From Pedosphaera parvula Ellin514 (GTDB taxonomy: Bacteria; Verrucomicrobiota; Verrucomicrobiia; Limisphaerales; Pedosphaeraceae): a DNA stretch of 41,760 bases. Below the pieces are notes generated by a model. That model was not told the DNA's origin and did not search any database. It saw nothing but the letters and a program-made list of their open reading frames with translations. The position numbers and the translations under genes were made by a program. Positions 1 through 41,760 of the stretch are shown piece by piece. Numbering within the stretch: position 1 is the first letter of the stretch; each line of letters begins with the position of its first letter. The stretch covers positions 1 to 41,760 of the forward strand of contig NZ_ABOX02000057.1 of NCBI RefSeq assembly GCF_000172555.1, in the 5' to 3' direction.

Positions 1-2382
1 CAGCTGGCGGTTTCTTTTAAAGACACCACGGGCGCAACACTCGGCGGGACACGCAGTTTTGTTGTCCCAGTTTATAACACAGTGCCAGCCTCGGATGTTG
101 TTACTGGTGTGAATACCAGTGCGCCTGGCTTCAGGATTCTACCGTGGGAATCGGGTATTGAACCCAACCACGTTTATTGGGCCAACGAGCAACTCGCAGG
201 TTTGCACGGGACCAACAATGCGGACTTGAGTGCGGCCACCGACAACGGTTATATCGACTTCACCGGGCTGATCAATTTCAATATCGGCGGCATCAACCAG
301 GGAGGAAGCGGTGATGCGGGTGACTTCCAAACATCCGACTCCTATCCTGACCAGTCGTTCCCTGGAATCCCAGGCGCAAACGGATTGACAGGCGATTCGG
401 CCTTGGAGGCTTTGGCCTTTGTGCGGTTTCAGACTGCGGGTGTTTATCAGATGGGTGTCAATAGTGATGACGGGTTTGCCGTTACTGAAGGGCATAATCC
501 CCAGGATCGTCTCGCCTTGAACCTCGGCCAGTTTGATGGCGGCCGCGGTTCGTCCGATACGATTTTCACCTTTGTGGTGCCAACCGCCGGGACTTATCCA
601 TTCCGGTTGATGTGGTACAATGGCAACGGCGAAGCTGGCAATGGCGCGAACCTCGAGTGGTTCACCGTCCAACCCGATGGGACCAAAGTTCTGATCAACG
701 ATCCGAGCCCGACCAATACCACTGGAGTCACCGCGTTCTATGCCGGACCGGCTCTGCCACCTCATGTCTCCCAAGTCATTCCTTATCCAGGCGCCACGGG
801 CGTCCGGGCTGATATTATCAAGCTGCAACTGATCGATGGCGGTACCCAGGTCAATTCTTCCTCCATTAAACTGCGGATCAATGGCTCGCTGGTTTCTCCA
901 ACTGTGAGCAAATCCGGCAACACCACGACGGTATCGCTCGTGCTGGACCCGAGTCACCTCATGGCTCCGGGCAGCAACACCGCAAGTTTGGTTTGGAGCG
1001 ACAGCGGGGCGCTGACAGCAAGCAACGCCTGGTCGTTTGTGGTGGCACCCTACGTGACCCTCGATGCGGCTTTGAGTTCTTCAGTTGGCTCAGCCGACCT
1101 GACCCAACCTGGATTTGTGCTGAAAGTGACACAATTGGATCCCGCCACCGTTGGTGATTCAGGAGACTCGATTGCCAATCAGTTGGATAGCAGCGAAGGC
1201 GTGCTGGCCGGTCTTTATTTCCCTTGGTATGGTGTCAACGTGGCCGACACCGTGGGTGGCGGCTTCAGTGCCATTCCAGCTGTTACGAACAACCTCTGGT
1301 ATTGGACCAACGCAATTGACTTCAACGTGATCACGTCTCCGGGCGACTTTACCTATAATTATACGCTGCCAGGACTTCCCGGTACGACCGGCTCGGAAAA
1401 TTACTATGCTGCTGGGTTCCAGTCTTACGTGGTATTCCCGACGGCCGGCTTCTACCAGATGGGTGTGAGCAGTGATGATGGATTCCGGGTCAGTGAGGGC
1501 CTGGGTGTCTCACGTCAGGCGCTACATGTGACTGGTCCCGGCATCGATACCGATGTGGCAGCAGTGGCTACCTATGGTGGCACCAGTGGCAACGCAGGCT
1601 ATGGAGCCACCTTGCCTTTAACACCTGTTACCGGTCCTGCAGTATTCGTCCCGGTACCATGTCCGAATCTGCCGGGCGCGGTCAATCTGGCCAACAAAAT
1701 TGGAGTCGCTGATTATGCGAGTTGCGATAGTGGCTTTAACGTCCACGATTTGGCTTACAACCTCCAGACCAACGGGGCACTGGCGGCCATCATCATCAAC
1801 AATCCAAGTTACGGCCTGCCTTTCGTCGGTGACGGTAGCGGCGCCCCGGTGACCATCCCTGTGTTGGTTGTGAACGGTGACTTTGGTCAACGAGACTTCT
1901 GGGTGACGAACTCCGGTCTCGTTGCCAGTATCGGCGCTGATGCGCATATCCGGCTCGGAGAAGCCGATTATGCCAAGGGTATGGGAAGTGTGGACTTCGG
2001 CTTCGTTGTGCCGACAGCGGGGGCTTATCCGATCCGCCTGTTTAATTGGCAAGGCGGCGGCGGCGCCGGCTTGGAGTGGACCAGCATCCAGCCTGGTCTG
2101 ACAGCAGACGGAACTCGCGTGTTGGTGAACGATTCAGCCACGCCTGGTTCGCTGATGGCCTATCGCGCGGTGACTACTCATCCGCATCTCAATTCGCCAG
2201 TCGTTGCCAATGGCAATGTAATGCTCAGCTGGAGCGGTGCGGGCATACTGCAAAAGGCGACTCAATTAAGTCCGGGCAACTGGAGCGATGTTACTCCACA
2301 GCCAGGTGCCTCCAGTTACATAACTCCTTCCGGCGGAACCGCCTTCTACAGGCTGAGAGTGCCCACGCCGGTTGAGCCATAA
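1..2382 (+). CDS. Secreted PA14-like/PA-domain surface protein, 5' truncated
   Basis: The frame is open from base 1 to the stop at 2380-2382, giving 793 residues; the true start lies outside the window. Two PA14-like beta modules can be seen, each with a 'G(V/F)YQMGV.SDDGF.V.EG' signature (near bases 435-500 and 1450-1500) and a later 'FVVPTAG.YP.RL' strand with 'LEW' following. Between the halves of the second module is an insert resembling a protease-associated (PA) domain (about 1630-1960: 'AAIIINNPSYG', 'TIPVLVVNGDFG'). The end is a short beta module with LSWSG and FYRLR, common at the C-terminus of verrucomicrobial secreted proteins. PA14 modules are known in carbohydrate-binding and adhesive proteins; PA domains often sit in secreted hydrolases. 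No catalytic domain is visible in the part present, so binding or substrate presentation is only an inference. Confidence 0.85.
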   Translation, partial: QLAVSFKDTTGATLGGTRSFVVPVYNTVPASDVVTGVNTSAPGFRILPWESGIEPNHVYWANEQLAGLHGTNNADLSAATDNGYIDFTGLINFNIGGINQGGSGDAGDFQTSDSYPDQSFPGIPGANGLTGDSALEALAFVRFQTAGVYQMGVNSDDGFAVTEGHNPQDRLALNLGQFDGGRGSSDTIFTFVVPTAGTYPFRLMWYNGNGEAGNGANLEWFTVQPDGTKVLINDPSPTNTTGVTAFYAGPALPPHVSQVIPYPGATGVRADIIKLQLIDGGTQVNSSSIKLRINGSLVSPTVSKSGNTTTVSLVLDPSHLMAPGSNTASLVWSDSGALTASNAWSFVVAPYVTLDAALSSSVGSADLTQPGFVLKVTQLDPATVGDSGDSIANQLDSSEGVLAGLYFPWYGVNVADTVGGGFSAIPAVTNNLWYWTNAIDFNVITSPGDFTYNYTLPGLPGTTGSENYYAAGFQSYVVFPTAGFYQMGVSSDDGFRVSEGLGVSRQALHVTGPGIDTDVAAVATYGGTSGNAGYGATLPLTPVTGPAVFVPVPCPNLPGAVNLANKIGVADYASCDSGFNVHDLAYNLQTNGALAAIIINNPSYGLPFVGDGSGAPVTIPVLVVNGDFGQRDFWVTNSGLVASIGADAHIRLGEADYAKGMGSVDFGFVVPTAGAYPIRLFNWQGGGGAGLEWTSIQPGLTADGTRVLVNDSATPGSLMAYRAVTTHPHLNSPVVANGNVMLSWSGAGILQKATQLSPGNWSDVTPQPGASSYITPSGGTAFYRLRVPTPVEP

Positions 2383-2402
2383 ATACTGTGTCGTAATTAC
2401 AC

Positions 2403-2438
2403 AAAGAGACCGGGTTTTCGGACCCGGTCTCTTTTTTT
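2403..2438 (+). terminator. Rho-independent terminator after the PA14-like gene
   Basis: A perfect 13-bp stem (2403-2415 with 2422-2434) closes a 6-nt loop, TTTCGG. The 3' arm runs into seven T residues (2432-2438). It begins 20 nt after the stop codon of the plus-strand gene. On the minus strand the U-run is only three bases, so it would be weaker for convergent transcription from fabI. Confidence 0.93.
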
Positions 2439-2511
2439 ACAAGTGGCTTGTTATTTAACACGCCACATTTCTGACAGATGTCCCTGACTAAGAATCAACG
2501 ACTGTCAGGAG

Positions 2512-3282
2512 TTACATTCCCATGATTTGATAGCCGCAGTCGACGTAAAGCACCTGGCCCGTGATGGCCGCGGCACCGTCGCTGGCGAGGAAGGTGCCGG
2601 TGGCGCCGAGTTCGTCAGGCAGAACATTGCGCTTGAGTGGGGCATGCGCTTCGTAATGCTTCAGCATTTCGGTAAAGCCGGAGATGCCACGAGCAGCGAG
2701 AGTGTTCACAGGGCCGGCGCTGATGCAGTTCACGCGCACCTTCTTCGGACCCATATCGTAGGCGAGATAGCGTGTGCTGGCTTCGAGCGCGGCCTTGGCG
2801 ACACCCATCACGTTGTAATGAGGAACCACTTTCTCAGAGCCGTAGTAGGTCATGCCGACAATGCTGCCACCTTCGGTCATGAGCGGTTCGGCAGCGCGGA
2901 CGAGGGCAATCAGGGAATAGGCGCTCACATCATGTGCGACACGGAAAGCTTCCCGGCTGGTATTGATAAATTTTCCTTCGAGAGCGTCCTTGGGGGCAAA
3001 CGCGACAGAGTGGAGCATTAGGTGGAGCTTGCCAAACTTTTGACCCACTTCGGCAAAGACGCGGTCGATATCTTCGTCCTTGGTCACATCGCAAGGCATA
3101 AGCAAGGTGTCGGAGCCGAAAGTGCCGGCGAGTTCCTCGACATTTTCCTTGAGGCGTTCGCCTTGATAAGTGAAGGCAAGTTTGGCTCCGGCTTTGTGCC
3201 AGGCTTGTGCAATGGCCCATGCGATGGAGCGTTTGTTGGCGACACCAAATACGATTCCCAGTTTACCAGCGAGTTGTGACAT
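2512..3282 (-). CDS. fabI: Enoyl-[acyl-carrier-protein] reductase (NADH), FabI
   Basis: 256-residue protein of the usual FabI length. It would reduce trans-2-enoyl-ACP with NAD(P)H in the last step of each fatty-acid elongation cycle, in the cytoplasm. The N-terminus has the FabI version of the Rossmann loop (GVANKRSIAWAIA, residues 13-25). The catalytic residues Tyr146, Tyr156 and Lys163 sit at their standard positions in 'MTYYGSEKVVPHYNVMGVAK', and 'CISAGPVNTLAARGI' is the usual substrate-loop region. The ATG at 3282 is preceded by an A/T-rich leader with no clear Shine-Dalgarno. It follows the MFS gene on the same strand by 92 nt. The ORF is intact. Confidence 0.97.
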   Translation of the reverse strand: MSQLAGKLGIVFGVANKRSIAWAIAQAWHKAGAKLAFTYQGERLKENVEELAGTFGSDTLLMPCDVTKDEDIDRVFAEVGQKFGKLHLMLHSVAFAPKDALEGKFINTSREAFRVAHDVSAYSLIALVRAAEPLMTEGGSIVGMTYYGSEKVVPHYNVMGVAKAALEASTRYLAYDMGPKKVRVNCISAGPVNTLAARGISGFTEMLKHYEAHAPLKRNVLPDELGATGTFLASDGAAAITGQVLYVDCGYQIMGM

Positions 3283-3374
3283 ATAAATGAATGAACATTG
3301 AATGTTTCTGAATTAGCAGTAGGCAAATTTTTTACCGGTGGCAAGGCATAATCCACTGTGGTTGTAGTCGAAAA

Positions 3375-4643
3375 TCATATCTTCCTTGACCGCAACCATA
3401 TCAAAGCGAGCAAACCCACGCCTAATAATGCACTGATTCCGTAGGTGCCGGCGTTGGACTGGCCTTGGAATAAGAAGAGGGTGCTGACGCCAATGGTTGG
3501 TCCGGTGAATACGCCGATGCCGATGGCAGCTTCGTGAATGCCGCCTTTCTTGCCGTTGGATTCTCCGGCATCCATCGAGTAGAACAGTGAGGAATAGTAA
3601 ATCAATCCGACGGCAAGACCGAATATGACCTGTGCGCCGACGAGAAGCCAGATGTGGGAACTGAGCAGGATGCCAATAAAACCAACGATAAGTGCAATAA
3701 ACGCACAGAGCAACCAACCAAAGCGATAGTGCCAGCCAGTCCAGCGCCAGAAGAGAATGAAGGCGCAGAGTCGCACCCAAAACCAAACTGAACAGATGAT
3801 GCCGGCAGAGGCTTCGGATAAGCCCAGACCAGCAGTCAGTTTGGGGATCACGGGCAGAATGCCGTTAATCGCAACGTAGGCAAACGGGTTGGCCAGCCAG
3901 GCGAGGTGGAGAAAGTTTCTCGCCTTGGAAATGGGTCGCGGATTTAGTGCGGGCAGGGGAATGCTTGGTTCAAGCGCTGTTTCCTGCGGAGCGGCTTCGG
4001 CGATCGCGTGCATTTTTTGGAGGCGCGGAAGCAAAAGCAGTTCGATTCCGTGCAAACCGGCAGCCAGCCAGAGTAAAATTTCACCGCCGAACTTTTCGAG
4101 CAAAGCGCCACCAGTCAAATAGGCGATGGCAGCGCCAGTGGCCCAGACGATATTATAGATGCCAGCAGTGCGGGGGAGTCGAGTGGGCGGTTGGTGCTGA
4201 GTGAGGAGTGCCTGAAGGATTGGCCAGGTGAGGCACATGCTGAGTGTCCAGAGAATGAGAACCGGCAGTTCCAGAAACATGGTTGTGCGTGAGTAACCCC
4301 AGAAGTGAGGCAGAAGCGCTCCAATGACGAGCGCCAGACCCATGCCGGAAAAACCAAGTCGCAAGGAAAAGAAATAGCCACGTTTCTGTGCAAATGAACC
4401 GGCCTTGTAAGCCGAGAACATATAAAAGAAACCGTGGAGAGCGGTCAGCATCAGGTTATGCCGGTTCTCGAAACCGAAATGCTGACGCATGTAAAAAAAC
4501 AGGTAGTTAAAATAAAAAGGAGCAGCCAGGCCGTTGAGTGCCTCCAGTGTAAAATAACCGATTCTCAGCCTCCGGCGCAGGCCCGTCAGATCGGGAGGCG
4601 GCGTGCGCGACGTGAGAACAACTTGTTCCGCAGCTTCCAGCAT
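3375..4643 (-). CDS. Major facilitator superfamily (MFS) permease
   Basis: 422-residue hydrophobic protein with about 12 predicted membrane segments and a charged loop in the middle (about residues 205-235), the normal 6+6 layout of MFS carriers. The segment 'SAYKAGSFAQKRGYFFSLRLG' matches the position of the conserved loop between helices 2 and 3. The substrate cannot be read from the sequence. The start codon at 4643 lies one base past the Nudix stop codon (4645), so the two genes are almost certainly cotranscribed and translationally coupled. FabI follows downstream. The N-terminal 25 residues are hydrophilic and could be shorter if a later start is used. Confidence 0.85.
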   Translation of the reverse strand: MLEAAEQVVLTSRTPPPDLTGLRRRLRIGYFTLEALNGLAAPFYFNYLFFYMRQHFGFENRHNLMLTALHGFFYMFSAYKAGSFAQKRGYFFSLRLGFSGMGLALVIGALLPHFWGYSRTTMFLELPVLILWTLSMCLTWPILQALLTQHQPPTRLPRTAGIYNIVWATGAAIAYLTGGALLEKFGGEILLWLAAGLHGIELLLLPRLQKMHAIAEAAPQETALEPSIPLPALNPRPISKARNFLHLAWLANPFAYVAINGILPVIPKLTAGLGLSEASAGIICSVWFWVRLCAFILFWRWTGWHYRFGWLLCAFIALIVGFIGILLSSHIWLLVGAQVIFGLAVGLIYYSSLFYSMDAGESNGKKGGIHEAAIGIGVFTGPTIGVSTLFLFQGQSNAGTYGISALLGVGLLALIWLRSRKI

Positions 4644-4644
4644 C

Positions 4645-5103
4645 TTAGCCCTTGATCTCTTCGATGGCTTTGAGGCAATACCATTTTACCGCGCTGGACA
4701 TTGGCGGTTGGAGAGAATCGAGTTCCTGAGCGGAACACCAGCGGATGTCATGATGCTCGGCTTCGGCCAGGGCGAGGGAATGGGTTTTGGGTCGAGCCCA
4801 ATAAATCATGCCGATATGCTCGTGCGTGTCGCTGATGCGGTGGATGTCGAGAAAACGGGGCGCGATCAAGGCGCGGGTGCCGGGACTGGTGGTTGGCGGG
4901 CGTTCGCCAATGAGTTCCACATCAAGGCCGCTTTCCTCCCTGGCTTCACGCAAAGCGGCGATTTCAGGATCTTCATCCAGTTCAATGTGGCCGCCGAGCG
5001 GGAGCCAGGCGTTGAGCTTGCGATGATGGATCACAAGGATTTTCCCATCATGAACGATAAAAATCGCAACGGTGAAATCTATTTTTTCGTGAATGTGCGC
5101 CAT
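4645..5103 (-). CDS. Nudix hydrolase
   Basis: 152 residues from the ATG at 5103. A complete Nudix box is present at about residues 38-60 (G-x5-E-x7-REA-x-EE-x-GL, in 'GHIELDEDPEIAALREAREE' and onward), with the Glu residues that bind the catalytic metal. Nudix enzymes cleave nucleoside diphosphates linked to another group; the substrate here cannot be predicted. The frame stays open up to a TTG at 5196, but the fold begins right after the ATG at 5103, so the shorter form is preferred, although neither start has a good ribosome binding site. It lies between the FmdB-type gene and the MFS gene on the same strand. Confidence 0.88.
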   Translation of the reverse strand: MAHIHEKIDFTVAIFIVHDGKILVIHHRKLNAWLPLGGHIELDEDPEIAALREAREESGLDVELIGERPPTTSPGTRALIAPRFLDIHRISDTHEHIGMIYWARPKTHSLALAEAEHHDIRWCSAQELDSLQPPMSSAVKWYCLKAIEEIKG

Positions 5104-5199
5104 ATCAAAACCAGCAGAGACTGTGGCGTCAGTCAGACAGGGCGTCAAATACTCGCTGAGAGAAAATATTTGAAAAGATAAACTCTTGCCGGACAAGGA

Positions 5200-5697
5200 T
5201 TAATAATCGTAGAGACCACTGTCGTGAGAGTAGCCGCCCTGGCCACCACTAGGGGCGCCTTCGCCGCCCATGAGGTTTTCAAAAATATCGCCCATGTCCT
5301 CCTCGATTTTTTCGGGGTCTTCACCGGCTTCGAGGCGTTTGATGGCCATATCCATTTCCTTGGGCATGGAACCGGGAGGCATCATTTCCTGCATCTTGCG
5401 CATCATCTGGGCCATATGCTTTGGATTATTCTCGTCCATGTGGGCCATGTCGCGTTCCATTTCATCCATGGCACGAGCAATGCGCGGATCGTCCATGTCC
5501 GGCATGGCTTCGCCCTCGGCACTTGTCGGTGCATCGGAATCCTTCAGCCCGCGGGACATGGCAAAGCGGCTCATCTGCTTCTCCATTTTTTTATTGCCAC
5601 ACTTGGGGCAAACCGGTGAACGGTCGGGATTGATCCGTTTGGATAGAAAGTTGAAAACCGTTCGGCATTTGGGACAGGCAAATTCGTAGATTGGCAT
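5200..5697 (-). CDS. FmdB-type zinc ribbon protein
   Basis: 165 residues. The N-terminus 'MPIYEFACPKCRTVF' and the later 'CPKCGNKKMEK' form the CxxC...CxxC zinc ribbon of the FmdB family. The rest is unusual: a Met- and acidic-rich, probably helical tail with many 'M' and 'E/D' residues (about 60-140) and a Gly-rich, Tyr-ending C-terminus ('GGQGGYSHDSGLYDY'). The start at 5697 is chosen because GGGAG lies 6 nt upstream and MPIYEF is the usual family start; an in-frame upstream Met would add 8 residues. FmdB-like proteins were named from formamidase/amidase loci, but their function is mostly unknown and none is claimed here. Confidence 0.88.
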   Translation of the reverse strand: MPIYEFACPKCRTVFNFLSKRINPDRSPVCPKCGNKKMEKQMSRFAMSRGLKDSDAPTSAEGEAMPDMDDPRIARAMDEMERDMAHMDENNPKHMAQMMRKMQEMMPPGSMPKEMDMAIKRLEAGEDPEKIEEDMGDIFENLMGGEGAPSGGQGGYSHDSGLYDY

Positions 5698-5765
5698 AAT
5701 CGGCTCCCGAATAAATATCACAAATTCATCCAGGTTGCCATTCGGTTTTTATCGTCCTGAGGCGA

Positions 5766-6518
5766 TCAGGCATCGAAGCCGCCATCGATCTTGATGCTTG
5801 CTCCGGTAATGAAAGCAGCTTCCGGACTGGCCAAAAAGGAAACCAAAGCGGCAATCTCGTTCCCATGGCCATAGCGTTTGATGGCCATCAAATCTTTCAA
5901 CTGCGCGGCGAACGCTCCATCCGCGGGATTCATGTCGGTATCGACAGGTCCAGGCTGGATGTTGTTGACCGTAATGCCTCGCGGGCCGAGATCGCGGGCG
6001 AGGCCACGTGTAAAACTTGCCACCGCGCCCTTGGTCAAGGCATAGACGGATCCGCCAGCGAACGGCATGGAATCGCTGTTAACACTGCCAATATTAATGA
6101 TGCGTCCGCCTTCGCCCATGTGTCGGATGGCAGACTGGGTGGCGAGAAAAACTCCTTTTACATTCACGGCAATCAAGCGATCGAAGTCTTCGATTTTGAA
6201 TTCGTCGATGGGAGCCATCGCGAAAAGCCCGGCGTTGTTCACCAGGATGTCGAGACGGCCAAAGGCTTTTACGGTCCCGGCGACAGCTTTGTTTACGGCT
6301 TCGGCATCGGCGCTGTCAGCGCGTATTGCGAGGACTTTTCCACCTGTGACTTCAATGGCGCGCACCACTTCATCAGCTTTTTGCGGTGAGCTGGTGTAAG
6401 TGATTGCCACGCTTGCGCCATCGTCAGCGAGGCCTTTTGCTATCGCTGCGCCGATGCCGCGAGAGGCGCCTGTGACCAAGGCGACTTTGCCCGTGAGTTT
6501 CTTTGTATCTGTGCTCAT
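5766..6518 (-). CDS. Short-chain dehydrogenase/reductase (SDR), third of three
   Basis: 250-residue classical SDR. It has the TGASRGIG cofactor loop near residue 16, NNAG near 93, an active-site Ser in 'INIGSVNS', and the catalytic YxxxK in 'YALTKGAV'. It ends with the standard 'ITGASIKIDGGFDA'. Classical SDRs oxidise or reduce alcohols and carbonyls with NAD(P)(H); the substrate is unknown. The N-terminal sequence MSTDTKKLTGKVALVTGAS closely resembles that of the SDR at 7449-8210, so this gene is probably a tandem duplicate. It is last in the Rrf2-SDR-SDR-SDR array, after a 114-nt gap in which I see no copy of the Rrf2-associated dyad. Confidence 0.93.
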   Translation of the reverse strand: MSTDTKKLTGKVALVTGASRGIGAAIAKGLADDGASVAITYTSSPQKADEVVRAIEVTGGKVLAIRADSADAEAVNKAVAGTVKAFGRLDILVNNAGLFAMAPIDEFKIEDFDRLIAVNVKGVFLATQSAIRHMGEGGRIINIGSVNSDSMPFAGGSVYALTKGAVASFTRGLARDLGPRGITVNNIQPGPVDTDMNPADGAFAAQLKDLMAIKRYGHGNEIAALVSFLASPEAAFITGASIKIDGGFDA

Positions 6519-6632
6519 AGTGTTCTTTGGTTGTTAAATTTTCCTGATGTTTGTTTGATTCCGACGAATAGCGTGACGTTGGCCGCTCCGATACCGCAAA
6601 CTTCTCATCGAAACGGTGGTAACTCAAATGAA

Positions 6633-7394
6633 TTAGATCTGTGCGGCACCGCCATCGACGAACAATTCGACACCATTGACAAAGCTGCTGTCGTCCGAGG
6701 CGAGGAATGAGGCGACTTTGGCGACCTCGTCGGGATCGCCCAGACGTCCCAAGGGTACGGAAGCAATCATGGCATTCTTGAATTGCCTGTCTTGTTCCTC
6801 CGTTTGCGTCAAGCCGCTCAGTCCCGGCGTGTTGATGGGGCCGGGGCTGATGGCGTTGACGCGGATCTTGCGCTGTTTCAGATCCAGAATCCAGCAGCGG
6901 GCAAAGGAGCGAATGGCGGCCTTGGTGGCGCTATAGACGCTGAAGGCTTCGTTGCCCGTGGAGGCGGTCGTGGAAGCGTTTAGGATTACTGAACCACCGT
7001 CACGAAGCAGCGAGAGAGCTTTTTGCACCGTGAAGAGCGTTCCTTTGACGTTCGTGTTGAAGGTCTTGTCGAAGTGCTCTTCCGTAATGGAGCCGAGCGG
7101 GGCGAATTCTCCAAGGCCGGCATTCGCAAAGAGAATGTCGATGTGGCCTTTCTCCTTTTTCACTGTGGCATAAAGCCGATCGAGGTCGGCGAGCTTGGAG
7201 ATGTCGCCTTGAACGGCAGTGACATTGTTGCCAATTTCCTTTGCGGCCGCCTCGAGTTCATTTTGGCGACGACCCGTGATGAAGACGTAGGCTCCTTCGG
7301 CGGCGAAGCGTTTGGCGGTGGCAAGACCGATCCCGCTGTTACCACCGGTAACAACAGCAACCTTGCCTGCCAGTTTTTGTGCGTTGATGCTCAT
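6633..7394 (-). CDS. Short-chain dehydrogenase/reductase (SDR), second of three
   Basis: 253 residues from the ATG at 7394; an alternative ATG two codons upstream (7400) exists. The 7394 start is preferred because the neighbouring paralogues also begin MS-x-x-x-K-L-x-GKVA, and because a GAAAGA stretch is then better spaced. The protein has TGGNSGIG (cofactor loop), a NAG variant 'FANAGLGEF', the catalytic Ser region 'LNASTTAS', and '[13 protein letters not shown]' with Tyr and Lys. '[10 protein letters not shown]' after the second strand suggests NADP(H) preference, which is an inference. It is 54 nt downstream of the first SDR and probably in one transcript. Confidence 0.93.
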
Positions 7395-7448
7395 AAACAT
7401 TTCTTTCGCTTTGATGATGTGCGGGGCGCTGGTTGAGCCCGCTTCAAA

Positions 7449-8210
7449 TCAGCGCAGGCCTCCTGAAATCACGAGCGTTTCGCCGGTCATGTATTTGGAG
7501 TCCGAAGATGCGAGATAGACGGCTGTCGGAGCGATGTCATCTGTCTGGCCGATGCGACCGAGCGGGGCTTGTGCTTCAATTTGTTTGCGAAACTCACCTT
7601 CAGCAAATCCAGCCGCGTGCACTCCCTCCGTTTCAATCATTCCAGGGTTGATCGCATTGACACGGATTTTACGCGGTCCCAGTTCCTTGGCGAGGACCCG
7701 GGTGATTGCATCCACGGCCGCTTTAGTGCCCGTGTAAACGGCTGTATTGGGTGGGGTAAATGTGCTGGCAGTGGAACTGATATTAATGATGCTGCCGCCC
7801 TCTGGACCAAACTGCTTCACTGCTGCTTGCGTGGTGAGGAGTAGGCCGAGGACATTCAGATTAAACATTTTGTTAAAATTCACTTCGGTGATTTCTTCAA
7901 GGGGAGCGAATTCGTAAACGCCTGCGTTATTGACCAGAATGTCGAGTCGGCCAAATTTGGTTTTGGTTTCAGCGAAGAGACGTTCGATATCCGCTTTTTT
8001 GGAGACGTCTCCCTGAACAGCGACTGCCTTTCCGCCTTTTTGGGTAATCTCATCGACCACCCGGTCGGCGCCTGCTTTGCTGGAAGAATAGTTAACGACG
8101 ACGGCAGCACCTTCAGCGGCGAGCTGTTTGGCGATGCCGGCGCCAATGCCCTTGGATGCCCCGGTGACGACTGCGACTTTGCCTGCGAGTTTTTGTGTTG
8201 GAGTGCTCAT
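7449..8210 (-). CDS. Short-chain dehydrogenase/reductase (SDR), first of three
   Basis: 253-residue classical SDR with TGASKGIG near residue 16, NNAG near 93, the catalytic Ser in 'INISSTAS' and Tyr/Lys in 'YTGTKAAV'. It is the first dehydrogenase after the Rrf2 regulator on the same strand. The 129-nt gap between them holds a copy of the dyad that also lies in front of the regulator (8305-8327, 95-117 nt upstream of this start), so the gene is a likely direct target. The leader just before the ATG is A-rich with no Shine-Dalgarno. The substrate is unknown. Enzymes of this type beside redox- or electrophile-sensing Rrf2 regulators often have detoxifying roles, but that is inference. Confidence 0.93.
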   Translation of the reverse strand: MSTPTQKLAGKVAVVTGASKGIGAGIAKQLAAEGAAVVVNYSSSKAGADRVVDEITQKGGKAVAVQGDVSKKADIERLFAETKTKFGRLDILVNNAGVYEFAPLEEITEVNFNKMFNLNVLGLLLTTQAAVKQFGPEGGSIINISSTASTFTPPNTAVYTGTKAAVDAITRVLAKELGPRKIRVNAINPGMIETEGVHAAGFAEGEFRKQIEAQAPLGRIGQTDDIAPTAVYLASSDSKYMTGETLVISGGLR

Positions 8211-8304
8211 TTTGTTTTTTTTGTTTCGGTAATGATTTTGGATTGTTGTTAGTTGGATGAAATCGTTTTCGAACCTCTTGTCTCGTTAGAATAGCGCATT
8301 TAAT

Positions 8305-8327
8305 TGTGATTGTAAAAGTAACAGTTA
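8305..8327 (-). promoter_or_regulatory. Candidate Rrf2-family operator upstream of the SDR operon
   Basis: The plus-strand sequence matches TGTGAYTGTAAWAGTAACAG plus three bases and is identical at 20 of 23 positions to the site at 8762-8784. The core is a partial dyad, (A/T)TTGT-N7-ACAGT. It lies 95-117 nt upstream of the first SDR start, a reasonable place for an operator. Binding by the adjacent Rrf2 protein is an inference from the duplication of the site at exactly these two positions. Confidence 0.65.
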
Positions 8328-8339
8328 TAAGCAAAAAAA

Positions 8340-8759
8340 TTATTTTCTTTTCAGGTCGGAAATGACGTCAGCCAGCGTGATTTTGGCGAGGCTGTTTTCC
8401 AGGGATTGTTGGGTTTTATGCAAAACGCCTTCCAGTGAGGATTTGATTTGGCAACTGACGGGACAGGGCTTTTGGGCGTTATATTTGTGAATCGCAAAGG
8501 CTTTGGGAGCATCGACCGCCTGGTAAACTTCCAGCAGGGTAATGTTGGCTGGATCGCGGGCGAGACAGCAGGCCCCGGTCTTGCCAGTCGTGGTATGAAC
8601 CAGCCTGGCCTTGGAAAGCTTGGCCAGAATTCTTCGCACAAAGCTGGGACTGGTGTTCACGCTGTGAGCGAGCGTGCTGGACGTGACGTTCCCGCCGCAC
8701 CGATATCCCAGCCCGGCCAGGATATGTACTGCAATCGAGAACTGTGTGTTCACTGCCAT
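8340..8759 (-). CDS. Rrf2 family transcriptional regulator (YwnA-like)
   Basis: 139 residues from the ATG at 8757-8759. The N-terminal winged helix-turn-helix is typical of Rrf2 ('QFSIAVHILAGL', then 'VNTSPSFVRRILAKLSKARLV' as recognition region), followed by 'ITLLEVYQAVDAPKAFAIHK' and a CP-containing loop. Cysteines are at 21, 64, 65, 99 and 103. They are not spaced like the IscR iron-sulfur ligands, but the 'CPVSCQI' region resembles the 'CPVG.NIQ' segment of YwnA-like members. Starting from the upstream TTG would place the operator-like dyad inside the gene, so the shorter form is chosen. It is probably an autoregulated repressor of the downstream SDR genes, which is inferred from the two shared dyads. 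Confidence 0.9.
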   Translation of the reverse strand: MAVNTQFSIAVHILAGLGYRCGGNVTSSTLAHSVNTSPSFVRRILAKLSKARLVHTTTGKTGACCLARDPANITLLEVYQAVDAPKAFAIHKYNAQKPCPVSCQIKSSLEGVLHKTQQSLENSLAKITLADVISDLKRK

Positions 8760-8761
8760 AC

Positions 8762-8784
8762 TGTGACTGTAATAGTAACAGTAA
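8762..8784 (-). promoter_or_regulatory. Candidate autoregulatory operator of the Rrf2 gene
   Basis: This is the second copy of the 23-bp site, with a clearer dyad: ACTGT-N7-ACAGT, whose central bases are also partly symmetrical. It ends 2 nt before the Rrf2 start codon, so a bound repressor would cover the ribosome-binding or transcription-start region. The near identity with 8305-8327 is directly visible; the role is inferred. Confidence 0.65.
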
Positions 8785-8833
8785 GAAATGCAAGGGGAAA
8801 TTTTTAACGTAAGCTGCAAAAGACATGGGAGCG

Positions 8834-9628
8834 TTACTTGAGTCCGGCACGAGCTGACGCTTCGGGATAGATTTCCTTTAATGCGTTGGTGGCCTGACGA
8901 CGGACTTTTTCGTCCGAATCTTGAAGCGACTCGAATAGTGCAGAGACGGCTCGCATGGCTTCGCTTTCATAGCTCAGAATAGCCCAAGTGGCGGCATTCT
9001 TAACATCTGTAGCTGGATCGCGCCGGCCTTTTAGCAAAACTGGCATGACTAAAAATGGATCCGCATGGATTTGTCCCAGGGCCATCATAGCGCAGGATCG
9101 CACATTCCGGTTCGTATTCGTTGCGCCTCTCAGCAAGGAAGGAACTGCGTCTTTTGCAGTCGGACCAATCGCCCCGAGGGCATAGGCGGTGGCAGATTGG
9201 GAGGAAGGTGAAATCTCAGAATTATAGATTTCTACCAATGGCGAAACCGCGCTATCGGCTCTGGCTCCCAAGCAATAAAAGGCTTCGGTTGCCTGGTGAT
9301 GGCTGGAGGATGCGGGTGTGTACGTGATCTTAATGAAACTTTGTCTTTGGACCAGCCCATACAACTTAAGTTTCCATCGCGAGTCCGTTGCTCGAAGCAT
9401 CCGAAGCAGGGTGGGAATCGCGTTAGTGCCGGCGTGGCGCACGGCTGCGTTCGCTTTCAGCCATTCCGGACTGTTATAATTGGCGTTGATGGGATCATAA
9501 ACTTGCAGCCAGGAGCTTAATGGTTTTCCCTCGTAAATTGGTTCACGCGGAGTCAGCACTTTCCAAGCGATCGCACAGACAAAGAGACCGGCAAGCGCGA
9601 CAATGCTAAGTTTCCAAGGCTTCCCCAT
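8834..9628 (-). CDS. Membrane-anchored HEAT-repeat protein (paralogue 1 of 3)
   Basis: 264 residues from the ATG at 9628. An N-terminal membrane helix ('LSIVALAGLFVCAIAWKVL') is followed by a family signature, 'EPIYEGKPLSSWLQVY', then 'AVRHAGTNAIPTLLRMLRA'. Several HEAT-like helical pairs follow ('SATAYALGAIGPTAKDAVPSLLRGA', 'RSCAMMALGQI', 'KNAATWAILSYE', 'RRQATNALKEI'). HEAT repeats form protein-binding solenoids; the anchor suggests the solenoid is outside the cytoplasm. The same N-terminal signature occurs at 22079-22675 and 31888-32464, so this is a local multi-copy family. This copy has the longest HEAT region. The partner and function are unknown. Confidence 0.85.
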   Translation of the reverse strand: MGKPWKLSIVALAGLFVCAIAWKVLTPREPIYEGKPLSSWLQVYDPINANYNSPEWLKANAAVRHAGTNAIPTLLRMLRATDSRWKLKLYGLVQRQSFIKITYTPASSSHHQATEAFYCLGARADSAVSPLVEIYNSEISPSSQSATAYALGAIGPTAKDAVPSLLRGATNTNRNVRSCAMMALGQIHADPFLVMPVLLKGRRDPATDVKNAATWAILSYESEAMRAVSALFESLQDSDEKVRRQATNALKEIYPEASARAGLK

Positions 9629-9747
9629 GTGATTTTGATAACCTGACTCTTGAGGATCAGCGAGCAAAAATTACGTGTATGAGACTAGGAAAGGAGCGTT
9701 CGGGAATGGATAGGAATACAATTATTATGAATCGCGCAAACCGCTAA

Positions 9748-9890
9748 TTAGGAACTTGCCGTGACCAATGAGGGCGCGGGCGCTGCATTCTTCCCTTTAG
9801 TAATGAGAAGCACCATTAACGCGGTGAAGATGCAGAGGAATCCGGCAAGGAAAAAGGCTTTGTCATAGTGTCCGGTTTCGGTGCGGATGT
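9748..9890 (-). pseudogene. Possible remnant of a permease C-terminus
   Basis: On the minus strand, about 47 codons ending at 9748 read 'ETGHYDKAFFLAGFLCIFTA' then 'LMVLLITKGK...', which looks like the last transmembrane helix and tail of an MFS-type carrier. No start codon or upstream permease sequence goes with it. It starts right at the stop of the HupE-like gene (9891), and the frame upstream of that point is a low-complexity shadow of that gene. It is probably a gene relic cut off by a rearrangement; a chance ORF cannot be excluded. Confidence 0.35.
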
Positions 9891-11111
9891 CTAGAAAGGC
9901 AGGACCTTGAAATTGAAAACGCGTTCGGTGAGCCAGGTGGCGGCGATGAGGATGATGCAGGCGGAGCCGAAGTGGAGGATGGGGCGGCGGTAAAGCCAGG
10001 AGTTGCGGAAGCCATAGGCGAGGGGAAGGAAGGCGGTGACGATGGCGAGTTGGCCGAGTTCGACGCCGAGATTGAATCCAACCAGGGTGAGGATGAGGGC
10101 GCTGCTGGTGAGGCCGAGTTCGGAGAGGGCGTTGGCAAAGCCGAAGCCGTGGATGAGTCCGAAGAGGAAGGCGACGATCCAACCGCGGCCTTTGATCCAA
10201 GGCCAGATGTTGTTCGTAGCAGCAAGAATGACGGAAGCGGCAATGGCAGATTCGGTCAGGCGTGTAGGGAGTCGCACGATGTTAAGAGCGGCGAGGCTCA
10301 GGGTGAGGGAGTGGGCCAGCGTGAAAGCGGTGACGATTTTGAGGACGTTGAGAAACGCGGGGCGAAAGGCGGGGACGCCGTGCCAATCCTGTTCGCGGCG
10401 ATGCAGGACAGCGGGGAGCAGCAATGCGAGGAGGAAGAGAATGTGGTCGTAGCCGGTCCAGATGTGCGTAATGCCTTCCTTTAGAAAGACGAGGAATTGT
10501 TTGCCGGGATTTGGGTGGTTTATTTCAAACTGCTGGAGATGGTGCTCGGAATCGAGGACGGCGGACTCAGTTTTTTCGCCGTGTTGGAGTCGGAGTAGGC
10601 CGCGATGGCTGTGGTTGATATCGAAGAAGAGTTGATAATCGAATTCGACGACGTTGGGTTGGCAGACGTTTTCGAGGATGAAGGGAAGCTCGAGATAGGT
10701 GCCGTCGGCAAAGTCCTCCACGATGGGTTCAGATTCGGTGAAATGGAGCGTGCCGGGTTTGGCGTCGCCGCTGATTTTGAGATGGGCGAGAGCGTAGGCC
10801 GTGACGTCTTTATAACGGGCGTTGAGTTCGTCCCAGGTGACAAAGCCGTCGTTGTCGGAGTCAAGCGGGACGACGGCTTGAAGGTCTTTGATGGGGATGT
10901 CCCATTGGCCGACGGTTTGGTTGGTGTCGAAATTGATCGTGAGATAGCTCTTGCTCGGGTCGTGAGCAAAGAGGTTTGGCGCAAAGATCAAGCTGGAAAG
11001 AATGAGCAACCAGGTGGCGAAACGGGATTGGAGCCTTGGGGTGGAAATTTCAGAGGCAGTGCAGATCCTGCAGAGAATGCGCTGGCCTGAAGATTTAAAC
11101 GTGCGTTCCAC
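9891..11111 (-). CDS. HupE/UreJ-like membrane protein with EF-hand-like N-terminal domain
   Basis: 406 residues. A hydrophobic signal segment ('FATWLLILSSLIFAPNLFAH') leads to an extracytoplasmic domain of about 170 residues containing an EF-hand-like loop (DSDNDGFVTWDE, about 84-95). The second half is a polytopic HupE/UreJ_2 domain with 'HIWTGYDHILFLLALLLP', 'AHSLTLSLAAL', 'LIHGFGFANAL' and 'FNLGVELGQ'. His and Asp residues in these helices are the hallmark of the family, which is linked to nickel/cobalt transport in some members; metal transport here is inferred. The GTG start at 11111 gives a long N-terminus before the signal, and no better in-frame ATG is present, so the start is uncertain. 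No hydrogenase or urease genes are nearby. Confidence 0.8.
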   Translation of the reverse strand: MERTFKSSGQRILCRICTASEISTPRLQSRFATWLLILSSLIFAPNLFAHDPSKSYLTINFDTNQTVGQWDIPIKDLQAVVPLDSDNDGFVTWDELNARYKDVTAYALAHLKISGDAKPGTLHFTESEPIVEDFADGTYLELPFILENVCQPNVVEFDYQLFFDINHSHRGLLRLQHGEKTESAVLDSEHHLQQFEINHPNPGKQFLVFLKEGITHIWTGYDHILFLLALLLPAVLHRREQDWHGVPAFRPAFLNVLKIVTAFTLAHSLTLSLAALNIVRLPTRLTESAIAASVILAATNNIWPWIKGRGWIVAFLFGLIHGFGFANALSELGLTSSALILTLVGFNLGVELGQLAIVTAFLPLAYGFRNSWLYRRPILHFGSACIILIAATWLTERVFNFKVLPF

Positions 11112-11146
11112 CTGTCAAATAAATCGTTAGGGCGATTGATGATGAT

Positions 11147-11809
11147 TTAAAAATGCAAGAATTGCCTGAAGGCTTGAAAGCCGCCCCACGCCAAATCGCC
11201 ATTGATCCCAAGCAGGCTCATGACCCAATCGACGGTCCCCCACAAAGCGTGGTTGGCGGCAGGGACGTACCAGAGGACAATGAACAACACGAACATGCCG
11301 TATTGGCGGACGGGTCGAAGGTGTTGATCGACCTCGGATGGGATATAGGGTTCGATCGCCTGGAAACCATCGAGCGGCGGGATGGGGATGAGATTCAGCA
11401 AGACAGAGCAGATCTGCAGTTGAAGCAGGAAGGCGACGGCGTAGGTGGCTGGATTATCGATGAAATGCGGTATGAGAACGAGTTTGAGCAGGACGGCGCA
11501 AATGATGGCTAGAATCAGATTCATTAACGGGCCAGCAAGAGAGACATAAGTGTTCCATTCGCGGGAACGGAGGAGGCTGCGGTTAATCCAGACTGCTCCG
11601 CCGGGCAGGCCGATGCCTCCCAAGGCCATGAACACTATCGGGAGGATAAAACTCATGAGCGGATCAGCATAATGGACAGGGTTCATGGAGAGATAACCCT
11701 TTTCGCGGACGGTGTAATCACCACCGCGCTCGGCCACCCAAGCATGTCCAAACTCGTGTAGGCAAACCGAGAATATCCAACCGATCAATACTATGGCAAA
11801 GACGCCCAT
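11147..11809 (-). CDS. Site-2 protease family (M50) membrane metalloprotease
   Basis: 220-residue polytopic protein with the zinc motif HEFGH (His18, Glu19, His22) in the first membrane helix and the third ligand in 'NLIPIPPLDGFQAIEPYIP' (Asp147). Both are positioned as in compact bacterial M50 proteins of the 'NPxxY...LDG' type without a PDZ domain. These enzymes cut transmembrane substrates within the membrane. The gene lies downstream, on the same strand, of the sigma factor/prepilin pair, after a gap of 188 nt. Because that sigma factor has its own membrane anchor, it is tempting to see this protease as a possible activator, but nothing in the sequence proves it. Confidence 0.9.
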   Translation of the reverse strand: MGVFAIVLIGWIFSVCLHEFGHAWVAERGGDYTVREKGYLSMNPVHYADPLMSFILPIVFMALGGIGLPGGAVWINRSLLRSREWNTYVSLAGPLMNLILAIICAVLLKLVLIPHFIDNPATYAVAFLLQLQICSVLLNLIPIPPLDGFQAIEPYIPSEVDQHLRPVRQYGMFVLFIVLWYVPAANHALWGTVDWVMSLLGINGDLAWGGFQAFRQFLHF

Positions 11810-11873
11810 GAGACATAGTTTGCCTGAATCAGAATTTTTTGGAAGGGGGAAAGAATGGTACGAGGTCCATGGT

Positions 11874-11892
11874 CAATGACTTTTTGTCATTG
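11874..11892. promoter_or_regulatory. Short dyad between the prepilin-like and M50 genes
   Basis: CAATGAC-TTTTT-GTCATTG is a perfect 7-bp inverted repeat with a 5-nt spacer. It lies 65 nt upstream of the M50 start and about 105 nt after the prepilin-like stop. No T-run follows on the minus strand, so an operator or RNA hairpin is more likely than a terminator. Confidence 0.4.
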
Positions 11893-11997
11893 AGAAGCAG
11901 AAAGCTTACGCCGAACTTGCGGTGCTCATTATGCTTTGGGAATATACAGAAGAGAAAGGAACTTGAGACGAAGGGTCGTTTTTAACACCGGCGCAAC

Positions 11998-12822
11998 TCA
12001 TTGGTGAACGTCCGGCCGTATGGCGGGAGTTTGCCAATCGTGATGCCAGTTGAGGGTCCATAACTCCTCCAGCTTGGTTAAGCGCGAATGGCCGTCGGCA
12101 AAGCCAATCATGATGGCTCCGGGCAGCTTTTGGCCCGTCGTCAAGGCGTGCGGAGCGGACGAGGGACTGCTGACGCTGTGCCGCGCAATCGTGCAACGGC
12201 CCATTCCGTTGTCACTCGTTCCAAATGGAGCCCCGTTGTAAAGATCAATCCATGGCGCATCCGTCTCCTTGGGCGATAGATCGACCCAGTTTGCATCCAT
12301 GAAGACTGGAGTCCGCGTCGTGTCTTCAATGCCATCAGTTTTGGTGAAAACGTTGCCCTCGGCCTTTGGGTAATATTTTGCAAGATCCGAATACAGCCAG
12401 CCGTTGTAGCCGTAGCTGCCAAAAAACATGTCCTTGGCATTGGAGGTCCACCTTACCCAGGCGGCGTCGGCGCTGCCTCCTCGATTTCCGTTATCAGGCG
12501 GCGGGTTGTGCAAGGGGGCCATGGGGCAAATGTATATTTTTCGGTCTTTGATCAAATCGGACAAACTGCCCATCCAGGTGCCGCCCGGATAACGGGGATC
12601 ATCGTAAAGGATGGGACTGCCATTTTCATTGGCATAGACAAAGCCAATCAGAGCGAGTTGCCGGATGTTGTTAAGGCACATTGCCTCCCGGGCCTTCATT
12701 TTGGCCCTGGAGAGGACTGGCAACAGCAAGGCCGCCAGGATGCCGATGACCGCAATTACCACCAGCATTTCAGTCAGGGTGAACCCTGTTTTTCCAGCTC
12801 TGCGTAGGTGGATGAAGCGCAT
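11998..12822 (-). CDS. Prepilin-like protein, N-methylation motif plus 'FADGH' domain
   Basis: 274 residues from the ATG at 12820-12822. The type IV prepilin N-terminus is clear: a short basic leader, then G/FTLTEMLVVIAVIGILAALL with Glu at mature position 5, to be cut and methylated by a prepilin peptidase. After the helix comes 'SRAKMKAREAMCLNNIRQL', a variable domain, and near the C-terminus 'IMIGFADGHSRLTKLEELW', as in the large Verrucomicrobia/Planctomycetes pseudopilin family. The start chosen avoids overlap with the sigma gene, whose stop is only 10 nt upstream, so the two genes are very likely one transcript. A role in a type II secretion-like or surface assembly is inferred. Confidence 0.9.
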   Translation of the reverse strand: MRFIHLRRAGKTGFTLTEMLVVIAVIGILAALLLPVLSRAKMKAREAMCLNNIRQLALIGFVYANENGSPILYDDPRYPGGTWMGSLSDLIKDRKIYICPMAPLHNPPPDNGNRGGSADAAWVRWTSNAKDMFFGSYGYNGWLYSDLAKYYPKAEGNVFTKTDGIEDTTRTPVFMDANWVDLSPKETDAPWIDLYNGAPFGTSDNGMGRCTIARHSVSSPSSAPHALTTGQKLPGAIMIGFADGHSRLTKLEELWTLNWHHDWQTPAIRPDVHQ

Positions 12823-12832
12823 AAGTTTAGTG

Positions 12833-14212
12833 TCAACGTTCGATTGTGAGTGCCACCATGAAGGGTGCGGCCCCGGCCATGGCCGAAGCATAGTCAATGG
12901 ATTGAATTTCCTTTTCGGCATGCGGGTTCACAAAGACGGTATCGAAAAGGCGGATGCGCGCGCCCTGGTGCTCGGCTGCCGGGTTGCTGCCGGTCCAGGC
13001 AACAATCGTATTAGTACCCGTTGGCCGTTTAACCGGGGCGCGCGGCCATTCCCACCAATCCAACACCTCCACTCCCTGGCGGATGTCAAATTGAACCTGG
13101 TCGCCGTCAGAATAATGTAAAATCACGCTTGCGACTTTTGTTCCAGGCGGATCGGCAATTGCGGAATTGGCGTGCAAGATATGAATCTTGTGACCGGTCG
13201 CTCCCACACGGATTCCTTCAACGGTTTCCGGATAATTGTAACCGCGCTGTTTCCATTCGGCTCCCTGGAGCTGAACGACACCATGTATTTCAAATGGCAC
13301 CCGCTTGAGTATGCGTCGTCCTTCCCCAAGGGCGGCCAGGTAATTATTTCCGTAGGCAGGAGTCCAGCTTTTATCGAGCCCGCCATTAAAGTGAGCGGAC
13401 AGATCCACAGCCATGAACGCTCCGCTTTCCACTGGATGGACGCCATAAATCAGATACGTCGCACCGCAGCCGAACAGCAGAATCAAGAGACCTGCGACTG
13501 CCAACTTGGTTTTGGCCGAGAGGAGATGTTGGACGAAAACCGTCGTCCAGCCTGGCGGCCCCATTGCGGCTGCCTTTGCCAGAGAGGTTTTTGCCACTGC
13601 CAACGGCAGGCTGACGGGTGCTGAAGGGATTGTCGCGGCGTTCAGGGAAGAAGCCAAAGATGCTACTGAAACAGCCACCCCGCCACGTGTCAGAATGATT
13701 CGCAGTTTGTCCAAAGCGCGACTTACCCGCTTCTGTGCTGCATCATCGCTAAGACCCAGGGCAGCACCGACGGATCGATAATCTTTGCCCTCGAAATAAT
13801 GCAACAGCACTGCATTTCGATCCGGACGGCTGAGCTTTTCCATGGCGGCGTCCAGCAACGGCTTGATTTGCTGCCAGTCGAGCAAGGCATCGGAAGTGGT
13901 ATCCTGCATGGAAAAAGCCTTCTGTTCGCGTGCTCGTCGGCGCTGTTCACTCCGTATCGCCTTCGCGGCGGCAAAGCGAGTCGCCTCGTAAAGCCAGCCG
14001 GCCAGTATGATTTCACGAGGCAGCAACGGTGCCTTGCGAGCTAGGTCAGTAAATACAGTTTGGGTGATATCTTCCGCCAGGCTGGCATCGCCATTGGCCT
14101 GACGTAGCGCTGTCCCATACACCAGATTGAAATGTCGGCCGACCAGCTCCCGAAAAGCTTCTTCATCGCCCTTTTCGACGAACCGGTGCAACTGGATCGA
14201 ATCCTCTGTCAT
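12833..14212 (-). CDS. ECF-type RNA polymerase sigma factor fused to a membrane-anchored C-terminal domain
   Basis: 459 residues. Residues 10-95 are sigma region 2 ('FRELVGRHFNLVYGTALRQA' and 'DITQTVFTDLARKA'), and about 110-175 are sigma region 4 ('LLDAAMEKLSRPDRNAVLLH', 'YRSVGAALGLSDDAAQKRVS' as helix-turn-helix). An Ala/Ser/Pro-rich linker follows, then one membrane helix at about 237-257. Roughly 200 residues of beta-rich domain would lie outside the membrane ('FEIHGVVQLQGAEW', 'VEGIRVGATGHKIHILHANS', 'HAEKEIQSIDYASAM'). Such fusions are known in Planctomycetes and Verrucomicrobia and may replace a separate anti-sigma factor. No anti-sigma gene is adjacent. A copy of the motif TTGTCGGAT-N12-GGGTGCTAT lies just upstream, suggesting self-regulation. 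The pseudopilin gene is coupled downstream. Confidence 0.9.
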   Translation of the reverse strand: MTEDSIQLHRFVEKGDEEAFRELVGRHFNLVYGTALRQANGDASLAEDITQTVFTDLARKAPLLPREIILAGWLYEATRFAAAKAIRSEQRRRAREQKAFSMQDTTSDALLDWQQIKPLLDAAMEKLSRPDRNAVLLHYFEGKDYRSVGAALGLSDDAAQKRVSRALDKLRIILTRGGVAVSVASLASSLNAATIPSAPVSLPLAVAKTSLAKAAAMGPPGWTTVFVQHLLSAKTKLAVAGLLILLFGCGATYLIYGVHPVESGAFMAVDLSAHFNGGLDKSWTPAYGNNYLAALGEGRRILKRVPFEIHGVVQLQGAEWKQRGYNYPETVEGIRVGATGHKIHILHANSAIADPPGTKVASVILHYSDGDQVQFDIRQGVEVLDWWEWPRAPVKRPTGTNTIVAWTGSNPAAEHQGARIRLFDTVFVNPHAEKEIQSIDYASAMAGAAPFMVALTIER

Positions 14213-14226
14213 TTTGATACTGCTTT

Positions 14227-14256
14227 ATAGCACCCGCCCCGAAAAAAATCCGACAA
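14227..14256 (-). promoter_or_regulatory. Candidate ECF promoter A, before the sigma gene
   Basis: On the minus strand this reads TTGTCGGAT, 12 bases, GGGTGCTAT. The downstream box ends 14 nt before the sigma start codon, leaving only a very short leader. The same pair of 9-mers occurs at 15432-15462 and 17855-17885. Two conserved boxes with a fixed spacing of about 12-13 nt look like the -35 and -10 regions of an ECF promoter. Recognition by the adjacent sigma factor is inferred. Confidence 0.65.
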
Positions 14257-14298
14257 TAATTATTTCCTTCGCGGAAATGCCCCAGTCCGGGCCGTGTC

Positions 14299-15276
14299 CT
14301 AAGGCATCAGGACAACACGATAAAATCGCTGCTGGTCTGAGCCAGGGGAGTCGGTGGTGGTTACAAGCACCCCGTTGGCTGTAATGGGTGGTCCGAGGTC
14401 GTTCCATTGGGCTGACGAGAGGTCGGTGGTGTATTGCGCCTGATAGGTGGCACCTGCCACAGCGCTCCAGGCAAGTGTCACCATTCCGTCGGTCCACGTT
14501 ATGGGAGCAAGCACCGGTGCGGGCGCGGACTGAGTCAGGGAGACATTTTTCCAGGTGGCGGCATTTGCGCCCACCACGTTGGGTCCTCCCTCGCGCTGGC
14601 CGAGGATGAGGTAGAAAGGGCCTATGCCCACGTCCAAATCGGATTGAACGCCGAGGAGGACGCCACTGGCGGAAAATAATGAAACCGTTGCGATGCCGGT
14701 GTCTTCGATGAAAATCTGAACCGTGCTCAGGGAATTGACGCTGGGGTCCGAATAGAGCTTGTTGCCCAAACTGAGGAATGGCAGTCCACTGTAATCATAA
14801 TTCACCCAAACGCCGAAGTAAGAGCCGTTGCCGGGGTTCAGATTGCCCGCCACATTCATCCATACCCCCAGACCGTCGCTGACGAGAAATATTTCATAAG
14901 CATTGCCATGCGCCTGGCCGGAGGTGACCGTGGTGGTCAGCGTGAACGGGGGCGAAAACGTGGCAAGTGATTGAACTCCGGCGAGTTCATTAACGCCCTT
15001 GACGCCGGAAAAGTTCATTCCCGCCCCTCCAAAACTCAATGTGGGAGTGATCAAGGAGGAGTTGAATTCCACAGCCAGAGCTGCCAGCAGGCCGGACGAG
15101 GTCGTCCACATATCAGTATTTAAGCTGCTGTCGGTGGTGAAATCATCCGACAGTTGCGCGTGACTGGTCAGGGGTGAGAGGGTCACAAGCATAAATCCGA
15201 AAAAGCTGGTCAATGATATGGCGACGCATTTGCGCGTGAATCGTTTTAAATGCGCGATGGAGATGGCATGATTCAT
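14299..15276 (-). CDS. Secreted protein with a LamG/ConA-like domain
   Basis: 325 residues from the ATG at 15274-15276. A signal peptide ('CVAISLTSFFGFMLVTLSPL', then 'TSHA-QLSDDF') is followed by 'DDFTTDSSLNTDMWTTSSG' and a beta-rich domain of about 200 residues like a concanavalin-type jelly roll ('GNAYEIFLVSDGLGVWMNV', 'GSYFGVWVNYDYSG'). The C-terminal module ('VTLAWSAVAGATYQAQYTTD' ... 'RFYRVVLMP') is the fibronectin-like end seen in many secreted proteins here. The frame is open further upstream (Met at 15399 and beyond), but those starts would bury the signal peptide. Candidate promoter B lies 156 nt upstream, implying a long leader. Function is probably carbohydrate or surface binding. 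Confidence 0.8.
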   Translation of the reverse strand: MNHAISIAHLKRFTRKCVAISLTSFFGFMLVTLSPLTSHAQLSDDFTTDSSLNTDMWTTSSGLLAALAVEFNSSLITPTLSFGGAGMNFSGVKGVNELAGVQSLATFSPPFTLTTTVTSGQAHGNAYEIFLVSDGLGVWMNVAGNLNPGNGSYFGVWVNYDYSGLPFLSLGNKLYSDPSVNSLSTVQIFIEDTGIATVSLFSASGVLLGVQSDLDVGIGPFYLILGQREGGPNVVGANAATWKNVSLTQSAPAPVLAPITWTDGMVTLAWSAVAGATYQAQYTTDLSSAQWNDLGPPITANGVLVTTTDSPGSDQQRFYRVVLMP

Positions 15277-15431
15277 AAGCTTGTTATTTGCATCCTTGCA
15301 TTGAACCGAACTGCGCTGGAACTGTGTTATCAATAATGGAAGTGAATCCCAGACCCGGTCCATGGCTGGCTTCAGTGGAATGCGAGGATTCGATATCATT
15401 TTAATTATGTCGGTCCTATTGTTTTTCCTGT

Positions 15432-15462
15432 ATAGCACCCGACCGCGAAATGAATCCGACAA
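15432..15462 (-). promoter_or_regulatory. Candidate ECF promoter B, before the LamG-like gene
   Basis: Minus-strand TTGTCGGAT, 13 bases, GGGTGCTAT: both 9-mers are identical to those at site A. It lies between the ynfA stop (15484) and the LamG-like gene, 156 nt from the preferred start and 33 nt from an alternative Met codon at 15399. The match in non-coding DNA is directly visible; the promoter role is inferred. Confidence 0.65.
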
Positions 15463-15483
15463 GAAAATTTGGCAACTTCAGAT

Positions 15484-15804
15484 TTATCCTCTGGGAGAGA
15501 AATAAATGATGAGCGATCCGACGAGGCACAAGGCGCCGCCGATCAAGTCCCAGTGGTCTGGTTTGACTCCATCCACGCGCCACAGCCAGACGAGTGAAGT
15601 GATGATGTAGATTCCTCCGTAGGCCGCATAAATGCGACCTGAGGCCTGCGGGTGCAGTGTAAGCAGCCACGCAAACGTCGCCAGGCTAATCGCAGCTGGC
15701 ATGAGCCACCAAGCTGTCCGGCCCAATCGGTACCAAAGGTAGACAAAATAACACCCGGAAATTTCCGCAATGGCAGTGATTACAAACAGCAGTGTCTTTT
15801 GCAT
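15484..15804 (-). CDS. ynfA: YnfA family (UPF0060) small membrane protein
   Basis: 106 residues, four membrane helices, matching the YnfA family along its length. Conserved segments include '[14 protein letters not shown]', '[20 protein letters not shown]', '[19 protein letters not shown]' and '[20 protein letters not shown]'. YnfA is a small multidrug resistance (SMR)-like protein, and efflux of cationic compounds has been suggested for some members; transport here is unproven. It stands alone, with a 297-nt gap upstream, and candidate ECF promoter B begins 21 nt after its stop. Confidence 0.95.
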
Positions 15805-16101
15805 CGGACAATAGTAACCAGCCGGATGGGAATCGCAATTCCAAGGTCATGATGTGACCTCGAGAAAGTGGAGGTGAGATAAGCAGGTTCTGCTGCGAAG
15901 TGGTGGAACATGGTTGGTTGTAGTGGAAAAGAGAGGGGATGTTCGATACTTTCCCAATCTGATAATCTCAAAATTTGATAAACATCATCCGCCTTCCAAC
16001 TCGACAACCCCATTCCCTTGGACACCATGCACAACAACAGATACTACTCGTGCGAGCCTCATCAAGGTTCCAGATAATCTTTCTTTTCGATTTGCAATGA
16101 A

Positions 16102-17823
16102 TCATTGCTGTTTAATGCAGTAAAACCTCTGGCTCTCCTGTGGGTTGATGATCAGGAAATTCGTGCGTGTGCCGTCGAAGGAATAGAAATTAGTCGCAAT
16201 AATTGGCCACTGCGCCAGGGGCAAAGCCAGGTTGGTAGAAGATAGCAGATAAAAAGCTCGGCCTGGCTGACCGTTGGCCACGGTGATAGAGACTTGCGCG
16301 CCTGAGACCGACACCGACGAAACAAATGGTTGCGAAATGGATTCATTGCCGGGTGCGAACCGAATTCCTCGAAGCACTTCTTTGTAAGGCGCGGCGTTCA
16401 GAAGGACTGTGGCGGTGGAAGATGGGCCATTGTCAATTATGGAACTGAGGACGTTCGCAGCGTCGGTGGCAAACAGGGCAGCGCCGAAAGCGTTGCTGCC
16501 CCATTGCGCGACGGTGGCCGGGAAGGAAACCGCCAGCCCCAGGGCGCCATTAGTCCCATCTACCGGCAATGTATAACTAAACGTGTAGCCGCCGCTGATT
16601 GTGTTCGTGTCCCAACGCTGGATGCCTCCACCACGGGTGAACGAGTTGGCGAATACACCGCCGTCGGCGACGTAAATCGTCCGGCCGTCCGGGCTGATGG
16701 CAAAATCGTTAGGTTGACCGCCTTCATTCAAGAGCAACCTTGCCGTGATGGAACTGTTGGCCGGCGGTTGGGGCGCGCCATCGCAAATGTAAAGACCGGC
16801 TCCGTTGCCGGCGAGGGCATCGGAATAGACCAGGTTCGTGCCGAAGATTTGCACCGCGTGAGTCCCTGTGAGACTCGATGTCGAAACGTATGGAATGCCT
16901 CTTCCGTTGGCGTATCCACTGTTCTGCGAATTGAGACATTTGACGCCCCCGCCCGCTCCGGCTTGCCCGGCCGTCCAAAAATTAGTGCCGTCCGTGGTCA
17001 CGCAGCCGCGAATGCTATGATTGACACCGCTGTTGGAGTTCCCATTGGCGCCGGTGTAAAGCCCGCTGTTGGTAGAGGCCAGCGTGTAACGGCCGGACGC
17101 ATCGACCGTTGCCAGGCCCCTCCAGTAAGGCCCGCCGTCTGCGGCTGTCGTCATGTCGCTGCCCCTAAATGGATAATTCTCGCAGTACGCGCCAAATGTC
17201 AGCAGTTGGCCGTTTGGCGATAAACTCAGGAGACCCGCATTGATGCAATCGTTGCCGACGCCGGGCAAAAGCAACGCGGGGCTGCCATAGACGCTTGCGG
17301 AACTGCCCGCGCCGTAATTTGCACCCTCGCTTTCATCAGGGATCTGGAGGCTGCTGACGTATGTTCCGTTTGTTGTGTATTGGTCCAGGTAAATCGTGTT
17401 GCCAGTCGAGCCGCTCAATTCCTGGACGCCATCCCCGACCCGCAGCACTACCAAATTTGAGAAATATAAGGGAATCGCCATTGCCGAGACCGACAGCGTT
17501 ACCGAATTGATGACATAAGTGCCGGAGCTATCACCCACGGTCACCTCATATTCTCCGGAATTGGTCGTTTGAATGTTCGTCAAGACGAGCGAGGAACCAG
17601 TTTGGCCTGAAATGGGGAGATTCGACTGATACCACTGGTACGAAAGTGGTCCGGTTCCTGAAGCCGAAACTTGGAAAGCCACATGACCTCCAGCGGCCTC
17701 ATTAATTACAGGCGGGTAAACAAAATCAATGACCGGTGCGGCGGTCGCGCTCCGGCCACAGATCACAACGAACCCGAGGAACGAAAGGAAGGCGATGCAC
17801 CGGCGCGCCAGCGGCCCGTGCAT
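16102..17823 (-). CDS. Secreted Ig-like domain protein with a beta-propeller-like body
   Basis: 573 residues from the ATG at 17821-17823; a Met 8 codons upstream (17847) is possible, and the open frame runs to 17925. The longer forms are disfavoured because candidate promoter C (17855-17885) lies there. A signal peptide ('CIAFLSFLGFVVICGRSATAA') precedes an immunoglobulin-like domain ('GPLSYQWYQSNLPISGQTGS' ... 'NSGEYEVTVGDSSG'). The next 400 residues hold repeating beta strands with 'LSLSPNGQLLTFGAYCENYP' and 'NDFAISPDGRTIYVADGGVF', typical of propeller blades. The end is the usual 'FYLLSSTNLALPLAQW...RFYCIK' module. The role is likely extracellular binding. Confidence 0.85.
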   Translation of the reverse strand: MHGPLARRCIAFLSFLGFVVICGRSATAAPVIDFVYPPVINEAAGGHVAFQVSASGTGPLSYQWYQSNLPISGQTGSSLVLTNIQTTNSGEYEVTVGDSSGTYVINSVTLSVSAMAIPLYFSNLVVLRVGDGVQELSGSTGNTIYLDQYTTNGTYVSSLQIPDESEGANYGAGSSASVYGSPALLLPGVGNDCINAGLLSLSPNGQLLTFGAYCENYPFRGSDMTTAADGGPYWRGLATVDASGRYTLASTNSGLYTGANGNSNSGVNHSIRGCVTTDGTNFWTAGQAGAGGGVKCLNSQNSGYANGRGIPYVSTSSLTGTHAVQIFGTNLVYSDALAGNGAGLYICDGAPQPPANSSITARLLLNEGGQPNDFAISPDGRTIYVADGGVFANSFTRGGGIQRWDTNTISGGYTFSYTLPVDGTNGALGLAVSFPATVAQWGSNAFGAALFATDAANVLSSIIDNGPSSTATVLLNAAPYKEVLRGIRFAPGNESISQPFVSSVSVSGAQVSITVANGQPGRAFYLLSSTNLALPLAQWPIIATNFYSFDGTRTNFLIINPQESQRFYCIKQQ

Positions 17824-17854
17824 TATAGGATCATGCGTAATTCTCATTTCTCCC

Positions 17855-17885
17855 ATAGCACCCGCCGCCATGGCAAATCCGACAA
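17855..17885 (-). promoter_or_regulatory. Candidate ECF promoter C, before the Ig-like protein gene
   Basis: Minus-strand TTGTCGGAT, 13 bases, GGGTGCTAT: both boxes are identical to sites A and B. The downstream box ends 31 nt before the preferred start codon. All three sites are also preceded by an A/T-rich stretch (AATTATT or AAATTTTC) just upstream of the first box, which could be an UP-like element. Confidence 0.65.
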
Positions 17886-17974
17886 GAATTATTCGTGGAC
17901 GCGCCACCTGCGCGAGCGCGGGCAACGCGAGCTTTAGAGGATTTTCTCGATGCTACGCAGAAAGGGGGCAGAAA

Positions 17975-18167
17975 CACTACTGTCCAAAATAGGTTTTTGA
18001 ACTCATCGGCCAAGCACAGTTTTACCGCGCATTTAAAGGGTTGTTGGTTGGCCTGCATTTGGTTCATACAACGGCCAGCCTGTTTTCGGGAGCGGCTCGT
18101 CACACGTCAAGTCCCCAGCAAAAGCACAGCTTTCACCATTCCAGATCGCCTATTTTGGACAGCAGTG
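17975..18167. mobile_element. 193-bp MITE-like element with 19-bp terminal inverted repeats
   Basis: The left end CACTACTGTCCAAAATAGG (17975-17993) and the reverse complement of the right end (18149-18167) differ at one of 19 bases. The interior is about 155 bp and has no transposase. It carries two imperfect direct copies of AAGCACAGYTTT near the two ends. No clear target-site duplication is visible. It looks like a non-autonomous derivative of an insertion sequence. A related single end occurs at 34701-34718. Confidence 0.65.
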
Positions 18168-18219
18168 ATCCCTGACGGGGGGCAATCCCATGATGAAGGG
18201 CTGCGCCACTTCTTATGAG

Positions 18220-20979
18220 TTATTTCGGCGCTCTCAGCCGGTAGAAGCGCTGTGGGATGAGGGCGGGTGCAGAGTCTGTGAATTGTATGGAACCGGTGAA
18301 ATTCGTCATGGTGGCGAAAGGAATCCAGTTCACACAATTGGACGAGATCTCGAGGTCATATCCGGGAGCCGGGTCACCAGTAGCGCTTAATTGCAACGCG
18401 CCGCTGCCATTGAGAGAGCAGAACGTGAATCGAATCGCAGTTGGCGGCAGTGCATCAACAATCGAAAAAGCTACGATTCCGTTGTTCCCATCTATGGCAA
18501 AAACTTTTCCACCGCCGAACACAATCTGTCCGACGAAATTGGCATTTGGCTTTTGGTTCACTGGGAAATTGACCCGTGCAAGCAAAACCGGGCTGTTGAT
18601 GTTGGAAATGTCGTAGAGATCCAGTGTGTCAGGGCCGTTGGTGTTGCCGCAGTAATTAATTGCGCCCAACAAATTGCGCGTGAAGTCAATGCCAACCGGG
18701 CCGGTCGATCCGGGTAAAAACGTGTATGCAACCAGGTTGCTGGTGCCGAGCGAGCCTGTTATCGAAAAGCCGGATTTTTCAAGCCGGTCAGCCTTGCGCT
18801 TCTGCCAGAACGTGTTGGTCGGGCCGAATTGCAAGCTGCGGCCGATTGAACCCGGGAAATAATCCTGCGGACCGCTCCTGGAAATCCAACTCGTCAGGCT
18901 GCTGTTGACCGGAGTGAATATCGCACAGACGTTGGTCCCGTAAGCGTCAATCATGATTTGAGTGTTCGTGCCCGCGCCTTGCACAGCCAAAGTATCTCCC
19001 CAGCGAACCGAATCGGTGCGTCCGGCGGGTTCGCCTGAAAAAATCGTGGTTGGGATTGCAGCGCTGCCGGAATTCGGCCAGCGATAAAGTTTATACGTCG
19101 CAACGCCCCCGCCACTGGTGCTCATGTTGCCTGCATAAACCGAGCCGTCGTCGGAAACCGCAACGCTCAGCAAAATGATGCTTCCACCGGTAATCCCAGT
19201 TGTGTTGAGTTGATATAGGTACTGGCCAGTCGTCGCATCCAGAACGTTTACCGTCAACCCGGTGGTCGCGCCCGTGCGGCTGACGACGATGACCTGGTTG
19301 GAAAGAGAATTGTAAGCGAGGCTGCGTTGGTTCGGAGTACTGGACACGTCAGTGGTGACGTAAGAGCGGCTGCCCGGCGCGAGACTCCACAGTGGCTGCA
19401 GATGCGTCGGGCGGAAGGATGGCTGAGTTTGAATGGTAAAATGAGTCGCGGACCATGTGGCTGGCGTTCCACTCAACCCGGCGACTCGCAGCCAGCAATT
19501 GGTGCTGGGAGTATTGGGAACCAGCACCAAAGCCGAACCCGAATTCGTGACGCCGTAAGCCAGGCAACTCCACGTTGCAGCTCCATCGGTGGATAGATCA
19601 ATTCTCACGTTGGTTAAAGAACCCGACCCATTCCAATTCACCAGCGCCAGGTCGCCGGCATTCCAGACTTCTCCTCCATTCGGCGACAATAACTTAATTT
19701 CGGCGTTGGGCGCGATGGGAAGCGGCTCGTTCAATGGCACTTCTTTGCGCAATGCCTTGGTGATTTCTCCACCCACGCGCAGATACCAATCGCTTGGAAT
19801 GGCTTCTCCATCGACATCCAGGGCAAACATGCTTGCGACTGCCGGAGTGGTGCTCATTGTCGGAGCCAGCTTATAGGTGGCCGTGCCCTCATCAATTTCA
19901 TCGAACATCGCGCCAAAGGCCATATTGCAGCCCACCGAAACCGCGTCATATGCCTGCCGCCAATAAAATCGCCCGCCAAGTCGCGGTATTCCATTTCTCG
20001 GTCCACTAGCTACGGCATAACCGGGAAAAATAACCGGCAAGTAATCAATGCCTCTGGGTGTCAGGTCAGCGAGATCGCCGATGTAAGCGGGTTTTGCGAC
20101 GGAATCCACCTGGTTTGTCGTCTGGTAACGACCCACCGCCCAGGGATTAATCACATCGAAGGAATGATAAACATTCAGCCAGGCGGCGTTGGTTTGCGAA
20201 TCACCCGCCAGCGCACGCCAGGCCTGCGGCACGCCGCCCACAACGGTGCAACCTGCCGCCCTGAAATTATTGATGATCGTTTGCGCGTCAGTTGGTGGAA
20301 TGTTGACACCAACAAAGCCCAGGCCCCAGATCTCAACCACCGGCTTGCCCTTGTGCTTGAGATAACGGTTGCTATTGGTGAGCCCCAGTGTTCCCGTCAG
20401 GTAAGCCCAATCGTTCTGCAAATGACTGATGACTTGCGAGGGATCGTCATTTGAAATGTCGTATTCCACGCAGAACACACGTCCGTAAGCTTCGGCTGCC
20501 GCCCGGACATTCACCAGGTTGGTGGTTTTGAGCGCCCCCCAATCCGCTCCCTGATAAACATCTTTCGTGAATCGCTGCACCAACACGCCATCAATTCCAT
20601 AGTCCTGCATCCACTTGAAATGGCGCGCCACTGTATTGGAGACATAACAGGAATAGACCATCGCAGGCTGCCCGTTACCCAGCACTATCCCATCAGTCGG
20701 AAACAACTCTTCAGGAGGAAATTCTGAAAGTTCAGGCCAGATCGGATGCTTCACCGTACCTGGATTGGGGATGGTATCGTCTCCGGTCCAGTGGACATAT
20801 CTATTCAACGCAGAGCCATCGCCGGCACAGGCGTGCCAGCCCTGGTATCCAAGTAGAAATTTGTTATTAAGCGTGGAAGAATCAATGGTGTCCGCCTGAG
20901 CAGGCAAAGCAAATAATATCAAAAGCAACGTGGCAACATTTGCGGAGCAAATCCGAAAAAGAGAAAGCGGCGACGACAT
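18220..20979 (-). CDS. Secreted GH71/GH99-like glycoside hydrolase, multi-domain
   Basis: 919 residues with a signal peptide ('ANVATLLLILFALPAQA'). Residues 31-410 resemble the GH71/GH99-like (beta/alpha)8 barrel: 'FLLGYQGWHACAGDGS', 'DGVLVQRF', 'FCVEYDISNDDP', 'GKPVVEIWGLGF' and the acidic 'MFDEIDEGTATYK' (about 358-370), the likely active-site region. A beta module follows ('LLSPNGGEVWNAGDLALVNW', about 434-530), then a propeller-like part and the C-terminal 'FYRL' module. GH99 enzymes cut alpha-mannosides and GH71 alpha-1,3-glucans; the substrate here is undetermined. A degenerate copy of the candidate ECF promoter lies 13 nt before the ATG (20992-21022). The stop is 53 nt past the 193-bp element. 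Confidence 0.85.
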   Translation of the reverse strand: MSSPLSLFRICSANVATLLLILFALPAQADTIDSSTLNNKFLLGYQGWHACAGDGSALNRYVHWTGDDTIPNPGTVKHPIWPELSEFPPEELFPTDGIVLGNGQPAMVYSCYVSNTVARHFKWMQDYGIDGVLVQRFTKDVYQGADWGALKTTNLVNVRAAAEAYGRVFCVEYDISNDDPSQVISHLQNDWAYLTGTLGLTNSNRYLKHKGKPVVEIWGLGFVGVNIPPTDAQTIINNFRAAGCTVVGGVPQAWRALAGDSQTNAAWLNVYHSFDVINPWAVGRYQTTNQVDSVAKPAYIGDLADLTPRGIDYLPVIFPGYAVASGPRNGIPRLGGRFYWRQAYDAVSVGCNMAFGAMFDEIDEGTATYKLAPTMSTTPAVASMFALDVDGEAIPSDWYLRVGGEITKALRKEVPLNEPLPIAPNAEIKLLSPNGGEVWNAGDLALVNWNGSGSLTNVRIDLSTDGAATWSCLAYGVTNSGSALVLVPNTPSTNCWLRVAGLSGTPATWSATHFTIQTQPSFRPTHLQPLWSLAPGSRSYVTTDVSSTPNQRSLAYNSLSNQVIVVSRTGATTGLTVNVLDATTGQYLYQLNTTGITGGSIILLSVAVSDDGSVYAGNMSTSGGGVATYKLYRWPNSGSAAIPTTIFSGEPAGRTDSVRWGDTLAVQGAGTNTQIMIDAYGTNVCAIFTPVNSSLTSWISRSGPQDYFPGSIGRSLQFGPTNTFWQKRKADRLEKSGFSITGSLGTSNLVAYTFLPGSTGPVGIDFTRNLLGAINYCGNTNGPDTLDLYDISNINSPVLLARVNFPVNQKPNANFVGQIVFGGGKVFAIDGNNGIVAFSIVDALPPTAIRFTFCSLNGSGALQLSATGDPAPGYDLEISSNCVNWIPFATMTNFTGSIQFTDSAPALIPQRFYRLRAPK

Positions 20980-20991
20980 AGAGCAATAATT

Positions 20992-21022
20992 ATGGCAACT
21001 CTGAACGTTGTGACAACGACAA
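20992..21022 (-). promoter_or_regulatory. Weak candidate ECF promoter D, before the GH71/99-like gene
   Basis: Minus-strand TTGTCGTTG, 13 bases, AGTTGCCAT. The boxes match sites A-C at only 6-7 of 9 positions each, but the spacing (13) equals that of B and C, and the distance to the ATG (12 nt) is close to that of A (14 nt). It may be a weak member of the same set or chance. Confidence 0.3.
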
Positions 21023-21068
21023 AAGGAATCTGAAGTGGGGCGGTCTCAATTATTGACACAGTTCATGA

Positions 21069-21902
21069 TCAATCTCCGCTCCATTGGTAACCGTACTCTG
21101 GTGGTGGATTCTCATCACAAGCGCCCAGGCTGGCGCCATTGGTCGTGGTATCGCTCCAATAGATTTTGATATAGCTGACGTGCCCATCCACGAAGCCAAT
21201 CATATTCATTGCATCATTAAACCGCTCATCCATGCGAGTGGAAGAAAGTGAAAGAGGCATTCTGGGCTGGTGCCACGAGAAGGGGTCAGAGGCTGGAGCT
21301 TCAAGTGTAAGGATGGTCGTGGCGGGGTTCTTGATCGAGCTGAGCTTTCGTCCTGAAATGCCAAGGCGGGAGTAATCAATCCCAAACCGGCCCAAATTGG
21401 TGCGAAGGTTTCCCGCGTTAAACCCATAGCTCTCATAATCTGTAAAGGGTTGGGCGTGCAAACTTTGGGTGATGAGCACCTTATAGCCATTTGATACGCC
21501 ATAGTAAAAAGTGTCGGCTGGGCAGGCGAACAGCCGGGTACGCAGCGGGGACTCTCGATCTGTGCCAACGTAACTCTCAATGAGCTTCTTATACCCATGG
21601 AAGGTCAGCGTCCAGTTGGTGCGCGTTCCAGGGGTGCGCGGCGTCTGGTCCAGCGAATCATCGATATACTGGTGAACGGCGAGGCTGATTTGCCGCAGAT
21701 TGTTCAGACACGCAGTTTGTCTGGCTTTGTTTTGGGCGCCTTTTAGTCCCTGAACCAGTAAGGCGGCCAGAACAGCTATAACGCCCACCACCACGAGCAG
21801 CTCAACCAAGGTAAATCCCTTCTCCGCTTTATGGTTTCTCTTCACATCAATAATTATTGACACTCCTTGGACAAAAAAGCCTACTCTCTCGCACTCGATC
21901 AC
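21069..21902 (-). CDS. Prepilin-like protein, N-methylation motif plus 'FVDGH' domain
   Basis: 277 residues from a GTG at 21902. The N-terminal region 'HKAEKGFTLVELLVVVGVIA' is a canonical prepilin cleavage and methylation site with Glu at position 5. It is followed by 'KGAQNKARQTACLNNLRQIS' and, near the end, 'MIGFVDGHVSYIKIYW', the same architecture as the protein at 11998-12822. The start is unsure: an AAGGAG lies at about 21864-21869, inside the proposed frame, so translation may begin about 15-20 codons later at a non-ATG codon. It lies 89 nt upstream of the GH71/99-like gene on the same strand, and the two could be cotranscribed. Confidence 0.87.
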   Translation of the reverse strand: MIECERVGFFVQGVSIIIDVKRNHKAEKGFTLVELLVVVGVIAVLAALLVQGLKGAQNKARQTACLNNLRQISLAVHQYIDDSLDQTPRTPGTRTNWTLTFHGYKKLIESYVGTDRESPLRTRLFACPADTFYYGVSNGYKVLITQSLHAQPFTDYESYGFNAGNLRTNLGRFGIDYSRLGISGRKLSSIKNPATTILTLEAPASDPFSWHQPRMPLSLSSTRMDERFNDAMNMIGFVDGHVSYIKIYWSDTTTNGASLGACDENPPPEYGYQWSGD

Positions 21903-22078
21903 GGCTCCAAATAATCCCTCTCTTCATTTCCCGAGAATTAGGCACTCCATCCATAAAGTAAAGACAGGACATCCACTTGCCAGGGGGAAGACTCACCCAA
22001 AAAGGAATTGGGAACCATACCTGTTATATCTTGACCCAATAGCCTAATAGCCGACACCATTTCGACTACATTTGCTCC

Positions 22079-22675
22079 ATGAGGAAAACTCGCTCCGCCG
22101 TTATCACGGCTTTGGTTCTTGCCGCACTCGGTGTCATTCTCTCGATTCTCTTAAGCACGGGTGAACGCGAGCCCGTTTACCAAGGCAAAACTCTCACGTA
22201 CTGGTTGAGCGATTTTTGTGTTCCCGGACGCAACCCGACTCGCGAGAAACTGGAACAAGATAAACTCGCCGTCCGCCAAATCGGCACCAACGCCATCCCC
22301 ATCCTGTTGCAATGGATTTCCGCCAAGGATGTCCCCCTCAAACTGGAAATTGTCGATTTTATTTGGCGACATCCCTGGGTGCCTTTTCGTCTCCAATCAG
22401 CCGTGGACAGGCAAAGTTTGGCATCGAGTGGCTTCAGTATTCTCGGAAAATCCCAAGCCGGCCCCGCCATTCCCGCTCTCGTTAAAATCGTAAGGACCGG
22501 TGGTGGTGAAAGAACCTCCGGTTACGACAACGTGACCTTTCCCATGTGGGCGCTCGCCGACGTCGATCTCGAAGCCGCAACCAATGCTGGCATAAAGTTC
22601 GGAACCAATCGGTGGTCCGGAACTAATGTCGTCCCCATCAGTTGGAGCGCACCGCCGGCTGCCGCGAATAAATGA
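22079..22675 (+). CDS. Membrane-anchored HEAT-like protein (paralogue 2 of 3)
   Basis: 198 residues. One N-terminal membrane helix ('AVITALVLAALGVILSILLS') is followed by the family block 'EPVYQGKTLTYWLSDF', then 'KLAVRQIGTNAIPILLQWIS', 'VPLKLEIVDFIWRHPWVPFR' and 'SGFSILGKSQAGPAIPALVK'. The C-terminal tail reads 'FPMWALADVDLEAATNAGIK' then 'FGTNRW...ISWSAPP'. It is the intact version of the gene at 31888-32464, which carries the same blocks in the same order. It is transcribed divergently from the prepilin-like gene at 21902. The family has HEAT-like helical pairs but only two to three per protein; the function is unknown. Confidence 0.85.
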   Translation: MRKTRSAVITALVLAALGVILSILLSTGEREPVYQGKTLTYWLSDFCVPGRNPTREKLEQDKLAVRQIGTNAIPILLQWISAKDVPLKLEIVDFIWRHPWVPFRLQSAVDRQSLASSGFSILGKSQAGPAIPALVKIVRTGGGERTSGYDNVTFPMWALADVDLEAATNAGIKFGTNRWSGTNVVPISWSAPPAAANK

Positions 22676-22756
22676 ACTTTCGCACGTCGGTACCCGCCGA
22701 TGTGAATTTCGCAAACCGGCTTGACATCGCAACGCCAAATCCAAGACTTGTTCATT

Positions 22757-24430
22757 ATGATCCCTTGGACACTGGCGGCCTCCGGCAACCACCCGGCAGG
22801 AAAGACGAAGTTCCGCTCGCTCACCGCATTGCCGATGTTGCTGGCCCTGTTCTTTGCAACGCCCAATTCGGCATCCGCATTCGAACGCTGGATTTACTGC
22901 GCCCAAAACCTGTGGGTGGATCAAAATATCACCAACATGACAGCGCTGATGCAGCGCGCTGCTGCCGCCGGTTACACCCATGTGCTCATCACGGATTCGA
23001 AGTTTGGCCACCTGGCGGACATGGATGCCCGCTACTTCCGCAATGTGGACACGCTCAAGAAAGCGGCGCAAAAGCTCGGACTGGAAATCGTGCCCGCGGT
23101 TTTCCCGGTTGGCTATTCGAACGATATTCTCTACCAAAATCCCAATCTGGTCGAAGGCCTTCCCGCCCGTAACGTTCCGCTCGTCGTGAGCAACGGTGTA
23201 GCCCGCGTGGTGCCGGACCCGGCCATCATTTTTCCAGGTGGCGATTTTGCCGACCTGTCGCGCTGGTCCTGGAAGGATCCCAACGTCACCGCCGACAATG
23301 GCACCGCCAAAATCAACAACCCCAATGGGGCGAATGCGCGCATTGTCCAGCATCTCAAAGTGCGGCCGTTCCGCCAGTATCATATTTCTGTGCGGGTCAA
23401 AACGCAGGATTTCCCGACGCCGCCCAACGTGGCGGTATTGGCCGGTAACCAGTCGTTGAATTTCGTCAATCTCGGTGTCGAACGAACCCAGGGTTGGAAG
23501 ACCCATCACGTGGTTTTCAACTCACTGACCAATACCGAGGTCAACGTCTATTTTGGAGTCTGGGGCGGGACGAAGGGAACGCTCTGGTGGGACGACGCCG
23601 TAATCGAGGAAGTCGCTTTTCTCAATCTCATCCGCCGACCGGGAACACCACTGACGATTCGCAAGGAGGAAGGCGCCAGCCTGGTTGAATCGCAGGACTT
23701 CACCAAGTTGGTCGATCCGCTGATGGGAACCAAGCCTTGGAATGGTTCCTACGATGTTTATCATGCGCCGCCCGCGCTCCATACCAGCCTGCCCGACGGC
23801 ACCCGGTTGCGCGCCTCCTGGTATCACGCGATGACTGTCTATGATGGGCAGGCGATGATCTGCCCGTCCGAACAGCAAACAATGGCGCTGTTGCAGGATC
23901 AGGCTGAACGGATGCACGCGGCCTGGGGAGCCCGCGGTTATTTCATGTCCCACGATGAAATCCGCGTGATGAACTGGTGCGCGGCCTGTGAAGCGAGGCA
24001 TTTGGATGCGGGGGAGATGCTGGCCGACAACGTGCGTCGCTGCGCGGAGATACTGCGGAAGGTCAACCCGGGTGGCCGCATTTATGTCTGGAGCGACATG
24101 TTCGACCCGCATCACAATGCCCATGACAACTATTTCCTTGTCCGTGGCAACCTCGCCGGTTCATGGAAGGGCCTGGACCGCGACATCATCGTGGTCCCGT
24201 GGAACTACGAGCAACGGGATGCTTCGTTGAAATTCTTTGCCGAATTGGGCAACCCCCAGTTGATCGCAGGCTATTATGATGAAGACCCTGCCAGGATCAC
24301 AAACTGGCTCACCGCCGCCCGCCCATTCCCCCGCATAGTGGGAGCGATGTATACGACCTGGCAAAACCGGTTCACAGATCTGGAGAAGTTCAGCCAGCTC
24401 ATCTCCGCCTTTCCCGCTCCGGAAAAATGA
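22757..24430 (+). CDS. Secreted glycosidase-like protein with an internal beta-sandwich
   Basis: 557 residues from the ATG at 22757; a TTG 12 codons upstream is also in frame. A signal peptide ('SLTALPMLLALFFATPNSASA') leads to a barrel-like domain ('FERWIYCAQNLWVD', 'GYTHVLITDSKFGHLADM', 'LGLEIVPAVFPVGYSND'). This is interrupted at about residues 155-270 by a carbohydrate-binding-like beta-sandwich ('VRPFRQYHISVRVKTQDFPT' ... 'LWWDDAVIEEV'). The barrel resumes with 'GYFMSHDEIRVMNW', whose paired acids recall the active site of GH20-type hexosaminidases, and 'GRIYVWSDMFDPHHNAHDNY'. It is probably a glycoside hydrolase; assignment to a specific family is not possible from inspection. It starts 81 nt after the HEAT-like gene. 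Confidence 0.75.
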   Translation: MIPWTLAASGNHPAGKTKFRSLTALPMLLALFFATPNSASAFERWIYCAQNLWVDQNITNMTALMQRAAAAGYTHVLITDSKFGHLADMDARYFRNVDTLKKAAQKLGLEIVPAVFPVGYSNDILYQNPNLVEGLPARNVPLVVSNGVARVVPDPAIIFPGGDFADLSRWSWKDPNVTADNGTAKINNPNGANARIVQHLKVRPFRQYHISVRVKTQDFPTPPNVAVLAGNQSLNFVNLGVERTQGWKTHHVVFNSLTNTEVNVYFGVWGGTKGTLWWDDAVIEEVAFLNLIRRPGTPLTIRKEEGASLVESQDFTKLVDPLMGTKPWNGSYDVYHAPPALHTSLPDGTRLRASWYHAMTVYDGQAMICPSEQQTMALLQDQAERMHAAWGARGYFMSHDEIRVMNWCAACEARHLDAGEMLADNVRRCAEILRKVNPGGRIYVWSDMFDPHHNAHDNYFLVRGNLAGSWKGLDRDIIVVPWNYEQRDASLKFFAELGNPQLIAGYYDEDPARITNWLTAARPFPRIVGAMYTTWQNRFTDLEKFSQLISAFPAPEK

Positions 24431-24466
24431 TTGGCCTTAACGAAATTATAGAAATAAGAAGTTACC

Positions 24467-24817
24467 ATGACAAAACATCGGATCTATACAACGAGCTTCG
24501 CGAGTGTCTATCCACTTTATGTCGCCAAGGCAGAGAAAAAAGGACGCACGAAAGCAGAAGTCGATGAAATCATTCGTTGGTTGACGGGATACAGCCAGCA
24601 GGAATTGGAGGCTCTACTGGAAAAACAGACAGATTTTGAGACCTTCTTTGCGGAAGCTCCTCAACTCAATCCTTCGCGTGCTTTGATTAAAGGTGTGATT
24701 TGTGGTGTCCGGTTGGAAGAGATCAAAGAACCAACCATGCAGGAAATTCGCTACCTGGATAAATTAATCGACGAGCTGGCAAAGGGAAAAGCAATGGAGA
24801 AGATTTTGCGGAAATAA
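24467..24817 (+). CDS. DUF2200 family protein
   Basis: 116 residues, full length for the family. It has the conserved opening '[20 protein letters not shown]', then '[20 protein letters not shown]', '[20 protein letters not shown]' and '[20 protein letters not shown]'. DUF2200 proteins are small, soluble and mostly helical, and their function is unknown. The gene stands alone between the glycosidase-like gene (36 nt upstream) and a 424-nt stretch without a clear gene. No Shine-Dalgarno is obvious; AAGAAG lies about 5 nt before the ATG. Confidence 0.92.
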
Positions 24818-25241
24818 TGATTTTCAAGGGTTGAAGGTGAAGGTGGAACGCTGAAAGAGAAGCTGCTGCGCCGTCTGCACCTGTTTATGAGATGGCTTCT
24901 AGCGAGTGGAATCAGCATCGTTGGTCTGAATATGGATTGCTTGTTATTTGGCATTCATGCGCGGGGCAACTGCCACCTTGAAATGGAATGTTCCACGCAT
25001 TCACTAGCAGGGCCCACGCCACCAATCGCTTTTACTGGGAAAAGCGAAAAGGATGATGAGTGTCAATAGAGGGGGTTGATCTCTAAAGTTTCGATATCAG
25101 GATCCAGCCTTAAAAGCCAAACTCCTTTACCTCTCCACATTTTTGCATGAGAATCGAACCTTGTAGGCGCTCTTCCAATAATGACAACAAGTCCTGGAGC
25201 AAGTAACGCGCAGGCAAAACGGAGACGCCGACGTGAAATGA
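24818..25241. other. Intergenic stretch without a convincing gene
   Basis: 424 nt. Two short open frames are present: 24887-25069 plus (60 codons) and 25063-25248 minus (61 codons, beginning MPIISRRRLRFACALLAPGL, which resembles a signal peptide). Neither has a ribosome binding site or recognised domain, and the second overlaps the next gene. No repeat copy or strong hairpin was seen. Confidence 0.5.
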
Positions 25242-26270
25242 TTGGCAATTGTGACCGGCATTAAAACAACCAGACAACGTCTTGGCATGGTGCAGTTCGT
25301 GATAATTTTGCTCGCCCTGTCTGCATGTGTTGCTGTGGCAGCCCATGGTCAATGGGTGATTACACAGCTTCCCTATTCGCTTGCGATGGAACCATCAATC
25401 AACAACAGCGAGGAGATAGTGTGGGCTCAGAATGGCGGAGGGATATATTCATCCGTAAGGGGAGCGCTTGCCAGTTCAGGACTTTCTCCTCATCTGGCGA
25501 ATAGTGGAGAAGTAGTTTACGCCGATTGGTTTGGCGGCCCTTATTGGGATTTGGTCAGCACTACACGCGGGCGGATGACACAAGGCGGAATAATTGACGT
25601 TAACTCATCGACGTTCGATGTGAACGCTCTGGGAGAGGTGGTGTATGGTGTCCGAGACACGAATGACTATTACCAGGTGTATTCAACCGTTCGGGGGCAG
25701 ATCACCTTTGGTGCGAGGGATCACTATTATCCGTGCATCAATGACAAAGGTGAAATAGTCTGGCAGGAGTATTTGGACGATGGGGGCAGAGTGAATGTTT
25801 CTTCCATACGAGGGGTTTTGCCCGGTGACTCTCATAATATAGTGGATTTGAACAATGCTGGCGATTTCTGCTCTTTTGACAGCCTCGAAAAGACATCAGG
25901 CTATTACACTTGGCCACATCTATTTTCCAGCGCGCATGGCTTCCTCATCAGTGATCCCGACCAATTTCAATTCGGTGGCGGTATCAACGATGCCGGAACG
26001 ATCGTGTGGGCTGCCCAGAACTATATTTACAAAGCCACGTGGACGAACGGTCCTGCCTTATCCATTGTTTCGACCCCTTCCGGTTTGGCTCTGGAATGGC
26101 CCACCAATGTCCCGGGTTTCCATCCTGAATACACAACAAACCTTGCAAACCCTGCCAGTTGGCAGGCATTAACCGGCAATCCTGTCACAAACAGTGTGGC
26201 CTTTCACCTGCCAATCGAGCAGAGCCTGGGCAATTTCGTCTTTTTCCGACTCTCAAACAGAAATCCGTGA
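25242..26270 (+). CDS. Secreted protein with about six short beta repeats
   Basis: 342 residues from a TTG at 25242; an ATG at 25287 would start just before the signal peptide 'FVIILLALSACVAVAAHGQW', but the longer form supplies the basic residues expected before it. The body consists of about six repeats of roughly 35-45 residues of the form 'IN(N/D)xGEIVW...(Y/V)SS(V/I)RG' ('INNSEEIVWAQNGGGIYSSV', 'LANSGEVVYADW', 'VNALGEVVYGVRD', 'INDKGEIVWQEY', 'LNNAGDFCSFD', 'INDAGTIVWAAQN'). These resemble blades of a small propeller like HAF-type repeats. The C-terminal module ('LALEWPTNVPGFHPEYTTNL' ... 'FVFFRLSNRNP') is the same kind as in neighbouring secreted proteins. Function unknown. Confidence 0.8.
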   Translation: MAIVTGIKTTRQRLGMVQFVIILLALSACVAVAAHGQWVITQLPYSLAMEPSINNSEEIVWAQNGGGIYSSVRGALASSGLSPHLANSGEVVYADWFGGPYWDLVSTTRGRMTQGGIIDVNSSTFDVNALGEVVYGVRDTNDYYQVYSTVRGQITFGARDHYYPCINDKGEIVWQEYLDDGGRVNVSSIRGVLPGDSHNIVDLNNAGDFCSFDSLEKTSGYYTWPHLFSSAHGFLISDPDQFQFGGGINDAGTIVWAAQNYIYKATWTNGPALSIVSTPSGLALEWPTNVPGFHPEYTTNLANPASWQALTGNPVTNSVAFHLPIEQSLGNFVFFRLSNRNP

Positions 26271-26608
26271 TTTGTCTCCCGCCTCAGGGGGCACTCCTGA
26301 ATGCCCTTAGTTAAGCCTTCATTGGACTCGAATTCGATGAAGCTTAGTTGTGGACCTGACATGGAATTCTGCAAGCACAGTTTTAGGAATAGAGGAACCA
26401 GCTGCGAATGGTGAGCCGTCCATTAATTACTCCTTGGATCTAAATAGCTTCAGTTTCTCGAAGGTCGAAAAATGAATTCCAAAACCGGAATGAGAATAAT
26501 CTGAAATGATGAGCAAGATGCGAATCTTTCTAAGCGCCACGAAGCCGGCGCGATTCAAATTCTTCTATGTTTTTTTATCGGTCCGGCGCTATAATCGAGG
26601 GCAAGCAT
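26271..26608. other. Intergenic stretch, nothing recognised
   Basis: 338 nt between the secreted repeat protein and the sugar isomerase-like gene. I see no open frame of note, no copy of the dispersed repeats and no terminator-like hairpin with a T-run. It must contain the promoter of the downstream gene, but no clear -35/-10 pair stands out. Confidence 0.5.
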
Positions 26609-27505
26609 ATGAACCTGAATCGCCGTAAATTTTTGACCGTTTCCGCGTTGGCTGGAATCGTTAGCGCCACCACTCCACGTCCCGTCCAGGCGGTGACTTT
26701 GCCCGATCCCTCGACGAAGGCGCGGTTGCGTTTGTCGTGTCAGGATACGGTTGCGCCCGGAAAAACCATTGCCGAAAAACTCGATTTCCTGGAGGCCAAC
26801 GGCTTCGAAGCTTTTGAACCGCATGGCAAGAATTTGTTGGAGATCGCTGATGAACTGCAAAAGGCAATGCAAGGCCGGAAGATCAAGATAGGCGTCATTT
26901 GCGGCGGCATGCAGGGAAGTCTTATTTCGGACGACGAAGCAGTTCGCAGCAAAGCCATGGACAGCATTAAAGAGGTACTGACCGCCGCCGGCGCTTTGGG
27001 AGCGACCGGCATGGTCATGGTGCCTGCCCGGCCCAATCAAACCAAGCTCGAGCATTGGGAAGCCCGCGAGTTGCTCGTCAAAGTTCTGCCTGAAATTGGC
27101 GAGCACGCCCAAAAAGTCGGCATGCATATGCTGCTCGAACCGCTCAACCGCAAGGAATGCCATTTCCTGCGCCAGGTTGCCGACGGTGCCGCCATTTGCC
27201 GTGACGTTAATCATCCCGGCATCCGCGTGATGGGTGATTTCTGGCACATGACGTTTGAGGAAACCAGCGATATGGCCGCATTTGTTGCCGGCGGCAAATA
27301 TCTCCGGCACGTTCACATGGCCAGCCGCAAGAGCCGGAAAATGCCCGGCGAAGACGCGGGCGACAATTACGTGGACGGCTTCAAGGGGCTCAAGCTCATC
27401 GGCTACCAGGACCTGGTCTCCTTCGAATGCGGTCTCAAAGGTGATCGGAGCAAGGCCCTCATTGCCGCAGCCAAACTCCTGCGCGAGCAGTGGGAAGCCG
27501 CCTGA
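26609..27505 (+). CDS. Tat-exported sugar isomerase/epimerase-like TIM barrel (hydroxypyruvate isomerase type)
   Basis: 298 residues. The ATG at 26609 is chosen because GAGGG lies 8 nt upstream and the protein then opens with a twin-arginine signal (NRRKFLTVSALAG, cut near PVQA). The mature part is a xylose isomerase-like TIM barrel: 'EKLDFLEANGFEAFEPHGKN', 'MLLEPLNRKECHFLRQVA' (metal-binding Glu), 'HPGIRVMGDFWHMTFEE' (Asp and His), 'LRHVHMASR' and 'LVSFECGLKGD' (second Glu). These are the expected divalent metal ligands. Export by Tat implies the enzyme folds first and works in the periplasm. It is followed 87 nt later by an exported Gfo/Idh/MocA oxidoreductase, a pairing often seen in sugar catabolic loci. 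Confidence 0.88.
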   Translation: MNLNRRKFLTVSALAGIVSATTPRPVQAVTLPDPSTKARLRLSCQDTVAPGKTIAEKLDFLEANGFEAFEPHGKNLLEIADELQKAMQGRKIKIGVICGGMQGSLISDDEAVRSKAMDSIKEVLTAAGALGATGMVMVPARPNQTKLEHWEARELLVKVLPEIGEHAQKVGMHMLLEPLNRKECHFLRQVADGAAICRDVNHPGIRVMGDFWHMTFEETSDMAAFVAGGKYLRHVHMASRKSRKMPGEDAGDNYVDGFKGLKLIGYQDLVSFECGLKGDRSKALIAAAKLLREQWEAA

Positions 27506-27564
27506 ACAAATCACGCCTAGTGGGATGTTTTGTATCTTTCGCGTGATAGTTTTTCGCTTGAGGC

Positions 27565-27592
27565 TCCCGCGTGATTGCGGGAAACTTCCCGC
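27565..27592 (+). promoter_or_regulatory. Two mutually exclusive hairpins abutting the start codon
   Basis: TCCCGC (27565-27570), GCGGGA (27577-27582) and TCCCGC (27587-27592) lie in a row. The middle segment can pair with either neighbour (6-7 bp each), and the last segment ends directly before the ATG at 27593. Pairing with the downstream arm would place a stem in the ribosome-binding region; pairing upstream would free it. The bases are directly visible; a regulatory role is inferred. Confidence 0.4.
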
Positions 27593-28990
27593 ATGAATTC
27601 CAGGAAGCAATATTCGGCTCAGCCGCGCTTGGCTGACAGTGGTTCTAAACCCTCATCCTCCGCCATCAAACGACGCCACTTCCTCAAATCCGCTGCCGTG
27701 ATCGGAGCATCGGGATTTCTCCTGCCTCGCTTTAAACTTTTTGGGGCTGAAGCCCCGAGCAACAAGTTAAACGTCGCCCTGATCGCCACCGGACACCGGG
27801 CGCAGGAACATTTCGAGGTGATGTCCCACGAGAACGTGGTGGCCATCTGTGATTTGAATGAGCAGCATCTGGCTTCCGCCGCCAAGAAATTTCCCAAGGC
27901 GAAGCAATACGCGGATTGGCGCCTGTGCCTTGAGCAAAAGGATATTGACGCCATCGTTTGCTGCACATTGGATCACACGCACGCCTTTGTCACCAACTGG
28001 GCGATGAACCGCGGCAAACATGTTTATTGTGAAAAACCGCTGGTGAACACCGTGGAGGAAGCGCGCCTCATTCGCGCCACCTGGCTGAAGAACAAGGACA
28101 AGCTCGCCACGCAGGTTGGCACACAGCGGCATCAGTTCGAAAATTTCAACCGGGTGCGTGAACTGATCCGCGACGGGGCCATCGGTGAATTGCAGGCGGT
28201 CAGCGCCTGGGGTAACCGACAGGTTCCGCGTGCCGGCTATCTGCCCGCAGCGGGCGATCCGCCTAAATATATTAATTATGATTTATGGCTCGGTCCGGCC
28301 CCTTTTCACCCCTACAACCCGGAATACTTTCTCGGCGGTTGCCTGCATTGGAACATGCATTGGGATTTCGGCAGCGGGCAGGTGGGCGACATGGGAAGTC
28401 ATACCATGGATCTGGCCTGGAACGCCATTGATGCCGGACTGCCCACGTCCGCCGAAGGCACGGGCGATCCGTTCAATCCAGAAGTGACGCCAGTGAAACT
28501 TCGGACGCGCTTTGATATTCCGGCCAACGACTGGCGTCCTCCCATTCAAGTGTCCTGGCATCAAGGCGGCGCGATGCCGGAGTCGCCGCATCGCGGCATT
28601 GATCTGGATAAAATTGACCACGGCGTGTTGTTCAAAGGGCGCAAAGGTTCCCTCGTCGCAGATTTCAATTCCCGCATTCTCATTCCGCGCAGCGGAGACA
28701 AAGTGGAAGACGACGGCAGCGGGTATAAGCCTCGTCCCAAGAACGAGCAGATTCCGGCCATGGGCGTTTTCCAGAAGGAATGGATCAACGCCTGCAAGGG
28801 CAACCTCAAGACCTCCTGCAACTTTGGTTACGCCTGCGACATGATCGAAATGATGTTGCTTGGCCTGGTGGCCTATCGCGCCGGCAAGAAGATTAAATAC
28901 GACGGCGCCACTGGACAATGCACCGACTGCCCGGAAGCCAACCAATACCTGAGCCACACCTACCGGAAGGGCTGGACGCTGAACGGGTAA
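27593..28990 (+). CDS. Gfo/Idh/MocA family oxidoreductase, Tat-exported
   Basis: 465 residues from the ATG at 27593. A twin-arginine signal (IKRRHFLKSAAVIGASGFLL) precedes a Rossmann domain ('LNVALIATGHRAQEHFEVMS', with an altered glycine loop; 'VVAICDLNEQHLASAAKKF'). The family hallmark 'HVYCEKPLVNTVEEAR' follows, with the catalytic-region Lys, and then a C-terminal alpha/beta substrate domain ('GDMGSHTMDLAWNAIDAGLP'). The class oxidises or otherwise modifies sugars and often carries a tightly bound NAD(P). The usual GxGxxG is ATGHRA here, so cofactor binding may differ. It probably works with the isomerase-like protein encoded upstream. The leader holds a possible hairpin switch. Confidence 0.9.
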   Translation: MNSRKQYSAQPRLADSGSKPSSSAIKRRHFLKSAAVIGASGFLLPRFKLFGAEAPSNKLNVALIATGHRAQEHFEVMSHENVVAICDLNEQHLASAAKKFPKAKQYADWRLCLEQKDIDAIVCCTLDHTHAFVTNWAMNRGKHVYCEKPLVNTVEEARLIRATWLKNKDKLATQVGTQRHQFENFNRVRELIRDGAIGELQAVSAWGNRQVPRAGYLPAAGDPPKYINYDLWLGPAPFHPYNPEYFLGGCLHWNMHWDFGSGQVGDMGSHTMDLAWNAIDAGLPTSAEGTGDPFNPEVTPVKLRTRFDIPANDWRPPIQVSWHQGGAMPESPHRGIDLDKIDHGVLFKGRKGSLVADFNSRILIPRSGDKVEDDGSGYKPRPKNEQIPAMGVFQKEWINACKGNLKTSCNFGYACDMIEMMLLGLVAYRAGKKIKYDGATGQCTDCPEANQYLSHTYRKGWTLNG

Positions 28991-29033
28991 ACGGATCAAA
29001 GCACCCGCCAACGCCGTCAGGTGCGAAACGGAG

Positions 29034-29999
29034 TCAAACTGACTTTACTGGAACATCTGTGTGGTAGAGGAGTTGACCGTGGTTATCGGTCATGTGGACG
29101 CGCATTCGGTCTGATCGCAGTGAAACGGTGGTGAAACCGGATCGGGATTGGGCGAATTTTGTGCGCTCGGTTTTCCTGGTGTTACGAACCTGCGACCCGG
29201 CCCCGCAACAAAATAGGTTCAGGTCGCCAGCCATCAGATGTTGAAGGTCGTGGTCGTGGCCGTTGAACCAAGCTTGCACCTTGTGTTCCTGCAGCAGCGG
29301 CAACACGTCCTTGATGAGTTCAGCGGTGTCTCCGTGTTCACCGCCGGAATAAATGGGATGATGTCCGATGACAATTTTCCATTGGGCCTGAGAAGCGATG
29401 AGAGCGTTTTTGAACCAGGCGATTTGCTTTTTCACATCCTGAGTTGTGACGTTGGGGCCGAGTCTGCGGTGACGATGATAGCTCTCGATCATCGGCGAGG
29501 TGTCGAGATAGAAAAAGTCGGCGGTGGTAGATTTGTCAATGTGATGTGTTTGCAGATAATAGCGGGCGGGCATGTTCCAGCGAGGGTGGGAGCGGGCATA
29601 TTCCAACTGTGCGTCGCAGTTGCCATTATAATCGTGGTTGCCGAGGATGACATGCCACGGAATCTGGAGGGCGGGGTCGCGATAAACATGCTCAAAGGAG
29701 GTCTGCCATTGAGGGTCGCTGGCGGAGGCGACGCCATTATCATAAAAGTTGTCACCGGCCGAGATGATAAAACGGACCTTGGTTGCCTTGGCGGCAAGTG
29801 CCATTTGAGCGGCAACTTCAGACTGGTCGCGTTCGCCATTTCGCCCCCAATCGCCGAAGACGATGAAGTTGAAACCATCCGGGGAGAGGGGACGGTCGAG
29901 TTCGGCTGCAAGGAGGTTGTCAGGAAGAAAACGGCTGGCCACAGCAACCTGAGTGGCCACGAAGAGTTTGCGGACAAATTCGCGTCGAGTCTGTTTCAT
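29034..29999 (-). CDS. Tat-exported metallophosphatase, tartrate-resistant acid phosphatase type
   Basis: 321 residues, opening with a twin-arginine signal (TRREFVRKLF). It has the ordered calcineurin-like motifs of purple or tartrate-resistant acid phosphatases: GDWG (49-52), GDNFY (82-86, with the Tyr that gives such enzymes their colour), GNHDY (120-124), then GHHPIYSGGEHG and GHDHDLQH. All metal ligands are present. It would release phosphate from monoesters outside the cytoplasm. It is convergent with the oxidoreductase gene (43 nt between stop codons). The dispersed repeats of the window begin just upstream, at about 30.16 kb. Confidence 0.93.
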   Translation of the reverse strand: MKQTRREFVRKLFVATQVAVASRFLPDNLLAAELDRPLSPDGFNFIVFGDWGRNGERDQSEVAAQMALAAKATKVRFIISAGDNFYDNGVASASDPQWQTSFEHVYRDPALQIPWHVILGNHDYNGNCDAQLEYARSHPRWNMPARYYLQTHHIDKSTTADFFYLDTSPMIESYHRHRRLGPNVTTQDVKKQIAWFKNALIASQAQWKIVIGHHPIYSGGEHGDTAELIKDVLPLLQEHKVQAWFNGHDHDLQHLMAGDLNLFCCGAGSQVRNTRKTERTKFAQSRSGFTTVSLRSDRMRVHMTDNHGQLLYHTDVPVKSV

Positions 30000-30155
30000 A
30001 TTTACACCATTAGCGGGGATTGAGCCACAGAAACGAGTGAAGTCAATGGGTGGCGGCCAATTGTCACCTGAGTATTACACTGCCGTGACAATTTTGGCTT
30101 TTCTGAGTCACAGGGATATTACCGGAGCAGCTGTTTTGGCTCGGGCTTTACCTCA

Positions 30156-30267
30156 CGGTGGGAGGGTTTGATTCCGCCATGGTGGACGAGGTTGGTAGCA
30201 GAATGGGTGCGCAATTAATTTGGGTTGGCTCCTTTACAGTATCACTGTAAATAACTGGGCCGACCCC
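30156..30267 (+). repeat. Dispersed repeat copy R1, with hairpin tail
   Basis: It carries the core of the repeat family (GGTGGGAGGGTTTGATTCC, then GACGAGGTTGGTAGCAGAAT and GCAATTAATTTGGGTTGG). It ends in a hairpin: GGGTTGGC pairs with GCCGACCC, and TTTACAG-TATCA-CTGTAAA forms an inner stem. It lies 38 nt beyond the 3' end of the PKD-like gene at 30306, in the antisense orientation to that gene. Confidence 0.75.
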
Positions 30268-30305
30268 TTCACACAGCGCGCCGCACTTGAGAGCCGCAAC
30301 GAGGT

Positions 30306-31742
30306 TCAGGGGCGGAGAAACTGCACCGGGTAATCTTTTTGCACCGTCGAGCCATCGAATTGGTCGGTGACGGTGAGGCGGAAAATGTAGGAGCCGGTCG
30401 CGAGGCTGCTGGCGGGGATGGTCAGCACCGATGTGTCGGCTCCGCTGACGCTGCCGGTGAAAGCATTGGTCGAAGAAGGGGCCAGCGCCCAGTGAAAAGT
30501 CATGAGCCCGAGGCCGCCCACGCAATTGAAGGGGCTGGTGAACGCGGAAGCGTCAAGGACCACCGAGGTCACGTTGGTGGCGAGTTGAAACACGGCCGGA
30601 AGCGGACTGGCATTCAGGGTCACGAAGTTTCCCGGCGGCAGATAGGGGGCGGTGTTGGTGCTGCAAGGAGTCCGGAATTGCGCGTTGGAGTCGCGAACTT
30701 CAAATTCGTACGCAAACTCGCTCGTTCCGGTGAGGCCCGTCACAAACACATGCACATCGTAAAAACCATTCGCCAGCGACTGACGGAAGATTTTCAAACG
30801 GGAGGCGTTGAAGCCTGCGACGCCGAAGGGATGGAGGTCTGGTCCCCGGTCCGAGTTGTTTATTTTCCATTGGTAGGTCAAGGAGCTGTTATCGCAGGTG
30901 GCCGGATCAACGACCGCGCCGACATCCAAGATACTGAATGGATCGACCTGGGTGCTGAAAAGGCCGATAAGATCAAAGGTAAGATGAGGGTAATAATCCG
31001 CGAGCATGGCCGTATCACCATCAATCATCGGAACATTGTTTTCGAAGATATAACTTCCCGCCGGCAGGAAAGGTGTGGTTCCGGGATTTTGCGGGTCACC
31101 GGGGAGCAAATCTTTAAGCGTCAGGGTCAAGGTCAGGTTCGTGGTGAGTCCGCTGGAACCGGTGACGGCGAGGTTCAGGCCATAGACCCCTGCCGCGAGA
31201 GAGTTGTTTGTGATCGTTAAGCGGGCCGCATTTAGACCACTGACATTGGCAAGGATCGGCGAGCCGTTCGTCGTTAACTGCCAGGCGTAGGACAAGCCGC
31301 CGTTGCCAAAACAACTGGACGGATCCACGAAGGCGGAAGCGTCAAAGCTCAAGGTTGGAACCGACAGGGCGTTTGTCAGACTGGTCGAGGTGATGGAATA
31401 GCCATTGCCATTGCCATTTAATTTGAGGAACGTCCCGACAGGCAAATAGGGTGCGGCATTCGTGCCACAGGGCGAGACCAGGCGGTAGTGGCGCGGGCCG
31501 GCCTGGAGCGGGTCCAGCACTACATAAGTGTTGGTCTGCGATGGGGTCACTGAAACCGGCGTCCAATTGGTGGAGTTGAGATTGGTGCTGAATTGCAGGC
31601 CAAAGGCGGAGTAGTTCGTGGGCCACGAGACGAGGAGGTTCGTGCCCTGCTGGAGGATTTGCAGCCTGACCGGAGCGGCGGACAGCGTGGCGGAGATCAT
31701 GCTCAACCCCAAAAAGAGGCAGGCAAATAATTTTTTCTTCAT
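30306..31742 (-). CDS. Secreted protein with PKD/Ig-like repeats
   Basis: 478 residues with a clear signal peptide ('MKKKLFACLFLGLSMISATL', cut near SAA). A short N-terminal fibronectin-like part ('LLVSWPTNYSAFGLQFSTNL', 'HYRLVSPCG') is followed by three homologous units of about 110-120 residues. Each holds '(N/T)AP(Y/F)LP.G.F', a 'DASAFVDPSSC'-type segment, a 'YAWQL/YQWKI/FHWAL' strand and a 'L(T)I...SLA.G.Y...L.VTG' ending, as in PKD or Ig-like folds. Each unit has a Cys in the D-P-x-x-C position. No enzymatic domain is present, so a structural or adhesive surface role is likely. The stop lies next to repeat copy R1. Confidence 0.85.
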   Translation of the reverse strand: MKKKLFACLFLGLSMISATLSAAPVRLQILQQGTNLLVSWPTNYSAFGLQFSTNLNSTNWTPVSVTPSQTNTYVVLDPLQAGPRHYRLVSPCGTNAAPYLPVGTFLKLNGNGNGYSITSTSLTNALSVPTLSFDASAFVDPSSCFGNGGLSYAWQLTTNGSPILANVSGLNAARLTITNNSLAAGVYGLNLAVTGSSGLTTNLTLTLTLKDLLPGDPQNPGTTPFLPAGSYIFENNVPMIDGDTAMLADYYPHLTFDLIGLFSTQVDPFSILDVGAVVDPATCDNSSLTYQWKINNSDRGPDLHPFGVAGFNASRLKIFRQSLANGFYDVHVFVTGLTGTSEFAYEFEVRDSNAQFRTPCSTNTAPYLPPGNFVTLNASPLPAVFQLATNVTSVVLDASAFTSPFNCVGGLGLMTFHWALAPSSTNAFTGSVSGADTSVLTIPASSLATGSYIFRLTVTDQFDGSTVQKDYPVQFLRP

Positions 31743-31856
31743 GATAGAGATTTACCAATGCACCCCGGCGAGACAGTGCGGCCAAATTTTGGAGAGATTG
31801 GAATTTCTTACAATGAAAAATCGGGCGCGCCTTTGTATTTGTTGCTTCGAAAGAAT

Positions 31857-31880
31857 TATACCGAATGCGAAAATTAATTC
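31857..31880 (+). repeat. Solo end related to the 265-bp inverted-repeat element
   Basis: TTATACCGAATGCGAAAATTAATT matches the terminal repeat of the element at 38788-39052 at nearly every base (one clear substitution, GCG for GCC). No partner end was found nearby. It lies 8 nt beyond the restored stop codon of the frameshifted HEAT-like gene. Confidence 0.55.
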
Positions 31881-31887
31881 GTCCCGT

Positions 31888-32464
31888 TTAATGTTTTGGT
31901 TCAGGCGGCGGCGCGCTCCAGCCGGCAATGCTGCCGCCGGATCCGAACTTTACCCCCGCCTTGACCGCGGCTTCGGGATCAAGCTCGGCCAGGGGCAAAA
32001 ATTGGAAAAGTTTGAGCACCGACACCGGAAGTTTTGGTGCCACCGCCTTGTTTTACGATCTCAACCAGCGCAGGGACGGCGGAGGTGGCTTGCAACCGTC
32101 CGAGAATGCTGAAAGCGCTGGCGGCCATCATTTGTTTGTCCACCGCCGATTCGACGCGAAAAGGCACACGGGGATGCTCGTAGATCCAGACGATTATTTT
32201 ATGTTTTAGCGGACCATCTTTCGCAGAAATCCATCGCAACAAAACGGGTATGGCATTGGTGCCAATTTCACGAACGGCGGCGCTGTCCCGCTGCAACTGC
32301 TCCGGGCTCGCCTTGGCCCCGGGCAAATAATCGCTCAACCAAAAGCTCAGCTTTCTGCCTTGATAAACCGGTTCGGTTTCGCGCGGTCTCAAGGCAATCT
32401 GAATCATGCCGCCCAACACGGCGAGAATGAGAACCGTCAACAAAATGCTCAACTTTTTCCTCAC
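31888..32464 (-). pseudogene. Membrane-anchored HEAT-like protein (paralogue 3 of 3), frameshifted near the end
   Basis: From the ATG at 32464 the frame gives 161 residues, ending at 31979, and follows the protein at 22079-22675 block by block ('EPVYQGRKLSFWLSDYLPGA', 'AAVREIGTNAIPVLLRWIS', 'SAFSILGRLQATSAVPALVE'). Right after 'TFPIFA' the homology moves to another frame. If one base of the G run at 31992-31995 (plus strand) is removed, the reading continues 'LAELDPEAAVKAGVKFG' and 'GWSAPPPEPKH' to a stop at 31888, giving about 191 residues, close to the 198 of the paralogue. This is either a true frameshift mutation or a sequencing error in a homopolymer. The protein may still be made in a truncated form. 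Confidence 0.8.
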
Positions 32465-32650
32465 GCGAAAAACGATCAGTTAATTGAGATTTCCCATATG
32501 AGTTCCTGCCACAGCCGGCGCCGGGTTTTTTTGCGATTTACTTCCTGCTCCATGGTCTTGCAAGCCTTTGCACAGGCTGCTTTCTCTTTCCGAAAAGGAC
32601 AAACCAAATTAAGTACACTCATTTGATGCTCTCTGACTCAGGTAAAGGCG

Positions 32651-32780
32651 GTTGCTGACGTGGGTTGTAAATCGAAGGGTGAAGTTTTGGTTCGGACTCT
32701 ACTTTGCGGTGGGATGGTTTGGTGAGCGAGGTTGGAAGCAAAATGGTTGTGTAATTACTTTGGTTTGATCCCTTTTAAAG
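32651..32780 (+). repeat. Dispersed repeat copy R2
   Basis: Near full copy: head (GTTGCTGACGTGGGTTG, then GAAGGGTGAAGTTTTGG) and core (GGTGGGATGGTTTGG, GTGAGCGAGGTTGGAAGC, GTGTAATTACTTTGGTTTG). It overlaps the last 27 codons of the sulfotransferase-like gene on the other strand. Confidence 0.8.
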
Positions 32781-33607
32781 CGGCTGCTCCAGCCGAAGTC
32801 GCGATACGGTTCGCGGGCGAATATCTCCAAGTACCGGGTTGGCATTCTTTCCAGGACTTCACCACATTGCCGCTCGTTTTCGAATGTGACGACGGTACGG
32901 TGCCCAATGCTCTCGTTTCTACGGCCGCCCAGGAAAACGTGCGCAGGCGCGACCGTTGGCAGCTCAAAAAATTCGAACATCGTCCGGATTTTTGATCCGT
33001 TGTTCAAATCCGCGGACGAGTGCAGGGTAAAACAACGGTCATGCAATTGGTGCTGGTCCAGGAACTTCATGGCGCGGTTTTCGATTTCAATCCACTGAAT
33101 CAAGTACCATTGGAACAAACTCAATTGCATGCCCTCGAAGTGCCGAAAAACGTCCTCGTTTCCAGTCAACGCCCAACAGAAGTGGCGGCGGCCATCATCG
33201 CCAGTATAGAAATGAAACGGCGCGTGAATGCGCTCCCGCCATTGCTGACGGTACGTTTCACTATGTGCGACACAAAGCGGGTCACGAACGAGGTGAATGA
33301 GCCGCAGGTTGGGAAAAAACTCCAGCGCGGCGACGTAGGCCGATTTCAGGAATGCGTGGCTGGATTCAAGATAGATACTTTCTGGAAGCTGTTCGATGTA
33401 CACACGCTTCTTTGCCAAACGTGCGCGGATGCGGTCCACCCGCCCGGCAAACGCGTCGTAAATCGCCGGGCCAAAGAGGGTCGGGTTTCCCCAGTCGAAA
33501 AACGGCTCGTGACGGCTGGCGCAATCGAGCACGTTGTTGCGGAAAAGCTCGCGCAGGTAAAGCGTCCCTGAACGTGCGCTGGCCAAGGTGAAGAAAATAT
33601 GTTTCAT
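32699..33607 (-). CDS. Sulfotransferase-like protein with a repeat-derived C-terminus
   Basis: 302 residues. The N-terminus 'HIFFTLASARSGTLYLRELF' matches the 5'-phosphosulfate (PAPS) binding loop of sulfotransferases, and 'LRLIHLVRDPLCVAHSETYR' matches the 3'-phosphate motif with Arg and Ser. The rest is helical and consistent with the P-loop sulfotransferase fold. The acceptor is unknown. The last 25 or so residues (from 'RDQTKVITQPFCFQPRSP' to the stop) are encoded by the reverse strand of dispersed repeat R2, so the native C-terminus has been replaced by repeat sequence. The fold may survive, since the motifs lie far upstream. It is followed upstream, on the same strand, by a GNAT gene after 27 nt. 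Confidence 0.82.
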   Translation of the reverse strand: MKHIFFTLASARSGTLYLRELFRNNVLDCASRHEPFFDWGNPTLFGPAIYDAFAGRVDRIRARLAKKRVYIEQLPESIYLESSHAFLKSAYVAALEFFPNLRLIHLVRDPLCVAHSETYRQQWRERIHAPFHFYTGDDGRRHFCWALTGNEDVFRHFEGMQLSLFQWYLIQWIEIENRAMKFLDQHQLHDRCFTLHSSADLNNGSKIRTMFEFFELPTVAPAHVFLGGRRNESIGHRTVVTFENERQCGEVLERMPTRYLEIFAREPYRDFGWSSRFKRDQTKVITQPFCFQPRSPNHPTAK

Positions 33608-33634
33608 AGAGCGGACGCTACTTGCATCCCGACC

Positions 33635-34390
33635 TCAGAGATTCTTGCAGACGCAGACCACTTCCACCGGGTGGGGGATATCCGGCTCGAACATGGTAGT
33701 GCGGCGTCGGTCAAAGACGGTAAAACCAAACCGGGCATACGCAGATTCGGGCCGGCGCCCGGGATGTGAAAAGAACGCCCCGTAACATCGCTCGATTCCA
33801 ACTCCACGCAGTCGTTGTTCGTAAGTCTCCCATAGTTTTCGTCCTATCCCGCGGCCGCGATATCGTGCGTCAATATCCAGATGGAGATGCGCGGCGCCAT
33901 CGGGATGTTTGGGTTGTTCCTTCATTCCTGCAGTGAAGAGCCAGCGAACGAACTTCCGGCTGCGGGCGTGATTCGCATAGCGTCCTGTGGCGAATCGGAA
34001 GCCCATTTTGGAAGCGGTCTGAAATCCACACCACAACTGGAGCCAATCAAAATAACGGGAGACTGAACCTAAAAGATAGCCAACAATTCTCCCGTTCGCT
34101 TCGGCAACCATGCTCCAGCCCGGTTCGTAGTCGAGGTAAGGGCGTGTGAATAATTCAGCAAACAAATCATGGTCGTGAAACATCGGATCGACAGGCCGCC
34201 CCAGAAACCCGGTCTCGCAGCAGAGACGCTGAATAGATCCGTGGTCTGATGTTTTGCACGGCCGGATGCAAATTTGTTCCTGGCAGGGCGGCTCGCGAAG
34301 CAGCACCAAGTCCTCGGCCACTACCGAGTTTTTTGCCCCATTGAAAACGTGTCCATTCAGCGCGATTGAACCATTCCCGTCTGCAATCAT
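33635..34390 (-). CDS. GNAT family N-acetyltransferase
   Basis: 251 residues from the ATG at 34390, which has AAGGA 6 nt upstream. The GNAT core is in the second half: 'MVAEANGRIVGYLLG' (strand 4 region), 'AHLHLDIDARYRGRGIGRKL' with the acetyl-CoA-binding R-x-x-G-x-G, and 'GAFFSHPGRRPESAYARFGF'. The first 35 residues and an insert near 'FDWLQLWCGFQTASKMGFRF' are not typical, so the enzyme is larger than common GNATs. The substrate is unknown. It lies 27 nt upstream of the sulfotransferase-like gene and is probably cotranscribed with it. Confidence 0.87.
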   Translation of the reverse strand: MIADGNGSIALNGHVFNGAKNSVVAEDLVLLREPPCQEQICIRPCKTSDHGSIQRLCCETGFLGRPVDPMFHDHDLFAELFTRPYLDYEPGWSMVAEANGRIVGYLLGSVSRYFDWLQLWCGFQTASKMGFRFATGRYANHARSRKFVRWLFTAGMKEQPKHPDGAAHLHLDIDARYRGRGIGRKLWETYEQRLRGVGIERCYGAFFSHPGRRPESAYARFGFTVFDRRRTTMFEPDIPHPVEVVCVCKNL

Positions 34391-34715
34391 GCGATTCCTT
34401 TCCGGTGGTTGGGAGCGAAACAATCCTTGCCGCGAATGGCCGGTGCGAAATGCTCAAGGTCTTCTCTCAAACCTGTTGACCATACCAAAGTGTAAGGTTT
34501 CAGATATATCTCCAGCGTAATTTTGCCAAGTAGGTGATACCCTACAAAGGGTTTTTCACCATCGCATCATCCCAAACGCTCTCAATCCTCCAGCGCTTCC
34601 ATAGGTGCTCGTAATTCTGTGTCGCAAAAAAGTTCCGGCGGCGAACACCGCGCATCCGGCTGCTGCAAGACCGAGAGCCATTTTCACTCACTTTTAAAAG
34701 CTAATTTGGACAGTA
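34391..34715. other. Intergenic stretch with a hairpin and a solo element end
   Basis: 325 nt. It holds a hairpin at 34533-34560 (GGTGA/TCACC outer arms, ACCCT-ACAA-AGGGT inner), a 41-codon minus-strand frame (34556-34681, opening MALGLAAAGCAVFAAGTFLR) of doubtful reality, and an element end at 34701-34718. No recognised gene. Confidence 0.5.
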
Positions 34716-34718
34716 GTG
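34701..34718. mobile_element. Solo terminal repeat related to the 193-bp element
   Basis: CTAATTTGGACAGTAGTG resembles the right end of the element at 17975-18167 (CCTATTTTGGACAGCAGTG). The last 13 bases match except for one transition. No partner end was found within several hundred bases, so this is a relic or one end of a decayed copy. Confidence 0.45.
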
Positions 34719-34934
34719 ACTCGACAACCCCAATCACTTGGATTTACCGTGCCGTCCGTGAATAAGAAAAAACGCCGTTTATCTGCCAAGCCACACGTAC
34801 CTTGGGATCCGCTTCGTCAGGGAACCGTTGTTGCCGGCACGTTCTTTTTAGTCGGCATCGTGCTCTTGACGGCCTCCAGCATCATTATTTGGCAGACTCG
34901 AGACTTTGTTCACAGCTCGATACCAACATCCTGA
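34716..34934 (+). CDS. Small single-pass membrane protein
   Basis: 72 residues from a GTG at 34716, or 58 from the GTG at 34758 (NKKKRRLSAKPHVPWDPLRQ), which seems more natural. A basic N-terminus is followed by one membrane helix ('GTVVAGTFFLVGIVLLTASS') and a short tail. The charge pattern suggests the N-terminus is cytoplasmic. I do not recognise the family. The upstream GTG lies within the solo element end at 34701-34718. Repeat copy R3 begins 7 nt after the stop. Confidence 0.45.
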   Translation: MTRQPQSLGFTVPSVNKKKRRLSAKPHVPWDPLRQGTVVAGTFFLVGIVLLTASSIIIWQTRDFVHSSIPTS

Positions 34935-34940
34935 CACGTT

Positions 34941-35035
34941 GTGGGATGGTTTCGTTCTTCGAAGGTGAGCGATGTTGGAAGCAAAATGGGTGTACAATTA
35001 ATTAGGGTTGGCCGAAGTTTGCACCCTTTTTAAAC
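34941..35035 (+). repeat. Dispersed repeat copy R3
   Basis: Core only: GTGGGATGGTTTCGTTC, GAAGGTGAGCGATGTTGGAA, then GTGTACAATTAATTAGGGTTGG. A small stem AGTTT/AAACT follows at about 35016-35036. The head part of the family is absent. Its right edge overlaps the last two codons of the convergent GNAT gene. Confidence 0.75.
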
Positions 35036-35461
35036 TGCAGGGCTTGGCAACCGTTTCCAGAACCACCGACGCATGGAATGTTTGGGTACGTCAGGCAGGT
35101 CACCAATCACATTGTACCCCTGCTTGGAGTAGAATCCAGGAGCCTGAAACCCGAAAGTGCTAAGATAAACTGCTTCGCAAGACTGATCCGCCGCCAGATG
35201 TTCCGCGTGTTTCAATAACTCAGTGCCATGGTTTTTATCTCGATGATTCTCATCGACCCATAATACATCGACATGGAGGACATTCCAAAACATCTCGCCG
35301 GTTAAACCGGCGATCAAATTGCCCGCATCGTCACGAACTGTCAAAACGATCTCTCTTGTATTCAATGCTCCGACGACGCGTTCGTTAAAGGCTTCAATCC
35401 GCGTTCTTAATTCCGCGGCTATCATTTCGCAATTTGCTTCTTCGCGCACTATTTGTCGCAT
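35030..35461 (-). CDS. GNAT family N-acetyltransferase
   Basis: 143 residues. The core is typical: 'IVLTVRDDAGNLIAGLTGEM' (strands 2-3), 'LHVDVLWVDENHRDKNHGTE' (strand 4 and the acetyl-CoA loop, where the usual R/Q-x-x-G-x-G/A is changed to R-D-K-N-H-G), then 'AVYLSTFGFQAPGFYSKQGY' as in small GNATs acting on free substrates. The start at 35461 has GAGG about 10 nt upstream. The stop codon lies at the edge of repeat copy R3. The substrate is unknown. Confidence 0.85.
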   Translation of the reverse strand: MRQIVREEANCEMIAAELRTRIEAFNERVVGALNTREIVLTVRDDAGNLIAGLTGEMFWNVLHVDVLWVDENHRDKNHGTELLKHAEHLAADQSCEAVYLSTFGFQAPGFYSKQGYNVIGDLPDVPKHSMRRWFWKRLPSPAV

Positions 35462-35592
35462 TGGATTATCGCCTCGTAGTTAATGTTTCATTTCACCAAC
35501 CCCGACATTGGAGTCGAAGGTATCCCGCCTTTCACCGGCAGCAAGACTACCGACTCGACGGGTGCTGGTTCGCTCCAGTGAATGGTCAAGCA

Positions 35593-35919
35593 TCAGAGGA
35601 AAACAAGCAGGCAGCCGGCACAGAATAATGCCGCTACTCCAATTAGCCACGCCCTGACCGCGGCGGAACGGAGTGGTCTCAAAAAAAATGGGCTGCCCAG
35701 CAGCAAGAACACCGAGGCTGCGAGAAAACCATAGGACATCGGGCCTAACAGCGGAGACAAAATCTGGTAGACCGTCATCCCGTGTGGATGCCAGCCCACG
35801 TCGTAACGCCAGGTAATCCTCAGGGCCAGTCCGTAAAGGCAGGCGAGAACAACAAATGCCTCCAAAATCAGGAACAACCGTTTCCAGTGAATAACAGACC
35901 TTGGTGTAGATGCGCACAT
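35593..35919 (-). CDS. Small membrane protein with about three helices
   Basis: 108 residues. Three hydrophobic stretches ('LFLILEAFVVLACLYGLALR', 'MSYGFLAASVFLLLGSPFFL', 'AWLIGVAALFCAGCLLVFL') are separated by short polar loops, the first containing 'RITWRYDVGWHPHGMTVYQI'. AAGGA lies two bases before the ATG, rather close. No family is recognised. A longer frame on the same strand (35480-36037) is an overlapping shadow. It is separated from the GNAT gene by 131 nt. Confidence 0.55.
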   Translation of the reverse strand: MCASTPRSVIHWKRLFLILEAFVVLACLYGLALRITWRYDVGWHPHGMTVYQILSPLLGPMSYGFLAASVFLLLGSPFFLRPLRSAAVRAWLIGVAALFCAGCLLVFL

Positions 35920-36060
35920 GATCCTTAGCGCCCAGGCTTGGCGATCGCCGCTGAGAGTGGGCGAGAAAAACTAGAACACCATCCGAACAGAAAAGCAATG
36001 CCGAACCCTGCAGCGACACCCGTTTCGAGGAAGTCATTTGGGCCAGCTTCGTGCGCTACG

Positions 36061-36147
36061 CGAGGTTGGAAGCAAAATGGCTGTGGTAATTAATTAGGGT
36101 TGGTCTCTTTACAGGATCAAATAGTGTAAATAACTGAGAGCGACCCC
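36061..36147 (+). repeat. Dispersed repeat copy R4, with hairpin tail
   Basis: It carries CGAGGTTGGAAGCAAAATGG and GTAATTAATTAGGGTTGG, then a hairpin like that of R1: GGGTTG/CGACCC outer arms, TCTC/GAGA inner arms and a weaker TTTAC/GTAAA. The TCTC/GAGA pair differs from R1 in sequence but not in pairing. Confidence 0.75.
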
Positions 36148-36461
36148 CTCCATACCGTTTTACCTTTTGGTCCAATGCCCTGATGGGCGACCCTTTTTTG
36201 CTGCGGCGAAACTGAGGTAACATAAGCAACTTTTCCAAGATTAAAGGCTGTGTTTAACTCAAAAATCGGTGGACAGTTACCTGGAGCTTTGATGTAATCC
36301 GAACCAGTCAGCCTCTGTTCCAGCGCACTCGTGTTTTGCGCTTTAGTCAACAGAGCCAAAAAATCCACATCGCCTCGAGACATGGTTGAAAGTTTTGCTT
36401 CAACGAATTCGCTTTTTGTGAACCGGAATTTCGGTTCACGGTTATTGGAAGGAACAGTCAC
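36117..36461 (-). CDS. Hypothetical protein, uncertain
   Basis: A 114-codon frame with a plausible amino-acid composition ('FRFTKSEFVEAKLSTMSRGD', 'VDFLALLTKAQNTSALEQRL'), divergent from the lysozyme gene with 28 nt between starts. No family or ribosome binding site is recognised. The last ten codons lie in repeat copy R4, and its first codons overlap the dyad at 36418-36439. It may be a real small gene or a chance frame. Confidence 0.3.
   Translation of the reverse strand: MTVPSNNREPKFRFTKSEFVEAKLSTMSRGDVDFLALLTKAQNTSALEQRLTGSDYIKAPGNCPPIFELNTAFNLGKVAYVTSVSPQQKRVAHQGIGPKGKTVWRGSLSVIYTI
36418..36439. promoter_or_regulatory. Dyad upstream of the GH25 lysozyme gene
   Basis: GTGAACCG-GAATTT-CGGTTCAC is a perfect 8-bp inverted repeat with a 6-nt spacer, 50 nt before the lysozyme ATG. 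No T-run follows. An operator or leader hairpin is likely. Confidence 0.45.
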
Positions 36462-36489
36462 AAAATTAAAAACAACTAAAAGGAAAAGA

Positions 36490-38280
36490 ATGAGTATCAG
36501 AAAATCACTTCAATTCACCGCCGCTCTGGTGGCAGCGGGCGTGCTCTCGGCCGGGCCGGTGGGCGCGAAGCCGAACGGCATTGACGTTTCCAACAACAAC
36601 CACTCCATCAATTGGAACTCCGTCCGCAGCTCGGGCATGGTCTTCTCGTGGGCAAAAGCAACCGAGGGCACCTACTTCACGGACGGCTATTTGGCCGGCA
36701 ACATGAAGAACGGCAAGAACGCGGGCATTTACATGGGCGCATATGATTTCGCACGGCCCGATTTGGACACGCCGCAGGCCGAAGCGAATTATTTTTGGAA
36801 CGTCGCCAGCTCCTACATTAAAGCCGATGGAAAAACTTTTGTGCCGATGCTGGACTTTGAAACATTCAACGGCCATGTGGGCGCAAGCAGCTATGGCGAC
36901 TGGGCAAATCAATGGTGCAATGCCATTGTAAGCAAAGCTGCCGCCAAAGGCTTGAGCGTCACGCCGGTCATTTACACCAGCTCGTGCAGCGCGTGCAATT
37001 TGAGCGGCATTTCACATTCATGGGGCGCGTGGCTCGCCAATTATAACGGCGAAAACCCGCAATCCGGAAATCCCTGGAACATTTGTACCAGTTGCGAAGT
37101 TTGGGGCTCGGGCGCGTGGGACATCTGGCAATACACGAGTGGCCTCAGCGTCTCCGGCATTTCCGGCTCCGTGGACGGGGATGTCTACAACGGCAGCACG
37201 TCGCAATTGATCGACCAATTCCTCGTTGGCGGCAGCTTCCAGGCGGCGGTAGAATTGAAACCAAGTCCCATCACTTACACCAACGGCCATCGCGTCGTCT
37301 TCGCGACCCAGGACAACGGCGCGGCGCCGTGGGACTCGCACACGACCGGCGTGAGCGGCAACGGCACATGGACAGGTGAATGGCTCGGCGACAACAACGC
37401 GCAAATGTGCGCCAGTGCCGTCGTGCCGGTTTTGAACACGAACGGCTACATGGAGATTTTCTGCGTTGGCGATGATCTCGGATATCTACGCCACAAATGG
37501 AATACCGGCGAAGGCACGGCCTGGAGCACGTGGCAAACCGTCGGTTTGGATGGCACGAACAATTACGTTGGCAATCCCGCCGTGGTTCTTCGCCAGGACG
37601 GCGGCGTGGAAGTGTTCGTTCACAACGACAACGGCGGCTCGGTTCAGCATTATTATCACGGGAGCTTTTCCGCGACATGGAATGACGGTTCGCTCGGCGG
37701 CTCGATCGGCAGCGATTGCGCAGCCATCATCAACGCGAACGGTTACCTGGAAGTGTTTGCCACCGATGTGAACGGCAATCTCGTTCATCGCTGGAACACT
37801 GGTCCTGGCACGGCTTGGAATAGCGGCGGCTGGGTGTCGCTTGGTGGCGGCAACAAAGGTCGTCCATGCGTCGTTGCCCGCAATGATGGTGGCGTGGAAG
37901 TGTTCGTGCGCAACACGGACAATTCCGTGAATCACTATTATCATGGCAGTTTCTCGGACACCTGGGGCTCCGGCTCAGTTGGCGGCACAGTCGCCTCGAA
38001 CATCAGTGCCACGCAAAACGCAAGCGGGCACATCGAAATTTTTGCCATCACCTCCGACGGCAATTTGTGGCACAACTGGAATAACGGAACGGGCACGCCT
38101 TTTAACGGTTGGGCGCACATCAGCCTCTCCGTCACCCTGCAAAGCGATCCGACAGCCATTGTGAACAGCGATGGCACGACGGAAGTTTATGGCCGCGACG
38201 CGGCAACCAGCAATGTCGGCCATACCTACAACAACGCCGGTACCTGGACGGCATGGTCGTCGCTCGGCGGCCCGGGTTGA
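36490..38280 (+). CDS. Secreted GH25 lysozyme with a PLL-like beta-propeller lectin domain
   Basis: 596 residues from the ATG at 36490, which has AGGAAAAG just upstream and a signal peptide right after it ('SLQFTAALVAAGVLSAGPVG'). Residues 28-245 are a GH25 muramidase: 'GIDVSNNNHSINWNSVRSSG' with Asp32, 'WAKATEGTYFTD', 'FVPMLDFE' with Asp122 and Glu124 (the D-x-E pair), and 'WDIWQYTS'. From about 255 to the end are repeated blades ('GYMEIFCVGDDLGYLRHKW', 'GGVEVFVHNDNGGSVQHYYH', 'GYLEVFATDVNGNLVHRW') like the Photorhabdus lectin (PLL) propeller. The enzyme would cut the peptidoglycan glycan chain, with the propeller holding it on a glycan. An in-frame extension to 36331 is not preceded by a signal. 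Use against other bacteria or fungi is an inference. Confidence 0.92.
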   Translation: MSIRKSLQFTAALVAAGVLSAGPVGAKPNGIDVSNNNHSINWNSVRSSGMVFSWAKATEGTYFTDGYLAGNMKNGKNAGIYMGAYDFARPDLDTPQAEANYFWNVASSYIKADGKTFVPMLDFETFNGHVGASSYGDWANQWCNAIVSKAAAKGLSVTPVIYTSSCSACNLSGISHSWGAWLANYNGENPQSGNPWNICTSCEVWGSGAWDIWQYTSGLSVSGISGSVDGDVYNGSTSQLIDQFLVGGSFQAAVELKPSPITYTNGHRVVFATQDNGAAPWDSHTTGVSGNGTWTGEWLGDNNAQMCASAVVPVLNTNGYMEIFCVGDDLGYLRHKWNTGEGTAWSTWQTVGLDGTNNYVGNPAVVLRQDGGVEVFVHNDNGGSVQHYYHGSFSATWNDGSLGGSIGSDCAAIINANGYLEVFATDVNGNLVHRWNTGPGTAWNSGGWVSLGGGNKGRPCVVARNDGGVEVFVRNTDNSVNHYYHGSFSDTWGSGSVGGTVASNISATQNASGHIEIFAITSDGNLWHNWNNGTGTPFNGWAHISLSVTLQSDPTAIVNSDGTTEVYGRDAATSNVGHTYNNAGTWTAWSSLGGPG

Positions 38281-38304
38281 TTCGCTAGAATATTAGGGTG
38301 GGGT

Positions 38305-38331
38305 GGGCGTCGCCGCCGGTTGGCGTCGCCC
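38305..38331 (+). terminator. GC-rich hairpin after the GH25 gene
   Basis: GGGCGTCGCC pairs with GGCGTCGCCC, 10 bp with one mismatch and a 7-nt loop, 24 nt after the stop codon. No T-run follows, so it could stabilise the mRNA end or act as a Rho-assisted terminator rather than an intrinsic one. Confidence 0.45.
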
Positions 38332-38469
38332 GCCCGGATCAAACGCCCGTAGAGGGGACGCAGCTTCAGGGCAGACCGTTTCCCGCTGATCTTCCAAGGT
38401 CGTTACACGAGGCTCACCTGGGGGTGGATCAAGTTCGTTCCGTTTTCATTGCAAAGTGGAGAAGGGGGG

Positions 38470-38647
38470 ACCGTCGGGTGTGTTTGTATTGATTGGGCTC
38501 GGTGGCGTGGGCGCCGTTGTGGGTTGAAAATCGAAGGGTGAAGCTTTGGGTTCGGACTTTACTTTGCAGGTGGGAGGGTTTCATCCCCGAAGGTGAGCGA
38601 GGTTGGGAGCAAAACGGCCGTGTAATTAATTTGGTTTGAACCCTTTC
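38470..38647 (+). repeat. Dispersed repeat copy R5, long form
   Basis: The most complete copy together with R7: an extra upstream part (GTGTTTGTATTGATTGGGCT), the head (GTGGGTTGAAAATCGAAGGG, TTCGGACTTTACTTTGC) and the core (GGTGAGCGAGGTTGGGAGC, GTGTAATTAATTTGGTTTG). It lies downstream of the GH25 gene in the sense orientation. Confidence 0.8.
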
Positions 38648-38787
38648 CAGTGGGAGGTCGCCCTGTGGGGTTTTGCCCCATCGGATTGGACCGGTCAAAT
38701 ATGAGAGGATTCGGCTTCCTGGTTTCAGGAGCATTGGACCTGGCATAACCGGAGCGCTGCTCGAGCGCTAGCACCGCGTCCGTGGCG

Positions 38788-39052
38788 TTATACCGAATGC
38801 CAAAATTAATTTCCGGAATGGGGAAAAGAACCGGAATGAAAGGAAGTAATAAGCCTGATGAATGTGGAGACTGAAAAAGCCATGACCCTGAGGAAAGAGG
38901 AACTTCGTTAATCATTGAGTACAGGATGCTTTTGATTTGAGGCGGCGTTGTCGGCCTTGGCGTTATCTTTCAGATAGCGCCGGCAGCCTCCGCCTTGCCT
39001 CAAACCAAAATCCCTCCTGCCATCCGGAAATTTCTTTCGGCATTCGGTATAA
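38788..39052. mobile_element. 265-bp MITE-like inverted-repeat element
   Basis: The left end (38788-38820, starting TTATACCGAATGCC) and the right end (39021-39052, same sequence inverted) match over about 32 bp with few differences, both containing ATTTCCGG. Inside lies a strong hairpin at 38930-39010, with 14-bp arms (one mismatch; TTTTGATTTGAGGC and its partner) and an inner 10-bp stem (GGCGTTATCT/AGATAGCGCC, one G-U). No transposase is encoded. A solo related end is at 31857-31880. Confidence 0.65.
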
Positions 39053-39140
39053 GTAGTGATACACCTGCGCAGGCAGTTGGAGTCGCTGGCCCTGAGTTGT
39101 GGTGGTATGATTGGTTGACATGGGGATCAAAGCGTTGCGC

Positions 39141-40888
39141 ATGAATATTCGCCGTCTCATCAGTCCACCGGCTTTTGCCGATGGGGGGAAGATGCACACA
39201 GGCACGGATGGTGCATCTTGTTGTTTTGAGCCTGTTGTTTGTCATTGATACTCAGTTTTTTGTCTTTTTCCTCCTCCTGCCTAACCAGTGGGCACGATGG
39301 CTGGCAATCCTGCTTACCTTCAACTTCACCCTGCCTCCCTTGCTGCTCCTGAACAAGCGCGGTCACACGCGCTTGGCGGGTGTCTTGCTTTTGACGGAGC
39401 TGTGGATGATGGCGACGGTTCTGGCTCTGACGGCCCACGGCATTCATGCGCTGGCTGTTTTGATGTTCATCGTGTATGTGCTCATCGCCGGGTTGGTGTT
39501 TGGCGGGAGGGGTGGAGTGGTTGCAGGCGTTGTTTTCTGCCTCACCGCGTTGGGTGTGGTTCTGGTGGAATCAACAGGCCATCTTCCTAAGAGCGAAATA
39601 GTTTACACACTATTTTCAATTTGGGCGCTTGTGGCCATCTGCATGGAATTCATCGCCATTTTTCAGTTTCTGGCTAATCGCTCGATCAGCGCCGCGTTGA
39701 ACCAGGCGAGGGAAACTGAAATCGCCTTGCGCGAAAGTGAGCGGCGCTATCGCGAGGTATTCGAAACCACCTCCGACTCCATCTTTCTGATGGATGTCAC
39801 AGCCGATGGTCGGTTTTTAATCAATCGCTATAATCCCATGGCCGAAAAGGTGGTAGGGCTTACCACGGCTGAAATTTCCGGCAAGACGACTCAAGAAATA
39901 TTTCCGCCAGATCAGTCCCGGCAAATGATTGCTCATTATAAACAATGTATCGCCCAGGGATCCCCCATCAGCTATGAGGAGCCAATTACAGCGGTCTACG
40001 GGCAAAATTTTATTTTTTACACCACCCTCATTCCGATAAAAAATACCGAAGGCCGTATATCCCGCTTTGTCGGAGTGGCGCATGACGTCACCGAACGCAA
40101 GAAGGCCGAAGCCGCGCTACGCCACTCCCGTGATGAACTGGAAGCGCGCGTGCAGGAGCGCACCGCCCAACTGCAGCACGTCAACGCCGAATTGCGGCAG
40201 GTCAATCAGGAGTTGGATGCCTTCAGCTATTCGGTGTCGCATGACTTGCGGCGTCCGTTGCGGACGGTGACCGGATTCGCGGAGCTTTTGATGTCCGACC
40301 ATGCTCACGAGCTATCCGGGGATGCTCTGAACCTCTTGACCATGACCAGAGACAGCGCCCTGCAGATGAGCCAAATGATCGAGGCTCTTTTGAGTCTTTC
40401 TTACATAGACCGCCAGCCGATCGTGCCGCGTCCCGTGAACCTCACCGCGCTGATGCGCCAGACGGCCAATGAATTGCAGGCCGAATATCCGGGCCGCAAC
40501 ATGGACATCCAAGCAGCCGATCTGCCGGGCTGCATGGGCGACCCGGCTCTGCTGCGGCAGGTGTTTGTCAATCTCCTGTCCAATGCCATGAAATACACCC
40601 GCAATCGACCCGTAGCGGTGATTGAAGTGGGCTCCAAAGCAGAAGATGGAGAGGGAATGACGATCTATTTTGTGCGGGACAATGGAGTTGGCTTTGACAT
40701 GCGCTATGCCGACAAGCTCTTCGGCGTATTCCAACGCATGCACCAGCGCGCAGGAGTTTTCAGGGACAGGCGTGGGACTCTCCATTGTGCGGCGCATCGT
40801 TCATCGCCATGGTGGAAGGATTTGGGCAGAGGCTGCGGTGGACAAAGGAGCGACGTTTTATTTTAGCCTTCCCCAAGCTGAGCCTTAA
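39141..40888 (+). pseudogene. Membrane PAS sensor histidine kinase, disrupted by two frameshifts
   Basis: The longest single frame (39175-40866) lacks a good start and loses homology at the end. From the ATG at 39141 another frame reads MNIRRLISPPAFADGG, a family-like start; dropping one G from the G6 run at 39183-39188 joins it to 'TQARMVHLVVLSLLFVIDTQ'. About five or six membrane helices follow, then a PAS domain ('YREVFETTSDSIFLM'), a coiled coil, the H-box 'SYSVSHDLRRPLRTVTG', the N-box 'NLLSNAMKY' and '[20 protein letters not shown]'. Near 40745-40755 the frame shifts, and '[20 protein letters not shown]' (G2 box) continues in another frame to the stop at 40888. As written, the ATP-binding domain would be incomplete. 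No response regulator is adjacent. Confidence 0.82.
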
Positions 40889-40964
40889 AGGGGCTCACAT
40901 GCCCTGGCTATTGACTGGCGTGCCGTTGGCACTGTGGATTGTTCGGAAGGGGTTGGAGTTTGCA

Positions 40965-41057
40965 GCTTTGCTTCGCGGTGGGGACGGTTTCATTGTCCGA
41001 AGGTGAGCGAGGTTGGAAGCACAATGGCTATGTGATTAATTTGGTTTGTCCCTTTTC
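40965..41057 (+). repeat. Dispersed repeat copy R6
   Basis: Core copy: GCTTTGCTTCGCGGTGGGG, GAAGGTGAGCGAGGTTGGAA, GTGATTAATTTGGTTTGTCC. It starts 77 nt after the kinase stop codon, in the sense orientation. Confidence 0.75.
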
Positions 41058-41070
41058 GTGGCTGAAGGCG

Positions 41071-41103
41071 ATTGCTGACGTGGGTTGAAAATTAAGGGGT
41101 GAC
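41071..41103 (+). repeat. Dispersed repeat fragment R6b (head only)
   Basis: ATTGCTGACGTGGGTTGAAA followed by ATTAAGGGGTGA matches the head of R2 (32652 onward) and stops where the head ends. It lies directly after R6, as though a core and a head had been joined in reverse order. Confidence 0.6.
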
Positions 41104-41192
41104 TGAGCGGGGGAGTCGTGGAGGCTAATCGTGTTGAGGTTTGGGTTTTCGAGTGTCGCGGTCCCCCTCACCATTGCCTCTCCCCGAGGAGA

Positions 41193-41370
41193 GGGTCGTA
41201 CGGCTGGCGTGTTTGGATTGATTGGGCTCTGTCGCGCGGGTGCCGTCGTGGGTTGAAAATTGAACAGTGAAGTTTTGGTTCCGACTTTGCTTCGCAGTGG
41301 GATGGTTTCATTCTGCGAACGTGAGCGAGGTTGGGAGCGAAATGGCTGTGTAATCACTTTGGTTTGATAA
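41193..41370 (+). repeat. Dispersed repeat copy R7, long form
   Basis: Long copy matching R5 from its extra upstream part (GCGTGTTTGGATTGATTGGG) through the head (GTGGGTTGAAAATTGAACAG) to the core (GTGAGCGAGGTTGGGAGCG, GTGTAATCACTTTGGTTTGA). Confidence 0.8.
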
Positions 41371-41647
41371 ACATTAAGTGCTGGCCGGCGGAGGAAGGTT
41401 TCCTCCCGGTAGAACGTTATTGTCCGAACGAAGAACAAAATAGCGAACCGAAAGGAAACCTATATGACGAAGAAGTAATGACTCCTCTGATTCTTGTGGC
41501 ATCCGCACTAGAGAGCTTGCATTGAAAAATTCGATTAAAGCTTGGCAGTCACTAATTTTTTGATATTCTTGCTTCAACCAAAACTGCCGCCGATTCCGAT
41601 CCCCCCTGATTTTAGAATCAGGGCAGCAAAAACCGATCAAGACCCTT

Positions 41648-41760
41648 ATGAAACTGACGTCTACAATGGCGTTCCTGCAACGCCTTTTAATTCTCGTTCT
41701 ATTATTAATTCCGCTGGCCGGTTTTGCGGTCACGTATTATATCGATTCCAATGGCGGCAA
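41648..41760 (+). CDS. Start of a secreted protein, 3' truncated by the window
   Basis: 37 codons from the ATG at 41648 to the window end. After MKLTSTMAFLQR comes a hydrophobic signal core (LLILVLLLIPLAGFA), then 'VTYYIDSNGG'. A mature start of the type '(T)YY(V/I)DSNGG' is common in secreted right-handed parallel beta-helix proteins of soil bacteria, so a pectate lyase-like or similar fold is possible, but too little is present to decide. A hairpin lies 24 nt upstream. Confidence 0.7.
   Translation, partial: MKLTSTMAFLQRLLILVLLLIPLAGFAVTYYIDSNGG

Follow-up and report, generated by a model that had tools for sequence, protein, structure and literature searches.

The three two-box sites of the window, the whole 41,760-nucleotide stretch of DNA that was analysed, are very probably promoters of the tethered ECF sigma factor encoded in it (P0001), which would drive its own operon as well as a LamG-like and an Ig-like gene (Table 1). 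The boxes, their position, the promoter of the sigma family, the residue-base covariation and a conserved site at the LamG-like gene are the parts of this reading that sequence supports.

Table 1. Coordinates of the sites, genes and protein segments at the sigma factor locus
Feature	Position	Strand	Remarks
Site A, TTGTCGGAT-N12-GGGTGCTAT	14227..14256	-	putative sigma autopromoter; second box ends 14 nt before ATG
Site B, boxes of site A, N13	15432..15462	-	before LamG-like gene
Site C, boxes of site A, N13	17855..17885	-	before Ig-like gene
P0001, 459-aa ECF sigma factor carrying a hydrophobic segment and a C-terminal domain	12833..14212	-	Pfam Sigma70_r2 and r4_2; NCBIfam TIGR02937
Sigma region 2, residues 23-92	13937..14146	-	contains A77 and K84, covarying with -10 half
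Region-4 recognition helix, residues 156-169, DDAAQKRVSRALDK	13706..13747	-	contains Q160 and K161, covarying with -35 half
Predicted transmembrane segment, residues 237-255	13448..13504	-	hydropathy 2.29 over 19 residues
C-terminal domain, residues 256-459	12836..13447	-	presumed outside membrane; presumed sensor
Pseudopilin-like protein, prepilin N-terminal motif	11998..12822	-	immediately downstream of sigma; probably cotranscribed
LamG-like predicted secreted protein	14299..15399	-	start uncertain, ATG 15399 (32 nt after box) or 15277; 72% homologue in G004
Ig-like predicted secreted protein	16102..17847	-	start uncertain, ATG 17847 (7 nt after box) or 17823

Results

The preliminary description placed TTGTCGGAT-N12/13-GGGTGCTAT at three locations. 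All three were exact and on the minus strand, and the spacers of sites A, B and C differed as described (12, 13 and 13 nt). The pair was said to be absent elsewhere in the window, and there were no further exact copies with spacers of 9-16 allowed; dinucleotide shuffles of the window gave 0 matches to the two-box pattern in 100. The genome scan that had been proposed was run on the genome of the window (G000; 7,410,698 bases, 102 contigs, 95.9% complete) and returned four exact matches, with none for the reversed-pattern control. The fourth site, C16:14146-14175(-), is located 164 nt upstream of its ORF. When up to 3 mismatches were allowed with N12 and N13, 7 extra places appeared, compared to 3 and 1 for the reversed control, which leaves near-matches with little weight by themselves. 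Three of the 7 places (C3:188278, C16:4904 and C24:26418) directly precede paralogous ECF genes.

Eighteen identical bases per site could also be expected if the sites were non-regulatory remnants of a duplication or a mobile segment. However, the sequences flanking the four exact sites show no relationship to one another (16-41% identity without gaps) and hence the sites did not arise by copying of a single segment, a candidate that was ruled out on this ground. The differing spacers, the empty reversed control and the retention of a site at the LamG-like orthologue of another genus of the family, where that gene is inverted, also argue against such remnants, which we consider extremely improbable.

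The assignment of P0001 as an ECF sigma factor was based on its scores against Pfam PF04542 (26.2, cut-off 24) and PF08281 (40.9, cut-off 25.7) and NCBIfam TIGR02937 (63.2 bits, cut-off 42.9); no SigI model was among the NCBIfam matches listed (25 of 62 families). A hydrophobic segment follows region 4, and the predicted topology is that of a tethered sigma factor. Hydropathy of at least 1.6 within residues 181-378 was found in 25 of the 32 members of the sigma family of G000 that were tested. The C-terminal domain had no Pfam family at E<=1, no PDB match and no NCBIfam family among the matches listed, and an AlphaFold2 model built on two sequences was unusable (pLDDT 28.4). It shares 69% identity with its counterpart in genome G004. 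Matches to this domain at E<=1e-15 were present in 117 of 313 genomes; at 60% identity or more they were confined to 2 of 313, the same two that carry the strict address, which was present in 2 of 320 genomes of the order (the genome draws of the homologue and address searches differed slightly: 293, 320 and 313). With P0001 as the sole query, nothing was found among named genomes.

A putative promoter of the -35/-10 type precedes the P0001 gene, and comparable promoters accompany its relatives. Including P0001, G000 encodes 33 related sigma factors, most of which are preceded, immediately upstream of the start codon, by a two-box promoter in a version of their own. The motif before the 33 family genes reached a log-likelihood of 181, compared to 50-57 in 8 shuffled sets, which were run with fewer restarts and iterations. 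Relatives across the order also carry versions of it, and in 24 of 26 genes from other genomes the promoter score was above the 99% shuffle level, with L036 and L046 also left out of the motif matrix for this comparison. L048 (C-terminal match only) and L049 (a second copy of L037) were left out from the motif search onward; L024, with an in-frame stop and an uncertain start, was kept in the motif, second-copy and nearest-promoter analyses and otherwise left out. The model of an autoregulated sigma factor put forward in the preliminary description thus gained support, since the sister sigmas mostly have their own promoter at the same place and its letters covary with residues of the protein.

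This covariation was found by an unguided search in which 172 residue columns were compared with 23 promoter positions across 173 genes, scored by corrected mutual information. The top pairs were K161/-35, K84/-10, Q160/-35 and A77/-10. The coupling of Q160 was stronger at -33 than at -31, the site of contact in the sigmaE structure. Changes at residue 161 fell on the same tree branch as a base change in 20 of 24 cases (1.6 expected), and same-branch changes numbered 13 for residue 160 (1.7 expected), 27 for residue 84 (7.6) and 8 for residue 77 (2.0); the p values of this test are rough because it is based on parsimony, breaks ties alphabetically and takes its expectation from random branches. 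In an alignment with M. tuberculosis SigE, Q160 and K161 align with R and S, which we take to be the equivalents of E. coli sigmaE R171 and S172. These two E. coli residues contact -31 and -34, according to the excerpted text of PMC6713349.

A held-out set of 184 genes, reduced to 172 after removal of duplicates, was used with the four variable -35 letters masked when promoters were called. Promoters were callable in 125 of the 172 held-out and 48 of the 58 training genes, and the remainder (47 and 10) was left out of the code counts. The best identity to a training gene was in the 90% band for 1 held-out gene, the 80% band for 7 and the 70% band for 35, so that not all are distant from the training genes; several share genomes, and one of the two selection patterns was the QKRV helix, which biases the set toward that class. 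Among the callable held-out genes, K161 was accompanied by C (86/86), M161 by T or G (34/34), R160 by C (42/43) and Q160 by G (54/68; C 10, T 4). At the -10 half, K84 was accompanied by G in 28 of 31 held-out genes and D84 by C in all 21; N84 occurs with any base, and L114, a relative bearing K84, has A at the matched base. The code is incomplete, as seen from the various bases found with Q160, N84 and M161. For many sister sigmas, the promoter letters are largely readable from the amino acids of the protein itself.

Since the sites precede several genes in one neighbourhood, and operators too can adjoin start codons, the boxes might instead be operators of an unrelated DNA-binding protein for which the sigma gene is merely one target. 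Such a regulator gives no reason for letters that covary with residues of the sigma factor encoded just downstream, nor does it account for regions 4 and 2 each pairing with a box of their own, in promoter order and spacing. The operator reading was therefore rejected as very improbable.

If the sites are sigma promoters, sites B and C, and the C16 site, could still be served mainly by one or more other members of the family as a shared regulon. Several members have QKRVSR-type helices and TGTCGGAT -35 boxes, L021 has the same GGGTGCTAT half, and the excerpted text of PMC6056542 describes limited cross-talk among clostridial sigmaI factors, mainly at some shared promoters. However, the nearest other family promoter in G000 has at least 4 differences from every site over 21 positions, and the combination of A77/F80/A81/K84 with Q160/K161/S164 is unique to the window sigma among the 32 members of G000 that were compared. 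A shared regulon is consequently improbable in our estimate, and we favor the window sigma as the factor that would act at these sites.

The window sigma aside, no second copy of a member's own promoter was found within about 10 kb (contig ends allowing) at up to 3 mismatches in 21 positions. Multi-gene local regulons are therefore not typical, and the proposal that every tethered sigma has local targets was rejected. The 60-nt exclusion zone of this search was too small, and of the 11 "near" rows with 0 mismatches, 10 were a member's own promoter at a distance of 60-84 nt.

The only close orthologue found is at locus L115 of G004, in another genus of the same family. Its sigma gene is preceded by TTGTCGGGT-N12-GGGTGCTAT and its LamG-like gene by GTGTCGGAT-N12-GGGTGCTGG; the LamG-like orthologue is inverted, yet the site before it is kept. 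The pattern TGTCGGRTTN7-10GCGGRTGCT had no third place in G004, and neither the Ig site nor the C16 site has a counterpart there at the pattern searched. The preliminary description had considered both neighbouring genes as targets: this is supported for the LamG-like gene, with the conservation of its site seen in one orthologue, while the Ig-like gene, like the C16 gene, is a candidate by its match. The domain labels call for correction. LamG has no support from Pfam, or from NCBIfam among the matches listed, and Ig is based on a Pfam Ig_3 score of 26 bits, below the cut-off of 30. The start of the Ig-like gene at 17823 would be the better fit to a short leader and a signal peptide.

The pseudopilin gene, which has no site of its own and lies 10 nt downstream of the sigma gene, would be transcribed by read-through. 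The order of the two genes is kept in L115 (54% identity for the pseudopilin). An M50 peptidase gene (11147-11809) adjoins the sigma and pseudopilin genes. A tblastn search at E<=1e-8 gave no counterpart of it in L115, a short locus spanning about 4 kb on either side of the sigma gene, and a role of this peptidase as the release protease is therefore only a guess.

Discussion

We propose a scheme in which transcription itself, topology, the signal, the release step and the function of the targets are what we infer. TTGTCGGAT(T) would be the -35 element, recognized through Q160 and K161 in the recognition helix of region 4, and (GC)GGGTGCTAT the -10 element, read by region 2 through A77 and K84. 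The predicted transmembrane segment would hold the sigma factor at the membrane with the C-terminal domain presumably outside, where a signal might free or activate the sigma part. Once active, the sigma would turn on the operon that comprises its own gene and the pseudopilin gene, in a positive feedback, together with the LamG-like and Ig-like genes and perhaps a cluster of DUF3592 membrane-protein genes at C16. As most of the 33 sigmas have a two-part address of their own, cross-talk would be limited.

An order-wide generalization is a proposition on which we are evenly divided. Members of the order, which belongs to the Verrucomicrobiota, would possess a large set of one-chain transmembrane sigma receptors, each sensing the outside and naming its own promoter, with the -35 half set mainly by two helix residues and the -10 half by two or three residues of region 2. 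A cell would hold dozens of nearly separate addresses (33 in G000), with tiny regulons, often the own operon only, and near-leaderless transcripts. If this is true, the sequence of a sigma factor would be enough to predict its target, even in organisms beyond the reach of cultivation. The covariation itself makes a readable code of a promoter guess made by eye. The order is known here mostly from metagenome assemblies, and the promoter of a tethered sigma is largely predictable from a few residues, so that regulons of surface-protein genes can be tested without host genetics. With 33 related sigmas in one cell, G000 also offers a source of address/sigma pairs, many in number, from which orthogonal switches could be built, and a clean case for how paralogous sigmas avoid cross-talk.

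Residue-base codes for ECF sigmas are already known. Todor et al. 2020 (PNAS 117:33496), as described in the excerpted text of PMC8103513, derived one from autoregulated ECF sigmas. As in that code, autoregulated promoters here link -35 and -10 letters to residues of regions 4 and 2, and Q160 and K161 occupy contact positions established by structures. Unlike it, as far as that description goes, the present sigma continues into a hydrophobic segment and a C-terminal domain, the letters are TGTnnnnTT and a GCGG-led -10, and there are dozens of members per genome. In E. coli sigmaE and B. subtilis SigW the recognition helix makes contacts at -35, -34 and -31, and the sigmaE TT at -30/-29 fits the invariant TT found here in the register that we infer, whereas the -35 sequence is T C G G A T T at the present sites and G G A A C T T for sigmaE, and the -10 elements differ as well (excerpted text of PMC6713349).

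A regulatory domain fused behind region 4 is shared with ECF41, ECF42 and ECF44/CorE, and the C-terminal extensions studied by experiment and named in the excerpted text of PMC8103513 are SnoaL_2, TPR and metal-responsive. In contrast to these groups, P0001 has a hydrophobic segment and a 204-aa domain that matches neither Pfam nor PDB, and no SnoaL_2 or TPR domain was found in residues 256-459 at E<=1. In SigI systems the anti-sigma factor is a membrane protein of its own, RsgI, with ectodomains, unlike the single chain that joins sigma and presumed sensor here. The SigI/RsgI systems of cellulolytic clostridia, as presented in the excerpted text of PMC6056542, resemble the present one in having a paralogous sigma set with distinct promoters and limited cross-talk, a likeness in working.

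Distribution of the two-box sites

The three minus-strand sites of the preliminary description lie exactly where it had placed them, and the window holds no further copy of the pair TTGTCGGAT...GGGTGCTAT when spacers of 9–16 nt are allowed. None of 100 shuffled windows contained a match. The genome scan that it had proposed was carried out on the assembly of P. parvula Ellin514 (7.41 Mb, 102 contigs, 95.9% complete) and returned four exact matches, while the reversed pattern returned none. The flanks of the four sites are unrelated (16–41% ungapped identity). Allowing up to three mismatches added seven places (reversed controls, 3 and 1), three of which directly precede members of the sigma family described below.

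Exact two-box sites in the P. parvula Ellin514 genome (C16, another contig of the assembly)
Site	Position	Strand	Boxes	Spacer
A	14227-14256	-	TTGTCGGAT...GGGTGCTAT	12 nt
B	15432-15462	-	TTGTCGGAT...GGGTGCTAT	13 nt
C	17855-17885	-	TTGTCGGAT...GGGTGCTAT	13 nt
Fourth site	C16:14146-14175	-	TTGTCGGAT...GGGTGCTAT	

Genes downstream of the sites

Between the end of site A and the sigma ATG lie 14 nt. The gene encodes a 459-aa ECF sigma factor, which has Pfam regions 2 and 4, a TIGR02937 score above the cut-off, a hydrophobic segment at residues 237–255 and a 204-aa C-terminal domain with no match in Pfam, NCBIfam or PDB. The pseudopilin gene begins 10 nt past the sigma gene. The protein encoded after site B is predicted to be secreted, as proposed; the preliminary description called it LamG-like, but Pfam gave it no family. 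In that encoded after site C an Ig domain was detected, with a sub-threshold score. The latter (16102-17823) matches 157 places genome-wide, a large Ig-type protein family. The site on C16 lies 164 nt upstream of an open reading frame in which DUF3592 scores 28.6 bits (cut-off 25.3); more frames follow on the same strand. A UPF0060 (YnfA) membrane protein gene (15484-15804) between sites B and C lacks such a site. An M50 (site-2-protease type) peptidase gene (11147-11809) adjoins the sigma operon and is a tempting candidate for the release protease; no match to it was found at L115, the orthologous sigma locus of genome G004.

A sigma family with a common putative promoter motif

A protein search of the genome gave 49 matches, and 33 of them, including the window sigma, span the sigma part (E ≤ 4.1e-40). 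Upstream of these 33 genes we found the motif cTGTCcGaT N10-12 GCGGgtATt (box edges as set by the search script), with a log-likelihood of 181 versus 50–57 in eight letter-shuffled sets run with fewer restarts. A matrix built from 30 of the 33 promoters was then applied to 26 genes, each from a different genome elsewhere in the order (one of these genomes is of the same family), and the motif was present above the 99% shuffle level at 24 of them. Three promoter calls were weak (L024, 10.7 bits; L036, 8.7; L046, 10.9). L024 (C5:110513-111304), the second weakest, has an in-frame TAA and an uncertain start, and is perhaps a decaying sigma gene. The called second box ends 8–26 nt ahead of the start codon in 32 of the 33 members and 38 nt ahead of it in L042. 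Often the distance is as short as 6–17 nt, e.g., in L028, L031, L041 and L047, so that transcripts should be nearly without leader. By eye, and uncounted, an A/T-rich stretch (e.g., aaaatttt) resembling an UP element often stands just upstream of the -35 box.

The QKRVSR helix and TGTCGGAT are common to several members, and GGGTGCTAT is also found in L021. Because no other member's promoter unites both halves, the nearest differing from each site by at least 4 of 21 positions, sites B and C are very probably served by the window sigma. Seven distinct genomic places match the pattern TGTCGGATTN7-10GCGG, namely sites A and C, the C16 site and four promoters belonging to other members (reversed control, 0); site B has TCGG and hence falls outside it. 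For the other members, no second copy of their own promoter was found within about 10 kb at up to 3/21 mismatches; regulons reaching past the own operon may be rare. Several tethered sigma genes also occur in pairs on a single contig, about 1 to 12 kb apart (C26:82338-84657, C3:188319-192037, C14:84826-97984 and C70:13847-20530).

Covariation of sigma residues and promoter bases

The variable -35 letters sort the recognition helices: AQKRVSR goes with TGTCGGATT, ARKRV with TGTCCG, ARMRV with TGTTCG, AKMRVNR with TGTTACC and AKTRVSR with TGTAACC. There are isolated exceptions and some less common classes. A held-out set of 172 genes (loci L114–L273, duplicates and training genes removed) was examined with the four variable -35 letters masked during promoter calling, which succeeded for 125. 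Among the callable genes K161 (window sigma numbering) went with C in 86/86, M161 with T in 19 and G in 15 of 34, R160 with C in 42/43, Q160 with G in 54/68, and K160 with A in five and C in three. When 172 residue columns were compared blind with 23 promoter positions across 173 genes (48 from training and 125 held out), the background-corrected ranking placed K161/-35 first, K84/-10 second, Q160/-35 third and A77/-10 fourth. In the -10 half of held-out genes, K84 went with G (28/31), D84 with C (21/21) and Q84 or T84 with C (16/16), while N84 accompanied any base; A77 and S77 went with G (12/14 and 18/21), and H77 with T or C (21/21).

On a tree built without the tested residues, changes at residue 161 shared a branch with a base change in 20 of 24 cases (expected 1.6); the corresponding values were 13 of 25 for residue 160 (1.7), 27 of 54 for residue 84 (7.6) and 8 of 30 for residue 77 (2.0). 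Residue 164 was borderline (8 versus 4.4 expected), and six control pairs of other residues showed no enrichment. Thus one box tracks region 4 and its partner tracks region 2, the pattern expected of a sigma promoter.

Orthologue and C-terminal domain

L115 belongs to Verrucomicrobia bacterium Centralia_MAG_180 and encodes a 460-aa sigma whose sigma part and C-terminal domain are 66% and 69% identical to those of the window sigma. It is followed by the pseudopilin gene (54%); the LamG-like gene (71%) has the opposite orientation to that in the window. The sigma gene is preceded by TTGTCGGGT-N12-GGGTGCTAT and the LamG-like gene by GTGTCGGAT-N12-GGGTGCTGG, and a looser pattern matched exactly these two places in the 6.8-Mb genome. 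The Ig site is not conserved there, the looser pattern having no third place; the nearest Ig relative (51% identity) lies within a 2035-aa frame on a different contig. Another relative, L114, has 61% identity in the sigma part and a different C-terminal part, and its own gene is preceded by TGTCGGATT and GCGGATGCT, found nowhere else in that genome. Within the order, P. parvula and G004 were the two genomes with the strict two-box address (2/320), the C-terminal domain at 60% identity or more (2/313) and a LamG-like relative above 60% (2/293).

Of 313 genomes in the order, 117 contain the C-terminal domain, which is without known family. Many relatives are located in frames of about 1000–1600 aa, a setting that hints at a role at the surface or in polymer binding. 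The domain (12836-13447) also recurs in other P. parvula proteins (C34:59543-60100 and C29:43185-46652).

Comparison with known sigma factors

Q160, K161, R162, S164 and R165 align with R, S, R, H and R on the recognition helix of M. tuberculosis SigE. In E. coli sigmaE, excerpts of PMC6713349 describe contacts of R171 at G'-31, S172 at G-34 and R176 at G-35. We placed the invariant TT of the family on the sigmaE TT at -30/-29, a register that we infer, as we do the equating of the two SigE helices. In this register K161 couples with -34, Q160 couples most with -33 and next with -31, and the invariant R165 stands opposite the invariant T-35. Of these couplings, those at -34 and -31 agree with the E. 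coli structure, but the stronger one at -33 does not follow from it.

According to excerpts of PMC8103513, ECF sigma factors mostly autoregulate, their -35/-10 letters track sigma residues (describing Todor et al. 2020), and C-terminal extensions are already known, although those covered in the excerpts are not of the kind carried by the window sigma. A literature search on verrucomicrobial or fused ECF sigmas, judged by title and abstract opening, did not find this family.
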